From Chthoniobacter flavus (lineage in GTDB: Bacteria; Verrucomicrobiota; Verrucomicrobiia; Chthoniobacterales; JACTMZ01), in the NCBI GenBank assembly GCA_945871065.1, contig CAMBUL010000001.1, forward strand, positions 1-41,665: a stretch of DNA of 41,665 nt, given 5' to 3'. The position numbers were made by a program, and so were the translations under genes. Shown in pieces: positions 1 to 41,665 of the stretch. The notes below the pieces were generated by a model, which worked only from the letters and a program-made list of their open reading frames with translations, was not told the DNA's origin and ran no database searches. Numbering within the stretch: position 1 is the stretch's first letter; every line of letters begins with the position of its first letter.

Positions 1-1988
1 CAGAGCATTTCCGGGTAGTCTGTCGAATAACCGTAGTCGAAGCCGAGGACGGCCGCTTCGCTGAGCAAGCTGTTGTAAACGCAGAAGCGGGCCTGGCCTT
101 CTTTGAGGTGGTTGAGCGGTACATGATCGGCGCGCTGCTCGGCGTCGTAAAAAGTCGAGTGCCGCTGGCTGAAGGTCCCGCGACGGCTGTCTTGACCGGA
201 CAAACGTACGGGCGTGCCCTCGACGAGGAGCGAGCCGAAGGCGAGCGCCTCGGAAAACGCCCAGTCATAGGGTCCGCCATCGCGCAGGATTTCGAGGCGG
301 CGGTCGACAAGCATGCGGCGCACTTTGGGCAAAATGTGAAAGCCGTCCGGCACACGGCAGAGCCCCTCGACCACTTCACGGAGCAGCTCCGGCCTGATCG
401 CCGTGCGGACCGGTTCGTAGGAATAGGGCGGCTGGAAAACGGCGGTGGAACCGGCAAAGCGTCCGCCTTCCTGACGCTCGCTTTCGGATTTTTTGACAAT
501 GTCGAAGGCTTCCTCCAGGTCAGCCGCCGCTTCTTGTTTGATCAGCTCGGCATCCTCCCGTGTCACCGTGCCGAGGGCGGCAAGTTCGTGGACGAAGACC
601 TCGCTGGCCAGCGGGTGTTTCTGGATGGAGTTGTATAGATGGGGCTGGGTGAAAGTGGGTTCGTCGCCCTCGTTGTGGCCGTGTCGGCGGTAGCAGAAAA
701 GATCGATGACCACATCGCGGCCGAATTGCTGGCGGAAATCGAGCGCGATTTCGGAGACCAAGGCCACAGCCAACGGGTCCTCGCCATTGACGTGGAAAAT
801 CGGGGCTTCGATTATTTTGGCCACGTCGGTGGCGTAAAGGCTGGAGCGCGCGTCGGCCGGGAGCGTGGTGAAGCCGATCTGGTTGTTGACGATGATGTGC
901 AGCGTGCCGCCCGTCTTGTAGCCGGGAAGTTGCGACATGTTGAAAACCTCGGCCACGATGCCCTGCCCGGCGAAGGCGGCATCACCATGGATGAGAAGCG
1001 GGAGGACTTTCTGGCGCTTTTCGCTGTCACCGAGAATGCGCTGACGGGCGCGGGCCATGCCTTCGACCACGGGATCGACCGCTTCGAGGTGGCTTGGGTT
1101 GGCGGCGAGACGCACCCCGACGGCGTAGCCGGTCTGGCTGATGCGCTCGGCGAGGTAGCCGAGGTGGTATTTCACGTCGCCATTGCCGCCGACGACGTCG
1201 GGAATGAAATTTTCCGAGAACTCGTTGAAAATGAGTTCGAGGGGCTTGCTCAGGAAATTGGCCAGGACATTGAGCCGGCCGCGGTGGGCCATGCCCATGA
1301 CAATTTCCTCGATACCGGCCGCTTCGCAGCGTTGCAGTACGGTATCGAGAATGACGAGGAGCGACTCGGCGCCCTCGAGGGAAAAGCGTTTTTGCCCCAC
1401 ATACCGCGTGTGGAGGAAGTGTTCGAAGGTTTCGGCCTCGTAAAGCTGGCGCAGGATGGCGCGGTGCAGGCCGGGATCCTTTTTGTGATGGTCGCCGCGG
1501 TTTTCGACGCGCTCACGGATCCAGTTGCGGAGGCGCGGGTCCTGGATGTGCATGAACTCGGCGCCGATCGTATCGCTGTAGATGGCGCGCAGCTCGGCGA
1601 GCATCTCACGCAGCAACATCGGCTGTCCGTCGCGGAAATATTTCGAGGAAACGGTGCGCTCGAGATCACTCTCGGTGAAACCGATGGTCTTGAGCGAGAG
1701 AAGCGGGTTCTCCGGCGGGGCGGGACTGAGCGGGTCGAGACGCGCGATGGTATGGCCAAGGGTGCGGTAGGAGTAGGCCAGCGAATCGGCGCGGCGTTCC
1801 AGGGCGACATCTTCCGGCACGGCGGCACGGGCCCCTTCCGCCAGTTCTTCGGACTGGGTCAAGCCAAGCTCGAAACCCTCGAAAAAGGCGTTCCATTGCG
1901 GAGTGACCGATTCGTTGTCTTTTTTCCAGCGCTCGTAGTTTTCTTCGAGCAGTTCGGAGTTCCAGTTACCCGACAAAGATTGGCTCAT
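1..1988 (-). CDS. sucA: 2-oxoglutarate dehydrogenase E1 component, partial (C-terminus outside window)
   Basis: Thiamine-diphosphate E1 subunit of the 2-oxoglutarate dehydrogenase complex, which decarboxylates 2-oxoglutarate in the TCA cycle. The frame is open from an ATG at 1988 to the left edge, giving 662 residues of a family usually about 900 long, so the C-terminal third is missing. The ORF track omits it because no stop lies in the window. Visible landmarks, in order, are an N-terminal E2-binding-like helix (WNAFFEGFELG), GMAHRGRLN near residue 230, NPSHLEAVDP, HGDAAFAGQG near 333, NNQIGFTT near 368, GHNEGDEP near 436, and SGQDSRRGTFSQRH near the edge. These follow the order expected for E1o rather than for the E1 of pyruvate dehydrogenase. 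It is transcribed away from the ABC gene at 2164. The E2 partner (sucB) should lie further left, outside the window. Confidence 0.96.
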   Translation of the reverse strand, partial: MSQSLSGNWNSELLEENYERWKKDNESVTPQWNAFFEGFELGLTQSEELAEGARAAVPEDVALERRADSLAYSYRTLGHTIARLDPLSPAPPENPLLSLKTIGFTESDLERTVSSKYFRDGQPMLLREMLAELRAIYSDTIGAEFMHIQDPRLRNWIRERVENRGDHHKKDPGLHRAILRQLYEAETFEHFLHTRYVGQKRFSLEGAESLLVILDTVLQRCEAAGIEEIVMGMAHRGRLNVLANFLSKPLELIFNEFSENFIPDVVGGNGDVKYHLGYLAERISQTGYAVGVRLAANPSHLEAVDPVVEGMARARQRILGDSEKRQKVLPLLIHGDAAFAGQGIVAEVFNMSQLPGYKTGGTLHIIVNNQIGFTTLPADARSSLYATDVAKIIEAPIFHVNGEDPLAVALVSEIALDFRQQFGRDVVIDLFCYRRHGHNEGDEPTFTQPHLYNSIQKHPLASEVFVHELAALGTVTREDAELIKQEAAADLEEAFDIVKKSESERQEGGRFAGSTAVFQPPYSYEPVRTAIRPELLREVVEGLCRVPDGFHILPKVRRMLVDRRLEILRDGGPYDWAFSEALAFGSLLVEGTPVRLSGQDSRRGTFSQRHSTFYDAEQRADHVPLNHLKEGQARFCVYNSLLSEAAVLGFDYGYSTDYPEML

Positions 1989-2072
1989 GGATGCGACGAA
2001 CGGGGAGAATCACCCGAACCGGCCCTTCTTGCAACACAGAGACGAGGGCCGTGAGGAATTTTTATGTTGGCC

Positions 2073-2095
2073 GGCAAGCGGCACGCCAGCTTGCC
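2073..2095. repeat. inverted repeat in the sucA/ABC divergent intergenic region
   Basis: GGCAAGC and GCTTGCC form perfect 7-bp arms around a 9-base loop, midway between the divergent starts of sucA and the ABC ATPase gene. It could be a hairpin in the ABC leader or an operator. There is no U-tract, so it does not look like a terminator. Short repeats like this arise by chance in GC-rich DNA, so only its location speaks for it. Confidence 0.3.
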
Positions 2096-2163
2096 ACCGC
2101 CCCCGAACCGCGCAAATATGCCCTTTCGGCCCGGCCCCAAAGGAGGAAGCAGGCCTGTGCGCT

Positions 2164-3105
2164 ATGATCAAGGTTGAAGGACTGACCAAGAAATATGCCG
2201 GTATCACGGCGGTGAATGACCTGAATTTCACGGTCGAGAAGGGCGAAATCGTCGGTTTTCTCGGTCCCAACGGGGCAGGGAAAAGCACGACGATGCGAAT
2301 CCTGTCGTGTTACCTGTCCGCCACGAGCGGGAGAGCAAGCGTGGCGGGGTTCGACGTGGCCAGCCAATCGCGCGAGGTGCGCTCTCGGGTCGGCTACATG
2401 CCGGAAAATGTGGCTCTTTACCCCGAAATGCGGGTGCAGGAATACCTCGAATACCGGGCGGCCCTCAAAGGCGTGCGCGGGCGGCGCAACCGCCAGCGGG
2501 TCAATGCGGTGAAGGAGCTGTGCAACCTGCGCGACGTGGACCAGAAATTGATCGGGGCGCTGTCGAAGGGCTACCGCCAGAGGGTGGGCCTGGCCGACGC
2601 GCTGCTCCATGATCCCGATCTTCTCATCCTCGACGAGCCGACCATCGGTCTGGACCCGAACCAGATCCGGCAGGTTCGACAGCTAATCAAAGACCTGGGC
2701 AAGCGGCATACCATTCTGCTCTCCACGCACATCCTCTCGGAAGTGGAAATGACCTGCAGCCGCGTGCTGATCATCGATCGTGGGCGTATCGCGGCTTCCG
2801 ATACCCCCGAAGCGCTGGCGGGTCGGGTCCGCACGGCGGGGGGCATCCGCGCCGAAATCCGCGCGGAGCCCGGTGATCTGGAGAAAGCCCTTGCCGCGCT
2901 GCCCGGGGTACGCAAAGCGGAGGTCGAGGCAATGCCGGATGGCTGGTACGGGTGTGTGCTGCGGACCGATGCGGAGCATGATCCACGCGAAGAGGTGGCG
3001 CGTTTGGCCGCGGCCCGCGGTTGGGCTTTGCGCGAACTCGGACGCGAGCAAGTGAACCTCGAGCGGGTCTTCGCCGAAATCACTCAATCGGAGGAACTGC
3101 GATGA
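2164..3105 (+). CDS. ABC transporter ATP-binding protein, GldA-like
   Basis: ATPase subunit of an ABC-2 type exporter, 313 residues. I start it at ATG 2164, giving MIKVEGLTKKYAG, because an AAAGGAGG ribosome site lies just upstream. The longer track ORF starting at 1987 adds a sequence with no ABC features. The Walker A GPNGAGKST is at residues 34-42, the signature SKGYRQRVGLA lies near 140, and the Walker B ILDEPTIGLDP follows. The stop overlaps the next ATG by 4 bases (ATGA), so ATPase and permease are translationally coupled. Together with the next three genes this matches the GldA/GldF/GldG exporter layout of gliding Bacteroidetes. Similar cassettes occur in non-gliding bacteria, so gliding should not be assumed. 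The substrate is unknown. Confidence 0.9.
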   Translation: MIKVEGLTKKYAGITAVNDLNFTVEKGEIVGFLGPNGAGKSTTMRILSCYLSATSGRASVAGFDVASQSREVRSRVGYMPENVALYPEMRVQEYLEYRAALKGVRGRRNRQRVNAVKELCNLRDVDQKLIGALSKGYRQRVGLADALLHDPDLLILDEPTIGLDPNQIRQVRQLIKDLGKRHTILLSTHILSEVEMTCSRVLIIDRGRIAASDTPEALAGRVRTAGGIRAEIRAEPGDLEKALAALPGVRKAEVEAMPDGWYGCVLRTDAEHDPREEVARLAAARGWALRELGREQVNLERVFAEITQSEELR

Positions 3106-3854
3106 ACTTTTTCACCCTGCTTAACCGCGAAATACGCGCCTATTTCCTCTCTCCGGTGGCCTGGGTCGTCATGTTCTTTTTCCTCCTGCTCACCGGATTC
3201 AATTTCTATGCCGGGGTCGCGGCGCTGAATCGCGGGCCGAGCGAGGTGACTGTGGTCGAGGCGTTTTTCAACACGGTGTTCTTCTGGTTCGGATTCGTGC
3301 TGATTTTCCCGCTGATCACCATGCGTTTGTTTTCCGAGGAATACAAAATGGGAACGATCGAGCCGCTGATGACCGCGCCGGTGCGCGACAGCCAGGTGGT
3401 GCTGGCCAAGTATGGCGGGGCGCTCTTCTTTTACATCGTGCTGTGGCTGCCGAGCCTGCTTTATTTCGCGGTCTTCACCCGGGTGACGCGCCTCGAAGCG
3501 GCGGGTGCGGCCGGACCGTTTCTCGGCGCCTATATCATGTTGTTGCTCATCGGAATGTTTTATCTGGCGGTCGGCTGCCTCGCCTCCGCCCTCACCCGCA
3601 ACCAGATCGTGGCCGCTATCATGTCATTCACAGTGATTACCTTGTTTTTCTTCACCGGGCTGCTGAATTTTTTCCTGCTCAATGTGACCCCGGCCTTGCG
3701 GGAATTGACCGCTTATTTTTCCGCCCTCGAGCACATGAGCGAGGCCTCGCGCGGATTTTTCGATTCGCGGCCGGTTGTTTTCTACCTGTCGCTGACCGTC
3801 TTCGTTCTCTTCCTCACTTTCCACGTTTTCCAATCCCGCCGCTGGCGCAACTGA
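3102..3854 (+). CDS. ABC-2 type permease, GldF-like
   Basis: Integral membrane subunit, 250 residues, paired with the upstream ATPase. The true start is ATG 3102 (MNFFTLLNREIRAYF), overlapping the ATPase stop. The track ORF begins 27 codons earlier inside the ATPase gene. About six hydrophobic segments are visible, beginning with SPVAWVVMFFFLLLTG. A cytoplasmic amphipathic stretch, RLFSEEYKMGTIEPLMTAPV, is the typical ABC-2 motif in which the permease contacts the ATPase. The last helix ends in a short basic tail. The next gene starts one base after the stop, so the whole set is surely one transcript. Confidence 0.9.
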   Translation: MNFFTLLNREIRAYFLSPVAWVVMFFFLLLTGFNFYAGVAALNRGPSEVTVVEAFFNTVFFWFGFVLIFPLITMRLFSEEYKMGTIEPLMTAPVRDSQVVLAKYGGALFFYIVLWLPSLLYFAVFTRVTRLEAAGAAGPFLGAYIMLLLIGMFYLAVGCLASALTRNQIVAAIMSFTVITLFFFTGLLNFFLLNVTPALRELTAYFSALEHMSEASRGFFDSRPVVFYLSLTVFVLFLTFHVFQSRRWRN

Positions 3855-3855
3855 C

Positions 3856-5334
3856 ATGGCAACTCCGCAAGAATCTTCCCGCCGGCGGGCCGGTATCCGT
3901 TTCGGAGTGGCCCTCCAGATCGTGCTGGCTTGCGTGTTGCTCGGCGCGGTGAATTACGCGGGCTTCCACTATTACCTGCGCAGCGACTGGTCGCCGGCCC
4001 AGAAATACCGTCTCGGTGAGCAGACGACCGGCGTGCTCGGGCAACTGCCGGCCCCGGTCACGGTCTACGTGTTTTTTTCCCCGACCACGGCGGCGCCCGG
4101 TTTCGAGATCTACGGCGACGTGATGAATCTGCTGAAGGAATACCAGTTCGCGGCAGGCGACAAATTGACCGTGGAATACATCGATCCGATGCGCAATCTG
4201 GGGCGGGCCCGCGAACTGCAGGCGCGTTTCGAATTCGGCCCGGAAGAAAATCTTGTCGTGGTGGAAAGCGGGGGTAAGACCAAGCAAATCAGCGCGGTCG
4301 ACATGGCGGAATATGATTTTATCCCGCAGCTGAGCGGAGACCCGCCGCGCGTGGTCGCCTTCAAAGGAGAGCAGGCTCTAACCAGTGCATTGATTGAGCT
4401 GGGCGAGCAAACCCAACGCACCGTCTACTTCCTGCAAGGCCAGGGTGAACCGCGCGTCGGTGAAGGTTCCACGCTCTCGCTCCTGCAGGAATACATCGCG
4501 CGGCAAGGCGTGCGCGTCGCCCCGCTCAACCTCGGGATCACGGGTGGGGTGCCAGAAGACGCAGCGGGGATTGTCATCGTCGGCCCGCGCTACGATTTGC
4601 CCCCGGCCAGCGCCCAGTTGCTGGGCGACTACTGGGCCAAGGACGGACGCATCATGGTGCTGCTCGACCCCGCGGCGGAAACTCCTTTGCTCCGGGAGTT
4701 CCTCGCGTCGGCCGGAATCACCCCGCTCGACGACCGCGTGCTGCGCACGGTGGAACTCGGCTTCGTCACCGGCATCGTGCGCGACGTGGTCGGGACATTC
4801 TCCGCGGTGAACCGCGTGACCCGCCGCCTGTATGGCGCCGAAGCCCTGCTGCCAGGCGCGACTTGTTCGCTCGAACTGGACGAGAAGACAGAAGGAACGC
4901 TCGTTGAACCGCTCATCACGGCGGAAGAGCCGTTCTGGGGGGAGAAGGACCATGTGACAGACGAAAACAAAGGCGTGGCCTTCGACGCGGGAGCCGACAC
5001 GGCCGCCCCGCTGGTTGTGGCGGCCATGGCCGAACGCGGCGGCGTGGCCGACGAGAAAGTCGATGTGGGCTCCGCGCGGCTTGTCGTGGTGGGCAACAGC
5101 GAATTTGTGGCCGACGGCATCGTGACCGAACCAAACCTCGATTTTGGTCTCAACGCGCTGAACTGGATGCTCGACCGCGGGCACCTCGCGGGCATCGCAC
5201 CGAAAACGGTGCGCGCTTTCAGTTTGAATCTCACCGATTTGGAGACCGGACGTATCGCGCTCTACACACTGGTCTTGATTCCGGCGGCAGCCGCCCTGGT
5301 CGGAATCGTCGTGTGGTGGCGCCGGAGGCGCTGA
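3856..5334 (+). CDS. GldG-like ABC accessory protein
   Basis: Protein of 492 residues with a membrane anchor near each end. There is a hydrophobic segment at about 18-40 (ALQIVLACVLLGAVNYAG) and another near 465-485, followed by a WWRRRR tail. Most of the chain between them is therefore outside the cytoplasm. The middle resembles the Gldg/DUF4350-type auxiliary domain: an early part with PAPVTVYVFFSP and a later part with YFLQGQGEP and VLLDPAAETPLL, a Rossmann-like pattern found in these extracytoplasmic subunits. It starts one base after the permease stop. The likely role is a periplasmic partner of the exporter. The assignment rests on architecture and position rather than a specific motif. 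Confidence 0.82.
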   Translation: MATPQESSRRRAGIRFGVALQIVLACVLLGAVNYAGFHYYLRSDWSPAQKYRLGEQTTGVLGQLPAPVTVYVFFSPTTAAPGFEIYGDVMNLLKEYQFAAGDKLTVEYIDPMRNLGRARELQARFEFGPEENLVVVESGGKTKQISAVDMAEYDFIPQLSGDPPRVVAFKGEQALTSALIELGEQTQRTVYFLQGQGEPRVGEGSTLSLLQEYIARQGVRVAPLNLGITGGVPEDAAGIVIVGPRYDLPPASAQLLGDYWAKDGRIMVLLDPAAETPLLREFLASAGITPLDDRVLRTVELGFVTGIVRDVVGTFSAVNRVTRRLYGAEALLPGATCSLELDEKTEGTLVEPLITAEEPFWGEKDHVTDENKGVAFDAGADTAAPLVVAAMAERGGVADEKVDVGSARLVVVGNSEFVADGIVTEPNLDFGLNALNWMLDRGHLAGIAPKTVRAFSLNLTDLETGRIALYTLVLIPAAAALVGIVVWWRRRR

Positions 5335-5337
5335 ACG

Positions 5338-6714
5338 ATGAACCCCCGCGCGACCATCGCCCTGCTTCTTGTCACCTTGCTCGCGGTCGGCGGCCTTTAT
5401 TACCTCCGCCAGATGGCACCAGCCACCCGCGAGGCTGAAGAACTGCGGCGCTACGCGACGGTTTTCGAACCGGACGAAATCACGGAAATCGACATCGTTC
5501 GCGGCACGGAAACGGTCAGCCTCCGGCGCGAAGCCGCCGGTTGGTTGATCGTGGCCCCGGTGGAAGACCGCGCCGCGCCCGAAGAGGTCGATCGCTTGCT
5601 CACAGCGCTTCGTTTCCTCAATGTGCGCGATCGCCGGGTCCGGCCCGAGCCAGCGGCCGTGGCGGAGGCAGGGCTGGCGGCGCCGCGCTTGCGCCTCGAC
5701 CTGCGGGGCGCGCAACCAATTCGCATCGAGTTCGGCGCGAACACTGCCCTGCCGGACGAAATATTCGCCCGGGTCGGCGGAAAACCCGAGATTCTACGGG
5801 TGCCGGATACGGTCGTGGAACTGGCCACCGGACCCGCCGCAAAATTCCGCGATCCACGCCTCACCCAATTGACGCCAGACGATATCGAGAAATTCACGGT
5901 GCGCCGTGCCGAAGGGGAAATGACGGTGCGGCGCGTGCGGGGACGCTGGTTCATCGAGAAGCCGGTGAACGCTCCGGCCGACCCGCAGGCCGTGCGCTCT
6001 TTTCTTGACGCGCTGCTCGGTTTATCTGTGGTCAGATTCGAGGCGCCGGCACCCGAGGCTGCTCAACTCCCCGGGCAGACCGCATCCATCAGCCTGACCC
6101 CCATGGGCGGCGGTGAATCGCTCAATTTGGAGGTCATCCGCGGGGCAGACCCGGCGGCGGAAACGCTGACTGCACGCTTTGCCCCGCGCGGAGGGTTGGT
6201 TGAGGTCGGCGGGGCGGCGCAGCTGCTTTTCGAAGTTTCGCCCGAGGCGCTGCGCGACCGGTCCCTGGGATACGTCGAGCCCGACGCGGTCGACCGGATT
6301 GCGATGGAAAGTGGTGGCCATGTGCTCGAACTCAGGCGTCAGGGGGAGGTTTGGATCGATCCCGAACGCGGCACCATGGTGACCGACGAGGAAATCGTCC
6401 GCCTGATCGAACTCTTCAACCGCACACGCGCCCTCTCTTTCCAGCCGGGACTGACGGCCCAAGACGCCGGCCTCGAGCCACCTGCACAGCGCCTGCTTTT
6501 TTCGGCCTGGCTTTCGGAAAATTCCGCAGAGGATACGGCCGGAGGCCACCCCATTGCCGGAGTCGAACTTGGCGCAATTGGCGCGGAAACCTGTCCTGCC
6601 CGAGCCACCGGGACGGAAGAAATCCTGATGCTACCGCCGGACTTGGCCCGGGCAATCCGGCAAATCGCGGAACGTCCTGCGACAACCGACACGGCCCCTA
6701 ACAACCTGAATTAA
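5338..6714 (+). CDS. DUF4340 domain-containing membrane-anchored protein
   Basis: Protein of 458 residues with one N-terminal anchor (about residues 7-23, ATIALLLVTLLAVGGLYYL) and a long extracytoplasmic part. It contains repeated beta-rich modules of the DUF4340 type. Each has a pattern like ITEIDIVRGTETVSLRREAAGWLIVAPVEDRA, seen again at DIEKFTVRR...RWFIEKPVNAPAD and at VDRIAMESGGHVLELRR. DUF4340 proteins commonly sit directly after GldG-like genes, as here with a 3-base gap. No enzymatic motif is visible. It probably forms an exported scaffold that works with the ABC cassette. The C-terminus is low-complexity and polar. Confidence 0.8.
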   Translation: MNPRATIALLLVTLLAVGGLYYLRQMAPATREAEELRRYATVFEPDEITEIDIVRGTETVSLRREAAGWLIVAPVEDRAAPEEVDRLLTALRFLNVRDRRVRPEPAAVAEAGLAAPRLRLDLRGAQPIRIEFGANTALPDEIFARVGGKPEILRVPDTVVELATGPAAKFRDPRLTQLTPDDIEKFTVRRAEGEMTVRRVRGRWFIEKPVNAPADPQAVRSFLDALLGLSVVRFEAPAPEAAQLPGQTASISLTPMGGGESLNLEVIRGADPAAETLTARFAPRGGLVEVGGAAQLLFEVSPEALRDRSLGYVEPDAVDRIAMESGGHVLELRRQGEVWIDPERGTMVTDEEIVRLIELFNRTRALSFQPGLTAQDAGLEPPAQRLLFSAWLSENSAEDTAGGHPIAGVELGAIGAETCPARATGTEEILMLPPDLARAIRQIAERPATTDTAPNNLN

Positions 6715-6829
6715 CCTCTGGCGACCGGGGCTGCTATTTCCTTGCCGCGGGGGGCGTGGGAGGTTTATCTCTGTTCTTCAGTAAAGGGTTAGCAATCACC
6801 AGTCTCGGCCCCGGCCGACCCCACTCCAT

Positions 6830-7882
6830 ATGTTCAGAAAGTTTTTCGGCCTCTTCTCGAGTGACATCGGGATCGATCTCGGAACGGCCAACACCTTGGT
6901 CTATGTACGCGACCAGGGCATCGTGCTGCGCGAACCCTCCGTGGTCGCCGTGCAGGCCGGCACAAACAAAGTCCTCGCCGTCGGCAATGAGGCCAAACGC
7001 ATGCTCGGCCGCACGCCCGGCAACATCGTCGCCATCCGTCCGCTCAAAGACGGTGTCATCGCCGACTTCGAAATTACCGAGGCCATGTTGGCCCATTTGA
7101 TTAGCAAAGCGCACGGCGGTCGTCGCCTGGTGCGCCCTCGCGTCGTCATCGCCGTCCCGTCCGGGATCACGGAAGTGGAAAAGCGCGCGGTCAAAGATTC
7201 CGCCACACACGCCGGTGCTCGCGAAGTTTATCTCATTGAAGAACCGATGGCTGCAGCCATCGGTGTCGGGCTCCCGATTCAGGAGGCTGCCGGCAACATG
7301 ATTATCGACATCGGCGGCGGAACAACCGAAGTCGCTCTTATTTCCCTCGCGGGTATCGTTTTCAGCCGCAGCGTGCGCGTGGCCGGCGACGAACTCGATG
7401 AGGCCATCGTCCAATACCTCAAACGCAACTTCAACCTGGCCATCGGCGAGCGCACCGCCGAGGACATCAAAATCAAGCTGGGCTCCGCCATCAAGCTACC
7501 GAAGGAAACATCGATGGAAGTCAAAGGCCGCGACCTTGTGGCCGGGCTGCCAAAGACTGTCACCCTCACTTCGCAAGAAGTGCGCGAGGCACTGGCCGAA
7601 CCGCTCAACAGCATTGTCGATGCCGTCCGCACCACCCTCGAACGCTGCCCGCCCGAACTCTCCTCCGACCTGGTGGACCGTGGCATGGTGCTGGCTGGCG
7701 GGGGTGCGCTTCTGCGTGGCCTGGATCAACTACTGCGCGACGAGACGGGTTTGCCTGTGCACATCGCCGACGATCCATTGAGCGCCGTGGCCGAGGGAAC
7801 CGGTCGTGTGCTGAGCGAGATCGATGTGCTGCGCAGCATAGCGCAGAACAACGTCCGCAGCAGCCAGCATCACGTCAATTGA
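6830..7882 (+). CDS. mreB: Rod shape-determining protein MreB
   Basis: Bacterial actin homologue, 350 residues, full length for the family. It polymerises on the inner face of the membrane and organises lateral wall synthesis. The actin-type ATP-binding motifs are present in order: [12 protein letters not shown] near the N-terminus, [13 protein letters not shown] near residue 160 and [12 protein letters not shown] near 290. The N-terminal [12 protein letters not shown] is an amphipathic membrane-targeting helix, as in Gram-negative MreB. It is first in the mreBCD-mrdA-rng run, 115 bp after the DUF4340 gene. A poor promoter candidate is visible in that gap (TTGCCG, 17-18 bases, then TTATCT or TATCTC), so the mre genes may have their own transcript. 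Confidence 0.97.
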
Positions 7883-7925
7883 TCCTGCCTCCGAACGGCA
7901 CGGCCGGAAAGATGGTCCCGCAACC

Positions 7926-8732
7926 ATGAACAAGCTGCACTTCATCCTGCTCGGCGTGGCGGTCTTCACTGCGGTGGTTTTCCTCAGTTTTTCATCCGAG
8001 CGCATGCGTTCATGGCAAAGCGGCTACCTGCGTGTCTCCGGCCCCGCCTTGCAGGCCGGCTCGGCCATCAGCGGCCAGGTGGAAAAATTACAAAAAGGCC
8101 TCAAAACGCTCGACCAACTCGAAGAAGAGAATGCCGCGTTGTTCGCGCAAAACAACGAACTGCGCGCCTCGAGCCAGCTGTCTGGCGACCTTGATAGTGA
8201 AAACAAACGTCTGCGTGCAGCCCTTGATTACCGCGAGCGCTCCGCCTTCAAGCTCCTGCCCGCGCAAATCATCGGACGTGACGCTTCGAGTTGGTGGAAC
8301 ACAGTCAAAATCAACCGCGGGTTCGCGCAGAATGTCGATGCCGCGCAGCCGGTCCTCACGGCTGAGGGCCTGGTCGGTCGCACCACAACGGTGTCCAAAG
8401 ATATTTCCATCATCCTACTCCTCACCGACGAGAATTGCCAAGTGGCCGCCCGCGTCGAAGGCACCAACGAACAGGGCATTCTCAGCGGCCAACGCGTGGC
8501 GGGGAATTCCTCACCCGAACTGGTCCTCAACTTTCTCAACCGCGACGCCAACCTCCAACCCGGCATGAAAGTGTTCACGGCTGGAGTGAGCGGCGCGGTC
8601 TTTCCCGCGGGCATACCGCTCGGGGTAATCAAGGAATTCCGCGCGCGCGAACTCGATGGCCAGGCCATAGTGGAACCGTCCGCGGACTTCTCCAGACTGG
8701 AAGACGTCTTCGTCGTCCTGGGAAGCCAATGA
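7926..8732 (+). CDS. mreC: Rod shape-determining protein MreC
   Basis: Periplasmic scaffold of the elongasome, 268 residues. It has one N-terminal transmembrane helix (about 5-22, HFILLGVAVFTAVVFLSF). A coiled coil follows at about 50-95, with regularly spaced Leu and Glu (EKLQKGLKTLDQLEEENAAL). The beta-barrel MreC domain carries the typical INRGFAQNV, GLVGRTTTVS and LLTDENCQVAARV stretches. It links MreB and MreD to penicillin-binding protein 2. Its stop overlaps the mreD start by 4 bases (ATGA), which implies translational coupling. Confidence 0.95.
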   Translation: MNKLHFILLGVAVFTAVVFLSFSSERMRSWQSGYLRVSGPALQAGSAISGQVEKLQKGLKTLDQLEEENAALFAQNNELRASSQLSGDLDSENKRLRAALDYRERSAFKLLPAQIIGRDASSWWNTVKINRGFAQNVDAAQPVLTAEGLVGRTTTVSKDISIILLLTDENCQVAARVEGTNEQGILSGQRVAGNSSPELVLNFLNRDANLQPGMKVFTAGVSGAVFPAGIPLGVIKEFRARELDGQAIVEPSADFSRLEDVFVVLGSQ

Positions 8733-9271
8733 TCCGTTCCGTCGCCCTTTTTGCCGCTATTTATCTCGCGCTGGTCGCACAGGAGTTCATTCCGCCTGTG
8801 CCGTTCCTCGGCGGGGCGCATCTTCTCCTCGTGCCCGCTCTGTTCTGCTACGGCGCGCTCTGGCTTCCTTTCCCCGCCATGCTCGGCTTGGCGCTGTTCA
8901 CAGGACTGCTCAGCGATTTGGCTTTCCTCCATGTGGTGGGCGACCGCGTTGAAATCGGCCTCGGGTGGTCTATGCTGTTCTATGTTTTTCTCGGTACCGC
9001 CTTGCGTCCGCTGCAACCCCTCTTCCTTGAAGGCCGGTGGGAAGTCCATTGTCTCGCCAGCGGGGCAGCCACGTTCTCTCTTCTCCTCCTGCAATACATC
9101 ATGGTCTGCCTCCGACGCGGATCATTCCTCTTCGATTGGAATGTTTGCTGGCACATTACCGGGCCCGCCGTGCTCGCACTCTTGCTCGCCCCGCTGGTTT
9201 ACATCTTTTTCAAGCTTCTTCCCGCCGGAATACCCCTTCGGGGCCGCGGCGGCAAACACCTGACACGATGA
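8729..9271 (+). CDS. mreD: Rod shape-determining protein MreD
   Basis: Integral membrane protein of 180 residues, starting at ATG 8729 (MIRSVALFAAIYLALVAQEF). The track ORF extends it upstream into mreC. There are five or six hydrophobic helices, with few charges inside them and a basic tail (RGRGGKH). Sequence conservation of MreD is low, so the call depends on topology, length and position between mreC and mrdA. Both ends overlap their neighbours by 4 bases, so mreC, mreD and mrdA are coupled. Confidence 0.88.
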   Translation: MIRSVALFAAIYLALVAQEFIPPVPFLGGAHLLLVPALFCYGALWLPFPAMLGLALFTGLLSDLAFLHVVGDRVEIGLGWSMLFYVFLGTALRPLQPLFLEGRWEVHCLASGAATFSLLLLQYIMVCLRRGSFLFDWNVCWHITGPAVLALLLAPLVYIFFKLLPAGIPLRGRGGKHLTR

Positions 9272-11421
9272 ACCGGCGCTCCGATGAATTCCGCATTGCG
9301 GTCCTCGCCTCGCTGGTATTGGCCGCCATGCTGCTGCTGGCCGGAAAACTCTGGTATGTGCAGGTGGCTCGCGGCGAGGAATATACTTCGCGCATCCGGA
9401 ACAGTTCGCAGGTCAGCGTGCGCCTGCCCGCCGTGCGGGGCGAGATCATCGACCGCAACGGCATCCCCCTGGCGCGCAATCGTGCCAGTCTGGCGGTGGA
9501 ATTCTATCTGCCAGAAATGGCGCGTGATTACCGCGCGCGCCACGGAAATGTTCCAATGCGCAACTACCGTACAACGGTACGCGGCATGATGACGGAGAAA
9601 TCCGAGCCCGACATCGTCAAGATCATCAATGAGGCGGTCATGCCGCGTCTCACCCAGCTCGGGTTGGCCCGCGACTACAACGCCAACCAATTGCGGCTCC
9701 ATTTCCGCAACGACACCGAGGTGCCTTACACCTACATCGAGGAAATGGACTTCGATACCATGGCACGTTTTGCCGAGCACGATGTGGGCCTCACCGGGGT
9801 CAATATCACGGCCCGGCCGGTGCGCCGCTATGTTTACGGAGCCCTCGGCTCGCATTTGCTCGGCTACGTCGGCACGCCATCCGAGATCGACAAGGAAGAA
9901 GCTGGCCGGTTCAACTTTTACCAACCCGACACCGAGGGCAAAGCGCAGATCGAACTCGCGCTCGACGCCGATCTCAAAGGCACAGCCGGTGCTCGTATCA
10001 TGCAACGCAATGCCAAGGGGCAGATCGACGGTGAAATTGAACGGCGCGCGCCCCTGCCGGGCAACAACGTGCAGCTGACCATCGACGCACGCATCCAGTA
10101 CATCACGGAAAAAGCCCTGCGGGCAGTCGGGCGCGCGGCGGCCGTGGTCATCGATCCGCGCAATGGTGACATCCTTGCCATGGCCAGCGTACCTTCGTAC
10201 GACCCAAACAGTTTCATTCCGGTTATCTCCTCCGCCGGATGGGCCGAATTGACGGGTGATACGACCGATCCATTGATCAATCGCGCTCTCAGCGCCTACG
10301 CGCCGGGGTCAACCTACAAAATTCCCGTTGCCCTCGCCGGCTTGCGGGCCGGTCTCGACGAACGCCGTCTCAACTGCAGCGGTGGGGTGCGCTACGGAGA
10401 CAAAGTAATGGCCTGCTGGATCGCCTCGAAAAACGGGGCCCACGGCACCCTCGACCTTCAGTCCGCCATCCGGGTGTCTTGTAATGCCTTCTTCTACCAA
10501 TACGGCAATGCCGCGGGCATCGATGAAATCGTTGCCGCCGGCCACATGCTCGGGCTTGGCGAAAAATCTGGCCTGCCCCTCTCCGCCGAAGCACCCGGCA
10601 TTTTACCCGGGCCCGAGTGGATGCGGGTGAACCGCCCGCGCGAACGGTGGTCGAGCGGACAGACGGCCAACGTTTCCATCGGTCAGGGCTACGTACTCGC
10701 CTCGCCGCTGCAGATGGCCATGCTCACCGCGACCGTGGCCAACGGTGGCACCAGCTATTTCCCACGCCTGGTCGACAAAATCCTCGCGCCCGACGGCTCG
10801 GTGGTACGCCAGGAGCCGGTCAAAGTCCGGGCCAACCTTCTCGAGCAAGGTCTCACCACGGAGCAAATCGAGAAAGTGCGGCGCGGGATGTGGGATGTGG
10901 TCAACCGCGGCGGAGGCACGGCTCCCGGGGCACGCCTCGCCGGATACGAAGTGGCCGGCAAAACGGGCACGGCGCAATTCTGGCGTGGTGGCATCAAGGA
11001 CAACCACACCTGGTTCCTTGCCTTCGCCCCCTACGACGCGCCGCGTTACGCGGTCAGCGTCATCGTGCAGGGCGCGCAGTCCGGCGGCGGAGTGGCCGCA
11101 CCCATCGCGGCAAAAATTCTTTCCGACGTATTCAAAATGGAGGAGGGCACACCGGTGGAGGTCGCCTCACTCGACCCGGCCAAAGGCAGTTTCCAATTCG
11201 TCTCCAGCGTGGACTTCGGCCGCGCCATCCCCGCCGCGCTGGCCGACGCGCCACCCGAGGAATTCGCCGCGTCGGAAGGCATGGTCGATGCCGTGCCTCC
11301 CACGGTTCGGCCGGCCGCCGACGACGAGGGAACCGTAGAAGGCAAGAAACCCAATATTTTCCAACGAATTTTCGGCGGCAACAAGAAGAAGGAGCAGAAA
11401 CCTTCTTCGCGGCGCCCCTAA
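9268..11421 (+). CDS. mrdA: Penicillin-binding protein 2 (elongation transpeptidase)
   Basis: Class B PBP of 717 residues that cross-links peptidoglycan during cylinder growth. The start is ATG 9268 (MNRRSDEFRIAVLASL), overlapping the mreD stop. The track ORF is 77 codons too long. An N-terminal signal-anchor helix is followed by the dimerisation/pedestal part (RGEIIDRNGIPLARN) and the transpeptidase domain. All three catalytic motifs are present: STYK with Ser at about residue 348, SCN at about 404 and KTGT at about 565. The C-terminal 100 or so residues are a polar extension rich in Glu, Ala and Pro that ends in Lys-rich sequence, somewhat longer than in E. coli PBP2. Confidence 0.96.
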   Translation: MNRRSDEFRIAVLASLVLAAMLLLAGKLWYVQVARGEEYTSRIRNSSQVSVRLPAVRGEIIDRNGIPLARNRASLAVEFYLPEMARDYRARHGNVPMRNYRTTVRGMMTEKSEPDIVKIINEAVMPRLTQLGLARDYNANQLRLHFRNDTEVPYTYIEEMDFDTMARFAEHDVGLTGVNITARPVRRYVYGALGSHLLGYVGTPSEIDKEEAGRFNFYQPDTEGKAQIELALDADLKGTAGARIMQRNAKGQIDGEIERRAPLPGNNVQLTIDARIQYITEKALRAVGRAAAVVIDPRNGDILAMASVPSYDPNSFIPVISSAGWAELTGDTTDPLINRALSAYAPGSTYKIPVALAGLRAGLDERRLNCSGGVRYGDKVMACWIASKNGAHGTLDLQSAIRVSCNAFFYQYGNAAGIDEIVAAGHMLGLGEKSGLPLSAEAPGILPGPEWMRVNRPRERWSSGQTANVSIGQGYVLASPLQMAMLTATVANGGTSYFPRLVDKILAPDGSVVRQEPVKVRANLLEQGLTTEQIEKVRRGMWDVVNRGGGTAPGARLAGYEVAGKTGTAQFWRGGIKDNHTWFLAFAPYDAPRYAVSVIVQGAQSGGGVAAPIAAKILSDVFKMEEGTPVEVASLDPAKGSFQFVSSVDFGRAIPAALADAPPEEFAASEGMVDAVPPTVRPAADDEGTVEGKKPNIFQRIFGGNKKKEQKPSSRRP

Positions 11422-11441
11422 TCAACCCACCCTACTCCATC

Positions 11442-13019
11442 ATGATTGAAAAAGTAAAAAAACTCCTCGGTTTGCCGACCAAATCCAGCGGCGGCTCCCG
11501 CCTCATCGTCAACGCAGAAAAACTAGAAAAGCGGGTTGCCGTGCTGGAGGACGGCAAGCTCGAAGAATACAATGTTGAGCGCGTCAGCGATCGCAACATC
11601 GTCGGTTCCATTTACAAGGGCCGCGTCAAAAACATCGAGCAAGGCCTCAAGGCCATGTTTGTCGACATTGGCTTCGAGAAGAATGCCTTCCTGCATTTCT
11701 GGGACGCTATTCCCGCCGCCTTGGACAGCGGAATCGAGGAAGTGCGCCGTAATACCAATAAAAAACTACCGAAAAAAATCACGGCCAAGGACATTCCGAC
11801 AATCTACCCGCCCGGCTCGGACATCATGGTCCAGGTCAGCAAAGGACCGATCGGGACCAAGGGCCCGCGTATCACAACAAACATCAGCATGCCCGGCCGC
11901 TATCTCGTCCTCATGCCCTACAGCCCGCAGTGCGGCATATCACGCAAGATCGATGATCCGAAGGAACGGGAGCGCCTACGCAAGGTCCTCAACGAACTGG
12001 AAATCCCCGACGGCATGGGCGTCATCATCCGTACCGTCGGCGCCGGCCAGCGCTCACGCTTTTTTGTCCGCGATCTCCATCTGCTGCTCGAGCAGTGGAA
12101 CGACATTGAGAAAAATATGGAGGCACAGCGCGCGCCCTACCAACTTTTCGAGGAACCCGATCTCATCGAGCGCACGGTGCGCGATTTTCTCACCGAGGAG
12201 GTCGACGCCGTAGTATGCGACGATCTTCCCTCCGTCGAGCGGATGCAGGAACTGGTCGCGCAGGTTTCCCCACGCTCGAAGAAACGCATCCAGTTCTACC
12301 AGGAAGAACAGCATATCTTCGAAAAATACGGCGTCGACAAACAGGTCGAGAAGGCTTTCCACCGCCAGGTCTGGCTGCCTTGCGGCGGATACATCGTGAT
12401 CGACGAGACCGAAGCTCTCATCTCGGTCGATGTCAATACCGGCCGGAACAAAGGCGGCAAAGACGTGGAGCGCACCATCCTTCAGACCAACCTGGAGGCG
12501 GCGGACGAAATCGCCCGTCAAATGCGGTTGCGCAACATCGGCGGTCTCATTGTCGCCGATTTCATCGACATGAAATCGCGCAAAGACCAGCAGGCGGTCT
12601 ACCAACTCATGCGGCAGCGCCTCAAACGGGACAAGGCCCGGACCCACGTCCTGCCCATCTCCCAACTCGGGCTGATGGAAATGACCCGACAACGCGCCGC
12701 CGAAAGCATGCGCATGTCCCAGTTCGACCCGTGCCCGTATTGCGAGGGACGTGGCCTGATCAAAAACACCATGACCATGTCCGTCGAGTTGCAGCGCGCC
12801 CTGCATGGTGTGATGCGCAGGAACATCGAGACCATCCACGAAATTAAGGTCATCGTGAATCCGGACCTCCTCAACCGCCTCCGTACGGAGGATGAAGAGC
12901 TGCTTATCGACATCGAACGCCGCTACGGTGGCCGTCTTTCCTTCAAACCCGATCCAACGCTGCACCGCGAGAAGTTTGTCCTGACCGATGCCACGACCGG
13001 TACGGAGCTAAAATCCTGA
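11442..13019 (+). CDS. rng: Ribonuclease G / RNase E family endoribonuclease
   Basis: Single-strand-specific endoribonuclease acting in rRNA and mRNA processing, 525 residues. I start it at ATG 11442 (MIEKVKKLLGLPTKSS). The 800-residue track ORF reads back into mrdA in another frame. There is an S1 domain at about 40-130 (GSIYKGRVKNIEQGLKAMFVDIG). The catalytic core has the two metal-binding aspartates in SVDVNTGRN and VADFIDM. The zinc-link motif CPYCEGRG follows. The large RNase E scaffold tail is absent, so RNase G is the better name. It follows mrdA by 20 bases. Linkage of rng to mreBCD is also seen in enterobacteria. Confidence 0.95.
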   Translation: MIEKVKKLLGLPTKSSGGSRLIVNAEKLEKRVAVLEDGKLEEYNVERVSDRNIVGSIYKGRVKNIEQGLKAMFVDIGFEKNAFLHFWDAIPAALDSGIEEVRRNTNKKLPKKITAKDIPTIYPPGSDIMVQVSKGPIGTKGPRITTNISMPGRYLVLMPYSPQCGISRKIDDPKERERLRKVLNELEIPDGMGVIIRTVGAGQRSRFFVRDLHLLLEQWNDIEKNMEAQRAPYQLFEEPDLIERTVRDFLTEEVDAVVCDDLPSVERMQELVAQVSPRSKKRIQFYQEEQHIFEKYGVDKQVEKAFHRQVWLPCGGYIVIDETEALISVDVNTGRNKGGKDVERTILQTNLEAADEIARQMRLRNIGGLIVADFIDMKSRKDQQAVYQLMRQRLKRDKARTHVLPISQLGLMEMTRQRAAESMRMSQFDPCPYCEGRGLIKNTMTMSVELQRALHGVMRRNIETIHEIKVIVNPDLLNRLRTEDEELLIDIERRYGGRLSFKPDPTLHREKFVLTDATTGTELKS

Positions 13020-13067
13020 TTATGTCCCCGCACCCCTGACCAATCGATCTGGTTTCGGGTGGCCGTG

Positions 13068-14648
13068 ATGAGAAAAGGTAAGTTCGCCCTCTTGCTGCAC
13101 GCGCACCTACCATATGTGCGGCACCCGGAGCACGCGGACTTTCTCGAGGAGGACTGGTTTTACGAGGCGATCGTCGAGACCTACCTGCCGCTGCTCCGTG
13201 TCTTCGAGCGGTTGGCAGCCGAACGGGCCCCGGTACGGGTCACTATGTCGATCACCCCAACGCTGGGTGCAATGATGGAGGACCCCCTGCTCCGGGAGCG
13301 GGCAGCGCGCCATCTCGACCGTTCGGTCGCGCTAGCCGAGAGCGAGGTGTCGCGGACGGCCGGCGATACGGCGGCTCGGGGATTGGCAAAATTTTACCTG
13401 AAGCGCTTCCGGGAGACGCGGGACGATTTTTCTGCGCGGGGTGGACGTCTCATCCCGGCATTCCGTTCCATGCAGGACGCGGGGGTCCTGGAAATCATCA
13501 CCTGCGCGGCAACGCACGGATTTTTACCGCTCATGGCCGAGCACCCGGAGGCAATTCGCGCCCAGATTCTAACAGCGTGCGATTATCACCGCGAACTTTT
13601 CGGGCGCAAACCGTCTGGCATCTGGTTGCCGGAATGCGGTTATTTTCCGGGTCTGGGGAACTATCTGGTCGAGGCGGACCTAAAATGGTTCGTGCTCGAT
13701 GCGCACGGATTGATGTTCGGAAAGCCGCAGCCGTGTTTCGCGATTTATGCGCCCTGCTACACGCCGGAGGGCCCGGCTGTTTTCGCGAGAGATCGCGATT
13801 CAAGCCGGCAGGTATGGAGTCAGGAGGAAGGATACCCCGGGGACCCGGCTTACCGGGATTTCTACCGGGACATCGGCTACGACCTGCCGTTGGATTACCT
13901 GCGGCCATTTCTCGGCGGGGATGCGCAGCGCAAATTCACCGGACTCAAGTACCATCGCATCACCGGCCGCGCGGCGGAAAAGGAGCTGTATCAACGCCCG
14001 TGGGCCGAGGCGGCAGTCGAGGCACATGCTTCGGATTTTTTGGCCAAACGCCTCCGGCAATTCGAACCCTTGTGCGCGGAAATGCCGGTCGAACCGGTCA
14101 TCATCAGTCCTTTCGATGCCGAATTGTTCGGTCACTGGTGGTTCGAGGGACCAGAATTTCTCGACCTCTTCCTGCGCAAGGCGGCTTATGATCAGGATGT
14201 CTTCGAGCTGGCCACCCCGACGGATTACCTGACCGGCCACGAAATCCTCCAGGTTGTCGAGCCGTGCGCGTCGAGTTGGGGTAACAAGGGTTATTGGGAG
14301 GTGTGGCTCGACCAGTCCAATGCGTGGATCTATCCCCATTTGCATGCTGCGGCCCGCCGCATGACCGAGATGGCCCGTCATTATGAAAAGACCAAGAGCA
14401 AAGAGAAAGAAGAGACTCTCCGGCAGATGGGGCGCGAACTTTTGCTCGCCCAGTCAAGCGACTGGGCTTTCCTCATGCGCACGGGGACGGCCAAAGACTA
14501 CGCGGCAAAACGGACGAAGGACCACCTGCTGCGTTTCAATCATCTCTACGACATCTTGCGGAACGGGCGGACGGACAAGGATTTTCTGGCCGCATGTCGA
14601 GAACGTGACAACATCTTCCCCGACCTCGAATGGCGCTATTACCTCTAG
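13068..14648 (+). CDS. Glycoside hydrolase family 57 protein, probable 1,4-alpha-glucan branching enzyme
   Basis: Alpha-glucan-active enzyme, 526 residues, of the GH57 type that includes the TK1436/DUF1957 branching enzymes. The N-terminus MRKGKFALLLHAHLPYVRHPEH is the family opening. This favours ATG 13068 over the two in-frame GTG codons just upstream. The catalytic pair is visible: the nucleophile Glu in GIWLPECGYFPG and the acid/base Asp in SPFDAELFGHWWFEGP. The C-terminal helical region contains SSWGNKGYWEVWL and many Trp residues, typical of the branching subgroup. It would act on cytoplasmic glycogen-like polymers. There is no signal peptide. The next gene begins inside its 3' end. An amylase-type GH57 is possible but less likely. 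Confidence 0.88.
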   Translation: MRKGKFALLLHAHLPYVRHPEHADFLEEDWFYEAIVETYLPLLRVFERLAAERAPVRVTMSITPTLGAMMEDPLLRERAARHLDRSVALAESEVSRTAGDTAARGLAKFYLKRFRETRDDFSARGGRLIPAFRSMQDAGVLEIITCAATHGFLPLMAEHPEAIRAQILTACDYHRELFGRKPSGIWLPECGYFPGLGNYLVEADLKWFVLDAHGLMFGKPQPCFAIYAPCYTPEGPAVFARDRDSSRQVWSQEEGYPGDPAYRDFYRDIGYDLPLDYLRPFLGGDAQRKFTGLKYHRITGRAAEKELYQRPWAEAAVEAHASDFLAKRLRQFEPLCAEMPVEPVIISPFDAELFGHWWFEGPEFLDLFLRKAAYDQDVFELATPTDYLTGHEILQVVEPCASSWGNKGYWEVWLDQSNAWIYPHLHAAARRMTEMARHYEKTKSKEKEETLRQMGRELLLAQSSDWAFLMRTGTAKDYAAKRTKDHLLRFNHLYDILRNGRTDKDFLAACRERDNIFPDLEWRYYL

Positions 14649-16171
14649 CTGTCGCCGTGATGGTTTGCGCGACCGTTGCCCTGGCGACCCCGCCGGGAGA
14701 AACGGTCCCGCACGACACGTCGATTCGATTTGTCCCGGCCACCGCCAGCGGAATGGTGAGCCTCGGCATCTATGACCGTCAGGGGGTCTTGGTGCGTGTA
14801 CTCTGCGACGAGTGGCCTTTCAGCCGTTTCCGCATCGGCCTCAATGGGCTGTCAACCAGTTGGGATGGAAAGGACGATGCCGGACGGTCCGTGGCAGCAG
14901 GAACATATACGGCGCGCGGCTTCGTTGTCGGCGACATCGCAGTCAGCGGCGAGGCCTTCCATTTCAACGATTGGATCGAGGCTGCCGATTCGCCACGCAT
15001 CGTTTCGGTGGCGGCGACGCAACTCGTTTCCGGCGGCGACATCCTGCTCATGGCAAGGTTGGCGGGTGAAAGCGGGGCGCTTGTCCGCTATTCGCCGGAG
15101 ACCAAAGCACGCTGGAAAACAATGATCACCGAACCGCAGACAGTGCCGGCAGGCACCGCACAACTGGCCGCCGGCAACCACGTCGCCTTCGTCCTGCTCG
15201 ATGGAAAATTGCGGGGGGTGGGATTGGAAGATGGTGCGGAAGTCCCGTTGCCCGTGAAAACAGATGAAATCGTGGCTGTCGCCGCGCGGGGGGATCGTCT
15301 CGCCCTGCTCGATGCGGATGCGGTGCGGTTCTACGTTCTTCCCTCCTTCACTTCACAAGGTGAAGCGACCAACCTTCCCTCACCACTCACCTCGCTGGCC
15401 CTGCTCGACCAAGGTGCTGTGGCGGCGGGTGCGGATGGCTCGGTTTGGCGCTGGCAAGCGGGCTGGTCGAAGCTCGAGATGCCAGCGGAGGCCAAAGTGC
15501 GGACCGTTTCGTCCGGGCGGGACAATACCTTCTGGGTCCTCGAGGAGCGGGCCGATGGTTCGACCTGCGTGGCACAATACGGCCCAGAAGAAGGACGACT
15601 GGCCGAATGGAGTCCACCGGCGGGCGGAGGAAACATTACCTCGCTCGCCGCAACGCCGGAGGCGGATTATTTCTTGGCCACGCTGGCTGTTCCGGACGGT
15701 CAACGCACCGTGGCCATCCGGCGCCGGGGCGATGGCGAGGGTTGGGAATATGTCTTCGACAAAAAGATCACGGATAGTTCGGGCTTCGGATGGCGTGACG
15801 GGGCTTTGGCCGCTTCGGATGGCGAGATACCGGCCGAGGTCACGGTGCGTCTGGTTGAAAACCCGCTCGATCCGGGCGCCTCACGACAGTTGGTCCTGGG
15901 CGCCACAGCACATGAAAACGGCCCGGTGCTGGGGACGACCGATGGCTTGCCGCTCCTGCGCATGTCGACCGGAACTGGAGATAACCGCGTGATGATGGTG
16001 CCCGGAGGAGAAGAAAATACGGCTCGTTTTTTCCAGGGCGATGGGGCGTGCGTGGAAGAATACGCACTGTCGAACCTCGGCGCCATCACGTCGTTCGACG
16101 CGGGGATAATCAGGATGTCTGGCGGCCACGAGACCGATCCACCGCCGTTAGAAGAGGAAGCGATCCCTTGA
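14630..16171 (+). CDS. Secreted protein with FlgD-like Ig segment and propeller-like repeats
   Basis: Exported protein of 513 residues with a clear signal peptide (MALLPLAVAVMVCATVALA, then TPPGE). Residues about 25-105 look like an FlgD-type Ig-like fold: VSLGIYDRQGVLVRVL, followed by SWDGKDDAGRSVAAGTYTARG. The rest is built of short beta-rich units with repeated patterns such as VSVAATQLVSGGDILLMARL and LTSLALLDQGAVAAG, consistent with a beta-propeller. There are no Cys-rich or catalytic motifs. It overlaps the GH57 gene by 19 bases, so the two are coupled despite acting in different compartments. The function is unknown. Confidence 0.78.
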   Translation: MALLPLAVAVMVCATVALATPPGETVPHDTSIRFVPATASGMVSLGIYDRQGVLVRVLCDEWPFSRFRIGLNGLSTSWDGKDDAGRSVAAGTYTARGFVVGDIAVSGEAFHFNDWIEAADSPRIVSVAATQLVSGGDILLMARLAGESGALVRYSPETKARWKTMITEPQTVPAGTAQLAAGNHVAFVLLDGKLRGVGLEDGAEVPLPVKTDEIVAVAARGDRLALLDADAVRFYVLPSFTSQGEATNLPSPLTSLALLDQGAVAAGADGSVWRWQAGWSKLEMPAEAKVRTVSSGRDNTFWVLEERADGSTCVAQYGPEEGRLAEWSPPAGGGNITSLAATPEADYFLATLAVPDGQRTVAIRRRGDGEGWEYVFDKKITDSSGFGWRDGALAASDGEIPAEVTVRLVENPLDPGASRQLVLGATAHENGPVLGTTDGLPLLRMSTGTGDNRVMMVPGGEENTARFFQGDGACVEEYALSNLGAITSFDAGIIRMSGGHETDPPPLEEEAIP

Positions 16172-16195
16172 GTCGGGATACTGTTTTTCCGGGCC

Positions 16196-16849
16196 TCAAG
16201 CGCCACGCAAGGCCGCCACGAAATCGCGCATTTTGACGGGGTCTTTGATCCCGGGCGACGACTCGACGCCGCTTGCGGTGTCGACAGCGGTGGGGGCGAC
16301 CCGGGCCACTGCGGCGGCGACGTTGCCCGCGTGGAGCCCCGCGGACAGCACAACGGGGCGGTGGCCGGCGACCCGGGCGGCAAGCGACCAGTCGATCACC
16401 CGGCCGGTTCCACCGAACAAGCCGGGGGCGTGGGCGTCGAGCAAAAGGCAGGGAGCCGGATCGCCGGCCGCCACATCGGCCGAGGCATGGTCGGATAAGG
16501 GGCGTGCTTTGATATAGAACTCCCCGCCGTGTTCTGCACAGAAAGCCGGAGTTTCATCACCGTGGAATTGAATGGCGTGAAACAGACCGCTGCCGCGAAG
16601 GCGGTGCAAAAGCTCCTTGTCTGCATTGACCACCACGGCTATGCGTCCGACCTCCTCCGGCAAGCGCTCGATCCATCCGGTCACGTCAGCCAGCGGAACG
16701 TGTCGCTTTGATTCGGGATAAAAATTGAAGCCGAGCGCATCAATCCCGGCCGTGATGGCCGCCAAAGCATCTTCCTCTCGGGTGATACCGCAGACTTTGA
16801 TGCCGGGTCGTCCACCCTGCAGCCATCGCCGCAAACCCGCGGGAACCAT
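16196..16849 (-). CDS. trpF: Phosphoribosylanthranilate isomerase
   Basis: Tryptophan-pathway (beta-alpha)8 isomerase converting N-(5-phosphoribosyl)anthranilate to CdRP, 217 residues. The family motifs are present in order: IKVCGITREEDA with the catalytic Cys, GFNFYPESKRHV, VVVNADKE, IQFHGDE, LLDAHAPGLFGGTG with the catalytic Asp, LSAGLHAGNV, and DTASGVESSPGIKD for phosphate binding. It begins with about 15 extra residues before the first strand. The gene converges with the secreted-protein gene, 24 bases apart, and starts 2 bases after the stop of the upstream membrane-protein gene. No other trp gene is in the window. Confidence 0.95.
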   Translation of the reverse strand: MVPAGLRRWLQGGRPGIKVCGITREEDALAAITAGIDALGFNFYPESKRHVPLADVTGWIERLPEEVGRIAVVVNADKELLHRLRGSGLFHAIQFHGDETPAFCAEHGGEFYIKARPLSDHASADVAAGDPAPCLLLDAHAPGLFGGTGRVIDWSLAARVAGHRPVVLSAGLHAGNVAAAVARVAPTAVDTASGVESSPGIKDPVKMRDFVAALRGA

Positions 16850-16851
16850 GA

Positions 16852-17280
16852 TTAATCGAGGGTGCGACCCCGGGCCTGTTTGATGACCGTGTGATGGGTG
16901 AGCGGGTAGATGCGTCCGTCACTACCGCGGAAAAATGCACTGAGTATCCAGCTGATTATGCTGATAACGAGGCCGCCCCAGAAGGCGGCCCAAAAGCCCG
17001 ACACGGTGAACGAGCTGCCCGGCAAAATGCCGGAGACAAACCAAAGGAGGAGTGCGTTAAGCACGAGGATAAAGAATCCCATGGTGACGAGAATAAGGGG
17101 CAAACAGAGGATCAGAAGCAGGGGGCGCACCAAGGCATTGATCATACCCAAGAGGAGCGAGGCGAAGGCCAGACCAGTGAAGCTGGTATAATCGATCCCC
17201 GGCACGATCCATGCCGCAGCAAAGACCGACACCGCGGTGACGAACCACCGGATGAAAAATTCGGCCAAGGAAATACCCAC
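16852..17280 (-). CDS. Small membrane protein of the four-helix phage-holin-like family (PF04020 type)
   Basis: Membrane protein of 142 residues with four hydrophobic segments (FFIRWFVTAVSVFAAAWIVPG, GLAFASLLLGMINALVRPLLL, LVTMGFFILVLNALLLWFVSG, FWAAFWGGLVISIISWILSAFF). The NALVRPLL and LNALLLW motifs and loop lengths match the Phage_holin_4_2 / YvlD family of bacterial membrane proteins. The name comes from similarity to holins. There is no phage context here and the physiological role is unknown. The C-terminus is a short basic tail. It is cotranscribed with trpF. Confidence 0.85.
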   Translation of the reverse strand: MGISLAEFFIRWFVTAVSVFAAAWIVPGIDYTSFTGLAFASLLLGMINALVRPLLLILCLPLILVTMGFFILVLNALLLWFVSGILPGSSFTVSGFWAAFWGGLVISIISWILSAFFRGSDGRIYPLTHHTVIKQARGRTLD

Positions 17281-17322
17281 ACACCCAGCCTAAACCCACG
17301 AACGCAGGGTGAAAGCCGAAAA

Positions 17323-17351
17323 AACTTGGCCCCCGGCAGGCCTCCCAAGTT
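17323..17351. promoter_or_regulatory. inverted repeat between divergent promoters
   Basis: AACTTGG and CCAAGTT are perfect 7-bp arms with a 15-base GC-rich spacer, placed between the divergent starts at 17280 (-) and 17380 (+). An A-run flanks one side and GTTAAC the other. It could be an operator or a hairpin. TTGGCC and TTAACT within it, 18 bases apart, could serve as a weak rightward promoter. The evidence is positional only. Confidence 0.3.
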
Positions 17352-17379
17352 AACTAACCCCTGAACACACATCTGGAAT

Positions 17380-17670
17380 ATGCCTAAAAAAGTCAAAAAG
17401 TCCGCCGCCAAGCCGGCCAAAAAGGCGGTCAAAAAAACCACAGCGCGCAAACCGGTCGCCGCCCGCAACCGCGCCTCCATCGCCATCCCGGCCCGAGTCA
17501 TGACCCGCCGGGTGGGAGGAAAATCGGAAGTGGTCGGCCTTGTCGGTTCGGTCACAATGGAAGACATCGCTCTGAAAGCTTATTACCTCGCCGAGCGCCG
17601 GATAAATTCCGGCCTACCGGGCGACTCGGAATCCGACTGGCTGCAAGCCGAGCGCGAGTTGCGCCGTTAA
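17380..17670 (+). CDS. DUF2934 protein with Lys/Ala-rich histone-H1-like tail
   Basis: Small basic protein of 96 residues. Residues 1-35 are a Lys/Ala-rich low-complexity tail (KKVKKSAAKPAKKAVKK) resembling the tails of bacterial histone-H1-like proteins. Residues about 58-96 match the DUF2934 module, with MEDIALKAYYLAERRI and a final DWLQAERELRR. The tail suggests nucleic-acid binding, but the DUF2934 role is unknown. It sits 43 bases upstream of menF and has its own probable promoter region at 17281-17379. The codon use looks like that of its neighbours. Confidence 0.8.
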   Translation: MPKKVKKSAAKPAKKAVKKTTARKPVAARNRASIAIPARVMTRRVGGKSEVVGLVGSVTMEDIALKAYYLAERRINSGLPGDSESDWLQAERELRR

Positions 17671-17713
17671 GAGGTCACCGAATCCTGGGCCACCGCGCGG
17701 GACGTAAATCTTT

Positions 17714-18811
17714 ATGATGCTGAACGTCCCAGGCACGCCGAGAACCAATTCCGCCGCTGCTTGGCTGCGACGCTCTTCGCCGTCGGCGGAAAGCTTGCGC
17801 GCCTTCCTGCAGTCCGGTGCGCTCTTTGCTTGGTCCGAGGACCGTTGGATCATCGCGTGGGGCGATCCGGTGAAGTCCGCGCAGCCGCACCCGGACCATT
17901 TGTCCTTCTACCGGCCGGACTTCATGCTGCGCGACCTGCAGCCTTGGCGTATCTACCCGCACGCCGCCGCCGTTTCGCCCGACGGGCTTGCGCAGCAATT
18001 GCAAGGTGAGGCGTCCGTGCGTGCGTGGGGCGAATTTGATGTCACCGCCTTCGCCGCGACTTTCCATGCCGTGCAGGGGGTCCTGCGGCGCGGCGAATTG
18101 TCGAAAGCGGTGCCCGCCGTTTTTGAACAAAGCGCCGGCCCGCTGCAGGAAGCCGAGCTCGAGCGGGCCCTGCGTGCGCTGGCTAATCTCCCGGCCGGAT
18201 TGATGCCTTATGGATACTGGGATGCGAACGGCGGTTGCTTGGGAGCCTCGCCCGAATTGCTCTTCGCCAACGACGGCGTGGAAATCCATACCATGGCCGT
18301 GGCCGGCACAGCGCGGGCCGGACGTGCCCCGGACGAGATGATGGACGACCCCAAAGAGCGGAGCGAACACGCACTCGTGCTGGAGGATTTAACTGCGCAG
18401 ATCGGGCCACTCGGAAGCGTGACCCGCGGGGCGACCAGATTGTGGCGCATCGGGATTCTTTCCCACCTGCGCACCGACCTGCGGGTCACACCCGCGCAAG
18501 CTCCGGCCTTTGCGGATTTGGTGCGCCTGCTCCATCCCACGCCGGCCGTGGGCATCGCTCCGCGCGGAGACTGGCGCCAGTGGACGGAGCGATTGGACGG
18601 GGCGGAGCGCGGGGCTTTCGCCGCGCCTTTTGGCTTGTCCCTGCCCGATGGCACCGCACGCTGCCTCGTAGCGATCCGCGGCGTGCAGTGGAACCGGGAG
18701 TCTGCGCGCTGCGGGGCCGGATGCGGTCTGGTCGCGGGCAGTGACCTCACGCGCGAGACGGCTGAGTTGCGGCTCAAACTCGCCGCCACCCGCGGCAACC
18801 TCGGACTTTGA
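17714..18811 (+). CDS. menF: Isochorismate synthase (menaquinone branch)
   Basis: Chorismate-utilising enzyme of 365 residues that isomerises chorismate to isochorismate for menaquinone. The chorismate-binding domain fills the C-terminal two thirds. Its motifs are GELSKAVPA with the expected catalytic Lys, GASPELLF, AVAGTARAG, ERSEHALVLEDL, HLRTDLRV, LLHPTPAVGIAPR, RGAFAAPFG, and GAGCGLVAGSDLTRE for Mg binding. The overlapping menD favours MenF over salicylate or anthranilate synthases. Two adjacent ATGs (17714, 17717) can start it. The stop overlaps the menD TTG start. Confidence 0.9.
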   Translation: MMLNVPGTPRTNSAAAWLRRSSPSAESLRAFLQSGALFAWSEDRWIIAWGDPVKSAQPHPDHLSFYRPDFMLRDLQPWRIYPHAAAVSPDGLAQQLQGEASVRAWGEFDVTAFAATFHAVQGVLRRGELSKAVPAVFEQSAGPLQEAELERALRALANLPAGLMPYGYWDANGGCLGASPELLFANDGVEIHTMAVAGTARAGRAPDEMMDDPKERSEHALVLEDLTAQIGPLGSVTRGATRLWRIGILSHLRTDLRVTPAQAPAFADLVRLLHPTPAVGIAPRGDWRQWTERLDGAERGAFAAPFGLSLPDGTARCLVAIRGVQWNRESARCGAGCGLVAGSDLTRETAELRLKLAATRGNLGL

Positions 18812-20385
18812 ACGCGGCGCAAACGAACCGCGCGCTCTCCGCGGAAATTCTTCTCGCTCTGCACGCGGCGGGCGTGCGCACGATTTGTCTGTGTCCGGGC
18901 GGGCGCAATGCCCCCCTCGTGCTGGCCTGCGATGCGGCGCGCGCATCCTTCGAAGTGGTTTCATTTTTCGAAGAACGCAGCGCGGCTTTTTTCGCGCTCG
19001 GGCGGGAGGCACGCGACGGGCGGCCGGTCGCGGTCATCACCACTTCGGGCACGGCGGCGGCCGAGTTGCTGCCCGCCATGCTCGAAGCGGCGCACAGCGG
19101 GCGTCGCCTTATCGCGGTGACGGCAGACCGTCCCCGCAGGTTGCGCGGCACCGGTGCGCCGCAGACGATCAACCAGTTGCCGCTCTTTGCCGCCGCCGCC
19201 GTGCCGGTGGTCGACATTGACACGCCGGGGGAACTCGAAGGTTTGCCCCCACGACACGGACCCTTTCATCTCAACGTGTGCTTCGAAGAGCCGCTGGTGG
19301 AGGGTGTGGTCGAAAGTATCGCCGTGGGGAGTCCGGAGGAACCGCCGCGCGAAAGACCATGGATGGAAACGCAGGATGCCCGGCGGGCTTGCCAAGATTT
19401 TTTCCGGAAAGTGCGTCATCCGCTCGTGCTTGTCTCGTCGCTCGATCCGCAAGACGCGCACGCGCTGGCACCGTGGCTGGCCTCGCTGGATAGCCCGCTC
19501 TACCTCGAGTCGGTTTCCCAATTGCGCGATCATCGCAACCTGCAGGAATTCAGTCTTCACTCCGGCGAGCGCCTACTGCTCACGCCGGAATGCCGCGCGG
19601 CCTGCGATGGTGTGATCCGCATCGGCGGGGTACCCACCCCGCGCTTCTGGCGCGAATGCGAACACTGGAACGTGTTGCACGTCTCGACGGTGAACTTTCC
19701 CGGTCTGGCCACCGCATCACCGGTGGTGCCACTGGCGGCTTTCCGCGAAATTTGCGCGGATTTTGCACCGAAGGCCGGACGAACGGGTCCGCTCTTCTCC
19801 CGCGACCGCGCGGCGGCAGAGCAACTGGAGAAAATGCTCCGTGCGGAACCGCGCAGCGAAGCCGGATTGGTCCGTATGCTGGCCACCCGCCTGGCCGATG
19901 ATGCGCGGGTCTTCCTCGGTAACAGCCTGCCGATCCGCGAATGGGATCTGGCCGCACCGCGCCAGGAAAACCATCGCACGATCCACGCCAACCGCGGTGT
20001 CAATGGGATCGATGGTTTGGTCTCAACCGCCCTCGGGTTGGCCGGAGCGGATCGGCCAACCGCGGCACTGCTCGGCGATTTGTCGGCGCTTTACGACCTG
20101 GCCGGACTGTGGCCGTCCGGACAACTCGGTGAAGCCGAGATCACTCTGGCCGTGATCAATAACGCGGGCGGACAAATCTTCGACCGCATGTTCCAGCACG
20201 CGGCATTTCTCAATACTCACCAACTGCGTCTGCGCGGTTGGGCGGAAATGTTCGGCTGGCACTACGGGGTGGTTGCAGGGCCGAGCGACACGTTTCCGGC
20301 CGGATCTCCGCGCCTCGTCGAGGTGTTGCCCGACGCGGAAGCGACACGACGGTTGGCTGACGCTTACGCGGACCTCTGGCGCTGA
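18808..20385 (+). CDS. menD: SEPHCHC synthase MenD
   Basis: Thiamine-diphosphate enzyme of 525 residues that adds the 2-oxoglutarate-derived succinyl-semialdehyde unit to isochorismate. It starts at TTG 18808, overlapping the menF stop as TTGA. The family signature is present but altered at the N-terminus (CPGGRNAPLVLA where CPGSRS/NxPL is usual). It continues with FFEERSAAFFALG, TTSGTAAAELLPAMLEA and DRPRRLRGTGAPQTINQ. The C-terminal ThDP half has NRGVNGIDGLVSTALG, LLGDLSALYDLAGLW and VINNAGGQIFDRMF. Substrate 2-oxoglutarate links it metabolically to sucA. The other men genes are outside the window. Confidence 0.93.
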   Translation: MNAAQTNRALSAEILLALHAAGVRTICLCPGGRNAPLVLACDAARASFEVVSFFEERSAAFFALGREARDGRPVAVITTSGTAAAELLPAMLEAAHSGRRLIAVTADRPRRLRGTGAPQTINQLPLFAAAAVPVVDIDTPGELEGLPPRHGPFHLNVCFEEPLVEGVVESIAVGSPEEPPRERPWMETQDARRACQDFFRKVRHPLVLVSSLDPQDAHALAPWLASLDSPLYLESVSQLRDHRNLQEFSLHSGERLLLTPECRAACDGVIRIGGVPTPRFWRECEHWNVLHVSTVNFPGLATASPVVPLAAFREICADFAPKAGRTGPLFSRDRAAAEQLEKMLRAEPRSEAGLVRMLATRLADDARVFLGNSLPIREWDLAAPRQENHRTIHANRGVNGIDGLVSTALGLAGADRPTAALLGDLSALYDLAGLWPSGQLGEAEITLAVINNAGGQIFDRMFQHAAFLNTHQLRLRGWAEMFGWHYGVVAGPSDTFPAGSPRLVEVLPDAEATRRLADAYADLWR

Positions 20386-20446
20386 TCTGCGGGAGGCTGC
20401 GCATAGCTCTGGATGCGAAAGCCATGTGGGGTTAAATTATGCCTTC

Positions 20447-21055
20447 ATGGCCAAGCGCATCATCTGGATCTCGGGGGCCACGATTTTCCTCTTGGCCACG
20501 GCGGCCGCCTTTTTGCTTCTGGCCGATAAGGATCCCTTCTACCGCCTGACCGCATGGGCCGGTTTCGGACGTCACAGTGTCTACGACGACAAAATTGCCG
20601 CGGCCGCGGCGCGAAATGGCTTGGACCCTCTCTTGGTCAAGGCGGTCATCTGGCAAGAAAGCCGTTTCCACCCCGACAAGCTCGGCGGTCACGGCGAACG
20701 CGGATTGATGCAGGTGACCGAACCGGCGGCACAGGACTGGGCGACGGCGGAACGGATCGAAACCTTCGTTCCCGAGGACCTGCTCGACCCGAAAACCAAC
20801 ATTGAGGTCGGCACATGGTATCTGGGCCGCGCTTTGCGTCATTGGTCCACGCAAGAAGATCCATTGCCCTTCGCTTTGGGTGAATACAATGCCGGACGCA
20901 GCCGCGTGCAGCGCTGGTCGGGCGGCGAATTGATCACAGCCGAAGAGTTGCGCCGGGCCATGGATATCGCCAGCACCCGGGCTTACATCGCCGCGGTGCG
21001 GGCGCGCTACGAATATTATCGCGAGCGAGGCGACCGGATCAGCCAGGCGGAGTGA
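20447..21055 (+). CDS. Membrane-anchored lytic transglycosylase (SLT domain)
   Basis: Peptidoglycan lytic transglycosylase of the GH23 type, 202 residues. I start it at ATG 20447 (MAKRIIWISGATIFLLATAAAF). The track ORF is 58 codons longer and overlaps menD. The N-terminus is a signal anchor at about 4-25. The SLT fold follows at about 48-190: AVIWQESRFHPDKLGGHGERGLMQ carries the catalytic Glu, then NIEVGTWYLGRAL and ALGEYNAGRSRVQRW. The spacing matches short Slt70-like enzymes. It ends one base from the convergent gene's stop at 21057. It lies 61 bases after menD. Confidence 0.92.
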   Translation: MAKRIIWISGATIFLLATAAAFLLLADKDPFYRLTAWAGFGRHSVYDDKIAAAAARNGLDPLLVKAVIWQESRFHPDKLGGHGERGLMQVTEPAAQDWATAERIETFVPEDLLDPKTNIEVGTWYLGRALRHWSTQEDPLPFALGEYNAGRSRVQRWSGGELITAEELRRAMDIASTRAYIAAVRARYEYYRERGDRISQAE

Positions 21056-21056
21056 T

Positions 21057-22541
21057 TCAGGAACCAGCAGGAGCCTGCTCTCCCGTGATCACGACAGGAG
21101 CGGCGTCCGCAGGTGCCACGACTTCGGGAACGGCTTCGGTCGCGGCCGGTTTTTCTTCGGCCGGTTTGGGCGGATTTTTCGGCTGAGGCACCGACTCGAG
21201 ACGCCCATCGGCGTATTCGATCACGTAGCCTTCGTGGGTGAGCCAAAGAAGATCGTTGATCACGGCATCACGGGCCGGATCGGCGGGAGCCGGCGGGGTG
21301 GATTCGGCTGGCGGTGCGTCGGGGGCCGGTGAGGGCGGCGCCGCGACCACGGGGGCCGGGACGAGGAGGTCGAGGAGTTGGGTGCGGCGGAGGGACTTTT
21401 TACCGCGGATGGTCTCGATGATCTTGCGGATGGAATCGCTGACCGGTGTTTCTTCGAGGTTGAGATGCCGCGAGCGGGAGGCGGAAACGAAGGTGGTCCG
21501 GTTGGCGCTTTTGTGGAAACGCAGGCCGGCGCCGCTGAGTGCGCGGCTCAAACTTTGGGCCAAACGGAGGGGAAACCGCTCTTCTTCATCGCGCGCGTAA
21601 TTGAGCAAGGGGGCGAGAGCGGGATCGACGGCGGTGGTCTTCGGGTCGCCGGGCACGGGGGCGAGATCAAGGAATTTGAGGTGCGCGGCGGCATGGTGGG
21701 TGTCGAAATGGCGTTCCACCGCTGCGAGGTCGGCCAGTTTTTCCGGGGCCTCGCCTTCGAGCGGGTAATACTCGACCGACTTCGAAGCTTCGGCGCGCCA
21801 CTTCTCGATCACTTCCGGATCGCGTTCCATTTTCAGCCGGGAGCGGAAAGTTTCGAAGTCGAGACGGGCGAAACGTTCGCGATGAAGGTCACGGAGCTTG
21901 CGCTCGAAATCATGATGGTTCGGCGGACCGAGCAGGAGGCCGGACATACCGCAAACCGCGACGACCGGGAAATTGCCTTTGGGCGGTTCGATTTCGACGG
22001 TCTCGGCGCGGTAGAGTTCTTCCCGCTTCTTACGCAGGAGGTGACGCAAAGCGGTGTCGCGGTTGAGCCACACGCTCCGGTCGACGTCGACCACATAGAA
22101 CGGCCCTTCCGGCTGCTTCGGCGCGGAGGTAAGGTCGATGGTGTAGGAGGCCGGGTTGCGCAGGAGGATGCGAGCAATGTCGAAGAGGCTGAAGGTTTTG
22201 CCGGTGTGGCGGACTTGCTGGGCCACGGTTTCGACCGCGGGGGCGGTGGCAGTGAAGGCGATGCGGAGCCAGGGAAAAGGATTCGGGGGCGGGACCGGAT
22301 GTTCGTCGCGGCGGGGACCAGAGAACTTATCGCGGGCCGGCGGTCCGCGGAATTCCTTGCGATCGCGGTTCGGCGGTTTTCCCCGGCTGAAGCCACCGCG
22401 CTGGTCCGGACGCGGACCACGGGGCTCGCGCGGTTCGCGGAACTCGCGCGATTCGAGCGGCGGGGCCGACGACGAGTCCTTGGCCCATGAGGGACGGAAG
22501 TCGAGGGCGCTGAGATCCAGCGTCGGGGCGTCTTCGGGCAT
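21057..22541 (-). CDS. Conserved-looking hypothetical protein with Arg-rich N-terminus and winged-helix-like C-terminus
   Basis: Protein of 494 residues that I cannot assign to a named family. I prefer ATG 22541 (MPEDAPTLDLSALDFRPSW) to the GTG two codons earlier. Residues about 25-80 are disordered and rich in Arg, Pro and Gly (RGGFSRGKPPNRDRKEFRG), like RGG-type RNA-binding tails. The middle (about 85-340) is structured and includes VCGMSGLLLGPPNHHDFERKL. Near 350-380, SDSIRKIIETIRGKKSLRRTQLLDLL, then after a Pro/Ala linker DAVINDLLWLTHEGYVIEYADGRL, read like a split winged helix. The end is Pro/Ala/Glu-rich. It lies 33 bases downstream of ilvB on the same strand. Nucleic-acid binding is an inference from composition. 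Confidence 0.65.
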   Translation of the reverse strand: MPEDAPTLDLSALDFRPSWAKDSSSAPPLESREFREPREPRGPRPDQRGGFSRGKPPNRDRKEFRGPPARDKFSGPRRDEHPVPPPNPFPWLRIAFTATAPAVETVAQQVRHTGKTFSLFDIARILLRNPASYTIDLTSAPKQPEGPFYVVDVDRSVWLNRDTALRHLLRKKREELYRAETVEIEPPKGNFPVVAVCGMSGLLLGPPNHHDFERKLRDLHRERFARLDFETFRSRLKMERDPEVIEKWRAEASKSVEYYPLEGEAPEKLADLAAVERHFDTHHAAAHLKFLDLAPVPGDPKTTAVDPALAPLLNYARDEEERFPLRLAQSLSRALSGAGLRFHKSANRTTFVSASRSRHLNLEETPVSDSIRKIIETIRGKKSLRRTQLLDLLVPAPVVAAPPSPAPDAPPAESTPPAPADPARDAVINDLLWLTHEGYVIEYADGRLESVPQPKNPPKPAEEKPAATEAVPEVVAPADAAPVVITGEQAPAGS

Positions 22542-22574
22542 GAGCACAAGGCCGCCGGAGAGGCAGCCGGGAAA

Positions 22575-24353
22575 CTATTCCGTAATGATATCCTTGTAGG
22601 TCATGCCCGCCGGAATCATGGGCAAGACGTGCTCGGTGTAAGGGGTCATGACGTCGAGGACGTAGACACCTTTGGCATCGAGCATCCGCTGGAGGGCGGG
22701 CAGGAGGTCTTTTTTGTGGATGACGCGCTCGCAAGGCACACCGAAGCCTTTGCAAATCTCCACATAGTCGGGGTAAATGCGCGCGGTGTCCTCGGGGTCC
22801 CCGAGGAAGGTGTGGCCGCGGTTGCTCTCGTAAAAACGGTCCTCCCATTGCACCACCATGCCGAGGTGCTGGTTGTTGAGGATGATGGCCTTGGCCGCGA
22901 TTTTTTCGACGTGGGCGCAGGCTAGTTCCTGCACGTTCATGAGGAAAGAGCCGTCGCCGTCGATGTCGATGACTTCGACATCAGGACAGGCAACTTTCAC
23001 GCCCATGGCGGCGGGATATCCGAAGCCCATGGCACCGAGACCGGCCGAAGTGATGAAGGTGCGTGGCTTGTCGAAATCGTAATACTGCGCAGCCCACATC
23101 TGGTGCTGCCCCACCCCGGTGGTAAGGATGGCCTGGCCTTTGGTCAGTTTGTAAAGCTGCTCGATGACGTATTGCGGCTGGATGGCATCATCCGTGTCCT
23201 TGTAACGGAAAGGCTGGGCTTTTTTCCAAGCGGCAATTTTGTCATACCATGGCTTGAAGCGCTCGAATTTGTTGCCCTTGACACGCTCGAAGCCTTCCTT
23301 GGCCAAGAGTTCGTTGAGGCGCTTGAGCGCGTATTTCACGTCGCTGAGGATCGGAAGCGCGACGACCTTGTTCTTATCCAGCTCGGAATCGTCGATGTCG
23401 ACGTGGACGATGGTCCCGTGTTCCGCAAATTTTTCCACCTTGCCGGTCACGCGGTCGTCGAAGCGCACGCCGATGGCAAGAAGGAGGTCGGCTTCGTTAA
23501 CCGCATTGTTGGCGTAAACCGTGCCGTGCATGCCGAGCCACTTGAGCGAGAGCGGATGCGTCTCGGGGAAGCAACCGATACCCATGAGCGTGGTGGCCAC
23601 GGGAATCTGGGCGCGCTCGACAAATTCGAGCAACTCGGGCGAGGCATCCGACGTGATGATACCGCCGCCGCAATAAATCATGGGTTCGCGCGACTGCTTG
23701 ATGAGATCGATCATCTCGAGCAGTTGCTCGTCGGTCGCCCGTTTGTCCGGGTTGTATCCCCGCAGGGTGATCGTCTCAGGAAAGACGGGTTCCATTTTTT
23801 GGTTCTGGATATTCTTCGGCAGGTCGATGACGACGGGGCCGGGGCGTCCGGAAGTCGCGATGTGGAATGCTTCTTTGACGATGCGAGGAATTTCCCGGAT
23901 GTCCCAGATCAGGTAACTGTGCTTGACGATCGGCAGGGTCATGCCGAAGAAGTCGGTTTCCTGGAAAGCGCCTCGTCCGATCATTTCCTGCGGAACCTGA
24001 CCGGTCACGGCGATGACCGGTACCGAATCCATGAAGGCATCGGCCAGGCCGGTGACGAGGTTGGTCGCGCCGGGCCCGGAGGTGGCCATGCAGAGGCCGA
24101 CTTTACCCGTGGCACGAGCGTAACCTTCGGCGGCAAAGACCCCGCCCTGCTCGTGACGCGGGAGGATGGTGCGGATTTGTTTTGAACGCGTAAGTGCTTG
24201 ATGGATAGGCATACTGGCCCCACCCGGGTAAGCAAATATGGTGTCCGCCCCTTCGAGTTCAAGGCACTTGACGAGGATCTCCGCGCCGTTCATCAGCTTC
24301 GCGCTCTGCTGGGCTGAGGCTGGTCCTCGGGCGGTGGCGGTCGAAATACTCAT
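22575..24353 (-). CDS. ilvB: Acetolactate synthase, large (catalytic) subunit
   Basis: Thiamine-diphosphate enzyme for the first common step of valine, leucine and isoleucine synthesis, 592 residues. The start at ATG 24353 ([12 protein letters not shown]) fits the family length. The track's 688-residue ORF runs into the promoter region. Landmarks are [15 protein letters not shown], the catalytic Glu in [46 protein letters not shown] for FAD/structure, and the ThDP motif [13 protein letters not shown]...[11 protein letters not shown]. No adjacent ilvN or ilvC is visible. A double-ACT protein at 25791-26252 could be related in function, but it belongs to another operon. Confidence 0.95.
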
Positions 24354-24450
24354 CCCGTGCTTATAGCGGACAGCGCGGTGGGAAGCAACCATCAGAGTGA
24401 GGGTTCCCGGATAGCCGAAACCGGCATTCTTTGGAACATAGGGGCGATTC

Positions 24451-25764
24451 ATGCTAATGGTTACGGTCATGGACGAGCATTTTTGGTGGGCGGCGCCGGC
24501 TTTGCTTGTCGGCGGCCTGATCGGTTTTCTTCTCGGCCATTTGCGTGCAGTGCGTGCCGGGGCGGAAGCGGCAGCAGCCCGTTCGCAGGCCGAGGAGCTC
24601 GGCCGGCAAATCCAATCCCTCGAAGAAGAGCGTCGTGACATGGCCTCGCAACTGCGGGACTACACCGGAGAACTGGCCACCGAAAAACAAAAGGCGGCTG
24701 GTCTCGAAGAGTCACGCGCAGCCCTCAAGGCGGAATTTGAAAACCTTGCCTCGTCCATCCTCGAAGACAAATCGAAGCGCTTCACCGAGCAAAACCGCGC
24801 GCAACTCGAACAGTTGCTCGGTCCCCTGGGCGAGCGTTTGCAGGAGTTCAAACGCCAGGTCCACGAGGCCTACGGGGAGGAAGGCAAGGCGCGTCATGCC
24901 CTGACCGAGGAAGTGCGGCGCCTAAGCGAGCTTAACCAGCAGGTGTCACGCGAAGCGGGCAACCTCACCCAGGCCCTGAAGGGTCAGGCGAAAACACGGG
25001 GCAACTGGGGCGAGATGATCCTCGAGTCAGTGCTGGAAAAAGCGGGATTGGTCAAAGGTCAACATTTCCGCACCCAAGTGTCGGCCACCGGTGAAGGCGG
25101 CCGGCGCTTGCAGCCCGACGTGGTGCTCGACCTGCCCGGCGGCCGGCAGCTAATCATCGACGCGAAGGTGTCGCTCGTCGCTTACGAACGCCAATGCAGC
25201 GCAACCGGCGACGGGGAACGCGCTGCGGCGGCGAAGGAACATGCCGATGCCCTGCGCCGGCACATTGAGCAACTCTCGTCGAAAGACTACGCTCATCTGG
25301 CTGGCATCAATTCACCGGACTTTGTCTTTCTCTTCGTACCGATCGAACCCGCGCTCCACGCCGCGCTGGACACCGCACCCGATCTTATCGGCGAGGCATT
25401 GGAACGGAACGTCGTGCTGGTCACGGCTCCGAACGTCGTGGCCACTGCGCGGCTGGTCGCGCAGCTCTGGCAGCAGGACAAACAAAGCCGTTTCGCGGTG
25501 CAAATCGCCGAGCAGGGTGGAAAGCTCTATGACAAATTTTCCGCCTTCTGCCGCGATCTTGAAAATATCGGTTTACGCATCCGACAGACGCAGGAGAGTT
25601 ATGATGACGCGATGAACAAATTGCGCGACGGGCGCGGCAACCTTATCGGCCATACCGAAAAACTACGCGCGCTCGGGGCCAAGACAACGGCCCAGCCCCC
25701 GACCCTGCTTGCCGCGGCAAGCGAGAATGACGGCGCAGAGGGCTCTTCCGCCGGGCAGCCATAG
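24451..25764 (+). CDS. rmuC: DNA recombination protein RmuC
   Basis: RmuC-family protein of 437 residues, thought to limit recombination at inverted repeats and carrying a PD-(D/E)XK-like nuclease fold. The N-terminal transmembrane helix is at about 8-28 ([19 protein letters not shown]). A long coiled coil follows at about 35-170. The nuclease-like core has [45 protein letters not shown] and [16 protein letters not shown]. The C-terminal helices include [17 protein letters not shown]. Three in-frame ATGs are clustered. I keep 24451 because AGGGG lies 7-8 bases upstream. It is divergent from ilvB and convergent with the ACT gene. Confidence 0.94.
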
Positions 25765-25790
25765 ACCGCCGCGACAAATCGGGCCCGGGC

Positions 25791-26252
25791 CTACCGCGAA
25801 AGGTCCGATTGCCGCAGCACGCGAAAACCCCGACCCTCGAGCACGGCGCTCGCGCATTCCAAATCGTCAGTGTGCACGGCGACGAGGGGACGTCCGCGGG
25901 GACGCACCAGCAAGGTGTAGCTGAAGAGGATGTTCACTTCGGCCTCGAGCAGGGCGGCGAGGAGACGGGGAAGGTCGGAGGCGCCTTCCTCGAGTTCGGC
26001 CACCGCAACCTCGCAGGCGCCGTAGGCGATATCGTGACGGTCAAACAATTCTTCGAGCAGTTCGGGGTCACTGACAATGATCCGCGCGATCGATGTTTCG
26101 GAGGAGTCCTGAATGCTCAAAGCGAGCACGACCACGCGCGCTTCGGAGAGCATTTTGACCACCTCGAGGAGAGCGCCGACCCGGTTTGCGAGAAAGACGG
26201 AATACTGGCGTACAGCGGGTCCCTGGAGTTTTTCGGTGGTCTCGGTGGTCAT
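25791..26252 (-). CDS. Double ACT-domain protein
   Basis: Small regulatory-type protein of 153 residues made of two ACT-like modules. The first begins QYSVFLANRVGALLEVVKMLSEARVVVLALSIQDSSETSIARIIV. The second is ACEVAVAELEEGASDLPRLLAALLEAEVNILFSYTLLV. Both follow the beta-alpha-beta-beta-alpha-beta pattern that binds amino acids at domain interfaces (COG4747-like). No catalytic domain is attached. It is 11 bases after the secreted-protein gene and looks like the last gene of the feo operon. Alternatively it has its own start signal and serves amino-acid control, for example of IlvB. I cannot choose between these from sequence. Confidence 0.82.
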   Translation of the reverse strand: MTTETTEKLQGPAVRQYSVFLANRVGALLEVVKMLSEARVVVLALSIQDSSETSIARIIVSDPELLEELFDRHDIAYGACEVAVAELEEGASDLPRLLAALLEAEVNILFSYTLLVRPRGRPLVAVHTDDLECASAVLEGRGFRVLRQSDLSR

Positions 26253-26263
26253 GGCAGGCGGTT

Positions 26264-26722
26264 CTATTTATAAAGATAAAGAAGGCAAAAATCTGAGGCC
26301 GGTCCCCCGGTGGCTTCGAGCTGGACAAAATACTGGCCCGTGGTCGCCGCTGTCACGCCAACAGCAGCGAGGCCCGGTTCTTGGTGCTCCACAACCTCCA
26401 CGGCCCGGCCGTCCGGACCGAAAAGGGTCAGCTTTGTTTTCCCTTCGGACGGCTCGACGGCCGCGCAAAACCAGTAATCATTGCCCCGGAAGAGGTTCAC
26501 CACCAGCCGTTGTGGTTTTCCCGACTCGATGCGGCCGCTCCAGACACGATCCCGCATTTTGAATCCCTCGTTGGAAAGGGCTGTGCCAAGGTCGGCCAGC
26601 CTGACACGGAGGGCTGCGGGGGCGAGCAGGGCTGCAGGAGGGGGTATATCGGGGGTCGGAGGTTGCGCGAAGGACAGGCAGGGCCAGAGAATGGTGAGAC
26701 CGATGAAGGTGGGAGTCTTCAT
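26264..26722 (-). CDS. Small secreted protein of unknown function
   Basis: Exported protein of 152 residues with a signal peptide (MKTPTFIGLTILWPCLSFAQ, cleavage after SFA). Pro-rich sequence follows, then an all-beta region at about 60-150 (RLVVNLFRGNDYWFCAAV, KTKLTLFGPDGRAVEVVEH, ATTGQYFVQLEATGGPASDFCLLYLYK). The beta region resembles a bacterial pre-peptidase C-terminal (PPC)-type sandwich in length and pattern. This is a weak resemblance. The start codon overlaps the stop of the upstream gene by 4 bases, so it belongs to the feo run. Confidence 0.72.
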   Translation of the reverse strand: MKTPTFIGLTILWPCLSFAQPPTPDIPPPAALLAPAALRVRLADLGTALSNEGFKMRDRVWSGRIESGKPQRLVVNLFRGNDYWFCAAVEPSEGKTKLTLFGPDGRAVEVVEHQEPGLAAVGVTAATTGQYFVQLEATGGPASDFCLLYLYK

Positions 26723-27684
26723 GGTTCTTTGGCCGCCATGGCGGCGATGAACTGCGTGGTGATTTCTTTGACCGCGAGAACACGCTTCTCCCCGAATTCC
26801 GCCGGTTCCATCCCCTGCATCGTTTGCTCGAGCGAGGCCAAAGCCAGATCCGTCTGGATGACCGACGCATCACTGCGTGATTTTTCCGGCAGCACTTGCA
26901 ATTCCTCGCGCAGCCAGCCGACAAGTTCGGCTTGGCGCAGGAGGCCGGCAGATTTTTCTTCTCCGCTAAGTTCGGCCGCCCGGCTGCCCACTTCGAGCGC
27001 GCGGAGCCAGGCACCTGCGGTGATGAGAGAAGCAAGGGCTTCATCGCGTTGCGCTATCATGGCTCGCCGGATATCGTTGGTGGTTGCTTCAAGTTCCTCG
27101 CGCAAGGCGAACCAATCATTTTGATTGGCAAAGTCCGCAATGCTCTTGCCGCGCACCAGAACATCCTCGCCCACTCCGAGCGCGCCGGCCAAGGCAATGA
27201 TATCTTTGCCGGTATTTTTGACCTGCTGGCCGTCCTGTGCCTCGACCGCCACGTAGCCGTCGGTGATAAGCGCGCCGAGATTGAGTGCGGTGCGCGGCCT
27301 GGTCGGATAGGTCGTCGGCACGGGCGCTCGATAGAATGACATCCAGTCCGGCTTACCTGCTTTGTCGATGGCGGAAAACAACTCCGCCGGAGTGGGCACG
27401 GTAAGCGGTGCGGTGCGCTCTGCACCCGCGCGCTGTTTCGTGGTCAGTTGCGCCGCACCCGTGCAAAGTCCGAAGGCCCCGGCAAGGAGAAAGACGGCGG
27501 GCGCCTTCACCTTCTTGCCACTAAACGGCCACCCCGGCCGGGCTGCCAGCCCGATCTTGGGGCGCCCGAGCGGACAGCTTCCACAACAATTCCCGCGTGC
27601 TCCGCGCAGGCGCAACCAAGAACAGTGGCCCAAATACAAAAGTGCACCACCCACCACCGCGACAAGGACAGATATTTCTATCAT
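26719..27684 (-). CDS. FeoB-associated Cys-rich membrane segment joined to an exported helical domain
   Basis: Open frame of 321 residues starting at ATG 27684, which overlaps the feoB stop as ATGA. Residues 1-58 look like a FeoB-associated Cys-rich protein (PF12669 type): a membrane helix (ISVLVAVVGGALLYLG), then a basic stretch and GNCCGSCPLG. With no stop, the frame runs into a second hydrophobic segment (VKAPAVFLLAGAFGLCTGAA) and a helical domain of about 240 residues (LNLGALITDGYVAVEAQDGQQ, ANQNDWFALREELEATTNDI) that I cannot name. A GTG at 27510 could start the second part alone (263 residues), but its only purine-rich sequence abuts the codon. Charges predict a hairpin: N-terminus outside, Cys loop inside, large domain outside. 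Confidence 0.7.
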   Translation of the reverse strand: MIEISVLVAVVGGALLYLGHCSWLRLRGARGNCCGSCPLGRPKIGLAARPGWPFSGKKVKAPAVFLLAGAFGLCTGAAQLTTKQRAGAERTAPLTVPTPAELFSAIDKAGKPDWMSFYRAPVPTTYPTRPRTALNLGALITDGYVAVEAQDGQQVKNTGKDIIALAGALGVGEDVLVRGKSIADFANQNDWFALREELEATTNDIRRAMIAQRDEALASLITAGAWLRALEVGSRAAELSGEEKSAGLLRQAELVGWLREELQVLPEKSRSDASVIQTDLALASLEQTMQGMEPAEFGEKRVLAVKEITTQFIAAMAAKEP

Positions 27685-29855
27685 GATGACCACTCCAACC
27701 AAAGCGTGCCGAGTTGGAAGGTCAAGACCGCACCGAGCCAGGCCAGGGCGGACATGTAGGTAAAGCCGAAAAGTGCCCAGCGCCAGCCGGCCTCTTTGGC
27801 CATGACGGCCACAGTCGCACCGCACTGCAGGCAGAGGGCGAAGAAAACCATGACGGCCAAGGCGACGGGCACGGTGAACACGGGGTGCCCGGCGCGCGGC
27901 CCGTGCGTCCAGAAATCGCGAGTCAAGGCCGAACGCAAGTCGTCGGAGCCTTCATCAGCATGGTGTCCGACTCCATAAATCGTTCCCAGCGTGGAGATGA
28001 TGACCTCGCGCGCGGGAAAACTGGCGAGCACACCCACCGTGATTTTCCAGTCGAAGCCGGCCGGATCGAAAACCGGCTGCAGAGCGCGTCCAGCCCGGGC
28101 CAAATAGCTTTGCTCGAGGTAGGCGGCATCGACGGCGCGGTCGACCGCAGAGCTGTCGTTAAGCACGGACAAGTCCGCCGTGACGCGTTCACGCACTTCG
28201 ACGGGACGCGGGAAATAAACTAGGGCCCAGATAACAATGGTCATGGCCACAATCACCGTCCCGGCGCGCACGAGAAATTCTCGCGCGCGCTCCCACATCC
28301 GCCAGAAAATGTCGCGCATGCGCGGCAGGCGATAAGGCGGCATCTCGAGAAGAAACGGTTGCGGCCGGGTGTGCAGGACGAATTTGTTAACCGCCCAAGC
28401 CACGGGGATGGCAACAGCTAGGCCGACGACATGGATGGCGAAAAGCATCCCTCCGGCCAGGCCAGCGCCGAAGGAAGGCTCGATAAATGCGCCGATCATT
28501 AGCGTGTAGACCGGTAATCGCGCCGAGCAACTCATCAGCGGGGAAACCAGAATCGTGGTCAGTCGGGCGCGCGGATCCTCGATGGTGCGCGCGGCGAGGA
28601 CGCCCGGAATAGCACACGCATAGCTCGAGAGCATGGGCACGAAACTTTTCCCGTTGAGGCCGCACCAGCCGAACATTTTATCCATTAGAAACGCGCCGCG
28701 CGCCATGTAGCCGGTATCTTCGAGAAGAGCGATGAAGAAAAAGAGGATGAGAATTTGCGGCAGAAAAATAATCACCCCGCCCACCCCGCCGACAACCCCG
28801 TCGACCACCAGGCTCTGCAAGGCGGGCCACGGGGCAAGCCACGGCGCGACCAGCTCCCCGACGCTTGCGACCACCGCCTCGATCGCTTCCATAAAGGGTC
28901 CGGCCCAGCGGTAAATCGATTGAAAAACAACAAACATCATCAGGACAAAAACCGCCAATCCCCAGACGCGATGGGTCAGCACGGTGTCGAGGCGCTCGGT
29001 CGGGGACCGTCGCCGCTTTTCCGGGAACCTGACCGCGGCGGCCGTGAGATGGCCGAGGTGCTCGTAGCGGAGAAGCGCTTCGGCCGAAAGCGGGTGCCAT
29101 CCCGCAGCGGACAGGACATCGCGAGCGGCGCCAAGCAGCGGGGCAGGGTCCGAGCCTGCGGGCCAACCGGTGCGCTCCAGCACGGCACTGCGGGGATCGA
29201 AAAGAATGCGGCGCAGTTCCCCGGGTGCGAGCAGACTCGCCCCTTCTTTTTCCAATCCGGCGGCGAGGTATTTCACCGCGCGGTCCACCGCCTCCGGCCA
29301 AGGTACCTGCACCATGAGTGCTCCGTGGTCGACCGCTTGCGCCACGGCATGTCCGAGAGCATCTACCCCCTCGCCCTTGGTCGCGACCATGCGGACGACC
29401 GGAACCCCGAGACAACGCGAGAGCAGGGCAGGGTCAATGGTGATCCCGGCCCGGTCCGCCGCATCGGCCATATTGAGCGCGATGACCATGGGCAGGCCGA
29501 GGTCGGCCACTTGCGAGGCGAGGAAAAGATTGCGCACCACATTGGATGCATCGACCACGCAGACTACGGCGTCCGGTTTTTCTTCGCCGTCGAGGTGACC
29601 GGCCAGGAAATCGAGCGCCACGCGTTCATCGGGCGAAGATGCTGCAAGGCTATAAGTGCCGGGGAGGTCGACGAGAGTGAAGGCGCGTCCGCCGCTTTCC
29701 CATGGACCGGATTTTTTTTCGACCGTGACACCCGGGTAGTTCCCGATTTTTTGGCGGGCACCGGTCAGGCGGTTGAAAAGGGTCGTTTTGCCCGTGTTCG
29801 GATTGCCGACCAGAGCGATGCGAACCCGGCGGGTTTTGTCTTTGCTCATGCTCAC
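27681..29855 (-). CDS. feoB: Ferrous iron transporter FeoB
   Basis: GTP-binding Fe(II) permease of the cytoplasmic membrane, 724 residues, normal length. The N-terminal G domain has G1 GNPNTGKTT at 17-25, G2/G3 GNYPGVTVEKK and DLPGTYSL, and G4 NMAD. A helical GDI-like spacer leads to the membrane domain with two Gate repeats (GGVIIFLPQILILFFFIALLEDTGYMAR; FPAREVIISTLGTIYG). The conserved core SYACAIPGVLAARTI is present, as is SCSARLPVYTLMIGAF with the transport Cys. Starts at 29855 and 29849 are both possible. It follows the second feoA by 9 bases and overlaps the next gene by 4. Confidence 0.97.
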   Translation of the reverse strand: MSMSKDKTRRVRIALVGNPNTGKTTLFNRLTGARQKIGNYPGVTVEKKSGPWESGGRAFTLVDLPGTYSLAASSPDERVALDFLAGHLDGEEKPDAVVCVVDASNVVRNLFLASQVADLGLPMVIALNMADAADRAGITIDPALLSRCLGVPVVRMVATKGEGVDALGHAVAQAVDHGALMVQVPWPEAVDRAVKYLAAGLEKEGASLLAPGELRRILFDPRSAVLERTGWPAGSDPAPLLGAARDVLSAAGWHPLSAEALLRYEHLGHLTAAAVRFPEKRRRSPTERLDTVLTHRVWGLAVFVLMMFVVFQSIYRWAGPFMEAIEAVVASVGELVAPWLAPWPALQSLVVDGVVGGVGGVIIFLPQILILFFFIALLEDTGYMARGAFLMDKMFGWCGLNGKSFVPMLSSYACAIPGVLAARTIEDPRARLTTILVSPLMSCSARLPVYTLMIGAFIEPSFGAGLAGGMLFAIHVVGLAVAIPVAWAVNKFVLHTRPQPFLLEMPPYRLPRMRDIFWRMWERAREFLVRAGTVIVAMTIVIWALVYFPRPVEVRERVTADLSVLNDSSAVDRAVDAAYLEQSYLARAGRALQPVFDPAGFDWKITVGVLASFPAREVIISTLGTIYGVGHHADEGSDDLRSALTRDFWTHGPRAGHPVFTVPVALAVMVFFALCLQCGATVAVMAKEAGWRWALFGFTYMSALAWLGAVLTFQLGTLWLEWSS

Positions 29856-29864
29856 ACCACCCGC

Positions 29865-30107
29865 TCAACCAAACCGTAGGACTTGCACGGCTGCCGCATC
29901 GCTTTTGCGCAGACTCAAGCGCAAGCCCCCGAACTCGATCTCGATCGGGTCGCCGAGCGGCGCCACTTGAATGACCGCCACTTCCGTGCCGGGCAACAGC
30001 CCCATGGCGAGGAGGCGTTGAAACGCTGGGTGTTCGGGGGCTCCAAATTGGACGCGGCCGCGGTCGCCGGCCCGCAAGGCAGCCAGCGGACAAATTTCCC
30101 CGCTCAT
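29865..30107 (-). CDS. feoA: FeoA domain protein (second copy)
   Basis: SH3-like accessory protein of FeoB, 80 residues. The start is ATG 30107 (MSGEICPLAALRAGDRGRV), overlapping the stop of the first FeoA gene. The track ORF is 61 codons too long. The FeoA pattern is clear: an opening with LRAGDRGRV, the helix RLLAMGLLPGTEVAVIQVAPLGDPIEI and the closing GLRLSLRKSDAAAVQV. This copy is the more canonical of the two. It is thought to bind FeoB and modulate iron transport or GTP hydrolysis. Confidence 0.92.
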   Translation of the reverse strand: MSGEICPLAALRAGDRGRVQFGAPEHPAFQRLLAMGLLPGTEVAVIQVAPLGDPIEIEFGGLRLSLRKSDAAAVQVLRFG

Positions 30108-30373
30108 TGCGCGGCGGAGGACATCCGGCGCTGGGCTTTCTGCAAGGCACAGACCTGCACGCAACCCAACATGCAACGACGCAGGGCGACACAGCTGTTT
30201 TGACAACGGACCATAACAGGGTCGCGGCCCGAAAGGACCTCGACCTCGACACCCTCCCGGAAACCGACCCGCCGGAGATGCTTGGCCCACTCACTGGTAT
30301 CATCCAATGAAACCACCTGATTGCTCACCCAGCGCGGGCTGTGCTCGAGACTGAATGTCATGGGCCGACTCAT
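30104..30373 (-). CDS. FeoA-like protein, Cys-rich first copy
   Basis: Protein of 89 residues starting at ATG 30373 (MSRPMTFSLEHSPRWVS). The FeoA-like core is HLRRVGFREGVEVEVLSGRDPVMVRCQNSCVALRRCMLGCVQV. It differs from the next FeoA in having four Cys in the second half (RCQNSCVALRRCMLGC) plus a C-terminal one, which could hold a metal. The start lies 13 bases from the Fur-like palindrome. Its stop overlaps the second feoA start by 4 bases. It may be a sensor-like variant rather than a simple duplicate. The family assignment is moderately sure. Confidence 0.8.
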   Translation of the reverse strand: MSRPMTFSLEHSPRWVSNQVVSLDDTSEWAKHLRRVGFREGVEVEVLSGRDPVMVRCQNSCVALRRCMLGCVQVCALQKAQRRMSSAAQ

Positions 30374-30386
30374 AAAACTTCCGTAC

Positions 30387-30403
30387 TTGAGACTTAGTCT
30401 CAA
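30387..30403 (-). promoter_or_regulatory. candidate Fur-type iron box upstream of the feo operon
   Basis: TTGAGACTTAGTCTCAA is a perfect inverted repeat with 8-bp arms around one central base. Its inner TGAGACTnAGTCTCA has the 7-1-7 layout of Fur boxes (TGATAATnATTATCA, also TGAGAATnATTCTCA). It lies 13 bases upstream of the first feo start, in the leader, just downstream of a candidate promoter. A DtxR/MntR-type regulator is an alternative reader. Confidence 0.65.
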
Positions 30404-30422
30404 AGATGGATTGAGGCAATCG

Positions 30423-30451
30423 ATATTACCTGCCGACACCCGATCTGTCCT
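30423..30451 (-). promoter_or_regulatory. candidate promoter of the feo operon
   Basis: Reading the minus strand, AGGACA (30451-30446) and TAATAT (30428-30423) are separated by 17 bases. Each matches the sigma-70 consensus at four of six positions. Transcription would begin near 30416, placing the Fur-like palindrome just downstream, where a bound repressor would block elongation. Confidence 0.4.
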
Positions 30452-30546
30452 TGGATGCGGCCGGGTTTCAACGCCGCAAGGTGCGTTCCCTCCGCGCAAG
30501 GGAGGCCAAGGGCGTTTCAGGGATTAAAACCCTAATTTACAACGTT

Positions 30547-31824
30547 TTACGGCAATGGAAACCGCGAGGTGAAGGCGTGGACGCGATCTTTCAATCGCTC
30601 AAGTTCTTGGGGATTTCCCGACTGCTGCAGCGCGGCGTGAATCAAGTCGGCGATTTCCATCATTTCCTCTTCCTGCATCCCGCGGGTCGTCATGGCCGGC
30701 GTGCCGATACGGATGCCGCCGGTCTTCATGATCGGCTCGGTATCGAACGGGATGGCGTTCTTGTTCACCGTGATGCCGGCCAAATCGAGGGTCTCCTGCG
30801 CTTCCTTGCCGTTGATTCCCGCGGGCCGGAGGTCGACGAGGAGCACGTGGTTCTCCGTGCCACCGGAAACGATAGTGTATCCGAGCATGGAAAGACGCGC
30901 AGCCAGTGCTTTGGCGTTGGCCACAACTTGGGCCGCGTAGGCGCGGAAGTCCGGCTGGAGGGCTTCATGGAAGCAAATCGCCTTGGCGGCAATGACGTGC
31001 ATCAGCGGGCCGCCCTGCACCCCGGGAAAGACCTGGGCATCGATCGACTTGGCATATTGCGCCTTGCACAAAATCACACCCGAGCGCGGTCCGCGCAGGC
31101 TCTTGTGCGTCGTGCTGGTGACAAAGTCGGCATACGGCACCGGGCTGGGATGGACCCCGCCTGCCACGAGTCCCGCGATATGGGCCATGTCAACGAAGAG
31201 AAGAGCACCCACCGCGTCGGCAATTTCACGCATGCGCTTGAAATCGATGATCCGCGGGTAGGCGGACGCACCGGCGGTAATCATCTTGGGACGGCATTCC
31301 TCGGCCAATCTGGCCAGGGCATCATAATCGATCGTCCCCTTCTCGCGGCTCACTCCGTAGTGGACGATATCGTAAAGTTTGCCCGAAAAATTCGCTTTGT
31401 GCCCGTGCGTGAGGTGTCCGCCGTGGGCGAGGTCCATGGTGAGAATCCGGTCGCCGACGGACAACGCGGAAAAATAAACCGCGGTATTTGCCTGGCTGCC
31501 GCTGTGGGGTTGCACGTTGGCATGCTCGGCCCCGAAAAGTTCCTTGGCCCGTTCGATGGCCAGCGACTCGACCACGTCGACATGCTCGCAACCGCCGTAC
31601 CAACGCCGCCCCGGATAACCCTCGGCATATTTGTTGGTCAGGGCGGAACCCTGCGCTTCGCGCACTGCACGACTGGTGAAATTCTCGGAGGCAATAAGCT
31701 CGATGTTTTCGAACTGACGGCGTTCCTCGTCATGGATGGCGGCGGCGATGGCCGGGTCGGTTTCCTCGATGGCGGTAATATCCGAGGGTTCGTGGGCCGT
31801 CCGGGTTTGGGTGGCTGTGTTCAT
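30547..31824 (-). CDS. glyA: Serine hydroxymethyltransferase (internal start within a longer frame)
   Basis: PLP enzyme interconverting serine and glycine with tetrahydrofolate, 425 residues from ATG 31824 ([14 protein letters not shown]). This start has GGAGAG 9-10 bases upstream and gives the usual family length. Motifs are [69 protein letters not shown], the PLP-Lys in [12 protein letters not shown], and [10 protein letters not shown]. The frame continues upstream without a stop into a phosphatase domain, so the protein may also be made as a fusion (see the next entry). It ends 174 bases from the feo start. Confidence 0.95.
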
Positions 31825-32280
31825 GGTGTTTTTCTCTCCGGTCACTAATGGAATAACATGGGACATGGCGCGCTGGATGTCTGCTTTGCAGGACTCGTAA
31901 GTGGCGCGTGTGCCCCCGATGGGATCTGTTACGTCTGCGCGGCCGCCCTTGGCTGCCTCCTCGAAGCGCAGGAGGCGGGTTTTCGACGCCATCTCGGGAA
32001 AAAGAAGCAGCAGCATGTCAAGATGGTCCCGCGTCATGGTAAAAATGTAATCGGCCTGCTGCAGCAGGTGGGCGCTGACCGGTTGGCTGCGGATGTCCGC
32101 GATATCGATACCCTCTTTTCCCAGCACCTCGATAGCGTGCGCGCTGGGCGGCTGGCCATGGCCCGCACCGAGGCCGGCCGAGGCAACTTTGACCCGGTCG
32201 CCGGCCATGTGACGCAGAAGGCCCTCGGCCATCGGGCTGCGGCAGACATTTCCCGTGCAGATGAAAAGGACGTGCTTCAT
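30547..32280 (-). CDS. Low-molecular-weight protein phosphatase joined in frame to SHMT
   Basis: One uninterrupted frame of 577 residues. Residues 1 to about 145 are a complete LMW phosphatase: the catalytic P-loop CTGNVCRS at 8-15 and the general-acid motif DPIGGT near 119. The sequence [11 protein letters not shown] resembles the YwlE/Wzb group; YwlE removes phosphate from arginine. The key specificity residue of YwlE (Thr in CTGNTCR) is Val here, so the substrate is open. The chain then passes through about eight residues (VTGEKNTM) into full-length SHMT. In the +1 frame a TAG TGA pair sits exactly at the natural phosphatase end, so an indel or a real fusion are both possible. YwlE-like genes lie near glyA in Bacillus. 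Confidence 0.75.
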
Positions 32281-32391
32281 GAACCAAGACGCCCGATACC
32301 GGGCCCCAGCGCCAGCGTAACGGAGGCAGCGGGCAAGTCAATCAGACCTCCCGACTTGCCTCGATGCCTTTGCGGTGATCGCATGGCGGCG

Positions 32392-33087
32392 ATGAAAAAG
32401 TTATCTGTTCTCCTCGCCGCAGCTGTCCTTCCAGTGATTTCTCTGGTCCACGCCTCCGAACCCGCTCCCACCGGCCCCTTCACCCTCCCGGAGTTGCCCT
32501 ACGATTACGACGCCCTTGAACCGCACATCGATACCGAAACGATGAAGATCCACCACAACAAGCACCATGCGGCCTACGTGAACAATGCCAACAAGGCGCT
32601 GTCGGGTCACCCCGACCTGTCCAAATTGACCGTATGGGAACTGGTCGCACACCTCGACGAGGTGCCCGAAGAGATCCGCACCACCCTGCGCAACAACGCC
32701 GGCGGACACGCCAACCACTCGCTCTTCTGGCTGATGATGAAACCCGGTGGGGGCGGCGAACCGACCGGCGATCTGGCCGAGGCAATCAAGGACACGTTCG
32801 GCAGTTTTGCCGGGTTCAAAGAGGAATTTACCGCCGCGGCGATGAGGGTTTTCGGCAGCGGTTGGGCCTGGTTGACCATCACCCCTGACGGCGAGATGGT
32901 CATCGAAACATCACCCAATCAGGACAGCCCGCTGATGAATGGCGGCAAACCCCTCCTCGGTCTCGACGTCTGGGAACACGCCTACTATCTGAAAAATCAG
33001 AACCGCCGCGGGGAATATATCGATGCGTGGTGGGACGTGGTCAACTGGGAGTACGTCGCCGGAAAATACAACGAGGCCAAAAGATAA
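32392..33087 (+). CDS. sodA: Exported superoxide dismutase, Mn-type
   Basis: Superoxide dismutase of 231 residues with an N-terminal signal peptide ([23 protein letters not shown]), so it should act outside the cytoplasm. An ATG three codons earlier (32383) is also possible. The track ORF is much longer and wrong. The four metal ligands are visible: His in [13 protein letters not shown], His in [10 protein letters not shown], and Asp and His in [10 protein letters not shown]. The NQDSPLM segment and [10 protein letters not shown] favour Mn (or cambialistic) over Fe. It is divergent from the phosphatase-glyA frame. It converges with the SMR gene after 13 bases. Confidence 0.93.
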
Positions 33088-33100
33088 ACCCGCCGCCGCT

Positions 33101-33430
33101 TCAGTGCGACACGCTCTTGGAAAACAGGTTGATCACCACAACACCGGCCATGATCAAAGCCATTCCACCGATCGCCGGAGCGTCGAGTCGTTGCCCTAGC
33201 ACGATCCATGAAATGAGTGCGACGAGCACGATGCCCGCACCGCACCAAATGGCATAGGCGATGCCCACGGACATCACCCGCAAGGTGAGCGAGAGAAAGT
33301 AAAAGGCCACCCCGTAGCCGCAGGCGACGATCAAGGAAGGCAGAAGGCGGGAGAATCCATCGGTGGCTTTGAGTGAAGAGGTAGCGATCACTTCGGCCAC
33401 GATGGCAATGGCAAGGTAGAGGTAGGTCAT
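33101..33430 (-). CDS. Small multidrug resistance (SMR) family efflux protein
   Basis: EmrE/QacE-type proton-coupled exporter of 109 residues with four membrane helices. The essential Glu is at position 13 in AIVAEVIATSSLKATDGF. The YAIWCGAGIVLVALISWIVLGQ motif of the third helix is intact. It would work as a dimer, exporting cationic compounds, guanidinium or polyamines. Subfamily assignment needs alignment. It stands alone, 66 bases downstream of vapC on the same strand. Confidence 0.93.
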   Translation of the reverse strand: MTYLYLAIAIVAEVIATSSLKATDGFSRLLPSLIVACGYGVAFYFLSLTLRVMSVGIAYAIWCGAGIVLVALISWIVLGQRLDAPAIGGMALIMAGVVVINLFSKSVSH

Positions 33431-33496
33431 GGGAAGGAGGTGTGCAGGTTGAAAGGCAAGAAAGTTGGAAGGTGAAAGGTAACCAGTGACGAGTGG

Positions 33497-33886
33497 TCAA
33501 TCCGCCGAAGAGTGCAGTTGCAATGGTGCATACCGCGCCAGTTGGCGGAAATGGCCATCGCGTGCCATGAGATGCAGTCCGTTTCGCATGGCGTTCTGGG
33601 CAATAAGCAGATCGGGAATTCCGATACCATTGAGACCATCACGCAGGCAGGTGATCTGCAGGCGAATGACTTCATCCCAATCAGACTGCATGGGCTCCCG
33701 TTGAAGCTCCCCAAGGAGGTCGATCAACCGTCGCTGCCGCTTGACGTGCAGGGCAGGAACAAGCTCGGCGAGGATGAGGTCGTTGATAACGACCCGGCCG
33801 TCGTCGAGAAGAGATTCAAGTTCTTTCGCATGACTCCCCGAGCGGAAGTAATCGATCCACACGGAACTGTCGACCAGCACCCTCAC
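33497..33886 (-). CDS. vapC: VapC-type PIN-domain toxin
   Basis: Ribonuclease toxin of 129 residues. The PIN acidic residues are in place: Asp in LVDSSVWIDYF, Glu in NDLILAELVPAL, Asp in GIPDLLIAQNAM and Asp in MARDGHF. Its ATG overlaps the stop of the upstream antitoxin gene by 4 bases. VapC toxins usually cut a tRNA or rRNA at a specific site. The target cannot be read from sequence. The gene is intact and seems functional. Confidence 0.92.
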   Translation of the reverse strand: MRVLVDSSVWIDYFRSGSHAKELESLLDDGRVVINDLILAELVPALHVKRQRRLIDLLGELQREPMQSDWDEVIRLQITCLRDGLNGIGIPDLLIAQNAMRNGLHLMARDGHFRQLARYAPLQLHSSAD

Positions 33887-34080
33887 TTCCGGCGATCGCG
33901 CAGCTTGTCGAAGTCGATCGTCAGGTCAACTTTGCCTTTGTATCTCTTGAGGCCGAGCGTCCGATTTTTCCGGATGAGATCTTCGAGCGCTGTAATGATC
34001 ACCGCCGTTTTTGTTTTCTGTCGGGTAATTCTCAGGGCCTCTTCAAGCAGGGGGGCGGGCAGATCGAGTGTCGTTCTCAT
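33883..34080 (-). CDS. vapB: VapB-type antitoxin
   Basis: Antitoxin of 65 residues. The N-terminus MRTTLDLPAPLLEEALRITRQKTKTAVI is a ribbon-helix-helix DNA-binding fold of the DUF2191/VapB type. The C-terminal KRYKGKVDLTIDFDKLRDRRK is the toxin-wrapping tail. It is the first gene of the pair. The inverted repeat at 34091-34120, just upstream, is the probable autoregulatory operator. Confidence 0.9.
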   Translation of the reverse strand: MRTTLDLPAPLLEEALRITRQKTKTAVIITALEDLIRKNRTLGLKRYKGKVDLTIDFDKLRDRRK

Positions 34081-34090
34081 GATCCCAATC

Positions 34091-34120
34091 TATGCATATA
34101 AGCCATGATTTCAATGCATA
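34091..34120 (-). promoter_or_regulatory. candidate vapBC operator
   Basis: TATGCAT (34091-34097) and ATGCATA (34114-34120) are inverted 7-bp arms with a 16-base spacer, and each contains the palindrome ATGCAT. They lie 10-40 bases upstream of vapB in AT-richer DNA than the surroundings. This matches the paired sites bound by RHH antitoxins. Location is the main support. Confidence 0.5.
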
Positions 34121-34138
34121 AACTTCGAGGCAGGACCA

Positions 34139-34519
34139 TCAGGCGCAAGTGGCGCAAAGGCGTGGCCAAAAAACAATCAAGCCGACGGTGAGAGCTATAA
34201 GCGAAGCGAACAAAACCGCGGCGGCCGCGAGGTCTTTCAGTTTTTTGACTTCGGGGTGTTCGTCGGGGTGAGCGAGGTCGGCAACGTATTCGATCGCGGT
34301 GTTGAGCGCCTCGGCCACCCAGACCAGGCCGATGGCGAGGACAGCGGCGATCCATTGGCCGGCAGTGATCTCAAACCACCACCCGAGGACGATGACCACG
34401 ACAGTCGCGAGAAGATGGATGCGGGCGTGGACTTCACTCCTGAGCAGCGCGGCGATGCCGCGGAAGGCACAGGCGAAGCTTTCGGCTTCGCGAGAGACGA
34501 ATCCGCGGCGGTTGGTCAT
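34139..34519 (-). CDS. dgkA: Diacylglycerol kinase family protein (DgkA / undecaprenol kinase type)
   Basis: Small integral membrane kinase of 126 residues with three membrane helices. An N-terminal amphipathic part (ESFACAFRGIAALLRSEVHARIHL) precedes the signature EALNTAIEYVADL and HPEVKKLKDLAAAAVLFASL, which hold the ATP- and metal-binding residues. In E. coli it phosphorylates diacylglycerol, and in Gram-positives undecaprenol. Which applies here is unclear. It is followed by the vapBC pair and preceded by a 150-base gap without clear features. Confidence 0.93.
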   Translation of the reverse strand: MTNRRGFVSREAESFACAFRGIAALLRSEVHARIHLLATVVVIVLGWWFEITAGQWIAAVLAIGLVWVAEALNTAIEYVADLAHPDEHPEVKKLKDLAAAAVLFASLIALTVGLIVFWPRLCATCA

Positions 34520-34669
34520 GATGACAAACTATAGCAGATTACCGGCACAGTGCGGGACTTCGGTTCGGTGCTGCGGATACACGGTGCGCGTGTCCACTGG
34601 GAAGGGTGAGGACGGACAGACCGCTCGCCCCTACTTTGGGAGAGGGCCGGCGACGGCGCTCCGACAGGG

Positions 34670-34855
34670 CTACTTTTGGCCTTGCGGCGGGAAAAATTCC
34701 GGCGGGTTTTCCGCGGCGCCGAGGGGCTTGCTTTCAGCTTTTTCTTCGGCGGCTTTTTTCTCTCCGTAGCCGGGAATGCTTTCCGAGGGTGGGATGCGCT
34801 GGCAGGAAACAGCGGCCAACGCGAAGGCGGCGAGAAGAAAAGGGAAGGATTTCAC
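34670..34855 (-). CDS. Very small lipoprotein, GTG start
   Basis: Exported lipoprotein of 61 residues, hidden in a longer track ORF. It starts at GTG 34855 (MKSFPFLLAAFALAAVSC, first codon GTG), four bases after the khpA stop. The hydrophobic signal ends in the lipobox AAVSC, with the lipidated Cys at residue 19. The mature part is a short polar tail rich in Lys, Glu and Pro (YGEKKAAEEKAES). Only about 43 residues remain after processing. I do not recognise a family. Confidence 0.65.
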   Translation of the reverse strand: MKSFPFLLAAFALAAVSCQRIPPSESIPGYGEKKAAEEKAESKPLGAAENPPEFFPPQGQK

Positions 34856-34859
34856 AGGG

Positions 34860-35090
34860 TCAATCGGGAACCACGAGGCGCACCTTGCCGCCGTGTTTGG
34901 CCGCACCTGCGTCGAGGAGACTGCGGATGGCATGGATGGTCTGACCACGCTTGCCGATGATGCGGGGCAGATCGGTCTGCCGAGCCTGCACGGTGTAAAC
35001 ATCTTTGCCCTCCACCGCGGCATGGGCGAGGAAGACTTCGTCGGGATGGCCGGCGAGGCGGCGCAGGACGAAGTTAAGGAATTCCTCCAT
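34860..35090 (-). CDS. khpA: KH-domain RNA-binding protein
   Basis: RNA-binding protein of 76 residues of the KhpA/YlqC family. It consists of a single KH domain with the GxxG loop in RIIGKRGQTIHAIRSLL. It sits directly after rpsP, 11 bases away, and near ffh, a neighbourhood widely conserved in bacteria. KhpA acts on RNAs linked to ribosome assembly, and in some species to cell division. The opening MEEFLNFVLRRLAGHPDEV is typical. Confidence 0.92.
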   Translation of the reverse strand: MEEFLNFVLRRLAGHPDEVFLAHAAVEGKDVYTVQARQTDLPRIIGKRGQTIHAIRSLLDAGAAKHGGKVRLVVPD

Positions 35091-35101
35091 GAGCGGAGAG
35101 G

Positions 35102-35359
35102 TCAGGCAGCCTTGGCCGCCGCCGCGCGCGCTTTTTTCACGATGCTGCGCACGGTGTCGGACATTTGCGCGCCGTTTTTCACCCAGTGGTCGATGCGGTC
35201 GACGTTGACCTTGTAGTTCGTGCCGGGTTTCTTCGGATCGTAGTTGCCGAGGATTTCGAGGAATTTGCCATCGCGGGGGCTGCGCTTATCGGCCACCACC
35301 ACTTTGTAGTAGGGGCTGTTGCGGGTGCCTTCGCGGCGGAGTCTGATTGCCGTTGCCAT
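35102..35359 (-). CDS. rpsP: 30S ribosomal protein S16
   Basis: Ribosomal protein bS16, 85 residues, required for 30S assembly. The family opening MATAIRLRREGTRNSPYYKVVVADKRSPRDGKFLE is followed by ILGNYDPKK and the RIDHWVKNGAQMSDTV motif. The C-terminus is an Ala/Lys-rich tail. It lies 10 bases after ffh and before khpA. rimM and trmD, which often follow rpsP, are not here. Confidence 0.97.
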   Translation of the reverse strand: MATAIRLRREGTRNSPYYKVVVADKRSPRDGKFLEILGNYDPKKPGTNYKVNVDRIDHWVKNGAQMSDTVRSIVKKARAAAAKAA

Positions 35360-35369
35360 AATTTTTTCG

Positions 35370-36701
35370 TTAGTTTCGACCCAGCATGCCCATACCGCCT
35401 GCCCTTGCCATCATTTTTTTCAGTTTGCCGGGCTTTTTCATGAGTTTTCTCATGTCCGAGAACCGCAGCAGAAGGTTGTTCACTTCGGTGACCGTCGTCC
35501 CGCTGCCCTTGGCGATGCGTTGACGGCGCCGGGCATTGAGAACCTCGGGCCGCGACCTCTCGCCGGGCGTCATGGAGAGGACGATGGCCTCCACCCGACG
35601 CATCTGTTTCTCGTCAACACCGGGCGACTTCACTTTATCCATACCGGGAATGAGTCCAAGGAGATTCTCGAGCGGACCCATCTTGCGGAGCATTTTGAAC
35701 TGCTCGAGGAAGTCATTGAGGTCGAAATTGCCGCCGCGCATCCGCGCTTCCAGACGGGCTGCATCTTCCACCTCGAAATTTTCCGCCGCTTTTTCTACCA
35801 GGCTGACCACATCGCCCATCCCGAGGATGCGGCCAGCCATGCGGTCCGGATGGAATACCTCGAAGGCGTCCATCTTTTCGCCGGTGCCGGAAAATTTGAC
35901 CGGTTGACCGGTCACCTCGCGCAAGGACAAGGCGGCCCCGCCTCGCGCGTCACCATCGAGTTTGGTCAGGATGAGGCCGGTGACCCCGACCCCGCCGTGG
36001 AATTTTTCGGCTACGCCGACCGCCTGTTGTCCGGTCGCAGCATCGCAGACCAGGAGACTTTCGTTCGGTTGGACTAAGTCTTTCACTTTGCGCAGCTCGC
36101 CGATCAATTCGTCATCGAGATCTTGGCGGCCGGCGGTATCATAAATTTCAACATTGTGCCCCTGCGCCTTGGCCCACTCCATACCGGCGCGCACGACGCG
36201 CAGGACGTTCTTTTCGCCGGGTTCCGGACGATACATGGGCACGCCGATCTGTCCGGCCAGTGTAGCCAGTTGGTCGACGGCGGCCGGACGCTGCAAGTCG
36301 CAGGCGATGAGCACGGGCGTGCGGCCGTTTTTCTTGAGCCAGGCGGCGAGCTTGGCGCAGGTGGTTGTTTTACCCGCGCCATTCAGACCGACGACAAGAA
36401 TGCGCGCCTGCGGTCCGAGGTTGAGGGGCGCGGCATCGCCGCCGAGCAGCGCAGCCAATTCGTCGTGGAAAATTTTGACGATCTGCTGGCCGGGCGTGAC
36501 GCTGCGCAGCACTTCCTCGCCGAGGGCCTTTTCTTTGACCCGCGCGATGAAATCCTTGGCCACCTTGAAATGCACATCGGCTTCGAGCAGAGCGAGCCGC
36601 ACTTCCCGGAGGGCATCGTTGACGTTGGCCTCGCTGATACGGCCATGCCCCCGGAGGTCTTTGAAGACATCCTGCAATTTTTCGGAAAGACGAGAAAACA
36701 T
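35370..36701 (-). CDS. ffh: Signal recognition particle protein Ffh
   Basis: GTPase of the signal recognition particle that targets nascent membrane and secreted proteins, 443 residues. The N domain (1 to about 90) precedes the G domain with GLNGAGKTTT near 105-114, DLQRPAAVDQL, DTAGRQDLDDEL and TKLDGDARGGAALS. The Met-rich M domain that binds SRP RNA and signal peptides ends with MRKLMKKPGKLKKMMARAGGMGMLGRN. It is 27 bases downstream of purB and 10 upstream of rpsP. The SRP RNA gene is not in the window. Confidence 0.97.
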   Translation of the reverse strand: MFSRLSEKLQDVFKDLRGHGRISEANVNDALREVRLALLEADVHFKVAKDFIARVKEKALGEEVLRSVTPGQQIVKIFHDELAALLGGDAAPLNLGPQARILVVGLNGAGKTTTCAKLAAWLKKNGRTPVLIACDLQRPAAVDQLATLAGQIGVPMYRPEPGEKNVLRVVRAGMEWAKAQGHNVEIYDTAGRQDLDDELIGELRKVKDLVQPNESLLVCDAATGQQAVGVAEKFHGGVGVTGLILTKLDGDARGGAALSLREVTGQPVKFSGTGEKMDAFEVFHPDRMAGRILGMGDVVSLVEKAAENFEVEDAARLEARMRGGNFDLNDFLEQFKMLRKMGPLENLLGLIPGMDKVKSPGVDEKQMRRVEAIVLSMTPGERSRPEVLNARRRQRIAKGSGTTVTEVNNLLLRFSDMRKLMKKPGKLKKMMARAGGMGMLGRN

Positions 36702-36728
36702 ACTGGGGGCGTGGCGTTGCGGGTACTT

Positions 36729-38024
36729 TTAGCCGATGCCCAGATCGTGGAACACCTTGTCCACGTGACGGAAATGTCGGTCGAGGCCGCAAGCGTCGAG
36801 CAACTCGGCCTGGTCCAGCACGGCACTGATTTCCGGGTCGGCCGAAAGATTGGCCAGAAATTCACCATCCCCCGCCCATGTTTTGAGCGCGGCACGCTGC
36901 ACGGCTTCGTAGGCTTTCTGACGCTCGAAGCCTTTCTCGGTGAGTTTGAGCAAGACGGACTGGCTGGCAAAGAGGCCGCGCGATTTCTCCATATTGGCCC
37001 GCATGTTCTCCGGATAAACCTGCAATCCGCGCACCAACTTGGTGGTGAGCGCGAGCATGTAGTCGAGCAGGGTGCAGCCGTCGGGAAGAATGATGCGCTC
37101 GGCGCTGCTGTGGCTGATGTCCCGCTCGTGCCAGAGGGCGACGTTTTCCAAGGCCGTAACTGCATAGCCGCGGATGACACGAGCCAGTCCGCTCAAACGC
37201 TCTCCGGTGATCGGATTACGTTTATGCGGCATGGCCGAACTGCCTTTCTGCCCGGGGGCGAAAAATTCCTCCACTTCGAGCACTTCGCTGCGCTGCAGGT
37301 GCCGGAATTCGGTAGCCCAGCGGTCAATCGAACTGGCGGCCAAGGCGAGCACGGTCATGAATTCGGCATGGCGGTCGCGTTGCACGATCTGGGTGGAAAG
37401 GATGGCCGGTTTCAGGCCAAGCCGGGCGCAGACTTCTTCCTCGACGCGCGGATCCAGGTGGGCGCGCGTCCCGACTGCGCCGCTCAATTTCCCCACCGCA
37501 ACCCGCTTGCGCATTTCGACCAGACGCTCCCGCACGCGGCCGAATTCATCATACATGAGAGCCAGCTTGAGCCCGAAAGTGACTGGCTCGGCATGGATGC
37601 CATGGCTGCGTCCCATCATGGGGGTCAATTTGTGGGCGCGGGCCTGCTCGGCGGCGGCGGCGCGGACTTCATCGACGCCTTGGACCAAAAGATCGATTGC
37701 CGCGGCCATTTGCACAGCGAGCGTGGTGTCGAGGACATCCGAGGAGGTCAGCCCCTGGTGCATCCAGCGTGCAGCGGGGCCGACCGAGTCCGCCACATTC
37801 TCGAGGAAGGCGATGACGTCATGGTTGGTCCGCTTTTCAATCTCGAGGATGTCGGGAATGGAAAATCTGGCTTTCTCCCGGATGGCCTTGGCGTCTGCCT
37901 CGGGGATTTGTCCGAGACGTGCCATGGCTTCGCAGGCGAGGGTTTCGATCTCGAGCCAGATTTCGTATTTGCGCTGGTCGGACCAGAGGGCTCGCATCTC
38001 GGGTCGGGAATATCGGTCAATCAC
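36729..38024 (-). CDS. purB: Adenylosuccinate lyase
   Basis: Fumarase-superfamily lyase acting twice in purine synthesis (SAICAR to AICAR, and adenylosuccinate to AMP), 431 residues. Key stretches are KRTNHDVIAFLENV, HQGLTSSDVLDTTLAVQM, MMGRSHGIHAEPVTFG with the catalytic His, KLSGAVGTRAHLD, and the family signature GSSAMPHKRNP with the flexible catalytic Ser. The opening MIDRYSRPEMRALWSDQRK is typical. It is the first gene of the purB-ffh-rpsP-khpA run. A terminator-like hairpin lies upstream of it. Confidence 0.97.
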   Translation of the reverse strand: MIDRYSRPEMRALWSDQRKYEIWLEIETLACEAMARLGQIPEADAKAIREKARFSIPDILEIEKRTNHDVIAFLENVADSVGPAARWMHQGLTSSDVLDTTLAVQMAAAIDLLVQGVDEVRAAAAEQARAHKLTPMMGRSHGIHAEPVTFGLKLALMYDEFGRVRERLVEMRKRVAVGKLSGAVGTRAHLDPRVEEEVCARLGLKPAILSTQIVQRDRHAEFMTVLALAASSIDRWATEFRHLQRSEVLEVEEFFAPGQKGSSAMPHKRNPITGERLSGLARVIRGYAVTALENVALWHERDISHSSAERIILPDGCTLLDYMLALTTKLVRGLQVYPENMRANMEKSRGLFASQSVLLKLTEKGFERQKAYEAVQRAALKTWAGDGEFLANLSADPEISAVLDQAELLDACGLDRHFRHVDKVFHDLGIG

Positions 38025-38061
38025 CCGGGCAACCTAGCGCATCACCATGCGTGGACAAACC

Positions 38062-38096
38062 ACGAAAACAAGAAGGGCCGGTAGCCACTCGGCCCC
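38062..38096 (-). terminator. Rho-independent terminator after the small ORF pair
   Basis: On the minus strand, GGGCCG, a 9-base loop and CGGCCC form a perfect 6-bp GC stem, followed by TTCTTGTTTTCG. It lies about 30 bases past the stop of the 77-residue ORF and about 40 before purB, so it separates the two transcripts. A second small hairpin (CGTGG ACAAA CCACG) lies just beyond it. Confidence 0.6.
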
Positions 38097-38126
38097 GACC
38101 CTGCTTGCCATGAAAAATTGTTGGAG

Positions 38127-38360
38127 TTAGGCGCTAATCCGGACCCTTTTCAGATGCCCTTGGTCTCGTAGTTGGACGCGACCGGTCTGGAAAAGGTCGA
38201 TGAGGGCGGCCACGGCCTCGCGGCTGTCTTCGGTAGCGGTGCCGACGGCGGCCACTAGTTCGCCAAGGGAATGGCGCGTGCGGTTGAATTTGCGGTAGGG
38301 ATTGAAGGCTTTGACTTTCATACCAACTTCGACCACCGCCCGGCCTGCACGTTCAAACAT
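38127..38360 (-). CDS. Small hypothetical protein
   Basis: ORF of 77 residues. Its ATG follows the stop of the preceding ORF with no gap (TGAATG), so it is probably translated by re-initiation. An internal ATG (MKVKAFNPYRKFNRTRHSLGE) could give a 64-residue protein. The sequence is basic with two helix-like parts, and I do not recognise a family. The downstream terminator and coding-like composition support a real gene. Confidence 0.55.
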   Translation of the reverse strand: MFERAGRAVVEVGMKVKAFNPYRKFNRTRHSLGELVAAVGTATEDSREAVAALIDLFQTGRVQLRDQGHLKRVRISA

Positions 38361-38558
38361 TCAAACGGACGTTTGTGATTTTTCTGCCACTGCTTCCGCT
38401 TGGACAGAGAGGGGCCGCTGCGGGGTGAGCAAGCCGTAGCCGAAGGAGATCACCCAATAAGTGATGACCAGCGGGATCGCGAAAAAGATTCCGGCGATCA
38501 GGCGATGACCGAGCGTGCCGAGACATCGCGCAGAACGGCGATTCGCCGGGGAATACAT
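38361..38558 (-). CDS. Small membrane protein, possibly a DUF502 remnant
   Basis: ORF of 65 residues with one hydrophobic stretch (LIAGIFFAIPLVITYWVISFGYGLL). This resembles the first helix of DUF502 membrane proteins, which are about 200 residues long, but the rest of that family is absent. It may be a truncated copy or an unrelated single-helix protein. A perfect 14-bp palindrome lies just before the start. It is coupled to the next ORF. Confidence 0.5.
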   Translation of the reverse strand: MYSPANRRSARCLGTLGHRLIAGIFFAIPLVITYWVISFGYGLLTPQRPLSVQAEAVAEKSQTSV

Positions 38559-38559
38559 T

Positions 38560-38573
38560 TCCGACTAGTCGGA
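38560..38573. promoter_or_regulatory. perfect 14-bp palindrome at the start of the small ORF pair
   Basis: TCCGACTAGTCGGA ends one base before the start codon at 38558, covering the ribosome-binding position. It could be an operator or a hairpin that hides the start. A few 14-bp palindromes are expected by chance in 41 kb, so only its location makes it notable. Confidence 0.3.
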
Positions 38574-38656
38574 CAAACTCATGTCGGATTTCATGACAGG
38601 AATTGCTCTACTCAGGCAAAGCCGTGGCGGGAACAAACGCCGCTTTCACCCGGCTC

Positions 38657-39349
38657 CTAAGCGTTTCCGGAAAACCGCAGAAACAGCTCACGGATCGCGG
38701 CACCGCCGCCAACAATCAGCACAGTGAAATATATCACGGTCAGAACGTTGGCGAAGTGACCGAGAACAATGAACAGACCGTCGCGCTGCAACAGACCAAT
38801 GGCAAAAAAGAGCAACGCGAGGGCCGGCAAGGTATTGCTGAACGGGATTAAGCCGAACGGCGCCATCAAAAGGACCGCCGCGGCGATTAGTGCCAGGTTA
38901 TTGATGCTGTCCATAAACCCCGGGGAAGCGAGCCACGGAAGACGGTGCGGGCGGCTAACGCGCTCCAGACGGTGCACCCAGACGCCACCGCGATTCAGGG
39001 CCGTATGCAATTTCTCCGAAGGCAAAACCTTCTGCGCGATACGCCGCGGCAGCCACAGGTTGACGCCGAAAAGGCGCGTGATTCCAATGAGCAAAATCGC
39101 GGCGCCGAATACCGTGCTGACACCCGGAATTGAAACTGGCACCAAAAACACGATGGTCAGAAAAGCGGTGAGGATCAAAAGACCATCCTGACCGACAAGG
39201 TCACGGATTTCGGCCAAAGTCACTCCGCCGGGTGGAAGACTTTCCGTGATCGTCTTGATTTTCTCACCGAGAGATTCCGTTTTGAGAAGATCGCCCGAAA
39301 CGTGCAAATGGGATTCTGGCCGGGACGGTGGGGTGGAGGTATCGCTCAT
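38657..39349 (-). CDS. exoD: ExoD family membrane protein
   Basis: Membrane protein of 230 residues related to ExoD, first found through exopolysaccharide defects in rhizobia. The start is ATG 39349 (MSDTSTPPSRPESH) with AAGGA 9 bases upstream. The track ORF is 19 codons longer. The soluble N-terminus leads to VTLAEIRDLVGQDGLLILTAFLTIVFLVPVSIPGVSTVFG, the ExoD core. Further helices follow, including LLMAPFGLIPFSNTLPALALLFFAIGLLQRDG. The molecular function is unknown. It is divergent from ftsK and separated from it by 120 bases. Confidence 0.88.
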   Translation of the reverse strand: MSDTSTPPSRPESHLHVSGDLLKTESLGEKIKTITESLPPGGVTLAEIRDLVGQDGLLILTAFLTIVFLVPVSIPGVSTVFGAAILLIGITRLFGVNLWLPRRIAQKVLPSEKLHTALNRGGVWVHRLERVSRPHRLPWLASPGFMDSINNLALIAAAVLLMAPFGLIPFSNTLPALALLFFAIGLLQRDGLFIVLGHFANVLTVIYFTVLIVGGGAAIRELFLRFSGNA

Positions 39350-39469
39350 TTTGAAATTCCTTTCGTCGTATTCTCTGCGCGCGATTCCGCCGCTGGAAGG
39401 CCGCATCTCCTAACAGGCCGACCGCATCCGCGCAAACGCCTTCCTTGTCGCCCGGGGCCCCGACCTGTT

Positions 39470-41665
39470 ATGAAGGAGCCCTTGGCGCGCGGTAAAACAA
39501 CAGAAGAGGGTAGCAGCAAAGCGTGGAGTGAGGTGCTCGGGCTCATCCTGCTCGGCGCCGGCACCCTCCTTTTTCTTGCGCTGGTCTCCTATTCACCGGC
39601 CGATGTGCCGTCTTGGCTCTTCTTCAGCAAACAGGGTGCGCCCGAGGCGGTGACGGAAAACTTCATCGGACCGGTCGGCGCGGTGGTCGCCGGTTTCACT
39701 TACTTCCTCCTCGGCGCGGCCGCCTATTTGCTGGCCGTCATCCTTATCGGGTTCGGCGGAGCCAAATTCCTCACCGCCAACCTCGTTCTGAAAAAACGCC
39801 TCGGCTGGATAGCCGCCTTCATTGTTTCCGGCGCTTGTCTAGCCGGGATCCAACCATGGCTCCTCCAATCATGGAAAGAACACTTCAACATCCTCGGCCC
39901 GGGCGGATGGATCGGGCTTGCTCTCGGGAAAACCGTGCTCGCTGGGCTGCTCGGGGTCATCGGCGCAACCATCCTCCTGACCCTTTTTTACCTCGCCAGT
40001 CTCATCCTCATGACCGGCATGCACCCGGTCAAATTCTGCCGGGAGGTCATGGTTGCAGTTCCGCAATGGTTTCGCGTGCGGCGCGAGGCGAGGCTGGAAA
40101 AGAAACGTCTTGAACAGGAGACGGCGGTCGAGGAGGCCCTCGCCAACACCCCGCGCTCGAAACGACCAGTACCTGCACGGATGCGCCGGAAAACGGCCGG
40201 CGAAGACGGGGAGGACACGGAAGAAAACGGGGTGGAAGAGAAAGAAATGGTCCCCGCCCTTTCCTTTCCCGAGCCCAAAATCATTGATACCGGGGCAGCC
40301 CCGGTCAGAAAACCGCCCGCTCCCGCACCCCCGAAAAAGAAAGAGACCGGCCCGCTTGGCGCGGTGCCCGAAATCCACATCGAGAATTACCAGATGCCGC
40401 CGCTCGACCTGCTCGACTCACCCGACATGAGCGACCGCCAGACCGCGGACCCGGCCGAACTTCTCGCCATGCAGGGCAGCATTCTCGACACGCTGAAGCA
40501 ATTCGGGCTCGAGGCCAGCGCCGGCGACATCACCCGCGGCCCCACCGTCACCCGCTTCGAAATTTATCCGGCGCGCGGCGTGCGCGTCGACCGCATCGCC
40601 AATCTGGAGAAAGATATCGCCCGCGCCACCCGGGCCGAAAAAATCAACATCCTCGCGCCCATTCCCGGCAAGGACACCGTCGGTATCGAAATTGCCAACA
40701 GCAAAAAAATCAAAGTCGTCTTCCGCGAACTCCTCGAAAGCGACGAATGGGTCAATAGCAAGGCCAAGATCCCCCTTGCCCTCGGCAAGGACGTCTACGG
40801 CCGCACGATCATCGCCGACCTCGCCCAGATGCCCCACCTCCTCATCGCCGGCACCACAGGCAGCGGCAAGAGCGTCTGCGTCAACGCGATCATCGCGAGC
40901 ATGCTCTACAAGTTTTCGCCCGAGGAGCTGCGCTTCATCATGATCGATCCGAAGGTCGTCGAGATGCAGCATTACGGAAAGCTCCCCCATCTCGCGGCCA
41001 ATGTGGTTACCGAGCCGAAAAAGGTTCTCCTCGCCCTGCGCTACGTCATCGACGAAATGGAGCGCCGTTACCGCATCTTCGCCAAGTGCGGCCTGCGCAA
41101 TATCCACGGGTTCAATGCGCGTCCGCTGGAAAAAACGCCAGACGAGGGAGTGCCGCCCGAATCGGCGCCGGGGGACAATGAAGCGGAGGACGAGGGTATC
41201 GAGGATGCCGTGCTCGAGATCCCGCCGCCGAAGAAAGGCGAGGAATTGGTCATTCCCCAACGGCTCCCATTCATTGTCGTCATCATCGACGAATTGGCCG
41301 ATCTCATGCAGACCGCGCCGGCGGATGTCGAAAGCGCTATCGCCCGCATCACCCAAATGGCGCGGGCCGCCGGCATCCATATGATCGTCGCCACGCAGAC
41401 CCCGCGGGCCGACGTCGTCACGGGTGTGATCAAGGCAAACATACCGAGCCGCATCGCCTTCCAGGTCGCCTCGAAACTCGACAGCCGCGTCATCCTCGAC
41501 GCCAACGGTGCCGACAAGCTTCTCGGCCAGGGGGACATGCTTTACCTCCCGCCCGGCACCTCCACCCTCGTTCGTGCCCAGGGGGTGCTCGTCACCGACG
41601 AGGAAATCCACCGCGTCGTCGATTATGTCGGCGCGCAAGCCGAACCGACCTTCGATCCCGGGTTC
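39470..41665 (+). CDS. ftsK: DNA translocase FtsK, partial (C-terminus outside window)
   Basis: Septal DNA pump that clears chromosomes during division, 732 residues visible, open to the right edge and so missing from the ORF track. It starts at ATG 39470 (MKEPLARGKTTEEG). Four or five membrane helices lie in residues about 20-190. A charged linker follows to about 330, then the alpha/beta motor: GPTVTRFEIYPARGVRVDRI, Walker A AGTTGSGKS near 460, IDPKVVEMQHY, and Walker B VIIDELADLM near 605. An acidic, Pro-rich insert of about 40 residues (DNEAEDEGIEDAVLE) lies between NIHGFNARP and the Walker B strand. The gamma domain is beyond the edge. Confidence 0.95.
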   Translation, partial: MKEPLARGKTTEEGSSKAWSEVLGLILLGAGTLLFLALVSYSPADVPSWLFFSKQGAPEAVTENFIGPVGAVVAGFTYFLLGAAAYLLAVILIGFGGAKFLTANLVLKKRLGWIAAFIVSGACLAGIQPWLLQSWKEHFNILGPGGWIGLALGKTVLAGLLGVIGATILLTLFYLASLILMTGMHPVKFCREVMVAVPQWFRVRREARLEKKRLEQETAVEEALANTPRSKRPVPARMRRKTAGEDGEDTEENGVEEKEMVPALSFPEPKIIDTGAAPVRKPPAPAPPKKKETGPLGAVPEIHIENYQMPPLDLLDSPDMSDRQTADPAELLAMQGSILDTLKQFGLEASAGDITRGPTVTRFEIYPARGVRVDRIANLEKDIARATRAEKINILAPIPGKDTVGIEIANSKKIKVVFRELLESDEWVNSKAKIPLALGKDVYGRTIIADLAQMPHLLIAGTTGSGKSVCVNAIIASMLYKFSPEELRFIMIDPKVVEMQHYGKLPHLAANVVTEPKKVLLALRYVIDEMERRYRIFAKCGLRNIHGFNARPLEKTPDEGVPPESAPGDNEAEDEGIEDAVLEIPPPKKGEELVIPQRLPFIVVIIDELADLMQTAPADVESAIARITQMARAAGIHMIVATQTPRADVVTGVIKANIPSRIAFQVASKLDSRVILDANGADKLLGQGDMLYLPPGTSTLVRAQGVLVTDEEIHRVVDYVGAQAEPTFDPGF

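Follow-up and report, generated by a model that had tools for sequence, protein, structure and literature searches.

Probable merger of a feo operon with a separate P3-P4-ACT operon in one genus of Chthoniobacterales

Do genes that stand in line behind a ferrous iron transporter belong to iron uptake? The question is raised by six genes lying head to tail on the minus strand at positions 25791-30373 of the window (the whole 41,665-nucleotide stretch analysed here, from a Chthoniobacter flavus genome of 2.53 Mb), as delimited by open reading frames and their translations (Table 1). A sequence-only reading had described them as a six-gene feo operon with a candidate Fur box and three accessory genes, for two exported proteins (called P3 and P4 here) and an ACT protein, all presented as parts of one iron-uptake system.

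Table 1. Coordinates of the features of the feo locus in the window
Feature	Position	Strand	Evidence or remark
FeoA-like protein, 89 aa	30104..30373	-	PF04023 38 bits; overlaps next gene by 4 bases
FeoA, 80 aa	29865..30107	-	PF04023 66.9 bits
FeoB ferrous iron transporter, 722 aa	27681..29849	-	TIGR00437 507 bits; FeoB_N, Gate, FeoB_C
FeoB-associated Cys-rich segment (P3 residues 1 to ~58)	27511..27684	-	joined in frame to P3
P3, exported all-helical protein	26719..27510 (whole frame 27684-26719)	-	family without Pfam entry
P4, exported beta-sandwich protein, PPC/collagen-binding-domain-like	26264..26722	-	AlphaFold2 and Foldseek
ACT-domain pair protein, 153 aa	25791..26252	-	PF19571 54.1 bits
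Candidate iron-responsive operator, palindrome TTGAGACTTAGTCTCAA	30387..30403	.	13 bases before FeoA-like start codon

Layout of the locus and its Feo half

Judged by family profiles, the first three products are with certainty FeoA, FeoA and FeoB. The FeoA domain (PF04023) was found twice above its Pfam cut-off of 23 bits, in the two proteins encoded directly upstream of feoB, and FeoB carries all three of the Pfam domains listed in the table and exceeds the NCBIfam cut-off for TIGR00437 (316 bits). The FeoA-like protein shares 68-98% identity among congeners. The genes are tightly packed, with 4-base overlaps at three junctions (FeoA-like/FeoA, FeoB/P3 and P3/P4) and gaps of 11 bases between P4 and ACT and of 9 bases between FeoA and FeoB, given the alternative GTG start of FeoB at 29855. 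Gene coordinates therefore agree with the six head-to-tail genes and junctions described from the letters alone, and profiles and layout bear out a Feo system contained in one operon-like run. From this layout the run would form a single transcription unit.

The merged order, from feoA-like to ACT, is kept in 10 of the 10 genus genomes with feoB (an eleventh genome, 65% complete, stands outside this set), and hence is not a product of chance. Because the ten congeners descend from one ancestry, their shared order is a single event that was then retained. In pairwise comparison with three congeners, dN/dS was 0.08-0.13 for FeoB, 0.08-0.12 for the exported part of P3, 0-0.02 for ACT and 0.31-0.83 for P4, where constraint is weakest; by this measure the genes of the run are under purifying selection. 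Conservation in the run is highest for the ACT pair, by a wide margin over the genes that share its operon: protein identity is 80-100% among congeners and 98-100% for the nearest three.

In the other families of the order feoA likewise precedes feoB, and P3, P4 or ACT never follow it (20 loci). A small Cys-rich ORF comes after feoB in 16 of 19 other-family loci, from which we take feoA-feoB-Cys-rich peptide to be the usual Feo layout of the order.

Also on the minus strand, positions 30547-32280 of the window hold a 577-aa frame with a low-molecular-weight protein-tyrosine-phosphatase-like N-terminus joined to serine hydroxymethyltransferase (both named by reading); eight congener loci match it unbroken over the full length, with 82-99% identity.

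P3, P4 and the ACT pair outside the genus

P3 and P4 matched no family in Pfam or NCBIfam, and a search of PDB sequences with their profiles returned chance-level matches only. The AlphaFold2 model of P3, built on an alignment of eight sequences, is all-helical with a pLDDT of 80, and Foldseek found no PDB match for it at E<=0.001; no P3 was found in the viral contigs searched. P4, modelled in the same way on eight sequences, is a beta-sandwich (pLDDT 84) that resembles PPC, collagen-binding and GOLD domains, with Foldseek E-values of 6.7e-6 to a subtilase C-terminal domain and 9.5e-4 to the ColH CBD. Weak PPC matches occur in 6 of 29 relatives. The product of the last gene matches ACT_8, the 'ACT domain pair' (PF19571), over residues 14-152, above the cut-off of 23.5 bits, as well as PDB 2F06 (E 2.6e-19), and probably senses an amino acid.

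A P3 gene is carried by 145 of the order's 147 genomes; in a phylum sample the family occurs in 32/241 genomes, all from this order or from two further families of the class. The ACT pair occurs in 175 of the 241 phylum genomes among varied neighbours, which we named by reading: metK and an aminotransferase, an argD-like aminotransferase, or phenylacetate-CoA-ligase-like genes. Long opposite-strand ORFs beside ACT in this neighbour survey were set aside as spurious high-GC antisense frames. The nearby ilvB was considered as a partner of ACT in the window and rejected, since in other families ACT keeps P3-P4 and not ilvB.

Elsewhere in the order we extracted 40 P3 loci from other genomes; P3, P4 and ACT usually stand together in them, and the ~6 kb examined on either side of P3 contained no feo gene. 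Of 36 other-family loci in which P3 was scored, 31 have P3 and P4 overlapping by 4 bases and 33 a junction within -20 to 60 bases; the P4-ACT gap measures 0-50 bases in 25 of 25 other-family loci. Going by this arrangement, P3-P4-ACT forms a conserved operon in its own right. Adjacency gave the same picture: feoB adjoins P3 in 0 of 64 non-genus genomes in which both were located, versus 10 of 10 in the genus. The two genes are on different contigs in 61 of the 64, and are ~8 kb (G034), ~16 kb (G089) and ~838 kb (G049) apart in the remaining three, in a comparison that took the best P3 match per genome only, with contig lists compiled by hand. Because assemblies are often in short contigs, we draw the absence of linkage from the flanked loci and the contig test together. 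Beyond the genus, then, the accessory families lie mostly away from feoB, the very outcome that the sequence-only reading had named as speaking against it, and the proposal that the two exported proteins and the ACT protein are iron-uptake parts did not hold up.

Paralogous copies of P3 have neighbourhoods of their own. A P3-P4 pair stands before phoH (named by reading) in the own genome, on contig C21 (L037:5974-8381), where P3b and P4b keep the same order and a phoH-like gene follows; further families of the class also have the trio (L116, L207, L208, L217). In some genomes a third P3 copy is divergent from a glycosyltransferase and an L,D-transpeptidase-like gene, again named by reading, an arrangement shared by P3 relatives at L212 in class family f15 and at L220 and L225 in other families. 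The f15 relatives (L211-L215) lack a P4 match. Such neighbours suggest a cell-wall context, and P3 and P4 probably act in the cell envelope. Taken as a whole, the P3, P4 and ACT neighbourhoods would point to envelope and amino-acid roles, not to iron. P3-P4-ACT, together with the paralogous P3-P4 before phoH, is a widespread module in Chthoniobacterales, and the locus illustrates how an operon-based guess of function can mislead: a trio that looks like Feo in one genome is a separate conserved module.

The Cys-rich peptide and its in-frame fusion to P3

The Cys-rich segment consists of one hydrophobic stretch plus CCGSC. Six congeners have a separate Cys-rich ORF of 49-60 aa after feoB; in these same six P3 begins independently, with a signal peptide of its own, either beyond a stop or in a different frame. 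Peptide and P3 make up a single reading frame in four species, represented by the window and three further loci (L009, L010 and L011). The separate ORFs of the six congeners match PF12669 with E-values of 3.6e-5 to 1.9e-3, their scores being below the curated 27-bit cut-off. The same profile found no match in the window's own segment, and the motif Cx3-5Cx2-3Cx6-8C (PMC8749426) is absent there, CCGSC being accompanied by one earlier Cys; for this reason we call the segment PF12669-like and not a member. The comparison with congeners supports the correspondence of P3 residues 1 to ~58 to the FeoB-associated Cys-rich peptide, a true Feo accessory element. By the positive-inside rule the Cys segment of the fusion would face the cytoplasm and the P3 domain the periplasm. 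By its reading frame the window's P3 is a junction product, and an in-frame GTG at 27510, where L010 has ATG, is a possible start of P3 alone.

Both parts of the fusion are under purifying selection. This, the order kept throughout the genus and the four species in which a Feo-type peptide is joined in frame to P3 are what one would expect of a seven-part Feo system, in which the fused Cys-rich/P3 protein docks to FeoB, its helical domain in the periplasm, together with P4, captures Fe2+ or passes it on, and the ACT protein ties uptake to the supply of amino acids. We nevertheless find such a system quite improbable: throughout the order P3, P4 and ACT occur without adjoining feo, P3 paralogues go with phoH or lie beside the glycosyltransferase and L,D-transpeptidase-like genes, and the invariant residues of P3 (E, W, R, A, G and D) include no Cys or His. 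Moreover, families f5 and f9 have P3, and their listed members show no feoB match at E<=1e-60. In a version confined to the genus, the fusion would form a hairpin in the membrane, its Cys loop meeting FeoB on the cytoplasmic side and its other domain lying in the periplasm, and P3-P4-ACT would thereby have been recruited as new working parts of ferrous iron import; to this we give very little credence.

A candidate iron operator and the case for a merger

The palindrome that precedes the run is perfect, with an 8-1-8 arrangement. At this position before the first feoA, TTGAGACTNAGTCTCAA is kept in 10 of 10 congeners while the flanks have diverged; one congener has one core change and another an outer-base change, and, counted from the aligned FeoA start, the congener palindromes begin 16-34 bases upstream. 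The own genome has no other match to the 15-base core at <=2 mismatches. Outside the genus we searched for the exact core in 388 phylum genomes and for the exact 17-base form in 335 class genomes. Nine of the ten single-copy exact sites adjoin TonB-dependent receptors (G291, G396, G409 and G455 by Pfam, G641 by reading), a feo operon (G683, by reading), AraC regulators (in G382 by Pfam and in G626 by reading) or a PF07396 porin (G382); the last one, in G490, has no obvious iron gene near. A further exact core in a congener (G001:C109) is near a gene that probably encodes an exported protein and has no clear connection with iron. G556 has six exact copies of TTGAGACTNAGTCTCAA (L251, L257-L261), mostly near contig ends and with unrelated genes adjoining, which are probably a repeat that breaks the assembly and were set aside from the single-copy count. 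Of 19 feo operons from other families, 13 carry a related sequence, TGAGA-N5-TCTCA.

These data make the palindrome a well-supported candidate iron operator, on which a Fur-type repressor most likely acts. It has the Fur 7-1-7 geometry and shares 5 of 7 half-site positions with TGATAAT, and the canonical Fur box GATAATGATAATCATTATC found no match at up to 3 mismatches. What had been called a candidate Fur box is most likely this palindrome, kept in ten congeners and found next to iron-uptake genes elsewhere, and not the canonical box. The own genome encodes three Fur-family proteins and also two DtxR-type regulators, so a DtxR-type protein may be the regulator instead. Two DtxR-type C-terminal domains lie within 2.7 kb on contig C28 of the own genome (L266-L267), one of them in a 538-aa open frame. 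We found no described Fur site for Verrucomicrobiota in the literature searched, and nothing useful on the TTGAGACTTAGTCTCAA palindrome, on feo in Chthoniobacterales or on the ACT pair. For this phylum the conserved palindrome is a concrete candidate iron operator that can be tested directly.

The six genes might be mere neighbours, with P3-P4-ACT keeping its own promoter and escaping iron regulation: outside the genus, 37 regions upstream of P3 yielded neither the palindrome nor TGAGA-N5-TCTCA, against a background of 0.002 per 300 bases even when one mismatch is allowed, and in other families the triad stands alone. In the window, however, the P3 frame overlaps feoB, leaving no intergenic space, and no promoter-like site was found at the feoB/P3 junction, although this is a weak test. 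A promoter inside the run, ahead of P3, could make the two units independent of each other, yet we regard the mere-neighbour reading as unlikely.

We consider it probable that the locus is made of two ancestral operons that merged, the second being probably transcribed from the Feo iron-regulated promoter as a passenger. The first operon (feoA, feoA, feoB and the Cys-rich peptide) would import Fe2+ through FeoB, a GTPase-linked transporter regulated by the FeoA proteins, and with sufficient iron a Fur-type repressor would most likely shut it through the palindrome. The second, a separate and older module, would provide two translationally coupled exported proteins, probably of the envelope, and a cytoplasmic ACT-pair protein. 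In the window's genus the second operon would have come to lie directly behind the first, and therefore would probably have become a passenger on its promoter; in four species the Cys-rich peptide would afterwards have fused in frame with P3. Selection for the link could explain why the order has been retained over wide divergence and why four species keep a fusion free of stops. Since the joining of the two operons is limited to one small group, P3, P4 and ACT are probably not general parts of iron transport.

The first half of the locus compares well with the Feo operons that carry a PF12669 protein (PMC8749426), in its FeoA proteins, in a FeoB with all expected domains and in a small Cys-rich membrane peptide immediately 3' of feoB. 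In that account the Cys-rich protein is separate or a C-terminal domain of FeoB, mainly in Firmicutes and Bacteroidetes, and the main text does not mention Verrucomicrobia; here, unlike there, the peptide's frame continues into that of an exported protein encoded downstream, and in the window three non-Feo genes come after. In its model P4 shares a comparable beta-sandwich with PPC and collagenase collagen-binding domains, but it is a small exported protein standing alone, and the window's P4 has no Pfam PPC match. The ACT protein agrees with ACT_8 (PF19571; PDB 2F06) in a nearly full-length, above-cut-off profile match and a tandem ACT layout, and differs in context: it belongs to a P3-P4 operon, while phenylacetate-CoA-ligase-like genes flank ACT_8 in two distant phylum members. 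Finally, the palindrome resembles Fur boxes (the E. coli consensus and the delta-proteobacterial WTGAAAATNATTTTCAW, PMC545781) in its 7-1-7 symmetry, its TGA...TCA ends and its sites upstream of feo, TonB-dependent receptors and a PF07396-family porin, but its half-site is TGAGACT and not TGATAAT or TGAAAAT. A porin weakly similar to PF07396 was predicted in the Fur regulon of that study, whose delta-proteobacterial Fur sites are a precedent for divergent boxes upstream of feoAB.
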